Source: Deroplatys truncata (Eukaryota > Arthropoda > Insecta > Mantodea > Mantidae). Taken from it: a stretch of 64,000 nucleotides of DNA. The translations under genes were made by a program, and so were the position numbers. The first letter of the stretch is position 1, and each line of letters opens with the position of its first letter. The stretch is from assembly GCA_030765065.1 (NCBI GenBank), contig CM060984.1:101537488-101601487 (forward strand), in the 5' to 3' direction. Positions 1 through 64,000 of this stretch are shown piece after piece. Below the pieces are notes generated by a model. That model saw only the letters and a program-made list of their open reading frames with translations, was not told the origin of the DNA and did no database searches.

Positions 1-950
1 GTGCCGTGTGACAAAATGGGCACATGGGTTCAGTCAATGGTATCTACAACGCCAGGAAAATTTGCAGTTGCATAAAATTCTTGAATCACTGAGGCCGTGA
101 GGAAACGATTACTTCAGTTTGTTTCACCATATATCTGCACACTGTGGATTTCGAAACTCCGTTGCAGTCACTGTTGATACGGAATGACCCTCTGGTGAAA
201 TACTTGAGCGTTACCATAACTGCTGAATCGGTAAAAGTAACCGATTTCTGTTCGTAGGTATTCTATCTCGGTTCAGTATCTTCCAATATTTTCAACACTC
301 CTGTTTTGATAATCTGTAACGAGCCACAAATTCTACGTCATTCACATTGTACGGGTAGATATGGTTATTTCTATCCTCTATAACACGTTCTGGGCCCATG
401 TTTTCAATAAATTCGTTGAACAACATTTCAATACCGAAAATATTCGTGTTCAGTTACTGAATGAAAGTAAATGCGATGCCGTTTCTCAGAGCTAGAGTAC
501 GTACATGACCTTTAAACTAGAATTGACAGATCGTCAATGATTTGAAGGCAGGAAAATGGAGCCTCAAAAGTTGACACGAACTTCGGCTGTCAAAAGGATG
601 ACGCACATTGATGAAACACAACTTCTACTTTTAAGAGCCGTTAACAGCTTTACGATCTTCAAATACCTTGACCTTTAGGACCTAATGACGGCATTCGGCC
701 CCTAAAATCCGACCCTTTTCATAACCTTTCGCTGTCATTACTATGCGTATTTTAAAGTATGTTATCCATAAAAACTATTCATTTTAGAACTCATATTTGC
801 CGAACTACTTTTTTTATAAGTAGCCACTACTGTCCCTCAAAATATTACACCATTATTGACTACGACATTTGGAATAAAAGCAAAGAACTTACACTTGCGA
901 ATACAAGTTGAAGTGGTGGAGCAAATGGATAGCTTTAGATAGTTAGAATC
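1..950. other. AT-rich DNA, nothing recognised
   Basis: I find no open frame with recognisable content, no tRNA-like box and no clear repeat that recurs elsewhere in the window. Probably old decayed repeat or intergenic sequence. Confidence 0.4.
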
Positions 951-959
951 TATCACACT

Positions 960-996
960 GATTTCTTGACAACACTTAAGCTGTTGTCAAGAAATC
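960..996. repeat. Perfect 14-bp hairpin
   Basis: GATTTCTTGACAAC (960-973) is followed by a 9-base spacer and by its exact reverse complement (983-996). It stands alone in non-coding DNA. No T tract follows that would make it a Pol III terminator. It could be the junction of two inverted element ends or a small foldback remnant. Confidence 0.7.
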
Positions 997-1249
997 AGAG
1001 AACAGCAATGGCAAAGGGAGCTTTCACAGAAAAAGGAATATTTTCTGTAGACCATTGAAGAAAAATTAAGATTAGTGATGTGTAGTGTGAAGAGTCAGTG
1101 TAGTGTGGTATTATACAGTGTGGAAACTTGAACACTTCGACGATGTTGCAAAAAACAGCTGGAAGCGTCTAAAATTCGGATATGGAGAAGAGCAGAGCAT
1201 GTGAAACGGACAGATAAAATAAGTGTTGAAGCCCTTTAAAAAAAAGAAT

Positions 1250-2080
1250 ATATATATATCTGAGTTACATTCACATGAGGTTCTCTACGCACTATCGTTT
1301 ATTTTTATATAACTTCTACAGACTATTCACATGAAAACTTATTTTTCTATTTAGTTCCTGTTAATCGAAACAAACCTTCGCAAAAATGGTTTCATTACGC
1401 ATTTCGCTGCAGGTAATAGCGGAACAGAGCAAAGCGAATCGATAATCAGTAATTGCTGACCTTGAAATCCTATACTCTTTCCATGACATCGCGAGAAACA
1501 AATTTAGGACAGCACTTTAAAAATGACAAAGTATTGAAAAAATCAAAGCAATAATAATGGACATCTCAGAAATGGTTGATGCCAAAAAACTGGTACTTTA
1601 AATAAACTTTAAGTTTACCGGTTATACAAAGTTATACAACATTCCTTCCGAATGAAGAGAACTTTATAAGCTATTCCCAAAAAAATCAAGATATGCATTT
1701 TACATGTCATGTAAATATCTTAAACATGTGGTACTTCGATCAAAATCGTTAGAGCCATTTTTGAGAAAATAAAAGATATCTAAAAAAATCCATATACAGG
1801 GTAGTTTGGAGAGGGGAGATTTTCTTGAAAATCTTCGTATCGCGTGTTTGGAAGATACTGAACTTAAACACCAAGTTTGGTATTTATCAAACTTTTCATT
1901 GTTTAGCTATGTTGTTCACAAACACACACACACACACAAATATTTTTCTAAAAATACTTTTTAGGATTCGGGAGGCCTCAAAACAGTATTTTCGGTGAAT
2001 TTTGATTTGGTATTTTTGGGTGGAATACGAGCTTCTTCTGCTTATTAGGTACGTGATAGAAAAATAAAAATTGCTTGCTA
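1250..2080 (-). repeat. Family M repeat, near full length
   Basis: This copy reads in reverse relative to the reference copy at 52424. It begins with the family's end motif (ctgagttacattcacatga then ttctctac). It passes through the conserved blocks 'ttttgagaaaataaaa' and 'gggagattttcttgaaaatc', then the microsatellite site, here (CA)n at 1921-1938, and ends with the 'ggtgaattt...gtgg aat' block and the other end near 2079. No protein is encoded: only short, unrelated open frames cross it. Confidence 0.8.
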
Positions 2081-2394
2081 AGAGAACGGTAAAAAGAAAA
2101 AAGGTGGGATAGAGAAAGAGACGGATGACAGACAATACCGGTTCCCATGCAGAGACAAAGAGAAAAGCTAAAAGGACGAGAGGAGGAGTTTGGGCTTGTA
2201 GTGAACTAGATAAATAGATAAGGTATCTTTATTTGTGTCAAATTATTAGTTATTACACAAATACTTAGTGCATGGGTCATTGACCGTGCATGCATATTTA
2301 AGATACAATTAAAGGTGACAGAAAGAAACGAAATAAAGAAAAAAAGAAAAAAATAGAGATAAATTGTTCACTGCTATAGATATAGGTACAGGGG

Positions 2395-2830
2395 ATTCAA
2401 CGGAGGGGGACACCTCGTATACTGCGACCTGCATAGATCTATTGCGGCTGTCACTCCCAGGAAGAAGGGATGAAGTGAAGGAACCACATGAGGCTACAGG
2501 CCTTAGGTAGACAGGACACAAAGACGCGCGGAAGTCCCCAGACTTTTGTTTAAGCTCACTGATCCGTCGCATTGCTGGAGCCACCGAGAAAGAGCTATGA
2601 ACGACCCATCAATCAAGCAACCAGAAACCTAGAATTCCAGCTGAAAGACGAGAAGGAAACGGAATGAAAGGTAAATGGTAGAAAAGAAATCGTGGTAGAG
2701 AAGAAACCACCTCAGCATTCCCTGCCGACCCCAGGAAAACCATGGGTCAGGGTGGGCGGTCTGGGATCGAACCCGCGACCTCCCGAATGCGAGTGGCACA
2801 CGTTATTGCGGCGCCACCTCGCTCGATTAA
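2395..2830 (-). repeat. SINE-1, tRNA-derived long SINE
   Basis: Read on the minus strand, the element starts at about 2830 with a tRNA-like head: 'gagcgaggtggcgccgcaat' carries the A box and 'GGTTCGATCCC' (about 2765) the B box of a Pol III promoter. The body, with 'acccatggttttcctgggg' and a tail near 'gtgtccccctccgttgaatc', recurs at 13600 (+), 17870 (-) and 21440 (-), and in a variant at 27357 (+). At about 430 bp it is long for a SINE. It is non-coding. Confidence 0.85.
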
Positions 2831-2839
2831 ATTGCCTCT

Positions 2840-3260
2840 ACTAACTAAACAAATCTGATCTGGCTTCACCCACTTTAGCCAGGAAATTTCCTACGTATTG
2901 CCAGTTCCCATGGTCAGCCAGTAGATTCCAACATACCTGCTAGAAGGCTCTCACGAATTTTTCTTTGAGTTCAAGCGTTCGCTGGTTCCCCCACTGCGCG
3001 CATTCCGCCAAAATACATACCCAGTCTTCATAAGGACAGTGAAGTACTTGCCCTTGGGTAGAATACTGCGACTGTTACAAAGGAATGACGCACCACCAGC
3101 GTGAAAGAACGCAAAATTCTCTTCGAGTTTGCACTTCACAAAACAACACAAGCTAAAATAACTCGATATAACGCGCAGTTTCCAAAACACCGCTATGCCT
3201 TGTCTGTAGCGGGTGGAGAGCGCTGTGAAGAAATAACGACCAAATTAATGTCTGCGAAAG
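2840..3260. other. Non-coding stretch, nothing recognised
   Basis: A 79-codon minus-strand open frame (3190-2951) shows no domain I recognise and is close to what chance would give. I do not call it a gene. Confidence 0.35.
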
Positions 3261-3269
3261 AATAAATAC

Positions 3270-4395
3270 AGAAATCATGGCCAACATCCTTTGGTGCTAG
3301 CAGACTGATCCCGCTCCAGATTCCTTTCAAACTCTCGTCTCTTTCGCCCTCTTCTCTGTTTCTTTTTAACGTGCGTCCTAGTGCTCCACATATGTGTGCT
3401 GCGAGATATAATTCCAATATGAACCTGGCCAATGTGCCAATTTTTGAGGCAAACTGCATTCTGTAAGATATAGCTGTTAAGTTTAATTAACAATAATAGT
3501 AATTTTTCATCTTCTTCACCATATGGAGTAGGTGATTGTTCCGACTTCATTGTTTCTTTTCATCGTCCTTTGGACCTTCCTATATCTCTTCTTCCAATCA
3601 TCCTATAATTAAACACATATTTTGGGAGTTTCTGGTGTCCTCCATTCTATTTATATGCCGGAACCATTTGTCCAATATTTTTTTAAACCATTCTTTCATC
3701 CATGCTGAAAATCTGTAATTCCTATCTAATTTCATTTTGGAAGCGAACAGATTTATGAAATCCTTTATTCTCCTATGTCATTTCGCTACGTTGTACTTTT
3801 TATTCTGAATCTTACTTGTGCTTATCCATGTTTTTGATCCACAAAGAAGAAAAGCGATAGCTATTGTTTGTTAAATTTAATTCTAGTATCTTTCCTTGTT
3901 TTACTCTTTAGCGTTCGATGTATAGTACCATACATCATTTGAAATTTTGCTAGTTATGTATAAACGTTCTCTTGATATTCATTTCACGTGCTAATATCAC
4001 ACTACAGATAATTATACTGTTTAACTTATTCTAACGTTTTTCCTTCTAAAGTAATCTTTGAATGCATTTGTGACTTTTCCCATTATTCTACGATCTTAGT
4101 TTTCTCCGTTGAAATCCTGAAATCATATTCTTTACAGATATTGTTCAAAATATTATAAGATCTCTGCAGATCATCTTCATTACTTTGAATGATGTCTGAT
4201 ACGTCAGCATCGTATAGTAAAATATTTACAGTTGTATTATCATTGATTTTTATACCTATACTTAGTAAATGCTTCCACTTCTGTACTACATCATTAATAT
4301 ACGTACAATACTAAATAATTAGGAGACATGTACACCCTTGTCTAAAACCCCTATTTATTAAAATAGTTTCATTCGGTGGTTACTTAAATTATAAA
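3270..4395 (-). pseudogene. LINE reverse transcriptase relic (RTE/BovB-like)
   Basis: The minus strand, read with frame changes, gives the later part of a non-LTR retrotransposon polymerase. 'NRGFRQGCT' is the block before the catalytic motif, followed by 'YINDVVQKWK' and 'NTVNILLYDADVSD'. The last should be the F/YADD box; here it is YDAD, which would be inactive. Then come 'EDDLQRSYNILNNICK' and 'STEKTKIVE', both typical of RTE/BovB-type proteins. Toward the 3' end, 'VFNYRMIGRRDIGRSKGR' and 'MKSEQSPTPY' match the usual C-terminal block of such elements. Stops and frameshifts occur throughout, and the endonuclease and 5' half of the polymerase are absent. Clade assignment is from motif memory and tentative; an RT relic is secure. 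Confidence 0.75.
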
Positions 4396-4399
4396 AGGA

Positions 4400-5630
4400 C
4401 ACAAGAGCTGTTTCCCACCTAAGGGGGGCGTAGCGTATCTGTCTCATATACCGATGTATAAGCTACATGTATAAGGTTTTTCTTCTTATTCTCAGATGAC
4501 AGATATCGGGCCACACCAAGCTCTATGCTTTCTGGCCTCATTTGAGCCGCCATTTCATCCATTTTATTAATTCATTATTCAATATGACAAGTTAAACGGC
4601 GTTAAAATAAAATAAATAATAATAAAATGAACTGGATAAGAATTAAAAACGGAGGAGGATTTCAGCACTGCTGCAAAGGTTAGGCCTATTGCACTACGGA
4701 ACCTCCGGGAGGAAGGGATAAGGCAAGAGAGTACGATGGATGGCCAGATTGATGGCGGCAGGTGCAGCGCAGCGGGGTCCCTAACGCTTCTAGATTGAAC
4801 ATTTTCGAAACAGGTGGCGTCATCTAGCGTCATATATGAAAGAGAAGTTGAGGTGTCAATTTGCGGTTTGTTCCTATACTGAGATACCTTAAAGCTTGGA
4901 GCAATTGCCAGGTAACGGAAGCAGAAACGAGAACCAGAACGCAACAGGAACGTGAATACGTCACGCACAGTCAACTGGATGCAGTAATTCTAACCTCAAT
5001 TTTCCAGAATAAACAGGCAATGAGAACCAGATCGAGGAGTAAACGCGGAAGGTATGAGTAGGCCTTTTAATTCAAAACGAAATAAGATGAAAACGAGAAA
5101 GTATGTCGATTTCTACACCGATAACAACATGAAAAATCGATTTTCTGCATTCGGAGATCATTTGTTTAGAACCAATCAGACCCTTACTATTTATTTTTTT
5201 ATGAATCCAGTTTTGTCAAATTTGACATTCAAAAACAATAAACAATACAGATGACTATTATTTATTTTGAAAGACAATTTCCTTAATTTGTTTTAAGATA
5301 ATTTATAATTAGTATGTATTGCATGAAATATAAATTGATTTGATTATTCTGGGGCATTGCTCAAACTGCCACAGTCATTCAAATTTCTCCATATATGTAT
5401 GCCAACTTATTGAACCTATACCTACAGTGCTTACCTATATATCACATTTGGCTCAAATACTGTTGTGTTTGTTTGTTTTTGCACTTAAATACTTCATATT
5501 AGAAGTTGTCACAAGCTGGGCCAATGGAGGGATTTTTGTGCCTATCTCGAGACTGATCTCATGTAACAAGGCCGGCCTTACTCCATCACAAAGCTCACTT
5601 TATTTCTGCCACAAAATCAGCTTAATATCA
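4400..5630. other. Intergenic sequence without a recognised gene
   Basis: It contains a 131-codon minus-strand frame (4974-4579) and two 66-codon plus-strand frames (4861-5061, 5054-5254). None shows a recognisable domain or supporting splice or promoter context. The minus-strand frame overlaps a GC-richer patch (4690-4830) that may be a repeat fragment. Confidence 0.4.
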
Positions 5631-5639
5631 AGGTCTCAG

Positions 5640-5880
5640 TACTATGTACACCCAGGAAGGTCATTTCAGGGTTTGGGGGGAAATTGTCCCGAGTTATAAG
5701 AAATAATTAAATTACTGCTTATTATTGCTCTACCAAATAAAAAGTACTAAAACTGTACTTTTAATTCAAATATTTCACATTTAAAAGATAAAAGGTAAAA
5801 TAAAAATATATTTTAGGTTAAATATGTCGTTAAAATTCACATGAACATTCGGACAACTGCTTCATAATGCTTTCAAAAAT
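5640..5880 (+). repeat. Unnamed repeat, second copy at 23600-23960
   Basis: The stretch from 'tcccgagttataagaaataa' through 'ttattgctctaccaaa' to 'attcggacaactgcttc' reappears in inverse orientation at 23740-23950 with about one change in five bases. Both copies start in a G-rich block. No coding content. Confidence 0.7.
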
Positions 5881-6143
5881 GTGTTCAGATAATGATCCTC
5901 CTTGGTCTTCCAAGGGTTAATTATTTACAGTGAAGAGAGATGTACACACCAACCACTGGTGTCCTGCGTCCTGGAAAGCTTCGGGTTGATTTAACTTTAA
6001 ACTGTGTTTTAATCTTTTCCCCTTCTCGCTCCCGTTTAATCAGGGCAATTTACACCGGGTAAAACTGGAGGTTTCAAAAACAGAAGTATACATCAGTGTA
6101 AAATGACTAGTAACGAACCAAGCTGGCATCACCGCGACGTATA

Positions 6144-7154
6144 CTCACATGCATAAAAAGTGGCCCATAAGGGAATGCAGCTGTTGATGTTGGTACTGAC
6201 AAATTTAGCCCCACCATCTGCCAGTGTGAACTCCCTTTGTTCTTCGAGCATAATTCTAGCCGAGGATTGGCAAGGTACTTTACCTCCCCTCAAAAAACAA
6301 AAAGTATGGCCGAACTGTCGAAGAGTAATGTTACAATCTAGTTGTCCATGTTCTCACTAAAAAAATCAGTTTTTATTTATAGACGCTCTTTATCTACTAT
6401 GGTTCTTAGCGTCACATTCTATATTGGGCGTGAAAGACCGTAAATTTTGCTCAGAGGCCTCTTCACCAGGCTTGAGGTTCTTTTACGTGCCGTAAATCTA
6501 CGACACGGGACCACCAGCTTTACTTCCCTTCCGAAGGAAGCCATGCTAAGGATTTTTGCGCGCGAAAAAAAAAAGCATCGCCCTCCGTCGGGTTTGAACC
6601 GCGACCTCGCTAGCAAAGTACTGTTAATGCAATGTTTCCTTGAATTTTAGCGCTAAATAAAATATATAATAAAATCTTAGAAATAAAGACGAAAGTTGAT
6701 ATCCCCCCTTTATTACACTTACGCCTTGTATTTTCATGCTACGCTACCGTTTTTAATGTCGCTTTTCTTAATGCCATTCGATGGCAGCAATAACTTTAAC
6801 CTTCATCTCCATGTCGCTGATGAAAGCTCTCATATAAATGTCACAGATGTCCAAACGAACATGTAAATAATTCTTCACTCCTTCCCCTAGAAGGCCAAAT
6901 TACAATGCATTGTGCACCAATCGTAGCGAAACGCTCATTAAGGTGGTATCCGAACCACCCCTTTATTTCATATCGATTACAACTTCGTTCATTAGTTCCT
7001 TTTTGTATCCATAAATTGTTTTTCGGGCCAATCACCTAGAGCACAGATACTGGCTGGATGGAGTCCAGGGTTAGTCACCTGAAAGTGCAAACCTTAAAGA
7101 GGGAAAAACACTATTGCGTTTAGGGAAATGGGGCACTTTTTATGCATGTCAGTG
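6144..7154. mobile_element. TA-flanked non-autonomous DNA element with nested SINE
   Basis: The two ends are inverted repeats of about 26 bp with two mismatches: 'CTCACATGCATAAAAAGTGG' on the left and, reading in from the right, 'CACTGACATGCATAAAAAGT'. Both are bordered by TA (6142-6143 and 7155-7156), the duplication made by Tc1/mariner-type transposases. The inside carries no transposase frame, and a SINE-2 copy (about 6370-6640) has landed in it. It is therefore a MITE-like element moved in trans, roughly 740 bp before the SINE insertion. Confidence 0.75.
6370..6640 (-). repeat. SINE-2 copy, nested
   Basis: It contains blocks found again at 45527 and 54384: 'tttatagacgctcttta', 'cattctatattgggcgtg', 'aggcttgaggttcttttacg'. 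At the high end 'cgggtttgaaccgcgacctc' is the reverse complement of a Pol III B box (GGTTCAAACCC). The element is tRNA-derived and reads on the minus strand. Confidence 0.8.
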
Positions 7155-7159
7155 TACCT

Positions 7160-7865
7160 TAATGGCATTTCTTCCCAAAACAAAAGCTAAATGGTGCGCT
7201 GTTATCAAATAGTACACACAGCATGCAGTGGAATGAGGAACGGTCATTTAAGGGTGTCCTAAACTATATCCACGCATATAATTTGCGACTGTCTCAGATA
7301 TAGGCTATACTCCTTTAAGTAAAGATTAAACCATATTTAAACCACATTATCTCATTTTAAGCTTCACTTTGGAGTTTTACTGACTTCACCAAACTTAATA
7401 TTAAGAAATATATATTAAAGATGAACTATGGCAATCCAGTTTGAATTATTTATCCTAACTCATTCTTTCGCAATGGGTGGATTTTCCATTAATTGTAATG
7501 CTACAAAATACCAATATGCACAGAATTATTAAAAAATAAGGATAAGATTTCAACTTTTTATATCAAAGAAATTGTGAAAGACAGAAATACATGCTGAATT
7601 TCACTAAATGGAGGAAAGTTTTATGGTCATTGAGATTGTATGCATTTAACAAAAACGTCATCCGCTGATCGAAACATCAAAACAGTAGTACGTTTTCTAC
7701 CACGAGCAAATCAATTAATTGAATTTAATTATCAAACCTTTTATGCCACACATGAACCTTCTTATGAGAGGTAGCCGTTTGTTATATTTATTACAGAAGC
7801 GATTTGTTGTACTTGAAAAATAGACTGACAAATTGCTACGCACAAAACTTATTTTACTGTGCTCA
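7160..7865. other. AT-rich sequence, nothing recognised
   Basis: No open frame of note, no tRNA-like box and no recurrence in the window. Confidence 0.4.
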
Positions 7866-7870
7866 CCCTA

Positions 7871-8390
7871 TTTACTTTCTCTACCACTATCTATTGTAAC
7901 TTGTATTCCACCCAAAAATTTGATAACCGGATTTCGCCGGAAGTACACGTTCTGTGGTCCCCGAAACAAAAAAAGCACGTTTATAAAAAGCTCCGCGAAT
8001 GCGCTTATCCGTTCTGTGTTTGTCTATTTGTAAACAGAATAACTAAAAAAATTCGATTAAATACTAAACCTGGTGTTCATATTCAGCATATTCCAAAGAT
8101 GCGACATGAAGATTTTCAAGAAAATCTCCCCTCACAATACTATCCTTTACATGGAAAAATGTTCCTTACTTTTTATTTTCTCAAAAACAGTTCTAACGAT
8201 TTTGATTACAATATTAAATGTTTAATATAAAAATGTATATATTATATTTTCTTTGAATATCCTGTGACTTTCCTTTATTTTGTTGAATTTTGTATAGCAA
8301 GGACATTTAACAAATGGACAAAAACTCATTAAAATTGACAATTTGTATTGTTTAATAGCGTTAGCTGTTTTCGAAATATTCCATGTTGCA
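7871..8390 (+). repeat. Family M repeat, 3'-truncated
   Basis: It starts with the family end 'TTACTTTCTCTACCAC', then 'ttccacccaaaaatttgata', 'cagaataactaaaaaaattc' at the usual microsatellite site (here lacking a long run) and 'gatgcgacatgaagattttc'. It fades out near 8390. A 123-codon open frame crosses it (7859-8230), but this follows the repeat and has no protein family signature. Confidence 0.75.
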
Positions 8391-8633
8391 AGATTAGATC
8401 TTTCCTAAGCGTCAACTAACGGACATTCCTGAAAGTTTGCGATTCTTGCTGTTTGCTCCCTTTCTTTTCTTTCCATCGCAAGAGCTTATTACCACGAATA
8501 AATATTTGAATCCTGTGTCCACGTGCTAAAACCTTCTTGCTTAATTTGAAACGATTTTTAGATAAAATATATCCTGATTAATGTAGCGAGGATAGGAGAA
8601 TCATGTTTATATGAATAGTATGTAATGAATATA

Positions 8634-8861
8634 CCAGGTGGCCCACACAAGCCGCCCTTAGTTGAAATTAGTTTATACCGGATATCACGGACGCCAAGAG
8701 GTTTGCCTTAGCAAAACTGCAAAGGGGTCTCCATACCGACAGAGAGGAAACCTCTAAATGAATGACTGCCCCTTTGAACAACAATATTAAGGCAACTTCT
8801 TTTGCACTTATGTATGCGGGAAACATAAAACTGCAAAGGACGGTTTGTTTGAGCCACCTGG
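8634..8861. mobile_element. 228-bp MITE with TA duplication
   Basis: The left end CCAGGTGGCCCACACAAGCC is matched by an inverted right end, which reads inward as CCAGGTGGCTCAAACAAACC. TA dinucleotides sit on both sides (8632-8633, 8862-8863). There is no coding capacity. Size, ends and target duplication fit a MITE mobilised by a Tc1/mariner-class transposase. Confidence 0.8.
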
Positions 8862-9049
8862 TACCCATGTGAATTTTTCATTGACAGAGAAAGTCGTATG
8901 AATATATCACATCAGATATTTACTTTCTGCCATCGATCTATAGTAGGAAAGAGGAGGATTTGAGGCTCTCTGAATCCTACATACATACAAATTATATATA
9001 TTATGTATATATAATTTAATATCTAATATAATACATAGATATTAGAACA

Positions 9050-10055
9050 TAATGTGTGTGTGAAGAGTATAACTCAAAAAACGAAATGTCAGGTAAATGC
9101 GAAACTTGGTATTTAAGTTCAGTACCTTCCAAAGTTGTGACGCGAAGGTTTTCAAAAAAGAATATCTCTCATCCCAAACTACCCTTCACTTGGAATATTT
9201 TTAGAAATTTTTTGTTTTCTCAAAAATGACTTTAACGAGTTTTATTAACATGCCATGTATTTAAAATATTTAAATGGCGCATATGCATCTTGAATTTTCT
9301 GGGAATAGCCTGTGAAGTTCTCTTCACTTGGAAGAAATTTTATATATTTTCCTATAACGGGTAAAACATAAGATTTAAAATTACGGCACAAGATATGTAG
9401 ATCCCTTCAAAACACACAGTTTGTTTTCAGTAACTTTTTTGTAGAATCAGCCATTTCCGAGAATTCGCTACTATTTTTTGTATTTTTCAATACAAGTTTG
9501 AATTGTTTTAGTAATACTTGTCGCTATTCAGCTGTTTCTCGCAGTCATATGACTATCAATTCTACTTGCTGTATCCGTCTTGTACCTGCAAAAATTTGTA
9601 ATGAAACTATTTCTGCAAAGGTTTATCTCGATTAACATGAAGCAAACAGAAAATATACTTTCGTAGGAATAGTTTGTAGAAAATATATAAAAAAATCTGA
9701 TGTGTTACACTCACATGAACTTCTCTACTCTTATACAAACTATTTTTACAAACGCTCCACATAGCAACCAGCGCTTAAAATATTTGACTATCGCTTAAAG
9801 CCTACCAATTCCCCTTGCATCTACAAGAAAATTAGCAATAAGATTAACATCTCGATATCTCGATTAACATGAAGCATATGGAGAATAAGCGTTTATAAAA
9901 ATAGTTTGTACAAGAGTAGAGAAAGTCATGTGAGTGTAACACGTCAGATTTTTTGGATTCAGGAGGCCTCAAAACATGTTTCCGGTGAAATCTCGGTATC
10001 GAATTTTTGAGTGGAATGCAATACTTACCCTACTTACTACAGGTAGTAGAGAAAG
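9050..10055. repeat. Family M mosaic of pieces in both orientations
   Basis: From 9050 to about 9690 the sequence runs in plus orientation, starting at the microsatellite site. At 9690-9750 an inverted 3' end appears ('aaaatctgatgtgttacact'). From 9752 to 9950 a plus-oriented 3' third runs to the end motif 'gtgagtgtaacacgtcag'. From 9953 the 5' end of the family follows in minus orientation, closing with 'GTAGTAGAGAAAGTAA'. This looks like several insertions or a rearranged nest. Confidence 0.75.
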
Positions 10056-10059
10056 TAAT

Positions 10060-11005
10060 AAACAATAATGGATGTTGAACTTTGCGAAGTTTTAAAGTTA
10101 TTTCGCTATGCAGTAATTTGGGAGGGGCAGCTCTAGTAATAAACTAAAAGGAATACGAAGAACAATGGCTTTTCATTAATCATTCTAGTGTTTATCTTAA
10201 ATACTCTGCCGGAAGCTATTTGTAATCTAGATTAAACTGAACGAGACTTTTTAATTGTGAAATCGTGATTCTTTCCATTCATCTGTAACTTGAACTTTAA
10301 AAGCATAAAGTAATTAATGACAATTTCAGATATTATATTCCTTAAACTACTGCCGGAGATGAAAACAATAAACGCTGGAAGCTTCGCATGGATTTCAACT
10401 TATCTATCCATGTTCCTCAGCGTGTAGGCAATTAGTTGCTATAAAATTTATTTTCGTGATGCTGTATAGCGAACGTGTCTACAAATACGAGTGATGATTC
10501 AGAGATCTAAAGAGAGGAGGTGAAGAGGGAGGGGAGTGCATTGCCCAAGCAACGAGGTAGCGATCTCCTGGAGATCGCAAGGGAGAATAAAAATAGCAAA
10601 AAAATTTCCTGAAGCCTACATTCATACGAATATAACATCATACCCAAATGCATGCGTAGCGTTAAATTTTAGGTGCGTCCATTTTCTGGCAGAAATACGT
10701 ATTATCGTGGATATTTTGGTAAATGTTTCTAAAGACGTAAATTTGTATGATGCTCCTCATATAAACTTTCCTTAATTTAGTAACAATCCAACCAAGTGTA
10801 AATGTATCTACAAATTTCCTTTACAAACTTTCATTTTAATATGTGCAGCGTTTTGCCCAGGAATTCTAAAACAAATGAACAACAGGACATATCTAAAAAA
10901 ATGTTAAAGCCAACAAAAATGCATAATTTAATCAGTTCTATATCTTTCGGTAATAAGTTCCTTTTTTTCTATTCTTGCGGTTTCTCAGTTATAAACAAAC
11001 GAGAA
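10060..11005. other. AT-rich sequence, nothing recognised
   Basis: Two small plus-strand open frames (10536-10775, 10802-11008) have no recognisable features and no exon-like context. Confidence 0.4.
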
Positions 11006-11009
11006 TAAA

Positions 11010-11235
11010 GAAGACTTCACAGACTATTTACAGGGAATTCAAGATATAAATTTTGTTCTTTATACCAATATCTTAAAATCTGACATTTTAATCAAAATTG
11101 TTACAGCCATTTTCCACAAAATAAAAAAGGCTCTCCATACAAAGGTTTGATGGGTAGAGAGAATTCCGTGAAAATGTTCGGCCTGCGCTCATGAAAGGTG
11201 CTGGATTAAGTACCTATTTTGGTGTACATCTGACT
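11010..11235 (-). repeat. Family M fragment
   Basis: A minus-oriented middle piece with 'gacttcacagactattt', 'cattttaatcaaaattgtta' and 'ttccacaaaataaaa'. It is placed directly against the plus-oriented copy that starts at 11244. Confidence 0.65.
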
Positions 11236-11243
11236 TTTTCATT

Positions 11244-11862
11244 TTTACTTTCTCTACTGCTTACCTATAGTAAGTAGATAAAGTATTGTATTCCAGCCAA
11301 AATTTCTATATCTAGATTCACCGGAAATACATGTTTTGAGACCCCTAAATAAAAAAATTATTTTTGGTAAAAGCTCCATGAGTGTGTCAGTCTGTAAACA
11401 GCATAACTCAAAAATTGAAAGTTGGTTAAATACCAAACTGGTAATTAAGTTCAGCATCTTCCAAGGATGAGACGTGAAGATTTTCAAAAAAATCCTCCAC
11501 CCCAAACTAGTCTTTACACGCAAAGATTTTCGATATTTTTGATTTTCTCAAAAAGGACTCGATTTTTATTGAAATCCAGATATCTGGATGACAAATGAAA
11601 TATGTACCTTGAATTAAGGCGGTTAAGGAGAATAAAGGGGAATAGCCGCTGAAGTCCCTTTAATTCTGAAAGACTTTTGCATAACTGGCAAACCGTAAGA
11701 TATATGCAAAATTTTACTGCACGAAAAATATAGATCTCGTTAGAGCACACAGTTTATAAAAAAATACAATACTTTTTGTGGAGTTAACCATTTTAGAGAT
11801 ATTCCTTGTTATTGGCTTGAATTTTCAAATACTTAATTTTTCTCAACTGGGAAGTCGCTATC

Positions 11863-11917
<55 letters not shown>

Positions 11918-12050
11918 TCTCTCTCGTGATCATGCAAAGAGCATGGAATTTCAAAACTATAATATAGGAACACGCTCTCTAAAATCTGACTGTCGCTTTG
12001 CCTACTGAATCCTATAACGAAATCTGTTTCTCAACTGGGAAGTCGCTATC

Positions 12051-12093
<43 letters not shown>

Positions 12094-12330
12094 TCTCTCG
12101 TGATCATGCAAAGAGCATGGAATTTCAAAACTATAATATAGGGACACGCTCTCTAAACATCTGACTGTCGCTTTGCCTACTGAATCCTATAACGAAATCT
12201 GTAAATGTGAATGGAAAGTTTACCTGTATTAACAAGAAACAAAATAATAAGCTTTTGTAAGAATATTCTGTAGAAAAGTTTAGAAAAAATCATGCAAATG
12301 TAACACATCAGATTTTTTTAAATTACAAGC
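11244..12330 (+). repeat. Family M repeat with internal tandem duplication
   Basis: It opens with TTTACTTTCTCTACTGC and 'ttccagccaaaatttctata', runs through the usual blocks and closes at about 12320 with 'gcaaatgtaacacatcagat'. Near the 3' third, a unit of about 190 bp is present twice in tandem (about 11840-12027 and 12028-12201). Each unit holds a (CT)n run, at 11868-11927 and about 12053-12099. No coding content. Confidence 0.8.
11868..11927. repeat. (CT)n microsatellite
   Basis: A nearly uninterrupted CT run of about 60 bases; a second shorter run of the same kind lies at about 12053-12099 inside the duplicated unit. Confidence 0.9.
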
Positions 12331-12334
12331 TATT

Positions 12335-13590
12335 TATCACGGAGGTAAAGCAATCTCTAGTCTTAAAACCAATCTACAAAGTGTTTGTCCAATTTCAAAC
12401 GAATAATTACATGTTTATCACATCTAGAGGATAGGCTAGAAAGGACGTGAAGCAGATGGCATTTTGGCAACGCAATTCGCATCAGGAATTGAAATATACA
12501 CACGCTATTATAAAATGGTCCGAATGGCGCCCGACCCTCGAGACAATCTAATTCTGTCACTCCAAACTAACCGCCGGCTTGCTGAAATGTTTAGCATTAC
12601 ATATCCGGTGCCAACCTGGTACAAATGCCCCTAAACTCAATACAGGTGAGTGAGTGCTAGCATCAACACCCGCTTTTGCTAGTTATCCAACATTCAGAGA
12701 GAGAAAGAGAGTGAAAAATAATATAATCCCCATATTTCGCGGTCCTCTTGTTGCATTTAATTTTCGGTGTGATGACTTTATGGAATTTTTTGAGCACAAG
12801 TAATGGTATCCTTTTGGCGATATAAGAAACCGTTTTACCATAAAGCACAAACAAATCGAAGGTTCGCCCCCCCCATCTGTGGGTAGCGGTAATGTGTCCA
12901 ACTTTTAATCCGGAGAACCCAATTTCGAATCTTTGTTGGAGCGAGTTGCCTAGATAAGGGTTTTCTATTAGCCCCAAAAGATAAATATGAGGTAAAACTC
13001 ACTTCTTTGGACCTTGGCTCATTTGAAAACTTAACAGTTTCACCCACAGAACCAGAGAGAAATAAACCAGACGCCCAGGAATGCGACTAGGCAACTAAAG
13101 TTCATCTATCAACAAGTTAACCAAGCAGATGATGAAGGCGACTACGCAATTCAGGTCAACTGTCAGGCATCACAGTGACTATCTGTATGTACCCTCACAA
13201 CATCAATCGATCACAAAAGTTTACTTTCGATTATTTATACAAAACCAACTAGATGGCAGAGAAAGGCAACTATGTAACTAAAGCCAAATGTCCACCATGC
13301 ATTGAAGAATGTTTATCAAAGAACCTTTAGATGTTGAAGTGATATTAAACACCCCCCCCAAAAAAGTAATATCGTGGGGACATGATTTTGTGACGAAAAT
13401 GTCATCGGTGAAGTGGTCATCTTATTATACTCGTCGTGTGAACGTTTCAGTGTGGCGATATTGTGTTTCCAAATCACTGGCGCCTCGAAAGGGTTTGAAG
13501 ATTACAGTTGAATATACTTTTTTAACTGTTCGTTGCAAATATAACAAGGAAGCAGGTGTCTTCGAAAGCTGGACGTAACGTCGTACGTTT
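12335..13590. other. Sequence without a recognised gene
   Basis: Overlapping minus-strand frames of 65-104 codons (12363-13047) and an 89-codon plus-strand frame (13309-13578) lack known domains. I see no SINE boxes here. Confidence 0.4.
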
Positions 13591-13599
13591 AGGATAACG

Positions 13600-14180
13600 C
13601 CTCGGATAACCGAGCGAGGTGGCGTGATAACGTACGCGACTCGCATTCGGAAAATCCTGGGTTCATTCCCCGGCGACCGCCCACTTTGACCCATGGGTTT
13701 TTCGTGGTATTCCCGGGGTCGACAGGCCAATGCTGGGGTGTTTTCTTCTCTACTACGATTTCCTTTCCATCGTTTCCCTTCTCATCTTTCAGATGTGCTT
13801 ATAGGTTTCGCGGCGTATGGTGGTGCCGGAAAGATGGCGCGGATGCTGCGTATTCCCCCTGGACACCAGAGACCTGCTTGATTGGTGGGACGTTTTCGCC
13901 CTCTCTCGGCGGCTTCAGTAGTGGGAGGGTCGGCGAGCTTGGAAATGTTAAGGACTTCCGCGCGTCTCCGTTGTCTGTCTGCCTACGGCCTGCAGCCTCC
14001 TGTGGTTCCTTCACCTCATCCCTTCCTCCCGGGAGTGGTAGCCGCAATAGATCTGTGCAGATCGCAGCGCGCGAGGTGTGTCCCTCCTTTGAATCACCTC
14101 CACCTCTACCTCTACGCTCAGGGTATAGCTTCCCTCCTTACTGGCCACCTCTCTTGTTTGGCTTTTGTTCATGTATCTTT
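13600..14180 (+). repeat. SINE-1 copy, GC-rich and long
   Basis: It starts with the tRNA-like head 'cgagcgaggtggcgtgataa' (A box). A B-box-like 'GGGTTCATTCCCC' lies near 13670, then 'acccatgggtttttcgtggt', as in the copy at 2395. The body includes 'ctcctgtggttccttcacct' and 'ccgcaatagatctgtgcaga', shared with the copies at 2395 and 17870. Long open frames (177, 131 and 82 codons) in this stretch are by-products of its high GC content, not genes. Confidence 0.85.
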
Positions 14181-14184
14181 TTAC

Positions 14185-14363
14185 TTGTTCTACTACGTAC
14201 ACAGGAAGGAGAGAAGTAGGTACTGCATTCCATCCAAAAATTCGATACCGAGATTTCATCGGAAATACATGTTTTGAGGTCCCTGAATAAAAAAATACAT
14301 TTTAGGAAAAGGTCCGTGCGTGGGTGTCCGCGCGCGCGTGTGTGTGTGTGTGTGTGTCCGTCC

Positions 14364-14410
<47 letters not shown>

Positions 14411-15060
14411 CACGGCATAACTCAAAAACGAAAAGTCGGTTAAATTTAAGTTCAGATCTTCCAAAGATGCAACACAAAGATTTTCAAGAAAATCTCCCAA
14501 CTCCCACCATCCTTTACATGGAACATTTTTCGAAAATGTTTATTTTCTCAAAAATGCCTCTAACGATTTTAATTAAAATACCATATATTAAAGATATTTA
14601 CATGACAAATGAAATGTATATCTTAAATTTTCTGGAAATAGCCTGTGAAGTCCTCCTTATTTGGAAAGAATTTTATATAAACTTGTATATAAGTATAAAT
14701 AGTAAACGTTAAGCGATAGACGAAAACCTACTTAATAACAAATGTAGATCTCTTTAAAACACACAATTTATTTCAAACAACCATTTCCGAGGTATCCGTT
14801 ATTAATGGTTGAGATTGTTTAATATTCTGTTATTCTTTAAAGTGCTGTCGACATTCACTTGTTTCCCGCGAATGCACGAAACAGTATGGAATTTTAAGGC
14901 CAGTAAATAGCGTCCAATTCTTCAACATTTATACCCTAACGAAATGTGTAATGTAGCTATTTCTGCAAAGGTTTATCTCGATTAAATAGACAAATAAGCT
15001 TTCGTAAGAATAATTTTTATACCCACTAATAAACGATAATGGATAGAGAAAGGCATGCAG
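14185..15060 (+). repeat. Family M repeat with (GT)n(GA)n
   Basis: It begins around 'ttctactacgtacacaggaa' and continues with 'aaaattcgataccgagattt', then the microsatellite site at 14335-14410, which here holds a GT run, 'ccgtccgtgt', another GT run and a GA run. After that comes 'cataactcaaaaacgaaaag' and the standard body to about 15060. The 120-, 130- and 73-codon open frames across the run are low-complexity artefacts. Confidence 0.85.
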
Positions 15061-15061
15061 T

Positions 15062-15275
15062 GATGTTCACTCGCTTTACAGTGGTTTGTCTTTGGGTTGG
15101 CATTACTTTGGGATATTACATTAAATTTAGACACACATTCATACCTTCAGACTCGAGGGAGGATAGGGAATAATCGTGGCTAAAGAAAACTTCGCACCCT
15201 CCAGCCGGGAATCGAACCCGGGACTGCCAGATTTGGAGGTTAGATGCTAACCACCAGACCAGAGAAGCATTCTAA
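15062..15275 (-). repeat. tRNA-derived SINE (third type)
   Basis: On the minus strand 'GGTCTGGTGGTTAGCATC' is an A-box region and 'GGGTTCGATTCCCGG' a perfect B box, spaced as in a tRNA. The acceptor arms do not pair (gcttctc against ctggagg), so this is not a functional tRNA gene but the head of a SINE whose body runs down to about 15062. Confidence 0.75.
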
Positions 15276-15279
15276 TGAA

Positions 15280-17485
15280 TCTTGTTAAACCTATTAAGAA
15301 GACTACATATTTGTATGTGGTACTTGTGGCTTGCATATAAATTTTGTCACAAGCAAAGTGCAGTGGACAGATTAATATGGAGCGCTATCGCACACCGCTA
15401 AAATGCCTGCCCAGCAATTTCCAAAAGTGTATCAAAAGTTGAAAACTTACTTGAAAAGTCGCCCTGAGGGAATGAAATGCTGTTCTTCCTCGCCTAAGCA
15501 CGAGATACAGTAGCAAACTGCCGGTCACTACCACCTCTCATAACACACTATTTCGCATTTTCTTTGCATACATTCCGATGTTTAGTTTGAAGAACGAGTT
15601 CCAAGAACCCGAACTAATGTTTGTCTGCGTAGCTAAACGCCCAACGCAAGCTAATCCAGCCACTAAAACAATGGATTTGTAACTTTGTTATGAATGACCT
15701 TACTTCCGGAACGACTGGCACGCGGAAAACGCGATGCTTTGTGAATGTAAACTTCGTTCGTGCGCGTTGTACTAATACCCTTACTGGGAATACAATCCTT
15801 GCAGAGATTACAACGTCCTGTTTTTGCCGATAACTGATGACAGAATTTAATAAAAACTGCTACTTGCAACAGTTGTCGTTGCGTGTACTCCACTTGTTTG
15901 TGCACTATGCAATATCTAAAGATTGTTATGGTTTTGACATATGAAAGGAGCAAGGATGCATGCATGTTCCTTGTGTACGTGCGTACAAACAGGAAGATTT
16001 GCTACAGATTGTAAACAGGAAGGTTAAACATAGCAGCACAAGATGAAAGAAGATAAGTCTGAAAACACCTGAGTACCTAACTAAGCAGTGAAAATTGTTG
16101 TAGGAGTTTGCACCACGCTTTGGGCGTCAATTTGAAGTAGGTTTTATTGAAGGAGATGTATTATATTTCAACTGTTGGGGAGCTGAACTTGAAGTTTGTG
16201 TGCAACAGCACGTATGGAAAACAGTTTCCGGTAGCCTTCGTCCAAAATTTAAAAATATTAACCTTGTAATTTGACTGTTTCTTTAAATATTTAATATTTA
16301 TGTTTGCCTCGGCTGCGTCAGTATTTATTTTTAGAGACACGATTCTCTTAGCAGGGTTGTGGTACGACTAAGAATGTAGGCTTACACAGATTATAATTTT
16401 ACTTCACTCCTTTTATTAATACTTGATACGACTCAAATAACACTTCACTGATATAGAGAGCTGTGAGATTCTTTAATTAATTACTTGCACTTTTTAACAC
16501 GTAAAACTATTTTCGTCTCACACGAATACGTATTAAATTTCTTGAGGACTTGTCTCGCGTCCAGTTAAGAACACTGCTTGAGGCAACTGAATTGATTTCA
16601 ACCGCCTAAACTTGTAAATTTCTGTATTTCAAGTCTCTGCTTGGCTAATCCTATTCCGATAGAATACCTTCATTTAACTAAAGCTTTTTCTGGTTGTTGA
16701 TTGGCTATTTTTAAACTGTCTCAAAATTTACATTATTGTTGCTCCAATAATGACTAGTAGCATTTAAACTTTCAAATTCATTATTGCCTCAAGGTTACCT
16801 CATTGTTAGCAATTTTTAACCTATTATTCTCACAGCTCCTATAATATTAAATTACGTGATATATTCACATAACATTATTACACATGGATACAATAATACA
16901 AACATATATATATGACTGTAACATACATTTTTTATATATTTTTACATACATATATTGCTTTAAGGCGGGCTGTTATTGAATTTATATTTTATATAATTAG
17001 ATTGAAACTTTTTAAGTGTTAAAAACACTGCCTCAGTAGGTTAATGATTTTAGATGATTACAGGGTAGATCATGTTTATACTTTAAATCTGTATATTTTT
17101 TCTTCTTCTTAACTTTCCTATACATTCCAAATAAATGAACTACCTACCTGCCTGCCTATCTAAGAAGAAATTCAATTCGGGGCGAGGGGTGTACTATATA
17201 TTTTTCTCGGCAATATTTCAAATTAAAATGAATTATTATTAAATAATATGCTTTGCCAATTTGAATTTTAAAGAGAACTAACCATAATTTGCTTTGCTTG
17301 TTTTATTACTTTTACTTTCTCTATACTTGATGCACTCTAAGAAACATACTTTTGTATTAGTTCGCGCAACATATGCACAGCATATGCAATCGATGTGCAA
17401 TAACGGCTCATTTTCAGTTAACTGGTTGGTTTCTATTTCTAAATAACAGTAAAAATGCAGCATATGGTAATGAAACCATTAAACG
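15280..17485. other. Long AT-rich stretch, nothing recognised
   Basis: It contains a 100-codon minus-strand open frame (15965-15663) that I do not recognise; it has one basic C-terminal half and no domain. The rest is AT-rich with scattered short frames. A diverged host exon could be missed here by eye. Confidence 0.4.
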
Positions 17486-17489
17486 TATC

Positions 17490-18600
17490 CATTAACGCAT
17501 CTTAAAAGTAATAGTAGATAAAGAAAAGATGAGATCTATTTTCTACTCTTAGGCTGAGTGTTGCGGTCAAAGGCCAATGAGAGCATTCACTTCGACCAAT
17601 ACTTGAAGCTGTCTCTCGCCTTTATTTACGTCGAGTGTGTTTCTTATTTCGGGAAGAGTATAGTACCTACTTATAATAGGCAGCGTGTATGAACATAACT
17701 CAAAAACGAAAGTCAGATAAATACCAAACCTAGTATTTAAGTTCGGTATATTCCAAGGGTGCGACACTAGACTCCCACTACAAAATGGAAAATTGCTCAT
17801 TGTTTCTTATTTTCTCAAAAACAGCTCTAATGATTTTGATTAAAATACCATAGGATGTAGGATGTAATTGTCGGAGGGGGATACTTCGCCAATGCGACCA
17901 ACTAGATCTATTTGGCTACACACCCCGGGAGGCAGGGATGAATTAAAGGAGCCGCAGGAGGTTGCACGTACCTAGGCAGACAGGACCCCAGAGACGCACG
18001 GAAAATCCCTATTATTTCCAATACGAAACATCCGCTCTCGCCATAAGATGCGGAGTCCCGCGAGAAGGTGACGAAGCGGTCCTTCGTTTATAATACCATA
18101 TTCAGATATTTGCATTATACATAAAATGCAATATATACATAGAATTGAATTTTCTGCGATTAACCTATGAAGTTCTCTTCACTCTGAATGAATTTTATGT
18201 AACTGGTAAGTCATAAAATAGACAAATAGCTTACTACCAAAAAATATAGACCTTGTAAAAACACAATTTATGTCAAATAAATTTGCTGTGGCATTTATAA
18301 ATTTTTAGATATTCTTTACTATTGGTTTGCAATTTCCAAACTTTATCAGGCACTTTTTTAAAGTGCCAGATCATCATTCATTTCTTTCTCGCGATGTCAT
18401 GAGATTTTATTATCGCTTCAGTCTCCTGTATCCCTCTTGTAGCTATAATAAAATGTTTAATGAAACTACTGCTAAAATTTGTCTCGATTAGCATGAAGTA
18501 GGTAGAGAAATAAGCTTTTATAAGAATAAGATTATAGAAGAGGTATAAAAGGAAACGATAATGGGTAGAGAAAGGCATGTAAAAGCAACATTTTTTTTTG
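17490..18600 (+). repeat. Family M repeat split by SINE-1
   Basis: The 5' part (to about 17860) has 'gaacataactcaaaaacgaa' and 'ttctaatgattttgattaaa'-type blocks. The body resumes at about 18090 ('taataccatattcagata') and ends near 18590 ('gggtagagaaaggcatgtaa'). The sequence between is a SINE-1 fragment. The short direct repeat 'aataccata' borders the insert on both sides, consistent with a target duplication. Confidence 0.75.
17868..18085 (-). repeat. SINE-1 fragment nested in family M
   Basis: It matches the 3' half of SINE-1: 'ggagggggatacttcgccaa', 'ctagatctatttggct', 'ggagccgcaggaggttgcac', 'agacaggaccccagagacgc'. The tRNA head is not recognisable, so this is a 5'-truncated insert. Confidence 0.75.
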
Positions 18601-18604
18601 TTTG

Positions 18605-19345
18605 TTTGAACATTACTTAGTTCAGATAATGTAGAACTACTTATGCATATAATTTATTGGTTATATTACGCTAAGGGGCGTTTTGCAAACTCGACGAGTT
18701 TTGATCCGAGATTCTTTAAAACACTTTACAAACAACTCTTTTTGGGCAGTCACACATTTTGTAAATATTAAATATTTAAACGCTAAAACTAATCTGGCTT
18801 AATGAAAACAAATGAATAAGGAAAAGACTCCGTTGTCAATAGACACACCATGATAGGTTCAAGCAAACGAAATCATTCCGAAAGACGTGACAAGAAGCAT
18901 ACAAGATTTTATATACATGTTATGAGATATTCCATCGGTATGTAAGATAGCAAATTCATTTTGGTATAGAATTCATAAAATTCACTTCCAGCTTATGCAT
19001 TTGTACTCCATAAGACCAGGAACGCGATCAACATTAAAATTTTATTTACCATTTCTCTGCTATGCTGACACTAAAAAGAATGAGAATTGCGACGAACTCA
19101 GACTCGAGTTTTTAGGGTTACAGCAGAGCTGACAAAAACAGAGACCCCACGTTTCTTTGAAATTTTATCTTGTTTCTTCATTTCCGTTCTTGCATATTTC
19201 AAGTTGTAAGTTCCTAATGTTACTTGAAAATCGTAAATGTGTTGACGAATACATTGATTTTTCATGTTAAAATTCTCTAGTGAGGTTAAATAAGAGTAAA
19301 ATCAGCAAGTGAGTAAAGGTCGGAACTAAAGATAGAAACTATGAA
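18605..19345. other. Sequence without a recognised feature
   Basis: AT-rich, no notable frame, no tRNA-like box. Confidence 0.4.
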
Positions 19346-19349
19346 ACAA

Positions 19350-20310
19350 ACAAAAATCTGATGTGTTGCACTCACAAGACTTTCTCTACACTTGTACAAA
19401 CTATTTTTACAAACGCTTATTCTCAACTACTTCATATTGATTGATATAAACATTTGCAGAAACTATCTTATTGCTAATTTTCTTGTAGGTGCAAGGGGAA
19501 TATGGTAGGCTTTAAGCGATATTCAAATCTTTTAAGAGCTGTTGCTATGTGGAGCATTCCATTTGCATATCCAGGACATTAAAAAAAAAACGAATTCCCA
19601 TTTGAGAGAAAGTATAAGTATTGGAAAATTCAAATGAATAACAAGGAATATCTCGGAAATGGTTCACTGAACATAAAAAATGTATATGACACAAATTGCG
19701 TGTCTTAACGAGATGTAGGTACACTTTTTTGCGTACAAGACTTTGTCTATCTCTTACGTTTACCAGTTATTCACAAACCATTCAGAATGAAGAGGACTTT
19801 TGGGGACATTCTCGGAAAATTCAAAATATACATTTCATTTTTCACTAAAATATGTGATATTTTAATCCAAATCGTTAGAGCCATTTTTGAGAAAATAAAA
19901 TTTTTCGAAAACTTTCCCATGTAAAGGGTAGTCTAGGGTGAGGGGATTTTCTTGAAAATCTTCGTGTCGCATCTTTGAAAGATACTGAATCTAAATACCA
20001 AGTTTGGTATTTATCCGACTTTTCGTTTTTGAGTTATGCTGTTCACAGACACACACCGCGAACCTTTGTCTAAAAGTGCTTTTTTTTTGCATTCAGGATG
20101 CCTCTAAACATGTATTTTCGGTGAAATCTCGGTATCAAAATTTTGGAATGCAATACTTCCCCTACGTACTATACGTAGTAGAGAAAGTAAAAAGGCCTTT
20201 TTTGGATTCAGGGGACCTCAAAGCATATATTTCCGGTGTAATCTCGGCATCGAATTTGGGTGGAATTCAATACCTCCCCTACTTATTATACGTAGTAGAG
20301 AAGGTAAAAA
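19350..20310 (-). repeat. Family M repeat plus partial tandem end
   Basis: It starts with 'aaaaatctgatgtgttgcac' and 'gactttctctac' and runs through all conserved blocks in reverse. The site next to 'gagttatgctgttcacagac' holds a short CA run. The copy ends near 20190 with GTAGTAGAGAAAGTAAAAA. A second partial 5' end follows at once (20200-20310), with 'ggattcaggggacctcaaag' and again GTAGTAGAGAAGGTAAAAA. Two ends in the same orientation point to a tandem or staggered insertion. Confidence 0.8.
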
Positions 20311-20314
20311 CTGA

Positions 20315-21435
20315 ATAAGTGAAAGATAGGCCTTAAAGGAAAACGCATTAGACGTAGTATTACTATATTAAAACACGTGAATACCACAGCAATATGAGTA
20401 ATAATACTCATGTTAGATACTGACTCACACTCGCTACATATTTTGCATAGCCCACTGACATGAAATCTTCTCTGGCGTGGCGTGGCGTTTTCTGAGAATT
20501 GCGCCAGCTTTAGTTTAAATATCATTTTATAAAATAATCCCAAAATATCCAGGTTCTTTATTGGGTAACACAAAGATTAAAACAATAGCGAATTAAGAAT
20601 TTACTTAATAAATTTAGTGAGCATGCACTGATGAATTACGGTTTTACAAATACTGCATTTATATATTCCTTTTTGGTCAAGTGGTCATCATTTTTGCTTC
20701 TCACCCTATAGTAAATACGGGCTAGAGCGGGGAAATTTTTCTTTAGCCAGAATTATTATTCTCTACCTTCCACATAATATGTAACTATAACAGGGGAGTA
20801 AATCTGTTTCGTGGCAAAAATGAATAAAACCATATGTATTTTTATTCTTAGTTGGTATTACAGTCCATGTGAGCCTTAGCCCACTGCTCTCTGTCTTTTC
20901 ACTCTTTCCAGTTACTAGTTCCAAAGCGACCAAGTCTGTCTGTCCACAATTCCATCGGCGAGTCCCCGAAGAAAAAGATTACATTCAACTAGTTATAACA
21001 CAATCTTATTACTCTTATTATCGGAGGAGACTCGGCACTGATCCAGGGAGGATAGTGTATCTATGCCCCACAAGGGGGCGAACCCGGGAGGCTGGAACCA
21101 GGAGTGGCGGGTCAGTAATGACAGGGTCCCTACAGTTTCCAAATTAAGATGCCCCGACATTGGACAGGCAGACCGGGGAACCCGCCCCACACAGAGGATC
21201 CAACGCCGCTTTCTGAAAGAGTGATTCTTATCCGCTTCAGACCTGGCACATATATGACACACACCTTAAAGCTTGTTTGTGTTCTGTAACCACAGCTGCA
21301 ATATTCTACCTTAATAGTAACCGAAATCAGGCCGTTAAAGTCTGAGTTGTGTGACCACACACGCAACATTCGACCTTAACGGCAAACGGAATGTGGTCCT
21401 AATGTTTATTTTGTCTGACACGCCTCCAAAATTTG
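20315..21435. other. Sequence without a recognised gene
   Basis: The stretch 20860-21190 is GC-richer and carries several 80-90 codon frames on both strands. It looks like repeat sequence ('gggcgaacccgggaggctgg' is B-box-like), but I cannot assign it to a family. No coding call. Confidence 0.35.
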
Positions 21436-21439
21436 ACTT

Positions 21440-21760
21440 TAATAGCAACTGAACTCGGGTCTGAAGAGGTTAAACCCCGACAACCAACTGAAGGCCGAGG
21501 GACGGAAAAAGTTCCATAGGGAGCATCCTTTTTCACTGCCATGCCACACCGAAACACCATCGCCGACACTTCCAACCTTGAAACAGACCTAATGGGTGAA
21601 GGACGAATGAAATGATGAATGGAACTCCTGCATCCGTCTGACGAATCAGGAAAATCCCCGAAACAACCATGAGTCAGAGTGACCTGTCACCGGGAATCGA
21701 ACCCGGGACCTCTCGAATGCGATCGCACGTGTTACCGCGCCGTCATCTCGCTCGGTTATA
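21440..21760 (-). repeat. SINE-1 copy
   Basis: Minus strand: the head 'gagcgagatgacggcgcggt' and the B box GGTTCGATTCCCGG lie near 21690-21755, followed by 'actcatggttgtttcgggg', the same layout as the copies at 2395 and 13600. The distal half (21470-21600) differs, so this may be a subfamily. Confidence 0.8.
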
Positions 21761-21838
21761 ACACTACCAATTGTTTCTCAAAACAAAGCACTTCGATGGG
21801 ACCACTAAAGTTAAAGGGAGCTATACAAATGAAATGAA

Positions 21839-21841
21839 ATA

Positions 21842-21905
<64 letters not shown>
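21839..21905. repeat. (AAT)n microsatellite
   Basis: About 22 AAT units with one early interruption. It lies within 100 bases of the SINE-1 head. The leucine run of the overlapping minus-strand open frame is purely a product of this repeat. Confidence 0.95.
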
Positions 21906-21906
<1 letters not shown>

Positions 21907-21909
21907 CTT

Positions 21910-22700
21910 TCTATTACTGTGGCGCCTGCTGGGTCAAAAAACCTTTGGAGGAAATTAAACTTATCCATCAAAAGCCATTATTTTGCTCTAGCAAGAATTC
22001 TTTCTTGCCTTTTGTTGGTATATTGAATGATTGGATCGAATCACGGGGGTATGTTAAACAGTATGCAATACTTTCCAACTTCACAGATATTTAAAACCAC
22101 ATCCTCTCACACCTGGATTTGAGAAATCCTTTGTTTCACTTCAACAAATGATTACTTTGATAGCAGGGGCCTGGGATCTTTGAGCCTGCCCCCTCCCAGA
22201 TATTCAGGAGGTGGTACTGAGACCCCTCAGTTGTGTTGTTCTAGTTCTATTGTTATTCTTTTTTTACTCTGCTGATACAAACCAGAGAGAGTGTGTGTGT
22301 GTGTGTGTGTATACCGCGTGAGTCTTCTCATCCTGCGAATTGATAACTAGGCAAAGCTGCATTTTTACACACCATGCGAAATGCAGGTGCTGACACCGCA
22401 TTCACCAGCCCGCTGATTAGGGCTACGGTGGTGCGCAATAGCCAAGTGCTGGAAAGTCATGGTGAAGGTCGGGCGTTCAAATTATGCCTGCGAATAAATG
22501 AGCCTTTTATTCATTTCTGTTCATGTTTCGAGAACGTTCTGGCAAATTAGGATTTCTTTCCGAATGCACTAAGAAGTGGATTTGCATATACTACTAACAA
22601 GTAACAATTTATGCTTTAATGAAATTCGCATAATTAAACTAATTGAGTGAAACGACACTTTCATGCCAAACTATCAGTTCTCATTAAATCTACTAAACAT
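21910..22700. other. Sequence without a recognised gene
   Basis: Contains a (TG)n run at about 22292-22311. No coding feature supported. Confidence 0.4.
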
Positions 22701-22704
22701 AAAA

Positions 22705-22800
22705 AGTACCTTCAAGTGGCAGTATTTGAACCTGAGACTTTCATCACTGAAGGCCAACGCACACACTGTTGCGCTACGAGTGCAAGCCACTGCACGGACA
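22705..22800 (-). repeat. tRNA-like SINE head
   Basis: Minus strand: 'GCGCAACAGTGTGTGCGTTG' gives an A-box-like region and 'TCAGGTTCAAATACTGCC' a B-box-like one at tRNA spacing. Short and degenerate, no clear body. Confidence 0.5.
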
Positions 22801-22927
22801 GCGGTGCAAAGCAGTCATTTCGGTCGAAATTGGTACGGCGTAAGCAGTAGACAGTATTTATGGCTTAACCTGTACAACGCCTGGACTGCATAACTTCACA
22901 ATCCGCAGGCTGAGAAGACTCACCCGG

Positions 22928-22937
<10 letters not shown>

Positions 22938-22961
<24 letters not shown>

Positions 22962-23320
22962 TACAGAGTGAAGCATTTAAGTTGGAGATTGTGCAATACC
23001 TCCAAAAGTAAGCGTTGTAGAAAGAAATGTCTTGAATAAAAGTTGTTTGATATTGTGGGGGAAAGTAAATGCCATTAGTCGTGTTTTGTTTGGAGGACGT
23101 TATTATAGTCATTTTAGGGACAATTTAATTTTTTTATGGAAACTTACAATTAGGGTCAAATTAAATTGACCCTAAAATAACTAACATTACATCCTCCAAA
23201 CAAAATACGACTAATGGCATTTACTTTCCCCCATAATGCCAAGCAACTTTTATTAAAAACATTTCTTACTACAACGTTTAGTTTTGTAGATATTGTACAG
23301 TTCTCAACTTAAATGATCCA

Positions 23321-23361
<41 letters not shown>
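22938..23361. repeat. Palindromic foldback element between (AC)n and (TA)n
   Basis: Two inverted arms of about 165 bp lie at 22967-23135 and 23156-23325. The innermost parts are strongest: 'gggggaaagtaaatgccatt' and 'tttgtttggagga' reappear reverse-complemented. The outer ends are 'gcatttaagttggaga' and, inverted, 'tcatttaagttgagaa'. The left arm is preceded by (AC)n (22938-22961) and the right is followed by (TA)n (23324-23361). There is no coding content. This is a foldback-type MITE with microsatellites at each tip. Confidence 0.8.
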
Positions 23362-23365
<4 letters not shown>

Positions 23366-23599
23366 TTCCCTGATGCAAACAGGATAACTGAGGCGGTCTA
23401 CGTAGGTATAAAGTTCACATATAACACATATGGCATTCTGAGAGAAACAGGATTGAAGATTTAGATTTACTTTTTCTAATAAAATTCTTAAAGATCTGAA
23501 ATTTTAAGAAACATAGTTTAAAATTTAATTTTTTTTGAGAATAATATATAAAATTTATTTTATAGTTCATATTTTTCTAAAGCACGTCACGTGTCCTTT

Positions 23600-23960
23600 T
23601 TACCCAGAATTGAATTTTAGGAGATGGAGGAATCAGTATATATTAAAGTAAGGTTTCGAATGCTTATTCTCACGATTATCGGTCCACTAATAAGCATGGT
23701 CGCACTTAAGGCACGTGTCATTTCAGTTTCTGCTTGGGGGGGGCAAAATTGCCTGAAGCAGTTGTCCGAATTTTCATATGAATTTTAATGACCTAGCCTA
23801 AGAGAAGATTATTTTTTATTTCTTAAATATGAAATATTTATATTAAAAGTAGAGTTATCATAATTTTTCTTTTGGTAGAGCAATAATAACCAGTAGCCTA
23901 ATTATTTCTCATAACTTGGGGGAGTGCCCTGTAGCCCGAAATGACGCCCCTGGCACATAA
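23600..23960 (-). repeat. Unnamed repeat, partner of 5640-5880
   Basis: In inverse orientation it shares 'gaagcagttgtccgaatttt', 'ggtagagcaataataacc' and 'aattatttctcataacttgg' with the copy at 5640. Both copies sit beside G-rich runs. Confidence 0.7.
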
Positions 23961-23964
23961 TATA

Positions 23965-26045
23965 GGCCTGCACGTAACATATTAGTATTAAATGTTAGCT
24001 GTCAAAACATCTAATATCCCAGATAATAACACTAATTATAATTTACGTACATCTTTGGACATTAAATAAGGCTTCATTATTTTTTTTAAAAAAGACCCTA
24101 ATATTTTTAATTATCCTACACAATATATAAAGTATAATGAGTTTTGACAGATAACTATATAAATAATTTTGTAATTTCAGTTCTTAGTTATTGTGCGTCC
24201 CCCCCCCCCACAATATTTTCTTCGTCTGTTTGATAGCCTCCGTTGTTTAAATGTACGAGAGATTTGCTAAAACAGGTTCCTTGTGCAATAAAAGCTAAAG
24301 TTACTTGTGCCACAGTTTTCGTTGTAGTTTAAGCACTCGTAGAAACGTTGGACAAGCTTTAGAGGACCTTTCTGGATGAAACCAGCGGCCAATACGTTTA
24401 AAACCAAATATTTCTCAATCGAGCATGTCAGCAGGGCAAGAAGAAAGCATAAGTGGGTTGTTTATATCATGTGAATGGTGATATGAACGTCCGTCTGTCA
24501 TAAAAAAACGAGCTGAAACAAGAGAGCTGATGCTCTTTATTCATTAACGATCAAATCTTGAAGCTTCTGTAATACGTCCTCAACAAGAATATCACAGTTC
24601 GTTTTAAACACTGAAAAAGTTTATGGCAAATTCAGTTATGCGGTCGGACTATTCATCGAGCTCTATAAAAGACGTCCTCAAAAAAATACCTCACACTATG
24701 ACAAATGATTAAATATCAATGGAACCTAGAATATTACCTTAAGATGCATAAAATAATAACTAAATCACACACAAATATGTGACAGTTCTTGTTTCACTGT
24801 AATAGGTTTTTGCTTACAAATGCCCTTGGTATATTTTAGTTCATTTAGTTCATCATTCTTGGGTACATACAAATAAAGTGACTTTACGCAAGCTGGCCTG
24901 GGCAACCACGGGGTCACGAGTGCAACTTGAATCGCGCAGAGCGACTCTAGAGGAATGCAGAAAAGACCTACCTGAAATCTTATGGCAAGTCCACTACCAC
25001 ACCAGAGCACCACTCCGCCTCACAGGCGGCTAAACCAACACAGCGACTGAGGCATGGGCCAGTGGACGAATTTAGACGGGCGAGAAACTCAGCTAGGGGC
25101 TTAGGGATACCAACCTAATGGCTGGCCTTTTGACATTCATAGCTTACGTCAAATATCACAATGTATTTTACCCACGTGAAAATGAGCCTCCTCGATCAGT
25201 GCAGTTATAGTAATGAGTAACATATTTGTGTAATTAAGGTTAGGAAAACAATTGCGCAAGGCAGTATACGATAAAATTAATCTTCGAATCATAAGAACTT
25301 TCGTAATTTGCAAGTTTTGAGCGGCACTTTGACGTACCGCAGCTGATTCTGAAGATTAATAAAAAAGCTTGACGTCAACAACCCTTACATTTATAAAACA
25401 AAATAAAACAGATCATTATTACAGTAAAACGAACAAAAAAGAGACCCCTCTATAGATACAGTCATATGTGTCAATATAATCTCGGCAGTAGGATGGGTTT
25501 CTTTCTAAAATAAGGGGTTTTTTCCTGATAAAATAAGTAAACATAAGAAAAATACGATTTTAAATAAAATTGATACTTCGTAAAACTTATGCACATAAAT
25601 ACATCGTTGTTATTAATAAATTCAAAAGGTATTCATTACTACAAAATGATCTATATATTTTACGTAAAACATCACCTAAAAGCTCTTTTCCACAAATTTT
25701 CTTTCGTAATTAATGCTATAATTAATTGAACATTTTGGGGAACTCAATAAGCTTTTTAAAGAAGGAAGACTGTTTTATTTATTCATACAGGAATAGCTGA
25801 AGAAGATATATATTTTCAAAATTTGGATATTATCAACACTGCTAGGAAATAATAAACCTATCTCCAAAACCAGATAAACTAAGATAAGTATATCCCAGTA
25901 AATAGTGTTGTAACGTCCTTACGCTTCTAAAAAGTATTTAAATGTCTGCGTAAAATACCCTGCCTTGAAGGTAAACACCTAGGCAATATGCCCAAGCATA
26001 TAAACTTGAAATACATTACAGAGGTGCCAGAATTCTGGATAGCTC
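23965..26045. other. AT-rich sequence, nothing recognised
   Basis: A GC-richer patch at 24890-25090 looks like an old SINE, but I cannot see clear Pol III boxes. No coding feature supported. Confidence 0.4.
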
Positions 26046-26054
26046 ACACGGCCA

Positions 26055-26765
26055 TAAAAGTTTGATGTCTTACATTCACATGACTTTCTCTACCCACTAT
26101 CATTTATTTTTATATAGTTACTACAAACTATTCTTACGCAAATTTGTTTTTCTATCTGCTTCATCTTGATCGAGATAAACATTTGCAGATACAGTTTCAT
26201 TAAACACTTCATTGAGGTACAAGAGGGAGAGCAGAAAAAGAATCGATATTCAGGTTTCTAAAAGCGGCCCGCTATGGTTTTAAAATTCCATACTTTCCAT
26301 GACAGCGCGAAAACAAGTTATTTTATATAAGATGTGTTTTAAAGAGATTTTTTTTTTTTTAAATACGCATTTGTCCGTCTCTTAACGCTTACCAGTTTTA
26401 AAAAATTACCCTTCCGAATGAAGAGGACTTCACAGGCCATTCTCCCCAAAATTCAATGTATACATTTTGTCATGTAAAATCCTTAAATATAGGCATTTTA
26501 ATCAAAATCATTAGACCCATTTTTGAGAAAATAAAAAACTTTTAAAAATTTTCTTGAAAATCTTCGTGTCGCATCTTACAGAAGATACTGAACTTAAATA
26601 CAATGCTTTCATTTATCCGACTTTTCGTTGAGCTATGCCGTTCACAAATACAGGTACATACGAAACTTCTTTTAATTCTGGGATCTCCGGTGAAATCTCG
26701 GTATCGAATTTTTGGGTGGAATGCAATACCTGCTACCTACTAGGTACGTATTAGAGAAATTAAAA
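26055..26765 (-). repeat. Family M repeat
   Basis: It begins 'gatgtcttacattcacatga', 'ctttctctac', has 'cattttaatcaaaatcatta' and 'gaaaatcttcgtgtcgcatc', and ends near 26760 with 'tttttgggtggaatgcaata' and 'gtattagagaaattaaaa'. The microsatellite site is short in this copy. Confidence 0.8.
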
Positions 26766-26769
26766 ATGA

Positions 26770-27350
26770 AAAAAAGTACATTATACGAACATATTAAGTG
26801 ATCCAGGCCTGTGTTTATAAAATTCACCGCACCATGTGACCACAAGAGGACGGCCCTGAGAATGAGTAGATTTCAAAACCATAGCTTTAAACATAGTCTG
26901 TTAGCAAAATATGATGTTCACTTGCTTTCTTGAGTCGCGGAATGTTTCGAGGATGTAAATCTCCAGTTGTACAAAAACCAGTAGGGGAAAAAAGAGGGAA
27001 GAAAAGCTGGAGAAAGTGTTGAGCTAAGACAGGGCAGTGATACAAAGTAGTAGTATGTTTCACATGTATGTATGCTGTGCAAACCAAAATGTATAAAAGT
27101 GTGTATTGCATAGATAAATTTGAGAGAGGTTTGTGTGTGTATGAAGAAGTTGCCCATTTTCAACATCCCAAAATTAGTTATATAAAAAAAAACTGGTACT
27201 ACTACTTAAACTGTTTGAAGCAGCTTCGTAGCTGCATTTATGTAATCCAATGCCTTTGCAGTTGTGTATTTTGTGCTTTTATATGTAGATTAAATTAAAA
27301 TGTTTGTTACATTGTTTTACTGTGGCTGCTTTTCATACAAACTTATTATT
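26770..27350. other. Sequence without a recognised gene
   Basis: Small frames on both strands (26887-27166 minus, 27068-27298 plus) without family features. Confidence 0.4.
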
Positions 27351-27356
27351 ACTATT

Positions 27357-27760
27357 ATTACCGAGCAGGATGGCTCATGCGTAATGTCTGTGGCCTGCAT
27401 TTGGGAGGTCATGGGTTCAATCCGCGCGGCCGACTTCCTTAACCATGGGTTTTTGGATTTCCCCAGGTCACTCGGAGAATGCTGGGAAGGTTTATTACAT
27501 CCCCCAACATTTTCTGTTCCTCCATTTCACCTGCTTGGTCTGTTCCAGGGTTGAAAGTGTCTCCTGGAGTCTAAGCATTGCATGGCACGTGAAAAGGATG
27601 ATCTATGTAAACCTTTGACCCCCAGAGGATATGCAAGCCCGCAGGGGGAGGGAGGCGTTTGCACCAGTTGCCATTTGGGGGGTTTCACTGTAAAATGTAG
27701 ATCCCCCTTCCCTCCCAAGGGCTTACGGCACAAAATATCTCGTCAGTCAAGGTGGTATGT
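27357..27760 (+). repeat. SINE-1-like element, variant head
   Basis: The head 'taccgagcaggatggctcat' and the B-box region 'GGGTTCAATCC' (27413) are tRNA-like. 'ccatgggtttttggatttcc' and 'ggagaatgctgggaaggttt' follow in the same order as in SINE-1, at lower similarity. A diverged subfamily. Confidence 0.65.
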
Positions 27761-27829
27761 CCCACTCCACAGTCCTAATTCCCTCTGTAATGAGTTGAAA
27801 TTTATACTGACACAATAGTATCTGAGAAT

Positions 27830-28300
27830 AATGCGTACCGTCTGTGTTCGAGCTTTACAGGTCTTTCTTTCCATGTTGTGCTCACTACATAGATATCGTC
27901 AGGCAGAGGGCAAGTTTGCCCATGAATATGATGTCACAGAGCAAGGAATCTGCCTGCCACTGGCCTACAAGGGTTTATGGACATTACATCTCATATTTTT
28001 TGTTTCAAGTTTATTGCCCTTTAATCGGGTAGGTCATATCGGACAGTGAACGAAATTGTTGAAATGATGCTCAGACAGGCCCAGGATCTCTTGAGCTTGG
28101 TGTTACTCAACCCTCTCAATCTTCTCCGGATAAGCAAAAACCCTGGGGGAGGGCGGCTTATCCAAACTTGGAACCTCGTGGATGTGAGGCAGACATGCTA
28201 ACCCCACACCATGGAGTTGGTCACCTCAATATTCTTCCATTGCCAAACTTTTAGCCACCTGTTAGGGACAGTAGAGAACTTCAGCATAAATCTTTCTTAT
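27830..28300. other. Unassigned sequence with a tRNA-like patch
   Basis: At 28105-28205, 'cttggaacctcgtggatgtg' and 'cagacatgctaaccccac' look like a degenerate, reverse-oriented tRNA-type SINE head. The rest shows no feature. Confidence 0.35.
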
Positions 28301-28304
28301 TCAT

Positions 28305-28970
28305 ACTATCTATATAGACTAAAACTGATTTGTTGCATTCACATGACTTTCTCAACTATTCTTACAGAAGCTTTTCAATCTACTTTTATTAATCAAGATA
28401 AAACTTTCATTATCCATTTTTCTTTTAGGTATACATTAGGCTGAAGCGATTCAGATTTTTTAAAATGCAGATCATGACTGAAATTCTATGCTATTTGCAT
28501 GATCATGATAATAAGTGAATACCAACTTACTATTTCAAAAAAAGTATAAATATTTAAAAATTCAAGGGTATCTATAAAATGATTAATGCACAACAAATTT
28601 TATTTGACAAATTGTAATTTAATGAGATCTAAATTTGTTTAATAAGATTTTCTCTCTTATGGTTGAACAACTATACATTTCATTTAGAACGAATAGGACT
28701 TCACAGGCTATTCGCCAAAAATTCGGATATTCATTTTATTTGCCATACAAATATCTTTAATCAAAACTAAAGCAAATTTCTCTATTTAAAGGGTAGTTTG
28801 GGGAGGGGAGATTTTCTTGGAAATCTTGTGATGCAACCCTGGAAGATCCTAAACTTAAATGTCAAGCTTGGTGTTTATCTGACATTTCATTTTTGAGTTG
28901 TGCTGTTCACATACACACACACCTTTTCCTATGTTTTTTTTTTTATTCAGGGGCCTCAAAACACCTGTGC
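28305..28970 (-). repeat. Family M repeat
   Basis: It starts 'actgatttgttgcattcaca' and 'tgactttctc', has 'ggggaggggagattttcttg' and 'tttttgagttgtgctgttca' followed by a short CA run, then 'attcaggggcctcaaaac'. The last 100 bp of the family are missing. Confidence 0.8.
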
Positions 28971-29179
28971 AGCAATGTAGACCACCAAGTAATACACTTG
29001 TGTTCATGGGTTTCATCACTCAGTACAAAAAAAATCACGTTCCTGCAATCAAGTGTTTATTAGTTGTGCAAAGACAATCTTTTCTATCAGGGGCATAGTA
29101 ATCCAAAACAGATGGTAAGATATCTAATCAAATTTGAACATTTCAATTACTGCCACAGAAAAATTTGTTAGGGGGGGGG

Positions 29180-29520
29180 ATTGTTGCAGTTTTGTGGTCC
29201 TCCCACAGTCCAGCCGCAGCCCTGTTGGAAAGGATGCTTTCATTGTTTCCCAAAATCTGATCCGTTACAATATTTGGTTCCAATATCAGCATCCTTTACT
29301 AGACCTCTGGTTATAGAAACAGTGACGCTTTCTTGCCAAGAATGGACAGTCAAAAATTGTATACAAGGTAGTTTTCTTACCTGCCTTGCACACTTTACAG
29401 ATGGGTTTATCCTTGTAGAGTCCAACTTCACATAGATGTTTCCTGAAATGACCATTTTCAGAAATTAATGTGACTACTTTCCTTATAACACTCTTAATGA
29501 AAAGTGGAGTCAACTGGAAC
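29180..29520 (-). pseudogene. LINE ORF2 C-terminal relic (jockey-like)
   Basis: On the minus strand the protein reads 'LISENGHFRKHLCEVGL', then 'PICKVCKAGKKTTLYTIFDC' and 'PFLARKRHCF'. This is the C-x2-C...C block that closes jockey/R1-type LINE ORF2 proteins after the RNase H region. 'EFWETMKASFP'-like sequence follows in another frame. Reverse transcriptase and endonuclease parts are absent. Identification rests on the order of conserved residues, seen by eye. Confidence 0.6.
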
Positions 29521-29639
29521 TCTTAATAGCTTCACTCGCCTGTTTATCATGAGCATCTCACATCATCAGCTACCTGTTAACTGCCGGATCAACTCTTGAG
29601 TTGAATTGTTGAAAGCCTGGGGTTTCCTCTAATGGTCTG

Positions 29640-29960
29640 TGGGTAAACCTAAATAAGGGGTTCTCTGTTGCTGGCACACTGTTCGTGATCCGGTTTTAAA
29701 ATTTCCTTATATAAATCTATTATATTTCAAGTGCTTTGGGTTTCTGTCCTGGCTTCAGTAATTTGATGTTCGCTCCTATTTTGTGGTTTTGGGTCCAGAA
29801 GTGTAAAGCAAATGCTGATTTTTTGGTCTGTTTAAATTTGATGCAACACCAGTATTCCTTGAAGAGGGTGCATAGTTCTTTTTAGTTTTCTTGATATAAA
29901 CGTTCACACAATTTTTACATAGGATTGCCTACTTCCAACTCCAACCTTACAAATGCATCT
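29640..29960 (-). pseudogene. Penelope-like GIY-YIG relic
   Basis: The minus strand gives 'NCVNVYIKKTKKNY', matching the C-x2-C...YIG-x-T block of the Penelope endonuclease. One frame away is 'KSAFALHFWTQNHKIG', matching the 'SAFA-x-H...H' block further along. Frame changes separate the pieces and no reverse transcriptase is left. It is weaker than the relic at 46.5-47.0 kb, but the two show the same order of motifs. Confidence 0.5.
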
Positions 29961-29964
29961 TGAC

Positions 29965-31480
29965 ATCTACCTCCGTATCCAGTCCTACTATTGCTACTAA
30001 CACCAGTAACCTTCAACTGAGGATGGGAATGATTTGTTCTCAAATTTGAAAATATAGGAATTTTAAAAAGTGAGTGTGATACTGTGTGATAAAATAGACT
30101 TGAATAATTTGTAAATTATTATAAGCTTTACTGTTACTAACTTCTTCCAATTTACACAGCACCGAGTTTCATTTCCAGTCTGTGTATTGTACAAAAATAT
30201 CATTATCTTGATGATTTCAGGAAACAACACTTTTGGAACCAAATCTTGAGATATGTAATGCATGTTTAAACATCTGTGAAGAATTGTGTGAACCTTTCAA
30301 CTAAAAATCCAACCTTTGCTGAGGTTGCCTCAATAGTCTTCCTTCTCTCAACCCACATGTGTATATTGTCAATATTTGATACATTTATTGTAGTTGTTGG
30401 TTGACAGATCTGCAAGACTTGGGTGCTTTCATGGGTTTACTGAAACATTACACCAGGCATAACAAACCATAATAAAGCTGGGGTTTTTCCATTGCTGCAT
30501 CACCGTAAGCTTATTTGAGCAGTTTTAATGGTCCTGAAGAAGATATGTGTAATTCAACACAAAACTTTATTAATACAATTTTGTGCTTTATAATATTATA
30601 CTTCATACACATCAAGAACAAAACTTTATGACAGAGTTGCTAGCTGCCATTAAACACAGCATACCAACATGCACAAACAACATAACTGATTGCCATGCAC
30701 AGAACAAAATTATGATCATGAATGTTAACAACATAGAAAAATATCCCTTACTGTTGTTTACATTAAAAATGAAAATATAATACCTCAGGAATCTTTTGAA
30801 GCCAGTACAGGTGTTGAAACAGTTTATCTTGAAAGTAACACATTTTCAAGAAAATAATTTATGCGGAATGTTTTATTCGTTTTGAGGGGAAAAAAATATT
30901 AGTTACATTTTATTGAATGCATATTTTCAAGGCCAGTACAAATTTTTTAAATGGGAATCTCATTTTTTTTAACAGATTTTGATTTTACACACACAAAAGT
31001 TTGAAAAGAAAACTAACGTCTGTGTTTAAACTGCATTTGTGTTTTCTTAAATTCAAACAAATGAAATGAGTTAAGTCTTTCCATGTATCAAGGTTAATAA
31101 TGTTTTCAAACTTCTTAAATATTTTATAAAATAATCATTACATAAAAAAATGTTTCAGGAAAGTTTTTGCTTTTATGCATAAAACCAAAGTCTGTTAAAA
31201 ATACTGAGTTCCCATTTAGAAACATGAGCTGACAATGAAACGATGTTGAAAATATGTAGCAAATGAAATCCAATAACATTGTTTTGCCCCTTCAAATTAA
31301 GGGACACTCACCAATGTTTTCTCGAAAATGTAATACTTTTAAGTTAATCAGCTGGAAAGTTAAAAGATAGAGCTGACCATGAAAATATGCACTAAATAAA
31401 ATGCACCAATCAAGAAGGTTACTATAATCAGCGCAACAGTTCTAGACACGTGAAAATCTTAATGAGAGCTATGATGCGAG
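29965..31480. other. AT-rich sequence, nothing recognised
   Basis: No coding or repeat feature that I can support; some of it may be 3' sequence of the transposon at 31.5 kb. Confidence 0.4.
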
Positions 31481-31589
31481 TTGCTTACCAGATCAGGTGG
31501 TGACCGGTCGACTGCACACTGCAGGAGTGCGTTGGACAGTCGTCAAATATCCTCACCGGTTATGCACTGCTTTGCGCTGATAAACTTAG

Positions 31590-33189
31590 TTATATACAGT
31601 ATATTAAAATCCACGCTGTAAAAAGCGCTTTAATATAAAAAACACTGTCAATCATTGCCTCCAATTCTTCCACACATAACAACCCTTCCTCTTCTGCGGA
31701 ATCACTCACATTATTGCCGTCATCGCTGCTGTCACTACTTTCTGCACCATTATCTTGGATGAGAATTCTTTCTATTTGATTTTCTGTAATTCCGTATTTT
31801 TCGAAATAATGATTCTTAATTTATTCAACATGTCGACATACATTTTCCCATTCTGGCCTTCCAATTTCAGCAAATTGCTGGCGTTATAACTGCTCCACAT
31901 ATTTTAATTTAAAAGTCATATTTCTGCATGCCACCCATTTTTTGATATCAGCCCAGATTAATTCGATTGGGTTTAGATCTGGGTGATGCGATGGCAGTCT
32001 AAGTACATTATGGCGATGTATTACTATCTGGTCAAGTATGTATGACGTCTGAAGCTGTTTGTTGGTTTTAATTAAGTTATATAGCTTTGTTTTACTCATG
32101 CTTTCATCTAAAGCTATATTATGTCTGAGTAACCAAGCTCTCATTTCTTCTTTCAATGAATTTGAGGTAGGTGGTTTGTCAATTGAGTGTTGACGCATTG
32201 TGAAGCATTGTCGATGACCAGAACAGACCCAGCAGGCATACTAGGTCTCAACATGGCGTTGATTCACTTCATGTACTTTTCTGTATTCATTTCTTGATGA
32301 AAATCTCCTGTTGTTTTTGCAACTTGCCGATCTCTCCAACAGCATGAACGAATAATAAGTATTTGCCCTTTAGCAACAGGAACCTGCAACCTAATTCGCT
32401 ATCGTCAATCCAACTTTTAGATGCTGTACGACTGCTGTGTATGTATGACTCATCTTCATACACTATAGTATTTTTCTGAAATTTGTAGCACCACCTTAAA
32501 AATTGATGCTGATATAAGTACATATAAAATTATACTCATTTGGAAAGGTAGAATCAGACTGAAAAATTCAATGCCATAGCCGGGATTTGAACCACGGATC
32601 TTAGGCTTTCCGTGCCGTTGCTCTAACTGACTAAGCTATCATGGCAACATATACATTTTATTTTATTATTTTATTTATTTATTTTGCTTTTCTGTTAGAA
32701 CTCTTCTATTTGATTTCGGTTTCTTCCATTTGAACCCTAAATCTTTAATAATTTTTCTGAGATTTGTAGCACCACCTTGAAAGTTTCTGCTGTCTTTCAG
32801 CTGGATGAGCAATCTGCTTATTATTAGCACAGTTTTTTCTTCCACATAGGAATTGTGCATCGTGCGCCGAATGATGCATTCGAAATCGTCTATTTCTGTA
32901 ATACGTTTAGGGACCTTATGTTTCTTCCCAGGTGTGTCAAATGGTACTCTTTCATCCATATGTTCTTTTTTCTTATCTTTGAGAACTCTGGAATCGGAAC
33001 TCGGTGAAACACCAGTTGCTTTGACTACTCTTTCTTTCATTCTCTTAAGGCTTTTGTGGAACTCGGATGAACATATATTTTCTTCCTTCATCTCTGCTTC
33101 TTGCTTCAGAAGTCGAGGACATTTGCAATTATTTCCCTACTTTGACTACGTAACACCTTACCACTTAACTTTGAAAACATAGGAGCCAT
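31590..33189 (-). pseudogene. IS630/Tc1/mariner-type transposase relic, DD82E spacing
   Basis: The ancestral frame runs from ATG 33189 to TAA 31590. In order: N-terminal 'KLSGKVLRSQSREIIANV'; a frameshift; a helix-turn-helix region ending 'VPFDTPGKKHKVPKRI'; 'GATNLRKIIKDLGFKWKK'. A SINE then interrupts the frame. Next come 'NTIVYEDESYIHSS' (first catalytic D at about 32454), 'SVLVIDNAS' (second D at 32212) and 'HPDLNPIELIWADIKKW' (E at 31964). Between the second D and the E lie 245 nt, so 82 residues once a one-base loss is allowed for. Two stops follow, then an acidic tail 'SSDSSDDGNNVSDSAEEE'. Such transposases cut and paste DNA at TA. DD82E is the spacing I recall for the 'Sailor' group. 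It cannot be active: at least two frameshifts, two stops and the SINE. The same protein type recurs at 57.5 kb. Confidence 0.85.
32530..32665 (-). repeat. tRNA-derived SINE-3, inserted in transposase
   Basis: Minus strand: 'ATGATAGCTTAGTCAGTTAG' (A box) and 'GTGGTTCAAATCCCGG' (B box) at tRNA spacing, then 'ctatggcattgaatttttc' and 'agtctgattctacctttcc'. The same element is at 44040-44170. 'acatata' flanks both sides and may be the target duplication. The insert separates 'LTEKQNK' from 'YLYQHQF' of the transposase. Confidence 0.85.
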
Positions 33190-33343
33190 GGTTATAAATA
33201 TAACAAATATAAAATAAGTACTATTTAGATACTGCAGCTCTCTTTAAAATTACAACCAGATGCAGACACTTTCTATGCAGACTGTATGTGTTACGCACTG
33301 TGAGCAAGCAAAGGTATTATATCGCTTTCGTTGATAAAGCTAA

Positions 33344-33380
33344 ACATAAACCATTCCTAGGCTCGGCAGCTGGGTTGGCA
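33344..33380. other. Junction of two head-to-head transposons
   Basis: 'TAGGCTCGGCAGCTGGG' here is almost identical to 'TAGGCTCGGCAACTGGG' at 58425, just beyond the start of the related copy at 57.5 kb, while the flanks differ. It is therefore likely to be part of an element end. 'GGCAATCAAGG' next to it resembles the end of the element at 59516. The exact break between the minus-strand and plus-strand copies cannot be fixed by eye. Confidence 0.5.
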
Positions 33381-34741
33381 ATCAAGGTCACGGTTCCAGA
33401 AGTTTTGCGCGAGTAATAACCACGTGGCACAAAGCTTTAAATGAATGGGAGGGGATGAAAACGTCACAGCGGTCGTCATAGCAATCATTAGGACCAATTA
33501 GAACTAAGAAGTTTCCATAGCAACGATAGATGCAAATGCCTTGTTGTGATATCATAACACGTGATTGGCATGACATGCCGGGCGAGCGACCGTTGCAGTA
33601 AACATGAACTGCAGTCTTATCTTCTGCTGTCACTGCAGTTATAAACAATGTCCTCCTTTTAGCCCCAGCTTGCTTATGTTTTTGTATCAGTTTAGAGATT
33701 GACTGCACACTGAAACGTTCTTTTGCATCGTCCTATTTTATGGTATTTGCCTTGTGTTACGTGCTTTGAGTCTGTGTATTTGTGCTTGCGTGTGTTGTGT
33801 GAGCATTTATAATTGTGTTAACACGTTCAATGGATATTTAATAATGTCCAAAAATAGTGACAAAGATAGTGCAGCCAAACGAAAAACTGAGCGCACTCAG
33901 GAACCAAACAAAACTGTATTTGGTAAAGGTATCCCAATTAAAGGATAGGCGTGGGAAATAATATGCTCTGTGAGAGAATATTTCCAAGAGGAGAAAATAA
34001 TTCAGTGGCTTGTTTGCCACAATATACCGGTGAAGGAGGGACCGAAGAAAAATGAACTACTGGAACTTTTGAAAGCAAACAAACCGTGGTTTCCAAGTTA
34101 TGTAGGCAATGGCATTGCTGCAGAACATCGTCACAAAATAATTAGGCTTCCTCCATATCATTGTCATTTTAACTCGTATTAATTTGGGCCGACATAAAGG
34201 GTTATGTTGTGCGAAACAATAAAGGTTTCACTGTTTCGTCAGTAATAAAGCTTAAGAAGAGGCACTAACAGCAGTAAAAGCTGAAAACTCGTACAAAGAG
34301 TGTAATAAGTGCAGCTTGGGAAAATTAAGGAGTTTTGGAAGAAACTATAGAACAGCTTGTCATTTCTGTGGGGAATTCTAGCAGCTCTTCAGATGATGAC
34401 GACGGTGGCAACATTGTCTATCAAACGAGCAGCAGCAGCAGTGATTCGGAAAGATGGCATTTTTTCCATTAGAATAAGCATCAATATTTCACAGGTATGT
34501 CTCTTCTGTTAACGCAAGTTTTTACACTGATATATTCTTGCATTTTCTATCCTCTGCATGTAGATTCATTATTTAACAATTGTCTTCGTATACGAATATA
34601 AATAATACCTGCTCTACAATGCAGGTGCAACCCAGTCACCTTCAACATAGTTCTAGCACGCTCTCCACGTGGTCGCGATGAGCAGCAATGTCATCTCTCT
34701 CTCCCCACGAAATGTCAATCACCTTCTTGATTGGCGCAGAG
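33377..34741 (+). mobile_element. Internally deleted IS630-type (DD82E-like) element
   Basis: The right end reads inward from 34741 as 'CTCTGCGCCAATCAAGAAGG', followed outside by TA (34742-34743). It matches the ends of the 822-bp copy at 59516. The left end is degenerate. Leader and 5' sequences (33410-33900, e.g. 'ttaaatgaatgggaggggat', 'gtgattggcatgacatgccg') are shared with that copy. The coding part (33844 on) gives 'MSKNSDKDSAAKRKTERTQ', a TAG stop at 33946, 'AWEIICSVREYFQEE', and then jumps to 'IIQWLVCHNIPV', 'HRHKIIRLPPYH' and, after a one-base shift, 'VLIWADIKGYVV'. The whole catalytic centre with both aspartates is gone. The acidic serine-rich tail 'SSSSDDDDGGNIV' remains. A non-autonomous derivative. 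Confidence 0.8.
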
Positions 34742-34749
34742 TATAATAT

Positions 34750-35560
34750 CATTGTTTTTTTCCCTCGCAAATGAAGAAACATTCACCATAAATTGTTTTC
34801 TTGAAAATGCATTGCCTTCTAGATAATCAGGTAAGACATTTTTTAAATTGTTTTTAATGTCTGTTCTAACAGCAAACAGAACTGTAGGGATGTACACTAA
34901 TGAATTAAATAATTGGGTACTGAAATTTGGAAAATAAACTTTCAAAGGCTAAGTTTAAGGTACCTCCCCAGCATATGCGTTTTATGACAGGAAAAGCTGG
35001 CAAAATTCTTGTTCAGTTCTGGTGGGATTAGAAACATGGACCTCTCAATTACAGTCCATGCCTTAATGGGTAAGGCCAACTGTGTTGATAATGTAGGTTT
35101 AGGGATTTTAAAGTGATCTTTCAAACATGTCCCATCAAATCATGGCTTAAATTTCCTTTGGGAAATTTTTTAAAGTAAGAAGTGCAATTTATCCTGTACA
35201 TAAAGGTCAGTCCAAACAATGCACTCATTTCTTGCTTTCGTACTTATTATAGCAATTCACTGTTAATTTTAACCTAACTTCAACTGCCATCGCTTCTTGC
35301 ACTGCATCACGGTGTAACTTGCCAAGCATACAGTATAATGTATATTACTTTGAATAAGGTGTTCCAGTGTAATGTATTTTAGAATTCTACATAATTGCCA
35401 ACTTCCTGAAATTGGAACTTGTAAAACTTGCTTCGTCTTGTAAAGCAGCAAACATATAAAAATTACATATAGAAAATAAATGGGAATTACATTTTATAAG
35501 AATCCTTGAAGACCTAGTAGTACTGCTTCCTTCTGTCACATATGCTGAAATTCATGGTAG
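34750..35560. other. Sequence without a recognised gene
   Basis: Three short minus-strand frames, none recognisable. Confidence 0.4.
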
Positions 35561-35567
35561 CATAATA

Positions 35568-36754
35568 CAGAATGTAACAAAAACATACGACACAAATTGC
35601 AGGACACATTCCTCACACATAGACGAAGAAATTATGCTATATGAACATGGGCCTATGCAGAGATGGCAGATGCCCATTTGATGTATGGATTAGCAGACGG
35701 CTATGGCGCTTGTGCTCAACGTTTGTACCGGGAGACTTTTCCAGACAAAGGTGCCCAGACAGGAAAACGTTTAAAGCCACTGATGTTGTGTTAGGGAACA
35801 TGGGGCATTTCAGCCTGATACTCGCAACTGGGAGAGACCTAGGAGGACAAGGACACCTCAACGGGAGGTGGCAATACTGCAGGCAGTTGACAATGACCCT
35901 AGTGTCAGCACAAGTAGCTACAACAAATGGTTTATGCAACAAAGTGTTAACCCTAATTTTAGTGCAACGGTGCTGTTCACAAATGAGGTATCGTTTCAAC
36001 GAGATCAGATTGTAAATTATCACAATCAGCATGTATGGGCCGATGTCAATCATCACGCAAATGTTGAAGCAAGTCATCAACAGAGATTTTGTCAATGTTT
36101 GGGCCGGCATTGTTGGTGATTGTTTGGTAGAGCCTCACGTTCTTCCACCCAGGCTCAACAGACAAAGCTACCAAAATTTTGTTCTACCTGATCTGTTAGC
36201 AGATGTGTCTTTAGCTGTGCGACAAAACATGTACTTCGTGTACCATGGAGCACCTCCTCATTTTAGTGTTAATGTCCGCTGGCTTCTAAACAAAATATTC
36301 GTTGACAGATGGATAGGTAGAGGTGGACCAATTGCCTGCCTCCACGCTACCTGGACCTAAAACCACTGGGGCTTTTATTTGCGGGGACATTTGAAAGCTC
36401 TTGTGTATCGAACCCCAGTACCAGATGTTCAGAGTCTCTGTATCTGTATTATGGAAGGCTGTGAAACAATACACAATACTCCAGGGATAGATCAGCACAT
36501 CCAGGATTCACTACGACGGCGGGTTGATGCATGTATCAATGCTAATGGAGGGTATATTGAACAACTTCTGTGAGAAAGAGTTACATGTGGTATGCTGGTA
36601 CGTTCTATTCTTGTGTGTTTCTCATAATTAATGAGTTGGAGAAAATTAGTGGTAACATGGTAAAGCATTTCCAGACCCATGTTCATGTAACAATTTCGTC
36701 TACATGTGAGGAATGTGTCCTGCAGTTTGTGACATACATTTTTGTTACACCCTG
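35568..36754 (+). mobile_element. DUF4817-type DNA transposon, 1187 bp
   Basis: Long inverted ends of about 50 bp: the left begins CAGAATGTAACAAAAACATA and the right, read inward, CAGGGTGTAACAAAAATGTA. Both go on through 'gcaggacacattcctcaca'. TA borders both sides (35566-35567, 36755-36756). The end pattern (CAGGGTGTAACAAAAA) and TA duplication fit the Tc1/mariner-like group whose transposase has an N-terminal DUF4817 domain, widespread in insects. Confidence 0.85.
35662..36573 (+). pseudogene. DUF4817/DDE transposase relic
   Basis: 'YAEMADAHLMYGLADG' and 'QRLYRETFPD' are the DUF4817 helix-turn-helix start. After a one-base shift 'CPDRKTFKATD' follows, then 'AILQAVDNDPSVST'. About 70 residues that normally follow are missing, and the protein resumes at 'WFMQQSVNPNFSATVLFTNE'. 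Then come 'NHQ' and 'HVWADVNHHAN', another shift, 'FVNVWAGIVGDCLVEPHVLP', 'NMYFVYHGAPPHFSVNVR', 'DRWIGRGGPIA', and the end 'RRRVDACINANGGYIEQLL' with TGA at 36571. Two catalytic positions are altered: the family's VLFTDE is VLFTNE (N at 35982) and HDGAP is YHGAP (H at 36244). The third, 'SPDLNP', has become 'ATWT' plus a stop. Inactive. Confidence 0.85.
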
Positions 36755-36759
36755 TATAT

Positions 36760-37500
36760 ATGTATTAAAGGAAAGAACACTACTTCTTACGCTGCACACA
36801 GATTTCTAGCACATATTTTATGCTTCATAACATGAATTATAAACAAAAACTTTCACAAAAAATGGAAAACATATTCCACAACATAAAATGGGAATAACAT
36901 AAACAATTTATGTGAGGAAGCTTACTTTATAATTCATGTCACCCATTAATGGATATTTGCTCCCATTTACTGTCCAGTGATTACTAGACATCACTAGTGG
37001 TGCAATCAAATTTTAAATCTACACACTATGTTTTTTTTTTTGCACCCTATTGAAGGGGGATCATGATTGTGGCAGATATTTACACAGATTAAGTTCTGGT
37101 CTATCATAACACTGTATACCAATTAGCGCAGTACATTCAGTCTACTGTCTTAAGTTACAATATAATGCAATAGAATTTAATGCTTTGTCATGTGCATGGT
37201 GAAAATCTGTAACAAGCTGAGAATTTACCCACAAAGTCATAGAAATGCCTTCTTTGCACAAAGTCTTGAAAAGGACTCCATGCCCTTCATTTAAGTGGCA
37301 AAGGGTTAAAGTTGGCAAATATGCTTCTAATCCATTATGAGATTGCATTTCGATAATCCCCAAATAAAATGTCAAGCAAAAAAGCATTTCAATAAGGAGA
37401 CCTTCATTTACAAAATAAAAATGTTTCTATTTATAAAACATTCTTTGCAACATGCAAATGCAGGTTACCTAGTTATAATAAAAATAGGCATTGTAAAGTT
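36760..37500. other. Flank downstream of the S16 gene
   Basis: AT-rich with no recognised feature; it lies between the DUF4817 element and the S16 polyadenylation site. Confidence 0.4.
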
Positions 37501-37508
37501 GTATCGAG

Positions 37509-37519
37509 TTTATTTTATT
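37509..37519 (-). terminator. RpS16: RpS16 polyadenylation signals
   Basis: On the minus strand two overlapping AATAAA hexamers lie about 40-50 bases after the TAA of the S16 coding region. A 3' UTR this short is usual for ribosomal protein mRNAs. Confidence 0.8.
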
Positions 37520-37557
37520 ATAAGAAATATAACACCAGAGGTAAACACATGACCAAG

Positions 37558-37703
37558 TTAACGGTATGACTTCTGGTAGCGTGCTCTGGCACCTGGACCA
37601 CCAAACTTCTTGGGCTCGCAGCGCCTTGGATCTGCTACCAGCAGTGTCCTGTCGTACTGGATAAGAATGTCTTTGATTTCCTTCTTGGATGCCTCATCCA
37701 CAT
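37558..37703 (-). CDS. RpS16: Ribosomal protein S16 (uS9), last coding exon
   Basis: This exon encodes the C-terminal 48 residues of the small-subunit protein S16/uS9. It reads '[20 protein letters not shown]', '[18 protein letters not shown]' and 'RARYQKSYR' before TAA (37560-37558). The C-terminal KSYR tail reaches into the P site and contacts tRNA in known ribosomes. The acceptor (minus strand) is 'tttaatttcag' at 37704. The first two bases complete a tyrosine codon begun in the previous exon (T|AT), a phase-1 junction that restores 'YYQKYVDEA' as in other animals. No substitutions suggest a pseudogene: the exon is intact and properly spliced, so this is the functional locus rather than a processed copy. 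Confidence 0.97.
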
Positions 37704-37875
37704 CTGAAATTAAATGTTGCAGTTGCCCACAATAACAGCTGTTTTTGTAACAGTATGATCTTTTAGAATGGTATGTGTGAATATTCAGCACATGAGCTGC
37801 ATACTAACTTTTCATGCAGTACTTATTTGTTTAAATTAGTGACATATTGCAGGAATATATTGAAATGGTGAGTGG

Positions 37876-38020
37876 ATTAATGACACTTTAGTTTCACTTA
37901 TTCAGTTTTACTCCAAACATGTTTTGAAGATGTTTGTCTAAATTGTCAGCTTTAAGTCCACTGGTGCCTGGGGGATCCCCTACATTAGCATCTATTGTAC
38001 TCTTTAACACATATTCTGAG
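37876..38020 (-). repeat. Penelope-like 3' tail fragment
   Basis: The protein-level tail 'STIDANVGDPPGTSGL...GVKLNK' plus stop aligns with the tail of the relic at 46558-46660 ('STTSTKVGDDASG...KLSK' plus stop). The flanking 'actttagtttcactta' is shared too. Upstream sequence is not recognisable. Confidence 0.5.
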
Positions 38021-38249
38021 TGAAAACTTACGAAGTGCAAATTCCTAAGCTGACCTGTGAGTGCTATATTTATACGTACAATCAACTTGACGGTAACTGA
38101 GCAACTACAATATTGTACATTGTGCATGTTATTTGCCCCAAAATACTTTCTATTTTCTGTAAAAATATCATACAAGTCAGCAAGTGCAGACATATTTCTA
38201 TATGTTAAAGGCAAAAAATTATAAATCAAATGGTCAACAAACATGTTCA

Positions 38250-39555
38250 AATCCCTCCTTGTCTCCTAACCTCAATTCTTGTGGTAATCTTTCTATACAA
38301 GAATGTATTCCCTAATCCAAACCTATGTAGATTCTCTTTTTCATCTTTTTATTACTACAAGAGCAGCAGCACATCTGATCTGCCATTTTGTACAAGTATC
38401 TTCAAGTTATAACTATAAGTAGCCCTCCAGAGAACTTGCAAAAACGACAAACTATAAACACAGTAGCAAATCACTACTCATTAATGATCCACTATATTAC
38501 TAACTGCAAATAAAAGTATTTTATGGTTTGGTCTCATAATACACAATTGAAATCCAATTTAGTGGGGCAATTAAAACACAAACCAATACTGAATGTACAC
38601 AAATTAAATATTTATTTTAATGAATATAACTTCCCTGTTATTTGGAAAAAGCTTTTTGATTCATGTTTGCTTTTCTTTTTATTGAATTGAAATTGAGTTT
38701 ATTGAAATAATAACTTTGCAAATTTAAAAGTTCACTTGATCATTATCATTGCTGTATGCAAACTATGCTCATTTAGCAACTTTGTACTTTGCGTTTATCT
38801 TCATCAGCTTTGGACATGATTGATAGCCTTGGACCAAACAAAATGGGTCATCTTCATCCTCTTGACAAAGCTCAGACAGCACAAATGTTTTCACACCGTA
38901 AGCTGCCACAGTCGAATGTACAGCTCAAATTATGCATGCATGAAATTGAAATGAGCAAGGGTAGAGGCACATTGTGGTACTGACCACTGTTCTTTCTGCC
39001 CATTTTCCATAATCAACCGAATGTCTTTCTCACCCTATGTACATCTTTGCTGTGACAGAGTCATTAAAGTTAACACCTCAGATTGGTCATTACAGGCTCC
39101 TAAAATGTATCAGCAATTACAATGAAATACAAGCACTACTTCAATTACTCCAGTCTGAAAATAATCTATTTGAGGATAGTTTGCTGGGACCAAAACCTCT
39201 TAAACAATTCTTCAGAGGAACAATATACAAAGTTTTATGAGCTTGTGCTGCAATGGAAAATGTTTCAAGACTGCATAATCAGAATGACAAATACGAGAAA
39301 ACTATAATTCTCGGAACAATAGATCAAGGTTATACAGCAGCCATGGTGAAACTGTACTTCGCAAGTTATTTGCGCTTCAGTTGACTCGTGCAGTACCCCT
39401 TTGTAGCTTCTCCCACTCCTCGTGTCAGTGTGGTCAGTACTATGCCAAACAGTGGAGGCTCACAATGGCACTTGCAAAGCAACATTCGAAGAGCAGAAAA
39501 GTTCACCTGGAGTGGGAGAAGTTGTTGTTCTTTGAGGATGGTGACAAGACAAAAT
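38250..39555. other. Intron sequence, nothing recognised
   Basis: Several 60-67 codon plus-strand frames (38789-38983, 39037-39240, 39381-39569) could be shreds of a transposon N-terminal region. I see no motif to prove it. Confidence 0.35.
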
Positions 39556-39656
39556 GTTTAAAACATTAAAAAAACATTATGCGGAATAATACTATTCATG
39601 AGATGCCATTACAATGCTTATCATTCAGAATATGTCAAGTTACAAGGTAAGTTGTA

Positions 39657-39657
<1 letters not shown>

Positions 39658-39718
<61 letters not shown>

Positions 39719-39726
39719 TAATAATA
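39658..39726. repeat. (ATT)n microsatellite
   Basis: About 22 units, one interruption (agt), ending in AATAATAATAA. It sits directly after the hAT BED block, which ends in a gtaagt-like sequence. Confidence 0.95.
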
Positions 39727-40834
39727 AACATTTTATAATGAGATTTTAATTATTTAAGTTACAGGTCAGATTGTAATGTTCAATATGTTCACAGGATGCT
39801 AAAGAACGCAAGAAATTTTGAAACTGATAGAAAACAATGGACCTAAACCAATTACAAAGACTCAAATATGGCAGAGAAAAGAAATCACACTAGTTATATT
39901 GTACCTGGGAGATTGCAGAGCCTTAAGGCATTTCAGGAACGAAAATTTATAAAACATGTTTAATAAAAATTGCTAGGGTTTTATGTCCTCAAGAGGTTCA
40001 TAATTTTTAGTGTTTTCATATTTCCCGACAAACCATTCCAAACAAAGTTGAAGTGCTTATGGATTTGAAAATGACTGACTTTGTGAAGTTTTCTCTTGCA
40101 TTGGACGAGTACAGATGTAACTGACACAGCCCTATTGGCCATTTTCATTTGAGGTGTTGTTAAGGAACTAAATGTTAGAGTAATTGCTCAATTTAGACCC
40201 CTCTAAAAGGCAATACTACTGGCGACAAGATATTTAAAGCTCTAAAAATTAGTACTGAAAGACATTGTTCACAGTGGTCAAAATTAGTATCAGTTGTAAC
40301 AGATGGAGCAAAGGTCATGGTTGTGGGAAAAAAGTGATTGATTGGCAGGTTAAAATGTTTTTTCAGTGATTAAAGGTATTTTGAGCAATTCTGATGCTTC
40401 GCATTGTCTGTTGCATCAAGAATCATTTTGTGCCAAGTCAGTTACACTATAGTCAGTGATTGTGTTGTGAACATTATACACAAATCAAAAGGAAGTGCAT
40501 TGAAACACTGACAGTTTCGAAATATACTTAAAAATGTGACAGAATCATGTGAAGACATTAAGTATTTGTGTGAAGTTAGATGGCTTAACAGAGGCGCAAT
40601 GTTACGTCAGTTCTTCGATCTCAGAGATGTAATCGCTGGATTCATGAAAGATAAGGTAATTTATTATAACTTTACATATACATTATTCCCATATGCTTTA
40701 ATGTCATTTTAGGCTAATTTTAGTCTTATTTATCTCATTTTAGGGAATGGATATTTAGGAATTAAATAATGAGGCCTGAGTCTGCGACTTAGCTTTCTTA
40801 TCAATATGTGTATTTGCTTAAAGAAGCTGGAATA

Positions 40835-41540
40835 CAATGGAACCTTGTTAGCACATTCCTCATTAACATGTTTTCCTCTGTATTATGTTGAATTATAAAA
40901 GTTCCGGCACCAAATGAATAAATAACGTTTGTTTAATAAGTTTTCTCGCTCCTGCTTACTACGTTCAAAGTTTGATGTCCTCATTCATTGTTATGGCTAA
41001 TCCTTGGTTGATCAGTGGGAGTAGGCGCTTAGCAAGTTCAAAGTTTGACATCTGCATTCACTACTTTGTCAATCCTTGGTCACAGACAAAGGTTGAAGAC
41101 TGGCAACAAATGACATGCATGTGTGTACATATTTGTGTGACGCAATTTGGAGGGAGAGAGAATGCTTTAGCCTGGCATGGTACATGCCAATGATGGTTTG
41201 TGCTGTTGAGTGTTGACCAAATATACATAAGATTGTATTTTACTTTTTGTTTGCAATGGAAAAAAGAAAGTGCGGCAAATAACCAACAGTGAAAAACTGA
41301 AAATCCTTGAAGAAGTATATCACAATCCAAATATGAAACGTGTGGATACAGCGTGGAAGCTAAACATTCCTCCGTCAATCTTAAACACAATTGTTAGCAA
41401 CATAAACTAATTGAAACTTCTTTTAAAGAAGGGAAAAAATGCTAAAACAAAACTTTCCTCTTGCAAAGTAGGATCAGAAGAGGATCAAGTCGAAATTTGT
41501 TGCATGGAAACACCTACCATATTCAAATCATATTGAGTAT
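40835..41540 (+). mobile_element. pogo/Tigger-like element fragment nested in hAT
   Basis: It starts at a TA (40833-40834) with CAATGGAACCTTGTTAGCAC, very like pogo/Tigger terminal repeats. From about 41260 the frame 'VRQITNSEKLKILEEVYHNP', 'NMKRVDTAWKLNIPPSILNT', 'IVSNIN' (stop) 'KKGKNAK' is a CENP-B-type N-terminal helix-turn-helix, the DNA-binding domain of these transposases. The DDE core is missing, and I find no right terminal repeat. It splits the hAT relic between the 'DLAFL' block and the C-terminal domain. Confidence 0.75.
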
Positions 41541-42811
41541 GCGTAAGATACTATTTTCTACTGTACTCTTTAACACGCTGCACGCTCATCATTGCTTTTT
41601 TAGCAGAAATTATCACATTTGTAATAAAACACACAGCAAAGCCTTTTATCACTTCTATAATTCGGAATTCAAACATTCGCTAACCTCAAAACCTGCTTAA
41701 ACTATACAGAGAAACAAACATAACACATGTTTAAAAGGTCGCCAACGTAAATCCAAGTTGACCAATATAAAAGCTTGAATTATTTATTCTCAGACTTTGT
41801 GTATCCAAATCGTTCTCAATACATATTGAATTTAATATGAAAATGTGAATTGTATTCAATACTGATGAGATTCTACTCTACTACATTGCAAGGACGTAAT
41901 AAAATTATTGTTGATATGTATAGTTCAGTGCAGGCATTCGTAAACACAATTTCACTCTGGGTAGATCACTTGAAAGAGGGACAGTTATACTAGTTTCCAT
42001 GTTTAAATTCCCTTTCAAATGTCTCCTCAAATAAATTCAGTGTTTACATTAGTATTCTCTTAGCACTTAAAAGTGAATTTTGTGATTTCAGGATTTTGAA
42101 AGACGATACATCAGTGTATGTCAATCCATTAATGGCAGATGTAGGACAGCGAGAATAGATCTGCATGAGAGCTGATTCATTTACAATCTGACGAAATCAT
42201 GGAAGTCAGATGCCAGGATTTATCAGAAGTAGAATGTTTTAAAATCTTATGCAACAATAAATATCCGAAGCATCAATCATATGTGATTTCCATGTAAGCA
42301 ATGTTCAGTACAACGTACGTCTATGAACAATTCTTTTCCATAACGAAATTAGTAAAAAGCAAATGCAGATTTCGACTGACAAACGAACATCTTTACGAGT
42401 TACATCTAGCTGTAATTCCTTATTTTGAATCTCTCATTGTAAACGACATCGAAAAGCCCAATTTACTTTAAATACAGAGTAGAGGACGATACTGAATCAA
42501 TTCGTTTGTTTACCACTACCCCGTCCGCCTTCCAAATTCTCTCCCTTCGATATCTTTTGTTATCCAGGTTGTATCAAGGTGCCTCAGTGCAGGCTTAGTC
42601 TCACCACACCTCTTATACTGTAAGTTTTATAGAATCTTGTTTTTAAAGAAAGTGCTTGGCTCAAAAATGTAAATACAAATTACATGTCTCACAAAATTAT
42701 TCCTGATGCTTAGGTTCAAGCACATTTATAACAAATGCCGTAAAGAGCCAATACGCATTTTCTAATCATAAGCACAGTATTGTAAACTAAACATTACAAA
42801 ACTAAACTTAC

Positions 42812-42926
42812 ATTTCTGGTAGTATGAAACAAGAGCCTTGGAAATGGCCTGTCTGATGGCATATATCTGTGCCACATGGCCACCACCCTTTACTCGCACC
42901 CTTATGTCCACACCAGAAAATCTTTC
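42812..42926 (-). CDS. RpS16: Ribosomal protein S16 (uS9), internal exon
   Basis: 115 bases encode '[16 protein letters not shown]' and '[20 protein letters not shown]' then 'QK', plus one base of the next codon. This is the central, most conserved part of uS9, with the GGG-H-Q loop that binds 18S rRNA. The acceptor is 'tttctgttgcag' and the donor 'gtaagt'. It joins in frame to the exon at 55029 (phase 0: ...LLLGK|ERF). Confidence 0.97.
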
Positions 42927-43434
42927 CTGCAACAGAAATGCACATGCTGTAAAACATCTTAATCATACCAATGCCTTTACACAGCTAAAAACTTAAACTT
43001 CAGATTTTAATATCCTTTCATTATTATCAACTTCGGGATATTATTCATCACCAAAAGCAGTCTTCTGTGCATTCAGGAACATGGAAAAGCAATGCAAGAC
43101 TTTAAAATTTAATGAGTCAGAAATAACATTTTATAAAAGTGTAGCTTATTTAAATACTTCACTGGAACATGTTCCAGAGGCTTGTTGCTCCCATGGTAAT
43201 TGGCTGTTGAGAAAAGAAAACACTGCATGACACATCTGCACTGACTTATGGCAGTAACTCATTAACCAGAGCAATTGTTACATTTCATGAAATGAATGTT
43301 TTCTCATACTTTCAATGAGTGTAATGCAGCCAAAATAGAAGATAATGCAGGAGCTGGATGACCATGGGGTGACTCCAAAACATATTCCAATTGATCAATT
43401 TAGTAAGCCAGACTTGATGTTATTTTTTAATAAT

Positions 43435-43559
43435 TTTACTTTTGCTACTATGTATATTAAGTAGAAGAAGTAATGAATTCCACCCAATAATTTGATACTG
43501 ATTCACCAGAAATAGATGTTTTGAGGTGCTCTGAATCCAAATAAAGCATTTTTGGAAAC

Positions 43560-43613
<54 letters not shown>

Positions 43614-44030
43614 AGCATAACTCAAAAACAAAACTTGGATAAACACCAAACTCTTTTTGAGTTTACTATCGTCCAAGGATGTGACAACTACCCTTTACAT
43701 GGAAGATTTTTCGAAAAATTGATTTTCTCAAAAATGTAACTACAATTTTTATTAAAATACCACATGTTTAAGATATTTTCATGGCAAATGAAATGTATAT
43801 CTTGAATTTTCTGGGAATGCCCCCAAAAGTCCTCTTCATTCTGAATAAAATGTAAAATGATAAACCGCAAGAGATAGGCAAAATTTTACTGCACAAAAAA
43901 TGTAGACCTGGTTAAAACACTTAATTTATATCACTTTTTGTTGTTTGTTTGTCGAATGCACCATTTCCGAGATATTTGTTTGAATTGTGCAATACTCATA
44001 CTTTTTCTTAAATAGAAATCTGTTAATGGA
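43435..44030 (+). repeat. Family M repeat with (GT)n(GA)n
   Basis: It starts 'ttttacttttgctactatgt' and 'ttccacccaataatttgata'. The microsatellite site holds (GT)n then (GA)n at 43560-43612, followed by 'acagcataactcaaaaacaa'. The 3' third is lost where the SINE-3 copy begins. Confidence 0.8.
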
Positions 44031-44034
44031 ATTG

Positions 44035-44170
44035 ATTGTTCTTCCACACAAGCCGTGTGTTGGACAAGGTAGAATCAGATGACTGAAAAAAATTCAATGT
44101 CATAGCCGGGATTTGAACCACGGATCTCCCGGTCTCTGTAACCACTGAGCCACCATAGCAACATGCCGGT
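44035..44170 (-). repeat. SINE-3 copy, tRNA-derived
   Basis: Minus strand A-box region 'ATGGTGGCTCAGTGGTTACAG' in part and B box 'GTGGTTCAAATCCCGG', then 'ctatgacattgaatttttt'. It is the same family as the insert at 32530. Confidence 0.8.
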
Positions 44171-44234
44171 AGGACATTAAATTCGCCAACTGATTCGCAT
44201 GTTTCCCGGTAAACCACAAGGAAATCTCAAATTG

Positions 44235-45525
44235 TATTGAGATGACATACCCCAATGGCGACCTACAATGTTGTAAGTACATATTCCATTAATTGACCTA
44301 ATAGTGGTTGAAACTATGAAGCCCGGGACTTAAAGTAGGGTTGAACAAACCCAAGCAGTGAGAGCGCAAAACAGGGGCGCACACAGGAGCCACAAGTGCT
44401 ACAGGCAGACAATGTTCCCCAGAGGGAAAACTAGATAGAAAATATAATAAGTGTAATCATTACAAATGTCATGTTTATGTTATATTGTAAAAAGTGTATT
44501 ATTATGAGTATATATTTCTGTATGTGTTATAAATAACTTATATACCAGTAAGCAAAATTGTTTACGGCAGATATGCAAAAATTAAATTTGGCTAAAAATT
44601 TCAGTTTAACTTTCCCATAAGGGGCAGTTTGAAACTATATTTCCATAGGCACAAAGAGTAATAGTTAAATATTAATTGCTACAGAGTTATTCTCAATTCA
44701 TTAATGTCAAGAGTAATTTTATGTAGTTTTAGCCTTGGAACATTGTAAATTATATCAGTTGAAAGCCCTTGAAGAATACTACAAATTTTGTAAACATTAG
44801 CTAACAAACAGTGCCAAAATTATACTTTGTTTCGTGCAAGATTTCCAATAGAAAATAATAGAAAGCATCAGCTGCGATTCATTTGTAAAGATTCAAACAC
44901 GAGAGTAAGCTAACAAGTTATTTCTTTGTATTCACACAGTTATTCCCACAAGAATAAGGCAGCACCTTGTAACAAACGAAGCGAGCAGTCAATGTTCAAA
45001 AGTTTAAAGCATAGCCAATAAGAGGGGGGGATAAGGTCTAGAATAATACAAAGTAGGAAGACTTGATTCTGAGGAAAATATAACAAAGGCTGTCACTGCA
45101 GGATATATATATATATATATATATATGTAGTGATGTTAGCGAGATTCGAGACTAACTCTGGTCATTCTGCTTCTTGAGGATGCATGCTGCATGAGATAAG
45201 AAAATGTGGTGCATTTATAAGTTATTCACTGTCAGTGCAGAATAGAAAGAAAGTATTAGTTATCAGCTACACACAGAAAAGAATATAGTGGGATAAGAGT
45301 GTATGTAGATCAGCAACAATCAGTAAGGTTTGCAATAAATGAACAGTGAGAAACTACACAAAGTCAAATTGCAGATATAAAGAACAGTCAAATACTCAGA
45401 AGTAAACAAAGTGCCAAAGCAGAAGGATAGTCGCATCGGCCAAGGACAAAAGGTTAATAGTGATCAGTTTATGCAAAAGAACATGTGCCTGGTAGGAAAT
45501 GTGTGTGTTGATGCTAAAAAATTGA
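44235..45525. other. Intron sequence, nothing recognised
   Basis: AT-rich; (AT)n at about 45103-45126; no coding feature. Confidence 0.4.
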
Positions 45526-45526
45526 G

Positions 45527-45672
45527 TTTTATTTATGGACGCTCTTTAACTGCTGTGGTTTTTAGCGTCCCATTCTATATTGGGCGTTAAAGACCAGTAA
45601 TTTTGCTTAGAGGCTTCTTTATCAGACTTGAGGTTCTTTTACGTGTCGTAAATCTACGACACGGGAGATGAA
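45527..45672 (-). repeat. SINE-2 fragment
   Basis: It has 'tttatggacgctctttaact', 'cccattctatattgggcgtt' and 'cgtaaatctacgacacggga'. It stops before the tRNA-like head and is therefore truncated. Confidence 0.8.
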
Positions 45673-45679
45673 CAAAGCA

Positions 45680-46502
45680 AAGCGTATCTTGCAGTGACAA
45701 AAGTATCTGATTGGTGCTTGAAAAGTTAAGCCAGGGTTCCTTCAATCACCTGCAATCCCAAAATTTCTCTCCCCAATTACATATCACCTTTACAGCAACG
45801 GACAAATAACACAATGATGAAAGACCCTGAGAACATTCATCCATTCCAAGAACGAGGTCCAGAAGTCATTTCCAGAGCCGGGTGCAACTACCACCCACAT
45901 CGACATAATGGGAACGCTACAAACCAAAAGATATAGCTTCAACCCATCAGCCAATAAGCCTTCTTTCTACATTATACAAAAACTGAAAGAAATCATTCAT
46001 CGCCACATGTGTTCTGTCTCCAAAAATAATATGCAATCAATATTTCAATTCTGCCTTTGTCCAAAACACAGCACTAACCATCAACTTTTAGGAATTGTAG
46101 GATCTATAACACAAAACTTTGAACGAAGAGTACACAATTGCTATATTTTTAGGTATAGCTCAAGCATTTGACAAAAATTGGGATCAGGGCTTAATGCTAA
46201 CACCGTATCGGTCTTCCTCTTTAACACAAATCAGAAGCTTTTTACAAGAGCACTGGTTCCCAGCATGATTGGTAACACCAAATCCAAAGATCTTTTTGCA
46301 GTCATTCCTCAAGGTTCCATTTTGGCACCCCTCTTATTCAACATATTCACCGACATTCCTCTGGACCTGATTTACACACTGTTATCAGACACTGTATGCT
46401 TCATTTGCACTTCAAGTATCCAAATGGTTTACCAAACGGTCAATGTATGTCAATCCTCTGGAAACAAAAGCAAAGATCTTAACTTTAAGGCCAACTTTTA
46501 AA
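45680..46502 (+). pseudogene. Jockey-like LINE reverse transcriptase relic
   Basis: From 45908 the frames give 'IIQKLKEIIHRHMCSV', 'FQFCLCPKHSTNHQLL' (the F-x-GFR-x-KHST block, with CLC in place of GFR), 'GIVGSITQNFERR', then in another frame a relic of 'DIAQAFDKVW'. 'VIPQGSILAPLLFNIFTDIP' is the conserved PQGS-x-L-x-P block, and 'LLSDTVCFIC' stands where (Y)ADD should be, so the catalytic box is lost. These are the palm and fingers of a jockey-clade polymerase. Endonuclease and ORF1 are not visible. It lies in the S16 intron on the opposite strand. Confidence 0.8.
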
Positions 46503-46519
46503 GGAAATAATTTTTTGGC

Positions 46520-47010
46520 TTATTGAAATGTGAGTTGATTGATGAAACTTTAGTTTCACTTACTAAGTTTTCAACCAGAACATTTTTCGAAGGCCCCACC
46601 TCCATTGCCAGCTGTATGGCCACTGGCATCATCCCCTACTTTAGTGCTGGTTGTACTGCCATCTGGTTGTCTAGTAGAGAACTTTACTTTGTCTTCAACT
46701 AGCAGAATTTCAAAATTCATTATTCTGTGTGCATTTCTGGTGATGTGGATTCTTTTTTCCATACTGGGAATTCTGGTGTTTTGGCACGTTTTAAAAGGTT
46801 TATTTCTGGTTTAATGTTGTGTTCTGTTGACCTAAAATGGTGCGCTAGTGCAGATTCGTCTATTGCTTACGTTTGAAATTTCCTAGGTGTTCCTTTAATC
46901 TGGTTTGTAATTTCTCTTGGTTTTTTTTACGTATACATATTTCATGGCAGTCTTCAAAACCAATTTGGAAAATCCCTGATTTGGTATTCACTAGTGTCCT
47001 TTTAACAAAT
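46520..47010 (-). pseudogene. Penelope-like element, GIY-YIG domain relic
   Basis: Minus strand: 'NTKSGIFQIGFEDCHEICIR' and 'KKNQEKLQTRLKEHLGNFK' match a GIY-YIG endonuclease of Penelope type (GIY ... C-x2-C ... YIG ... TR-x3-H). After frame changes come 'ESALAHHFRSTEHNIK', the following conserved block, and a tail ending at 'KLSK' plus stop near 46558. In Penelope elements this nuclease sits after the reverse transcriptase, which I cannot see here. It is placed tail to tail with the LINE relic. Confidence 0.7.
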
Positions 47011-47014
47011 GATC

Positions 47015-48590
47015 AAGTTGCTCAGGTTGTGTTTCTTGCATGGAGCTAATTTTATGCCATATTATAGAAACAATTTATTGAATTTGTTATGAATTTTTGG
47101 GTAGAATGAGAATCTACTATATCCTTTTGGGGAGATATTGTTGCTGTTGAGTGTGCTATGTCCAACTTTTTTTATCTTCTGTAATCTTATATTAGTTTGT
47201 CCACTGAGTGAGTGCTGAATCCATTCCGTAAGGCCACTTTCTGAATATGTTGATATTCCCTACATAATCTATGTAGATCTAAACTATGACATAACATATT
47301 GTCTGCATAATCTTGCAGTGTTAAGTTTACCAATCTATAGGTCAAGCTGTGGAATATTGCATATTGGTGTGATTATTTTTATGTAAACCTGTTTCACTCT
47401 ACATTCAAAGTAGAAGTTAACAAACCTTAATGTAACACTCCATCCAGCACAAGGCAGAACTACATGGAGGGAATATGGGAACTCTGTAGCTACCCATGAT
47501 AGCAAATTGCTCCACGTGTGTAAATATGGTACATTCTATAACTTGTGGATCATTAGCCTTTCAATATTTTGTATGTCTTATTCCTACACTATGCCTTACA
47601 TCCTAAACTTCTAATACACAATACTACAAGTAGATAACTGAAGGGGCACCTGAAAAATTTGACAGCTCTACCTATCTACTATTCCATGTGTGATTAAAGA
47701 TACTGGATTGAACTGCTCTTTATTCATTTAATGATCATACCACTTTTGCTTTAAACTTTTATGAGTCAATGAGTTAAGAAAATACAACAGAAAACATACA
47801 CAATGTAAACAATCCAAGCGACAATTCCAAATTATGTAAACAACAAGGTGCAATTATTGCTAAACAACAGCTAACCAGATCTATTGTCAACTAAAAGTGG
47901 CTACTTTTCATAGAAATTGTTAAAAATGTTTAACACAATTGTCTTCTCTCCACTTTCCGTGTTTATGTTCCTCCACAATGGTGGAGGATTCTCAACCATG
48001 ACACTCTTGAAAGTAATATTTTCTCAACACATGCACAACGTGGAAAAGAGTACATCGGTGGCTTATACAGAAACAAACTACAGCACCTGCTTATAGTCTC
48101 ATAATCCCGCTGGTTCAGTTAGTTATAGGTGAATCTGAATGAACACATTTTGTTTTATAAATTGAACTGTTACAATAATGGGTTCTTTTAAATTTCTCTG
48201 CACCAGAATAATTTTAAATGTTATGATCTGAACTGTTTATGTAGAGGAAGAGATGACAAGTTAAGCAGGAAAAGTTGTAATTCGCCTAAAAGCCAATAGG
48301 TGCTTTCTTATCACGTGGTATTGTTCACAATTCCTTTGAACTTAAAGTGAAACCACTTTAGTTGTCCACACCAGTGGTTTTCTGTATAATCTTAATTCAA
48401 TTTTGTTACGGTATCTCATAATTTTTGAAAATATAACCATTCAGCTTTCTTTAATTCCAATTCTATAATTTGACGAGTGAATTTCTTGGCTTCCACTTAA
48501 CATCCCTCCAAAATAGCTTAGTGTACTATTGGAAACTAAAGTACCAGCACCCATCACTGAATTATCAAAACAGGAGCAATAAGAATGTCA
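47015..48590. other. Intron sequence, nothing recognised
   Basis: Upstream (minus-strand) remains of the Penelope element may extend to about 47300. The rest shows no feature. Confidence 0.35.
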
Positions 48591-48596
48591 AGAGCT

Positions 48597-48720
48597 GGCA
48601 CAGTAGCTCAGTCAGTAGAGCATCTACCTGATGAGCGGGGGGGGGGGGGGGGGGGGGGCGGTTTCACTCCAGCTTGATGGGGAATTTTTCTCAAGCCAAG
48701 ATTATTTGCTATCCTACCCA
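48597..48720 (+). repeat. tRNA-like SINE with poly-G tract
   Basis: 'GCACAGTAGCTCAGTCAGTAG' in part and 'agcatctacctgatgagcg' have the look of a tRNA 5' half (A box, D loop, anticodon arm). A run of about 20 G replaces the anticodon-to-B-box stretch, and 'ggtttcactccagcttgatg' follows. The G run may be an assembly or sequencing artefact. Confidence 0.65.
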
Positions 48721-49052
48721 GAGTCTGGAAGAAGAATGAATGAATGAATGTGTGCATGTGATCTAAGACAAACCAGAAATCCAATGATAACTGTATACGA
48801 GTTAACACCATTGCCAATAAGCAATGTGTTTCCAAAAATAAAAGGCTGCCGATATGACCATTGCTGTTAGATGAAGAATAAATGGAATTTAATAATAAAA
48901 AATAAATCAAAATGACATCCATTACTACTTAATATATATATCAGCTACTACTTATGCAGCTCATACGCATGTTCATCATGCATAAGCTACAATTCTTACA
49001 AAACAAGTTTCTTCGCATGGCCACCAATGCTCCATGGTTTGTTTGCAATATA

Positions 49053-50178
49053 CGAGGGTAATCCCAAAAGTAAGGTCTCCAAAGCGCTGGGATCGCAGGG
49101 AAACTGTTTGTGTGGATCTTGGCCATACTGGTTTTTTCCTTCCCCCCTCCACTCTCTTCAGAAACCACCGCACATCCCTTAGCGCCCTCAGTCTTGGCTT
49201 GGCAGCCAGTTATAATGGAGCTCCAGTTAGCCACTACCGCCAGGTGCGAAGTTTGCACAGTTATTCGCTTTTTGAGTTCAAAAGGGGTTAAACCTGTCGA
49301 AATTCATTGACAGTTGATGGAAGTGTATGGAGAGTCTTGTATGGATGTCAAAAATGTCTGCAAGTGGTGTAGAGAATTTGCAAATGATCGCACGGAAATT
49401 CATGACGAGGAAAGAAAAAGGCAATGCGCTGAAACTTCCCGCCAATTTCTTCAACGCTATGCAGATGAAAAGGACAACCTTTTGGATTCAATAGTCATGG
49501 GTGATGAAACCTGGGCTTTCCACTTCGCACCTGATACCAAACAATCACGTGAGTGGCGGCATTCCGGTTCACCCAAGCCACGAAAATTCAAGAACACAGT
49601 CTGCCGGTAAAGTCATGGCAACTGTGTTTTGGGATCGAAAGGGGATATTGTTGGTAGACTTTATGGATCCTGGGACAACAATAAATGCCGACAGGTATTG
49701 TCAGACATTAAAAAAAAACTCAGACGGGCAATTCAGAACCGTAGAAGAGGAATGTTGAGCAAGGGCATAAGCCTTCTCCATGACAATGCTCACCCCCACA
49801 CTGCCGGTCAAACCATGAATCTTCTGCAACAGTTTGGATGGGAAACCATCACCCATCCACCCTATAGTCCGGACTTAGCACCCAGTGACTACCACTTGCT
49901 CCCCAAGTTGAAAGAACACTTGGCTGGAAAAACGCTTCAGTGATGACGATGAAGTGAAAAATGAGGTCCTTCACTTTTTAAGAGCATGGCGGCAAGCTGG
50001 TATGACATGGGCATACAAAAACTGCCAAAGGTCTACAAAAATGCATAGACCAAAATGGCGATTATGTGGAAAAATAGACAAATGTTAAAGCTTCAAAACT
50101 CTGTACCATTTGTTGTCAATAAAAGTTTCTTTGTATTTTAAAAACAAATTGGAGACCTTACTTTTGGGATTACCCTCG
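49053..50178 (+). mobile_element. mariner element, 1126 bp with perfect ends
   Basis: Terminal inverted repeats of 28 bp are perfectly matched (CGAGGGTAATCCCAAAAGTA and on), with TA on both sides (49051-49052, 50179-50180). It is shorter than a typical ~1.3 kb mariner because of an internal deletion. Perfect ends beside a broken gene suggest a fairly recent, trans-mobilised insertion. Confidence 0.93.
49215..50100 (+). pseudogene. mariner transposase relic
   Basis: From ATG 49215: 'VIRFLSSKGVKPVEIH', a TGA stop, 'QLMEVYGESCMDVKNVCKWC', 'REFANDRTEIHDEER'. About 65 residues of the second helix-turn-helix and linker are then missing, and the protein resumes at 'FLQRYADEKDNLLDSIVMGD' and 'ETWAFHF' (first catalytic D). 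After a shift come 'VMATVFWDRKGILLVDF', another shift in an A tract (about 49711), 'GISLLHDNAHPHTA' (second D) and 'YSPDLAPSDYHLLPKLKEHL' (third D, as in DD34D mariners). A last shift precedes 'SDDDEVKNEVLHFL'. At least one stop, three frameshifts and one deletion make it inactive. Confidence 0.92.
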
Positions 50179-50179
50179 T

Positions 50180-50432
50180 ACAATTACAAGAAGAACTGGA
50201 AATACTTCCAACACATCCGCACATTCGTTTCATGGCCATTTAACTCAAACTTAATGATGTACCAGGAGGTGCTAAATACAATTTTATTTAATCGTTATTT
50301 TGAACTTAAGCTGTTTGTTAGCTGTCAATTTACCCTGTAGCTTCAGATGTTGGGCCTTCTCTTAAGGTAAAGCAGTACTGAAATTTGGCCTTTTTTTTCA
50401 AGTTTTAGTTTTAACAAATAATAATAATAATA

Positions 50433-50481
<49 letters not shown>

Positions 50482-51985
50482 CTGTGGTTTCATGAGGAAA
50501 CACCAATTTCTCATCAATATCATAATTCCAAGTGGCGTTTTAAGACATTTCAAATAGCTGCTGCAATCCTATCAGTCATTTACATTCCTTAGGGACGTGG
50601 CATGGGCATTCAGTATATGCTAACCCTTTTTTTTTTTCTATATTTAAAATAAAGAATATTATGATTAAGGAATGCTATCATAGCTCCATACTTTGGATCA
50701 ACAGTTTTTCCATGGAGGCTCTTCAAATTACTGAGAGCATGTGTTTAATAGGCATTGTTTACCATTTGATTTTCATTCATTTTTGCGGAAGTGTGTTTAC
50801 TTCCTGACATTTTGTTGCTTCTAAATACTTATTTTCCCTTGAATAAGAGCTGTGGGTGTTGTATATTTTATTTTATTAGCAGTTTTTAGGTAGCAATTAA
50901 TGTTCGGTGCATGGGTTATTCAGTAAGGTTACATCATGGCTAGAAGCAAGATGAAACAATGCAATTCATAAATGTTGTATGCTCATCACAAACATTCATT
51001 GGATTCACATTTACAAAAGCAGGGCCATTAAATTCTGTGGTTTATAAAACACATGTTATGAAAAGCTTTAAAGCCAATTGCCTAAAACTGATATTTTTAT
51101 GCATCTTTCCATACAAGTGATCATACTGCTCTTCTCAGAGTTGACAATTCTTATGAAACTTTTTACACATGTTCAGTAAGGAAATATCTAAGGAATAGGC
51201 ATGGAAATTCTGATACTTGCTTAACGAAGGACAGTATTACTTTTATATATTTGCCTCTAAGAATTTTTTAATGAAATTTAAATTTTCCAAATATCAAGTT
51301 TCTCTCTAACTATAAAAATTAGAAAAATTTCAATACTACATCCCATTATAATGCTTCCTAATTAGCAGTAAATTGTTTATAATTAAATGTTTTTATTAAA
51401 AGATGGAGCTTTGCTAATGAATCTCTAATTACTATAATGAATTATTTTATTACAACCATAATTAATCATTCTAAAAATCTGGATAGAAAAACAAGGGGGG
51501 GGGAATTATTCTTACAATGCAGTCCAGAGAATGTGAGCAAAACTTTAAAAAAACTGAACCAAAATTGTAGAAATTTCAAATTTCAGTAGCACCTCCCTTT
51601 AATAGTTACTTCTCTAGGATGACATAACATAGTTAATGACTAGTCTGAAAATCTCTATGTAAACAACATCACATGATAATCCATATTAAGTCTGTTGTAA
51701 CATCACTGATTTATACAGCAGTTTTTCTGGTAGATAAACTGTATCAAATTAAAAAAGCTGGCAAATCTGCTCCTAGTGTATCATTGTTGAAAATTCTTAT
51801 AAAAGCAAAAGGAAAGTGAATAAATTACCTTAAAAGTGAGTTTAGGCTGGTACGCACCTGCCCGCCCTTTTTAGGTGTTTTACTTTTATAGGAAAATCGC
51901 ATTATGAACACAAAAAATGTATCCATTTTTTCGCTAAAGCACATGAAAAATCGGAACTGCCAACCTAAATAAAAAGTGAAATCTG
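50180..51985. other. Intron sequence, nothing recognised
   Basis: Contains (AAT)n at 50418-50479 and AT-rich sequence without coding signs. Confidence 0.4.
50418..50479. repeat. (AAT)n microsatellite
   Basis: About 20 units with one interruption near the start. Confidence 0.95.
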
Positions 51986-52021
51986 CTAAATATGCGATGT
52001 GTTGTTTCTGGGAACGTGAAT

Positions 52022-52205
52022 CATTCAAGTTTAGATGCGCAGATCTGTCGGCGCTTCGCAGTTAACTGCTACACTCCTCTCCTTCTAAAAAAAATCCCTC
52101 GGCTACGCTTTGAGGCTGAGGGCCCTCAATTTCTCGGCTACGCCTTGAGGCTGAGTATCTTACCGGCTTTGGCAGCATTAGTTATTCATATGTTGCCAGC
52201 ATTGC
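52022..52205 (+). repeat. Unnamed repeat, four copies in window
   Basis: 'tttagatgcgcagatctgtc' to 'ctgctacactcctctcc' occurs inverted at 63745-63830 and, more diverged, at 58660-58780 and 62655-62700 (plus). Within this copy 'ctcggctacg' plus 'tttgaggctgagg' is duplicated in tandem. Confidence 0.65.
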
Positions 52206-52423
52206 GTTAGAGCTAGTGTATGACTTAGAGTGACATCTGTAGGACATATAAGACATCATTTCCATCGCTGTGGAAGATACGCTAAGAGAAGAATGCCGAA
52301 AAACCTTTTCATAAGCATTATTTTGATTCAGTAGGTCCACTAATTTCATTTCCCCTTTCTATTTCTTTTTTCTGAACCAATATAAAAGAAAGTTATTAAG
52401 TCAATGATTAACTTGAATGCATA

Positions 52424-53328
52424 TTTTTACTTTCTCTACTACGTATAGTAACTAGGGGAAGTATTGTATTCCACCCAAAAATTTGATACCGAGATTTCAC
52501 CAGAAATACATGTTTTGAGATCCCCTGAATCCAAAAAAAGCATTTTTGGAAACATGTCCGTGTGTGTGTGTGTGTGTCTGTCTGTGAACAGCATAACTCA
52601 GAAACGAACAGTCGGATAACACCAAACTTGGTATTTAGGTTCAGTATCTTCCAAGGATGCGACATGAAGGTTTTCGAGAAAATTCCCCCACCCCAGATTA
52701 CCCTTTACATGGAACATTTTTCGAAAATTTTAATTTTCTCAAAAATGGCTAACGATTTTGATTAAAATAACATATGTTTAAGATATTTTTATGACAAATA
52801 AAATGTATATCTTGAATTTTCTGGGAATGTCTCCAAAAGTATTCTTCATTGTGAACGACTTTTCCATAACTGGTAAACCATAAGAGATAGACAAAATTTT
52901 ACTACACAAAAAATGTAGATCGCGTTAAAATACACAACTTATGTCATATACATTTTTGTTGTTGAGTGAACCATTTTCGAGAAATTGCTTGTTATTCCCT
53001 TAAACTTTTCAATACTTATTTTCTCAAATGGGAATTCGTTATTCATTTTTTTGTCTTGGATATGCAAAGAGTATTAATCTGTGGGAAAGCGAATGGTGCT
53101 GCACCTAGCAACCAGTTATTAAGAGATATGTATGTGCTTAAAGGCTACTGTATTTCCAAATTGCCCTTGTAAATATATATCCCCTTACATCTACAAGAAA
53201 ATTAGCAATATGATAGACTCTACAAATGTTTATCCCGATTAACATGAAGTAGATGGAGAATAAGCATTTGTAAAAATAGTTTGTACAAGAGTAGAGAAAG
53301 TCATGTGAGTGTAACACATCAGATTTTT
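52424..53328 (+). repeat. Family M repeat, reference full-length copy (905 bp)
   Basis: The cleanest copy. The 5' end is TTTTTACTTTCTCTACTAC, and the 3' end has GTAGAGAAAGTCATGTGAGT then 'gtaacacatcagattttt'. The inner parts of the ends (ACTTTCTCTAC and GTAGAGAAAGT) are inverted repeats. The microsatellite site (52560-52585) has a TG run then TCTGTCTG, directly before 'gaacagcataactcagaaac'. No transposase or RT is encoded. Terminal inversions suggest a non-autonomous DNA element; I know of no name for it. Confidence 0.85.
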
Positions 53329-53516
53329 AACTGTAATAAACAACCTCAATTTTGATGCAGTAATTTGTATCACAAATTATGTAAATGTCAAGAGTGATTA
53401 TAGTGTGAATATGCATTGTTGTGTGACATTGATTTGAGATGTTTGTTGATTGTAAGCATTGTTGAGAAGTGGGTTTATACGGCCTTACTGAAACTGACAA
53501 TAATAGCGTGCAATAA

Positions 53517-54305
53517 TGTAGCGAGGGGGTGAGCTGTTTATCATTATTAGAGACGAGCAAATGACGTAATATTGGCGCGTTTTTCTTAGGAATTTGCTGG
53601 AACATTTTCCCTAGAGCATATGTTTTCGTAATTTTCATTGGATATAAAAATAGACGCTAATGTTGGCGCATTTTATTAATAGCAGCTCAGTTATAATCTT
53701 TAGGCATATTGGGTTGTAGGAGTATAAAAAGGGCTAGGTCAGAGTCAAATTCGTCCAGTCCATCGGAAACATTTGTACATTACACGTCGTCTTCAGGCCA
53801 TCAGAAACATTTGTACATTACACATCGTCGAGTTCAACAGAAAAAGTCATGGTGAATACATAGCATAGTTTATCGATTTACGGTGTACGTGTAGCAAAGT
53901 TATATAAAAATCTCAAGTATTGTAAAGTTAATTACACAAAAAGTTGAAGTACGCGAATTAATAATGTGCAGTAAATAAGCTATTATAACAGTTTCAGTTT
54001 GGCTAGTGTCAAGATTAATATGTGAAAGTGCATAATATGTTACGACAATAAAAGTGTAAAACAAATTCTTCATCAGTGTTATCTTTGGATAAAAGACTCC
54101 TTTCCGTTTACACACCCGTATAAGATAAGTGCTCGACCAAAAAGATCATAGCTAGCCGGAGGACAGTGAACCCAAAAATATTAAATACAAATAATAGGCG
54201 CTCAGTAAAAGATAACACGAAGTGACCGCGACAAATTGTTTTTTTTTATACGTGCGGCAGATAAACAGTATCATTCTTTCAAACCTAACAAAGAATACCG
54301 TCACA
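53517..54305 (+). mobile_element. LTR of a Ty3/gypsy-like retrotransposon (probable)
   Basis: Proposed bounds run from TGTAGCGAGG to ...CGTCACA. Inside are a TATA box (tataaaaag, 53723-53731), a downstream start-like region with two near-identical copies of 'aaacatttgtacattacac' (about 53767 and 53803), and a polyadenylation signal AATAAA at 54047. This is the order U3-R-U5. The outer bounds are by eye. The second LTR and the gag-pol body are not in the window. Confidence 0.6.
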
Positions 54306-54308
54306 AAT

Positions 54309-54327
54309 TGGCTCCCAAACATGGGGC
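54309..54327 (+). other. Probable primer-binding site after the LTR
   Basis: TGGCTCCCAAACATGGGGC, three bases after the LTR end, resembles the tRNA-complementary start of gypsy-type elements (TGGCGCCCAACGTGGGGC type). The element breaks off within 60 bases, where a SINE-2 copy begins. Confidence 0.6.
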
Positions 54328-54383
54328 TCAATAAATAAATAAACATAAAAACCGCCGCAATTTCATACTTTACACAGCAAAAT

Positions 54384-54660
54384 TATTTATGGACGCTCTA
54401 TGGTCCTTAGCATCCCATTCTATATTGGTTGTGAAAGACCGGAGATTTTGCTCAAAGGCCTCTTTATCAGGCTTGAGGTTCTTTTATGTGCCATAAATCT
54501 ATGACATGGGACCATTGGCTTTACTTCCCTTCTGAAGGAAGCCATGCTAAGGATTTTTATGCATGAAAAAAATCCATTGCCTTCTGCTGGGCTTGAACCT
54601 GCGACCTTGGGAACTAGAGGCTAGCATGGCAACCACTACTACATGGAGGACAACATCCTT
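54384..54660 (-). repeat. SINE-2, most complete copy
   Basis: It covers the body 'tttatggacgctctatggtc', 'aggcttgaggttcttttatg', 'ttcccttctgaaggaagcca' and a minus-strand tRNA-like head with B box GCAGGTTCAAGCCC (about 54595) and an A-box region 'GTGGTTGCCATGCTAGCC'. Confidence 0.85.
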
Positions 54661-55028
54661 TACACAGTGTTGTGTTCTCTCAAACATAAAATATATTACC
54701 TGAACTACTATGTCACTTTCAGACACTGCAATTTTTTAATTTCAAAAGTGTTTACACTGAAACGCAATTGCTCTTGAGCAATTCGAAATTCCAAGCCATT
54801 AAGTCACACCGTGGATAACAGCTTTACACAAAAAAGCCAATATATGAATCAAGACAATATTCATCGATTTACAGAATATACAAGGTGCTCTACTTTTGTC
54901 TCCTATGGTACACCAAGAAAGTATTACATACCAACATACACCAACTATGAGATAGAAAAGAAACAAAATACTTACAAATATATTAACATTCTTTCATAGA
55001 TTAATATTTAGCAATGTGAGCATTATAC

Positions 55029-55160
55029 CTTTCCAAGGAGCAGAACAGGTTCTTGAAGTTTGTACTGAAGCACTCGTGGCTCCACCATTTCTAAAGGTCG
55101 TCCATTGACTCTCAAATTTCCACTGCCTCTTCTACAATATGCCACAGCAGTTGCACTTTT
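55029..55160 (-). CDS. RpS16: Ribosomal protein S16 (uS9), first visible coding exon
   Basis: 132 bases, 44 codons: '[20 protein letters not shown]', '[20 protein letters not shown]', 'LLGK'. It is bounded by an acceptor (minus strand 'tgttacag') and the donor GTATAA. Human RPS16 has the same stretch from residue 17, so the preceding exon must encode about 16 residues ending in VQVFGRK. I could not find that exon between 55160 and 64000, so it is probably outside the window. S16 is an essential part of the 40S head. Visible protein: 130 of about 146 residues, no stops, all junctions in phase. Confidence 0.97.
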
Positions 55161-55164
55161 CTGT

Positions 55165-55915
55165 AACGTGAAAAGTAATACTATTTATATGTTTAGGAAC
55201 TAAAGTTAGACCAACTGCCACTTTTATTTCTTCCCTCCTCCAAATGAATTTATATTAATGAACCCCCACAAAAAAGTGTACTCAAGTGCAATCTAAAAGC
55301 TAGTTCACAATAACCCAAGAACGGAAAGCAAAACAGAATACATTTTGGTTGACAATAACCCACTAACAAGAATGGGAATGCACATCAATGACCATATTGA
55401 TGGTAAAGTGGAAAGCCAATTTTGCACTTTGAGATGTCATTTGTTTTTAACTGATCAATGGTAATTTTTCACCTGCTTCGATTTCAGTGAACCTAATGCA
55501 AGTTAGCTAATGCCAAAATTCCATAGAGTAAATATTTTATAATTGCATATTGATTACTATTTCAGATTCCTCTTGAAGTACCAAGCTTCATTCCTTTATG
55601 AATAACATACATTAAAGTTATTGTTCTTTGATAATTACTATCAGCTTTTGCTGTTCGTTGTAGGTTTTGCTATTACTTTTGATGCAATAACCACTTTGAG
55701 TTGCATATAAATAAACTAAACATAACTTTTGCTGGAAGAACCAATGCTCAATGTATCTGAGGGAATCGCGAGTGTACACATTTGCTAGTATTTCCCTCAG
55801 TTTCATTTTCCCAGCACAAGAGCCAGCTTTTTGTGCCTGTCCATGTCATGGCCCCCTTGAGGATATAATTCAGTATGTGGGTAGGAGCTATAAAATTTTA
55901 AGACGCTTGCAGAAT
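55165..55915. other. RpS16 upstream intron, nothing recognised
   Basis: AT-rich; no promoter or first exon recognised. Confidence 0.4.
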
Positions 55916-55918
55916 CAG

Positions 55919-57192
55919 TTTTTTTACTTTCTTTACCACACACATAAGAGGTAGGGAAAAAATTGCATTCCACCCAGAAATACATGCATTGAGGCATCCT
56001 GAATCCAAAAAAATGCATTTTTAGCAAAAGGTACGTATGTGTGTGTCTGTGAACAGCACAACTCAAAAACGAAAAGTCGGATATGTACCAAACTTGGTAC
56101 AGCTTGTGTAAAATGTTGTGACGGTCCATATATACAAGAGAGGAGAAATGATATCAGAACTCGGAGGCAGCCACATACACAATGCACTGTAAACAAATGT
56201 GTAAGGTTACCTTGCATTTGAGCTAGCAGCAGGTGGAACACTGACTCCCAAATGGTCATATATATGCGCATATATCCTTCAGGAGTGGGGATGTCACGAT
56301 GATTTACACAAACTGTATTTAAGTTTAGTTACTTCCAAGGATGTAACACAAAGATTTTCAAGAAAACTCCCCACACCCCAACTACCCTTTACATGGAACA
56401 GTTTTGGAAAATATTGATGTTCTAAAAAATGGCTCTTAACAATTTTGATTAAAATACAATATATTAAAGATATTTACATGACAAATAAAATGTATATCTT
56501 GAAGAATTTTCTGGTAATAGTCTGTGAGGTCCTCCTCATTTGGAATTTTGTGTAATCTTTTATAACTGGTATACGTTAAGCGACAGACCAAAACGTAGTT
56601 GATTTTTTCATCACGAGAGGGCAGAAGCGCAGAGAAGCAGCTAGTCTAGGGTGGGGGAGAACAACTGGCAGTGTGCCCCTTGCGTGGACTCAGAATGCAT
56701 GGTCATGTCACCTTATCTCACATTGTGTGCGCTCCTGCTGCTCTGTTGCTATTGATCCAATACTGCTCTCAGAAGGTAAAAGGACTTGTCCAACTACTGT
56801 GCACACAGTTAAGCCTTCACAATGAAAACATTGACTGTACTACACAAAAAATCTCTTTAAATAAGTTTGTAGCATAAACCATTTCTTAGATACCCATTAT
56901 TAATAGTTCATTTCTTGATCAATCTTTAAAGTCCTTTCAACATTTCTCGTGAGTGCATGGAAACATGGTGGAATTTTAAGGCCTGCATACAGCATCCAGT
57001 TCTTAAACATTTGATTATCACATTTCTCTTTGTATCTATAACGAAATGTGTGATGTAGCTATTTCTGCAAAGGTTTATTTGGATTAAAACGTAGTAGATA
57101 TAAAAATAAGTTTTAGTAAGAATAGCTCATATACTCGCTAATTAACAATAAGAGGGTAAAGAAAGTCAGGTGAATGTATCACATCAGATTTT
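55919..57192 (+). repeat. Family M repeat, expanded copy
   Basis: Both ends are present: 'tttttttactttctttacca' at the left, 'gggtaaagaaagtcaggtga' and 'tgtatcacatcagattttt' at the right. It is about 370 bp longer than the reference copy, owing to unrelated inserts at about 56100-56300 and 56590-56780. GTGTGTGTC sits at the usual microsatellite site (about 56037). Confidence 0.75.
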
Positions 57193-57599
57193 TCTTATAT
57201 GGAGAGCTGATTGTGTAGTATGCTGAGTTGTTAAATACAGTAGAAACGATAGTTCTGTGCTGGTGACCTTGCTTCCTCGCGCACTGAAGCGAGTCTATGT
57301 CTAATGCCAGGCAGCTCTCTGTAAATGTGGTGTATGGAAACGGTAAACAAACAGTAAAACAGAAAACCCGGGAAAATAAACCGGCAAAAGAATAACCAAG
57401 TAGTATACTATCATGTGACTCACCGTATTGTTGTTCATTCCTAGAATGACGGCTGCTACGGGCGGGTGAGCAATGTATTGCACTCCTCACAGAACACCAG
57501 GTTAATATAAACCATTTTAAATATTGTGGTACAGCTCGTTTCTCTTTTTTCCAACACGCACACACTCGCACACAGTTTTATCAATGAGGTATCTAATCA

Positions 57600-58440
57600 T
57601 CTGGCAAATATTCAACACCTGACAGCTCACTATCATGTATGTTTCATCTTCATATATAATCGGCCTTCCTTCGTCTCTAAACTTTTTAATGGCATGCAAA
57701 TATGAAACGCGCCATTCTCTTATCTCATGTCTTTCCTGTAACAAGACCTTATTGTTCCTTGTTTTCTTCCACGTGAAACCCATGTCACGTAAGATAATAT
57801 TTAAACTAGTGCTTCCCCCTTTAAAGTTAATGGAATCCTTAAGCTTCAGGAGCAGATTTCTGACAGTGGGCACGGTTTTCTCCTGAATATAAAAATTGTA
57901 AATTGTTTGCCGAATCACACACCTATCCAAGTCATCAATGTCTGTGATTCATTTTGGTACACGATGTACCCTTCCAGGTGTCCCAAAGGAGGTTCCCTGT
58001 TCCTCACATGTTCCCCCTTCTTTAATTATTTTACGTATTGTCCTCTCAGATACTTTTGTTGCTGTACTCACCCTCTCTTGCACTTTCTTCAATGGAATTA
58101 GAATATCGTCAGAAGCTGCTTCCCGTTTCATGAAGAAATAGACGTTATTAATAACTTCACGTGTTTGGCTGTGCAGTGTTTTTCCACCAAGTTTGCTTTG
58201 AATGGGAGGCATTTTAGTCTAAATAAGCAAATACATATACACGCGCACACACATACACACAAGACACAAAACACTAATGACAAATGCGATTAACAATCAC
58301 TTTCTAAAACTTGTAAAACTTAACGTACTGGCACCGAAGCGGTAGAAGACGGATGTTGCACGGTCAAAGCTCTCCACGATACTGGCCATTTCAGTATACT
58401 GCGCATGACCGAGAATATAGGCTCGGCAACTGGGCTCTAA
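57600..58440 (-). pseudogene. IS630/Tc1/mariner-type transposase relic, 5' half
   Basis: From ATG 58212: 'KLGGKTLHSQTREVINNVYF', 'FMKREAASDDILIPLKKVQE', 'VSERTIRKIIKEGG' (helix-turn-helix) and 'FGTPGRVHRVPK'. A single TGA follows at 57951-57949, then 'ITDIDDLDRCVIRQTIYNFY', 'LLLKLKDSINFKGGS', 'ILRDMGFTWKKTRNNKVLL' and 'GRPIIYEDETY', with the first catalytic D at about 57648. The copy breaks off right after it. Residue by residue it parallels the relic at 31590-33189 (for example VPKRITEIDDF against VPK-stop-ITDIDDL). A TAGGCTCGGCAACTGGG motif at 58425 is shared with the junction at 33358. About 230 codons with only one stop make it better preserved than the 31.6-kb copy. Confidence 0.85.
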
Positions 58441-58444
58441 ACGA

Positions 58445-59510
58445 TTGCGCACCCAGTCTTCACCGGCACAAATCCATCGTTCCTGCTGTAATGCAGAAGT
58501 TATTGCTTGATCGAAATCATTGGGCCCACCCCCTACCTCTCTTAGCAAACCTCTTAATGGCCATGGTGAACATTTTATCTGGGGGTATTGCCAACATTAA
58601 AAAAAGAAGTGGCAAACGGAATGCTGCTAAGCAATGAAAATGTGGCTATAGTAGATCATTTGAATTTAATTGCACAGATCTACAGCTTCACTTGGCCACA
58701 ATGCTCCATTCCTCTCCTTTGAAAAAACATCCGACTATGCTTTGCAGCTTAAGGCCCTCAATGTTGCAATGTTGACAGCAGAAGCCAAGAGCAACAATGC
58801 TTCCAAGATGCCTTGGTTGAGATGTATGTGAGCTTCCCGTTGTGAATGCTCAAATTATAATAAATGTATTTTAACTATGTTTTCGTTCTGGTTGCTGTTC
58901 TTGGTTATTGTGAACCACCCTTAACTGCTTCAGCAATGGCTGTACAGGCCGGGAATGGATACCCAATAAACAGCGCAAGACATTTAAATTGTTAAATGGG
59001 GTAAAAATGCTTCATAAGTACACATTTGTATCTTCAGTATTTATTAAGTTATTTTAATGAAACAAAAACTGGTTTAAAGCTCATTAAAAGTAGCATACAT
59101 CTACAGTATCAACAAAGTGTAGACTATTTTAAAAAAACATTGAAATTTCACTTCTTTGTTTCTCTGTAGCAAAAGCCATTTGTGCATCGAACGTACCTAA
59201 TTTGTGAATCAGCTTCTTGTTTGTGTGTACGAAAGATATAGCTGCCTCAGCAATATGTTCTCCGGTTCAAGGTTTCATGCTTTCGTTTATATTACAATGC
59301 GATAATATACTTCTGTGTATTGAAACATGCCAGCTCAAACAAAGCAACCCTGTCAGCATTTGTATGTACCTACGTCTTAGAATATTACACAATCGAAGTG
59401 TATGGTACACGAATACAGAGATATTTTCATTCAGTCTGAAAAGCTTTCATGTTCTATACTGAAAAGCAATTTGAAATTGTTATGTATCTCAGTGCTAACC
59501 ATGGCTTCAA
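58445..59510. other. Sequence without a recognised gene
   Basis: Contains a diverged copy of the repeat seen at 52022 (58660-58780). The rest is unassigned. Confidence 0.4.
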
Positions 59511-59515
59511 CTATA

Positions 59516-60337
59516 CTCGGCGACAATCAAGAAGGTGATTGACAGTTACTAACCACGTGGCGGTAAGCTTTAAATGAATGGGAGGGGATGAATACATCAC
59601 AGCAACCATTAGAAGGACCAATTAGAACTAAGACGTTTCTATAGCAACGATCGACGCAAATGTGTTGTTGCGATATCGTAACACGTGATTGGCATGACGT
59701 GCCAGGTGAGCAACCGTTGTAGTAACATGAACTGAAATCTTATCTTCTGCTGTGGCTGCAGTTATAAACAATTCCTCCTTTTAGTCCCAGCTTGCTTGTG
59801 TGTTTGTATCAGTTTAAAGATTGCCTGCGTACTGAAAAGTTCTTTTGCGTCGTCGTATTCGTATGGTATTTGCCTTGTGTTACGTGTATTTGTGCATGTG
59901 TATGTTGTGTGAGCATTTATAATTGTGTTTAATGGATATTTAACAATGTCCAAAAATAGTGACAAAGATAGCGTAGCCAAACGAAAAACTGGGCGCACTC
60001 GGGAACCAAATAAGTCTATCAAGCAAGCAGCAACAACAGCGATGCAAGCGATTCGGAAATCAGTGGCATTTTCCATTAGAATAAGCATCAATATTTCACA
60101 GGTATGTTTCTTCTGTTAACACAGATCTTTACACTGATATATTCTTGCATGATCTATCCTCTGCACGTAGATTCATTATTTTACAATTGTCTTCGTATAC
60201 GAATATAAATAGTATCCGCTCTACAATACAGGAGCAACCCAGTCTACTTCGACACGCTCTCCACGTGGTCGCGATGAGCGGCAATGTTGCCTCTCTCGCT
60301 CCGCGAAATGTCAATCACCTTCTTGATTGGCGCCAGG
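59516..60337 (+). mobile_element. 822-bp IS630-type (DD82E-like) MITE
   Basis: The left end CTCGGCGACAATCAAGAAGG and the right end, read inward CCTGGCGCCAATCAAGAAGG, are near-perfect inverted repeats of about 28 bp. TATA/TA borders both sides (59514-59515, 60338-60339). The body equals the outer parts of the 33377-34741 element: the same leader, the start 'MSKNSDKDSVAKRKTGRT' at 59946, then a direct jump to the tail 'afsiriSINISQ' region and the same 3' sequence. The entire catalytic protein is gone. It probably sits inside the 5' part of the piggyBac relic that follows. Confidence 0.85.
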
Positions 60338-60399
60338 TATAGTAATGTAGCAAATCAATTAGCTCACTAGGAAGTGTATGGGCTTCTGAAATTACTTCA

Positions 60400-62047
60400 G
60401 AAAATGTAGAGGACTTTTTGCTGTGTGAGTGATAGTGATTTGGATATAGTGGGCGAGTTTTCAGATTTTGAGGGTATTTAAAATATAGGCAGCAGTTAGT
60501 AAGAAGGTGTTCATGAAGAATCAACATTGTTGAGTGATCAAAATAACTCCAACACAAACAGACATATGTTCATGAACACAGCCTCTGGTGTACAACCCCA
60601 GGCTCAACTGACAAACAATTGGCAATTTCACACTTTTTTTTACTGTTGACTTAGTGTCTCTCGTTACGGAAACAAATGTATATGTGAGTAAGGTGAAGGA
60701 AGACCTGACCTTTAAAGGCAATTTAGGGCCTAAGAGTGGAATTCAGAAGTGGACAGAAGTAACACTGAATGACATTTACAGGCTACTTGGTCTAATTACA
60801 CTCATGGGTGTTATTCGTAAACCTACATTACACATGTACTGGTCTATAAATGACATGCTAGCTACTCCATTTTTTGGGAAATGCATGTCAAACAACAGGT
60901 TTATTTCCATTTTGCGGTTCCTTCATTTCAGATGCACAGAAAATCTAAATGATTAACTACACAAAATCAGGCTGGTTTTCGATTATATTATTTCAAATTT
61001 AAATAAAACTGCATGTCCAGTGAAAAAGTCACTCGATGAAAGCTTGATGCTTTGGAAGGGTCGCTTAGGTTGGAAGCAATACATCAAAACAAAGAGGGCC
61101 AGATTTGATAGAGTTTTGATCTTTGTGAAGGTAAAATGGGATATCTTTATAATAGTTGCATATACACTGATCAAGGGACTGATTATACTGGAGACAAAGA
61201 TTTCGGAGTTATCTGGCTCCATAGTAATGTACCTGATGGAACCTCTACTTGATCAGGGTATGACTGTATATTTAGATAATTGGTACAGCTCCCCAAAAGT
61301 ATACATGGCCTTATACAAAAGAAAACCAAATGCAATTGGAACAGTACGTTCAAATCGTATTGGCTTGCCAAAGGACATGAATACAAAAGCTCTAAGGAGA
61401 GGAGAAATGCAGGTGCATCAGCTCCCACCTTTGACCTACATTACTTGGCTAGACGGGAGGGTAGTTACGGCATTATCCAATTGCAGCTCTAAGATTTTGA
61501 TAATTGACACTGGAAAAATAGATTCTCACACCAAAATGTCAATTTTCAAGCCTGATGTTATCCAGGAATACAATATGCATATGGGTGGTGTGGATCTAGT
61601 AGGTCAGGTATCGCAAGCATATCCCTCTACGAAAAACAGTTTAAATTGTATAAAAAAAAAAAAAAAAAAAAAGTATTTTTGCACCAGTTGGATATAACCA
61701 TATACAATTGTTTGGCAATTTGGAGAGCTCTAAACCCATGCAAGACAATCACATACCTGGACTTCTGCATATCAATAGCTTGTAGCCTAATTGAGCAGTA
61801 TAACTTTCAGAGGCCTCTTCATACTGGGGGTAAGAAATCCACAACCCCTGCACCCCTCAGAGTTGAAGGAAAACACTGTCCTAAAAGGATACCACCCACC
61901 GCAAAAAAGACGCATCCATTTCGAAAGTGTCTGGTGTGTCGCAAAAATGGTGTTTGCAAGGAAACTAATATGATTTGCCATGAATGTGATGTTCCCTTGT
62001 GTGTTTATCCATGTTTTGAGATATACCATTCAAAAAGAAACCTTTAA
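60400..62047 (+). pseudogene. piggyBac transposase relic
   Basis: 'SDSDLDIVGEFSDFEG' (about 60430) fits the acidic N-terminus. After a shift in a T tract (about 60634), 'VDLVSLVTETNVYVSKVKED' leads into 'IYRLLGLITLMGVIRKPTLH', 'YWS', 'FGKCMSNNRFISILRFLHF', one TAA stop (60954), then 'VKKSLDESLMLWKGRLGWKQ' (first D at 61035), 'MTVYLDNWYSSP' (second D at 61275) and 'YNMHMGGVDLVGQ' (third D at 61593). The D spacing of 80 and 106 residues fits piggyBac's triad. A 20-base A tract at about 61651-61670 breaks the frame. The protein then continues 'VFLHQLDITIYN' to a Cys-rich finger 'CLVCRKNGVCKE...CHEC...CVYPCFEIYH' before TAA. All three catalytic residues survive but the gene is broken in at least three places. 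Confidence 0.9.
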
Positions 62048-62194
62048 AGGTAAGCCTTGATGTCTTATAGAATTTATTTAAATTTATTATAAAAGAGAAA
62101 AATTATAATAATTAGGGTTAAATAAGCATTAAATGCATGTATACACCGGACGCCTATTGACGTGCATTTTAACATGGACGTCATATAACATCCA

Positions 62195-62212
62195 TATCCC
62201 TGAAAGGGTTAA
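62195..62212 (+). mobile_element. piggyBac right end with TTAA
   Basis: 'atccctgaaaggg' ends at 62208, directly before TTAA (62209-62212), the invariant target of piggyBac. Read inward the end is CCCTTTCAGGGAT. A matching left end (TTAACCCTTTCAGG) is not visible upstream, so the left end is lost. Confidence 0.8.
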
Positions 62213-62214
62213 GC

Positions 62215-62995
62215 CTTGACCTCCTATGGCGAGAAAAAGCTCTGTCCAAAGGTCAACAGGGGGGGGGGGGGAAGAAAGCTTAAAAAATGTGTATTTTAAC
62301 AATGTAATCATTGAAACGTTTCATATCACTGCTTTCACTCTGGCAATATCCATTGACACTAATTTCAAGAGCAGGCTTCTGATATATTCTATGATTGGAA
62401 AAACAAACTGCAGGATGCTCATTGCTGTAATCAATGCTACTCTGCTGGCTTATGATGCTACACTCCCACGGCTGAATCCATTCTTACATGTTACACTCGT
62501 GTTTTACTCATAGTTAGGCTTTTCTGCACTACTAAGGTCTGTTTGAAAATATGATTAAAACTTAGAGAGATGGTTAAATTACCTTATTAGTGTGTTTTGG
62601 AGTAGATGTGGACTGTTACAGAAATGGTTTCATAAATAATCAGCAAAACATTAGTGTTTTAGATGTGCAGATCCTTGTCGTCACTTCGCAGTTGTTTTAT
62701 TTTTACTGTTTTCCCCTTGTCATTTGCAGGGTTGGGAAATAACTCTCATCTACATATTTCAGATGACACGTTGAACATATGCTATAGTTCCAAGTTCGAC
62801 CGCTAATTTGTCAGGTGCCAACTCTTGAAATTAGTGCTGTAATGCACAAGTTAAAATAAAGCATCACATTTTAACTTATTGTTAATACATCTTACTTTGC
62901 TATAGTGTTGCCAACATCAGAAAGAACTGGTAAAATTCAGTAAATTCTCTTTAGCTATGAAAGAACAAAATGGAACTTGAACCAGGTGCTTTAGG
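62215..62995. other. Sequence without a recognised gene
   Basis: Poly-G tract at about 62260-62271, and a diverged piece of the repeat seen at 52022 (62655-62700). Confidence 0.4.
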
Positions 62996-62997
62996 GC

Positions 62998-63190
62998 GAT
63001 ATTCATAGTCGATTTTGGTCCGGCCCAACTGCTACTTCCGGTGGATTTACAGCGGACCATCAATTTTCTTATTCATAGACCGGGATTTGCGTTGGTCCAG
63101 GGATCAAACGCCTTGGCCAGGACCAAATTTTGGTCTACCTCAGAGGGGTGGATGAAAGGCAGACCATCTTTACAAAATGGATGACTTTGG
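62998..63190. repeat. Possible MITE end ('tattcatag' type)
   Basis: 'gggcgatattcatagtcgat' and 'ttttggtccggcc' are followed 65 bases later by 'cttattcatagaccgggatt' and 'gttggtcc', a loose direct repeat. Such 'attcatag' openings are common in arthropod MITEs. No second end found. Confidence 0.35.
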
Positions 63191-63194
63191 AATA

Positions 63195-64000
63195 ATGGGC
63201 TTGGCTGTTTGCGTAGAATTTGCGAAATGAGACGATGGAGTAAAACTATCTACCAAAATTAGACATAATTGGAAAGTATGGCGACCTAAACTTCAAAACA
63301 AAGTACGGTTTAGTAAAGCAATGGTTAGAAGGCTGATAAAATGGATTCATCCTAACCTATATCACAAATGACGATAACCGATGCTTGAATCTCAATTGAT
63401 ACGATGCTAATAGCACTTCCACATTATGCAAGAAGAGGGTATCAAGAAAACACTACTGACCTTAGTAAGCCACATTATAACTAATGACTCAAATGCTAAT
63501 GCTAGATTTACCTTTGTTAAACCGGAATTATTATGCACTTTACATAACATAACAGGATGTAACGCAAAGTTAAGAAATTCTGCTACAGTAAAGGTTTAAT
63601 TAGGATGCACTTAACGTAACGGGAATGATTCTTGATTGATTGTTCTTCTATTACTTCATGCTGCTGCTTCACACCGATTGGTTCTAATTGCCATGTCATA
63701 TTAAACTTGACGTAACAGGAAGGAAAAGTTTGACACTGCTAAATTTAGGAGGAGAGGAGTGTAGCAGTTGCAAGTGGGAAGCGACGGGGCGTAGCCGTGG
63801 GATCTGCGCATCTAAACTCGAATGAGAACAGGACACTACACAATCAACTCTACGTGTTAAAAAACTCTGATTCCATTTGTTTCTTAGCATTTCATACCTC
63901 CTACCCGTATACGGAATAATGTCCTGCTTGGGTTAAGTTCGAAATAATTTAGGCTTTGCTTACGTTTTCCCTCGAGGAGAGGAGGATTACAACTCCCGAA
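63195..64000. other. Sequence without a recognised gene
   Basis: Apart from the inverted copy of the 52022 repeat at 63745-63830, I see nothing. No S16 first exon could be recognised. Confidence 0.4.

Follow-up and report, generated by a model that had tools for sequence, protein, structure and literature searches.

The transposase-like sequence at 31425..33416 of the 64,000-nt stretch of Deroplatys truncata DNA analysed here (the window) belongs to a young family of non-autonomous transposons, which we refer to as S1, and is not an isolated relic. As judged from sequence, its assignment to the DD82E, or Sailor, type – a known kind of element and a published superfamily – is well supported. 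S1 would derive from a cut-and-paste transposon of DD82E type within the IS630/Tc1/mariner group; frameshifts and a tRNA-like insertion would have broken an ancestral copy whose ends kept working, and the transposase of intact relatives, most likely of the family that we call A, would have bound the S1 ends in trans, giving rise to recent spread, with a TA duplicated at every insertion. The 82-residue spacer between the second catalytic D and the catalytic E would correspond to a DD34E-type core extended by ~48 residues, probably a helix-extension-helix (HeH) domain located between the second D and the pre-E helix, its fold and DNA-binding role both being predicted. Taken as a whole – a non-autonomous, trans-mobilised Sailor-type element with TA duplication and an HeH-like insert – this is the best explanation that we have, and we consider it roughly 85% probable. 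It builds on direct observation of the element's anatomy and ends, its many copies and intact relatives, the spacing of the catalytic residues and related empty sites.

S1 carries its transposase on the minus strand and is ~1,992 bp long excluding the flanking TA (1,996 nt counting it), the ends being set via copies with unrelated flanks. In transposase orientation these copies read TA followed by TTACTCGCGCAAAACTTCTGGA at one end and GCGC(C/T)GATTA followed by TA at the other. By eye, imperfect terminal inverted repeats (TIRs) of ~29 nt can be read at 33388..33416 (5' side, minus strand, beginning TTACTCGCGCAAAACTTCTGGA) and 31425..31453 (3' side, plus strand, beginning TAATCAGCGCAACAGTTCTAGA), with ~20 of 29 positions matching between the ends. 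The TA dinucleotides at the two junctions (31423..31424 and 33417..33418) form the target duplication, a single TA being present at this place in related empty sites. The original prediction described a transposase relic at 31590..33189: the minus strand of this interval does hold transposase pieces in shifting frames, but the element extends beyond it on both sides, and while its coding capacity is indeed dead, the family has moved recently.

All remains of the gene lie on the minus strand. As established by alignment to intact family-A frames, the N-terminal, DNA-binding half occupies 32678..33189 (start codon 33187-33189) in a broken frame, and the first catalytic D codon (VYEDES, 32452..32454) aligns with that of family A. 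The second D codon (VIDNAS) is at 32210..32212, the HeH-like spacer insert at 32019..32180, and the catalytic E codon (NPIEL) at 31962..31964. The latter is inside a Pfam DDE_3 match to the E-block frame 31884-32240 (E 5.9e-07), and because of this match the frame is no chance ORF. The acidic Ser/Asp/Glu-rich C-terminal tail that had been noted at the outset occupies a separate frame (31650..31820) and recurs in intact family A.

Family A was found with a read-through query carrying X at the breaks, and the relatives in the first eight rows of the search are 75-78% identical to the query over residues 1-398. Five of them (L062, L063, L065, L066 and L068) have an uninterrupted 481-aa frame and L061 has a 435-aa frame; the frames of L064 and L067 contain stops, and in L063 the second D is replaced by N. 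The family-A protein is 473 aa long and ends in an acidic tail as in S1; the elements measure 1,864-1,884 nt (8 copies). Their ends have the CGCAAAACTTCTGGAATCGTG block in common with S1, and the left end of L061 is of the S1 type.

These intact frames clarify the spacing from which the DD82E assignment was first made. The start positions of the second D codon and the E codon in the window copy are 32212 and 31964, 248 nt apart with 245 nt between the codons, which agrees with the original reading, and a shift of frame separates DNASQC from RQHSIDKPP. Across the 24 aligned S1 copies, 248 nt separate the two codons in 20 and 245 nt in three (the window copy L001, L003 and L004), the motif pattern finding no match in L002. 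The start-to-start distance is 249 nt in intact family A, 251 nt in 20/24 S1 copies and 248 nt in the window copy, L003 and L004, so by our reading S1 would differ from intact A by +3 and -1 nt, with a further -3 nt in these three copies. The apparent 82 residues of the window copy are thus due to compensating indels: the arithmetic behind 'exactly 82' was right, but the agreement is a coincidence. A 118-aa frame as in the window copy is seen in 7 of the 150 S1 matches listed. The DD82E type nevertheless stands, since among the eight family-A loci read all five frames with both motifs place the E at NPIEL, 82 residues past the second D, and not elsewhere; the gap is likewise 82 in family B and in family C (one frame each), two further families of this genome, the latter with a 519-aa frame and one copy read (L087). 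It is 83 in the protein of L069, a locus from a bacterial symbiont assembly, the motifs of which are as printed for Sailor.

PMC8533490 describes insertions of 13 and 36 aa in the D-E spacer of Sailor, with no homologous domain found for them. Five of the six family segments spanning the ~48 extra residues match Pfam Ish1 (best E 5.2e-06) and three of the six match HeH (best E 2.5e-04), as compared to 0/30 shuffled sequences. As whole proteins the matches to Ish1/HeH stay under the Pfam cut-off (best 24.2 vs 26.6 bits), and the whole proteins of B, C and L069 yielded no Ish1 or HeH match at E up to 1. An AF2 model of the window insert segment (mean pLDDT 79.5) has helices at 6-19, 30-39 and 41-53, a helix-extension-helix arrangement. 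Foldseek with this model gave no significant match, the first being T4 endonuclease VII (E 1.4), with the C-terminal domain of CDNF also listed; both are LEM/SAP-like folds. A PDB profile search with the insert returned four chains (best E 0.94), a Mu-like gp35 (2out, E 1.9) not being counted, and neither the VIA-align nor the Foldseek lists contained a significant match to a family that would prove an HeH domain. A predicted structure of full-length L069 was discarded for its mean pLDDT of 43. In the literature, judged by the titles listed, we found no LEM, SAP or HeH domain in a transposase.

The insert probably resembles an HeH (LEM/SAP-type) domain, as suggested by the segment matches and the model, and this would, if true, explain the long spacer in structural terms. 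It is also possible, though we favour it less, that the insert is a helix pair specific to this group and unrelated to HeH, LEM or SAP, in which case the Ish1 and HeH matches would reflect a fortuitous likeness of one short amphipathic segment; the contrast between the segments and their shuffles speaks against such chance resemblance, as do the helix-extension-helix model and the nature of the two folds that Foldseek listed.

Sailor target duplications are predominantly the 4-bp TATA according to PMC8533490, where the feature is descriptive of the group and not defining. Of 50 copies whose flanks were joined and matched against the sequences at hand, most had no flank relative there and four gave an informative empty site. 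These sites lie in related repeats rather than at orthologous loci and derive from three insertions of S1 and one of S3; families A, B and C yielded none. S3 is an older Sailor-like element (31403..34745, plus strand; tips 31403-31424 and 33417-34745) that hosts the S1 copy of the window. Thirteen S3 rows without S1, from 12 places (L040 being the same as L049), serve as empty sites for this insertion: all keep TA (GTTAGTAAC; GTTAATAAC in L046) and none has TATA, and they hold 10 nt, a few bases off the junction, that are absent from the window flank. Three empty relatives of the L002 insertion (L038, L030 and window 40834) read GTTAG, with only 15 nt of the left flank aligning; two of the L019 insertion (window 16868-16764 and L052) read GCTAACAATG. 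A further candidate for L019, L059, was dropped due to a deletion across the site. For the S3 copy L043, relatives have two bases between GATC and GTTAAA (TT in L042, CG in L038), not four, and these are not TA. The related empty sites indicate a TA duplication for S1, as is typical of Tc1/mariner, and at all four insertions, three of S1 and one of S3, they show 2 bp rather than 4, which differs from the published TATA.

The junctions themselves could mislead. Family A has TATA on the left in 7/8 and on the right in 8/8 copies, and would pass for a case of TATA duplication if there were no empty site; junctions that read TATA, in A and in S3, are a likeness to Sailor as described in PMC8533490. 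S1 has TATT after a varying base on the left and TATA on the right in most copies. In family B, TA is present at both junctions in all 12 copies, TATA on the left in none and ATATA at one right end. In our reading the outer TA is what the insertion duplicates, with the inner TA part of the TIR, and, from the empty sites in this genome, the published TATA probably combines a TA duplication with a TA at the TIR tip. Given the family-A junctions and the TATA reported for most Sailors in PMC8533490, one could instead suppose that the duplication truly is TATA and that the empty sites with just a TA are relatives of TATA targets that have decayed. We hold this to be unlikely, since the empty relatives of three independent S1 insertions all lack the extra TA, and neither the TATT at S1 left ends after a varying base nor the absence of TATA from all 12 family-B left ends fits it. 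A 2-bp TA is what the other members of the group duplicate, and it would take away one feature by which Sailor has been distinguished from them. The broader proposition that DD82E arose when a Tc1/IS630-type core gained an HeH (LEM/SAP-type) DNA-binding domain, that it integrates at plain TA and that the published TATA is a misreading is one that we put forward tentatively, with the odds falling just short of even.

Is S1 a Sailor element in the first place? As presented in Shi et al. 2021 (PMC8533490), Sailor is defined by two things, the DD82E domain, with spacers in the range 78-111, and its clade. The spacings of A, B, C and L069 fall within this range, with the window copy contributing 245 nt in a broken frame, and the 82 residues of family A are far from the 34-41 of Tc1/mariner. 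The spacer is 35 in L113, a Tc1-type frame of this genome (34 if the later of its two neighbouring D residues is taken), and 34 in another, L114, and in IS630 the D is at 34 in all nine loci with both motifs readable (11 examined of 16 fetched, with L077-L081 left out of the motif reading and the D motif looked for and not found in L084 and L085). A tree of the catalytic core, built without the D-E insert, groups the window copy with the long-spacer proteins of A (three rows), B, C and L069 and splits them from five IS630 and two Tc1-type rows with support of 98/99; the window copy has residues in 45% of the columns, and the tree comes with a long-branch warning. Sailor is represented in it by stand-ins, B, C and L069, recognised by the printed motifs, with published Sailor, mariner, pogo and Zator sequences absent, and it omits three IS630 loci in which the first block is not complete (L070, L073 and L082), L115, whose frame breaks after D2, and L112. 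Spacing and tree together bear out the original placement in the Sailor group of IS630/Tc1/mariner elements, as a clade apart from these Tc1 and IS630 rows.

By their motifs, IVYEDES, VLVIDNA and HPDLNPIEL, family A and S1 fit the printed I/VVYLDET, VIIMDNA and HCELNPIEL in part, and B, C and L069 are closer (YLDET; IIMDNA, VMDNA or VLDNA; HCQYNPIEL, HCEFNAIEL or HCELNPIEL). The arthropod row of Table 1 in PMC8533490 gives elements of 1.8-4.4 kb, TIRs of 18-61 bp and transposases of 334-676 aa, and S1 (1,996 nt), family A (1,864-1,884 nt), the ~29-nt TIR and the 473-aa family-A protein are all of such size. Sailor TIRs usually start with GT or CC according to PMC8533490; those of S1, A and B, as read, have neither start. 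S1 and its relatives share with Sailor the spacing of 82, the D-E insertion, a single acidic-tailed transposase gene and element and TIR lengths in the arthropod range; they differ in that the window copy is dead and non-autonomous and has a tRNA-like insert, and in the deviating family motifs YEDES and HPDLNPIEL. With Tc1/mariner (DD34-41E/D) they have in common the DDE_3 catalytic core, the NPIE block and the TA target duplication, but not the spacer of 34-41 or, in our small tree, the branch; with IS630, the DDE_3 core and the NPIELIW block, but not the gap of 34. The TA duplication, the alignment of the profile E block with Sleeping Beauty (E 9.9e-06) and the departure of family A from the printed YLDET and HCELNPIEL would also be expected of a Tc1/mariner (DD34-41) element with a private insertion between D and E. 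Such an origin is quite improbable: the insert can be aligned over its full length in B, C and L069, which carry the printed Sailor motifs, and the tree and the 34-35 of the two Tc1-type frames point the same way. A DD34-41 element plus an insertion, which the original prediction had itself named as the alternative, fails because the whole long-spacer clade carries the insertion, the defining feature of Sailor.

Turning to S1 as a family, a search of the genome (4.29 Gb, 818 contigs) with the 118-aa E-block frame gave at least 150 matches with 94-100% identity, which is a lower bound, scored among 14,178 first-look candidates. We aligned 24 copies (L001-L004 and L009-L028), 20 of which were chosen from the match list, many from its top. 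Their K2P distances to the consensus are 0.006-0.021, with a mean of 0.013, and the consensus, too, falls apart into several frames. Since the consensus carries the breaks and the copies barely diverge, the breaks are older than the spread, and this order of events points to mobilisation in trans. While the window copy does have private changes, such as a frame change near 33100, as independent decay would produce, it is scarcely credible that S1 is an ordinary old pseudogene, each copy of which decayed on its own with broken copies never mobilised, given that both the breaks and the tRNA-like insert are in the consensus, that the copies are only 0.6-2.1% away from it and that they sit in unrelated flanks on many contigs.

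Family A is the likely helper of S1, a guess from the shared ends. Within family A, K2P distances are 0.024-0.040 (15 pairs, 6 copies), and the S1 consensus is at 0.107-0.120 from it; the divergence within A would agree with movement at the same time as that of S1. A search of the genome with the L069 protein gave at least 99 scored matches (19,532 candidates); 53 family-B matches are listed with a 474-aa frame, 52 of these being free of stops and 25 sharing one score. Two of these 25, on different chromosomes (G000:C5:141464758 and G000:C9:64270427; L086, L088, L089 and L090) are identical over 2,323 nt, read as 314 nt of the left end and an overlapping 2,079 nt of gene and right end, and both have an intact 471-aa gene; this suggests that they moved very recently or are still active. 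The intact copies, this pair identical over 2.3 kb and the young dead family make activity and trans mobilisation testable in this genome.

The tRNA-like insertion in S1 is part of a 215-nt segment (32470..32684, minus strand) that replaces ~64 nt of family A and consists of a tRNA-like stretch and a second copy of a 42-nt stretch. The former (32572..32645, minus strand) matches Rfam RF00005 with 41.3 bits and is present in 23/24 aligned copies, L012 being deleted there; ARAGORN called no tRNA gene on it. It probably originates from a tRNA-derived SINE. As to the latter, 32470-32511 repeats 32751-32792 (42 nt, 88%); this duplication of transposase sequence adjoining the tRNA-like stretch is far longer than the usual SINE target duplication. 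In its intact ends, lack of a functional gene, many young copies and helper relatives in the genome S1 is akin to MITE-like non-autonomous elements, from which it differs in being ~2 kb long and in retaining most of a dead transposase gene together with the tRNA-like insert.

The original prediction spoke of four copies, but we found one copy of S1 in the window, the other related pieces belonging to two other families. One is S3, which is also represented by a deletion derivative with both ends kept (59512..60341, plus strand). The other is a third Sailor-like family, of which a fragment with the N-terminal part and the first D is found at 57625..58131 on the minus strand (tblastn, 43% identity, E 1e-31 for 57727-58131). 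In the S3 copies whose frames were read, an N-terminal piece is fused to the HeH-like insert, followed by the E block and an acidic tail, and both D residues are missing; an open frame is kept in many diverged S3 copies (L041-L060; window 33949-34182) despite this loss.

We also scanned prokaryotes (one genome per species, 84,980 species, two peptide patterns), where 17 loci were confirmed, one of them, L069, a full-length Sailor; with only two patterns searched, further bacterial Sailors may exist. Among viral contigs no relative was confirmed, and the phages yielded one match only (E 0.9). On plasmids, two Deinococcus records matched, as IS630 and at the E block only, and were set aside. The L069 contig, 3,270 bp long and 34% GC, comes from an assembly of the thiotrophic gill symbiont of Bathymodiolus brooksi. 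Its transposase gene, beside which no frame exceeds 92 aa, is flanked by a 114-nt inverted pair (49-162 and 2269-2382) that we read as TIRs of an element of ~2.33 kb. This size fits the mollusc row of Table 1 in PMC8533490 (2,220-2,465 bp, TIR 34-237), not the bacterial row (1,379-1,437 bp, TIR 23-57), and we suspect that L069 may be mussel host DNA in the symbiont assembly. If true, this would bear on the claim of transfer from bacteria made in PMC8533490.

Elsewhere in the window, repeats such as 8060-8298, 14486-14775, 43742-43933 and 52618-52946 form a diverged family with many copies in both orientations, and 22928-23361 consists of two 204-nt inverted arms, 81% complementary and 26 nt apart.
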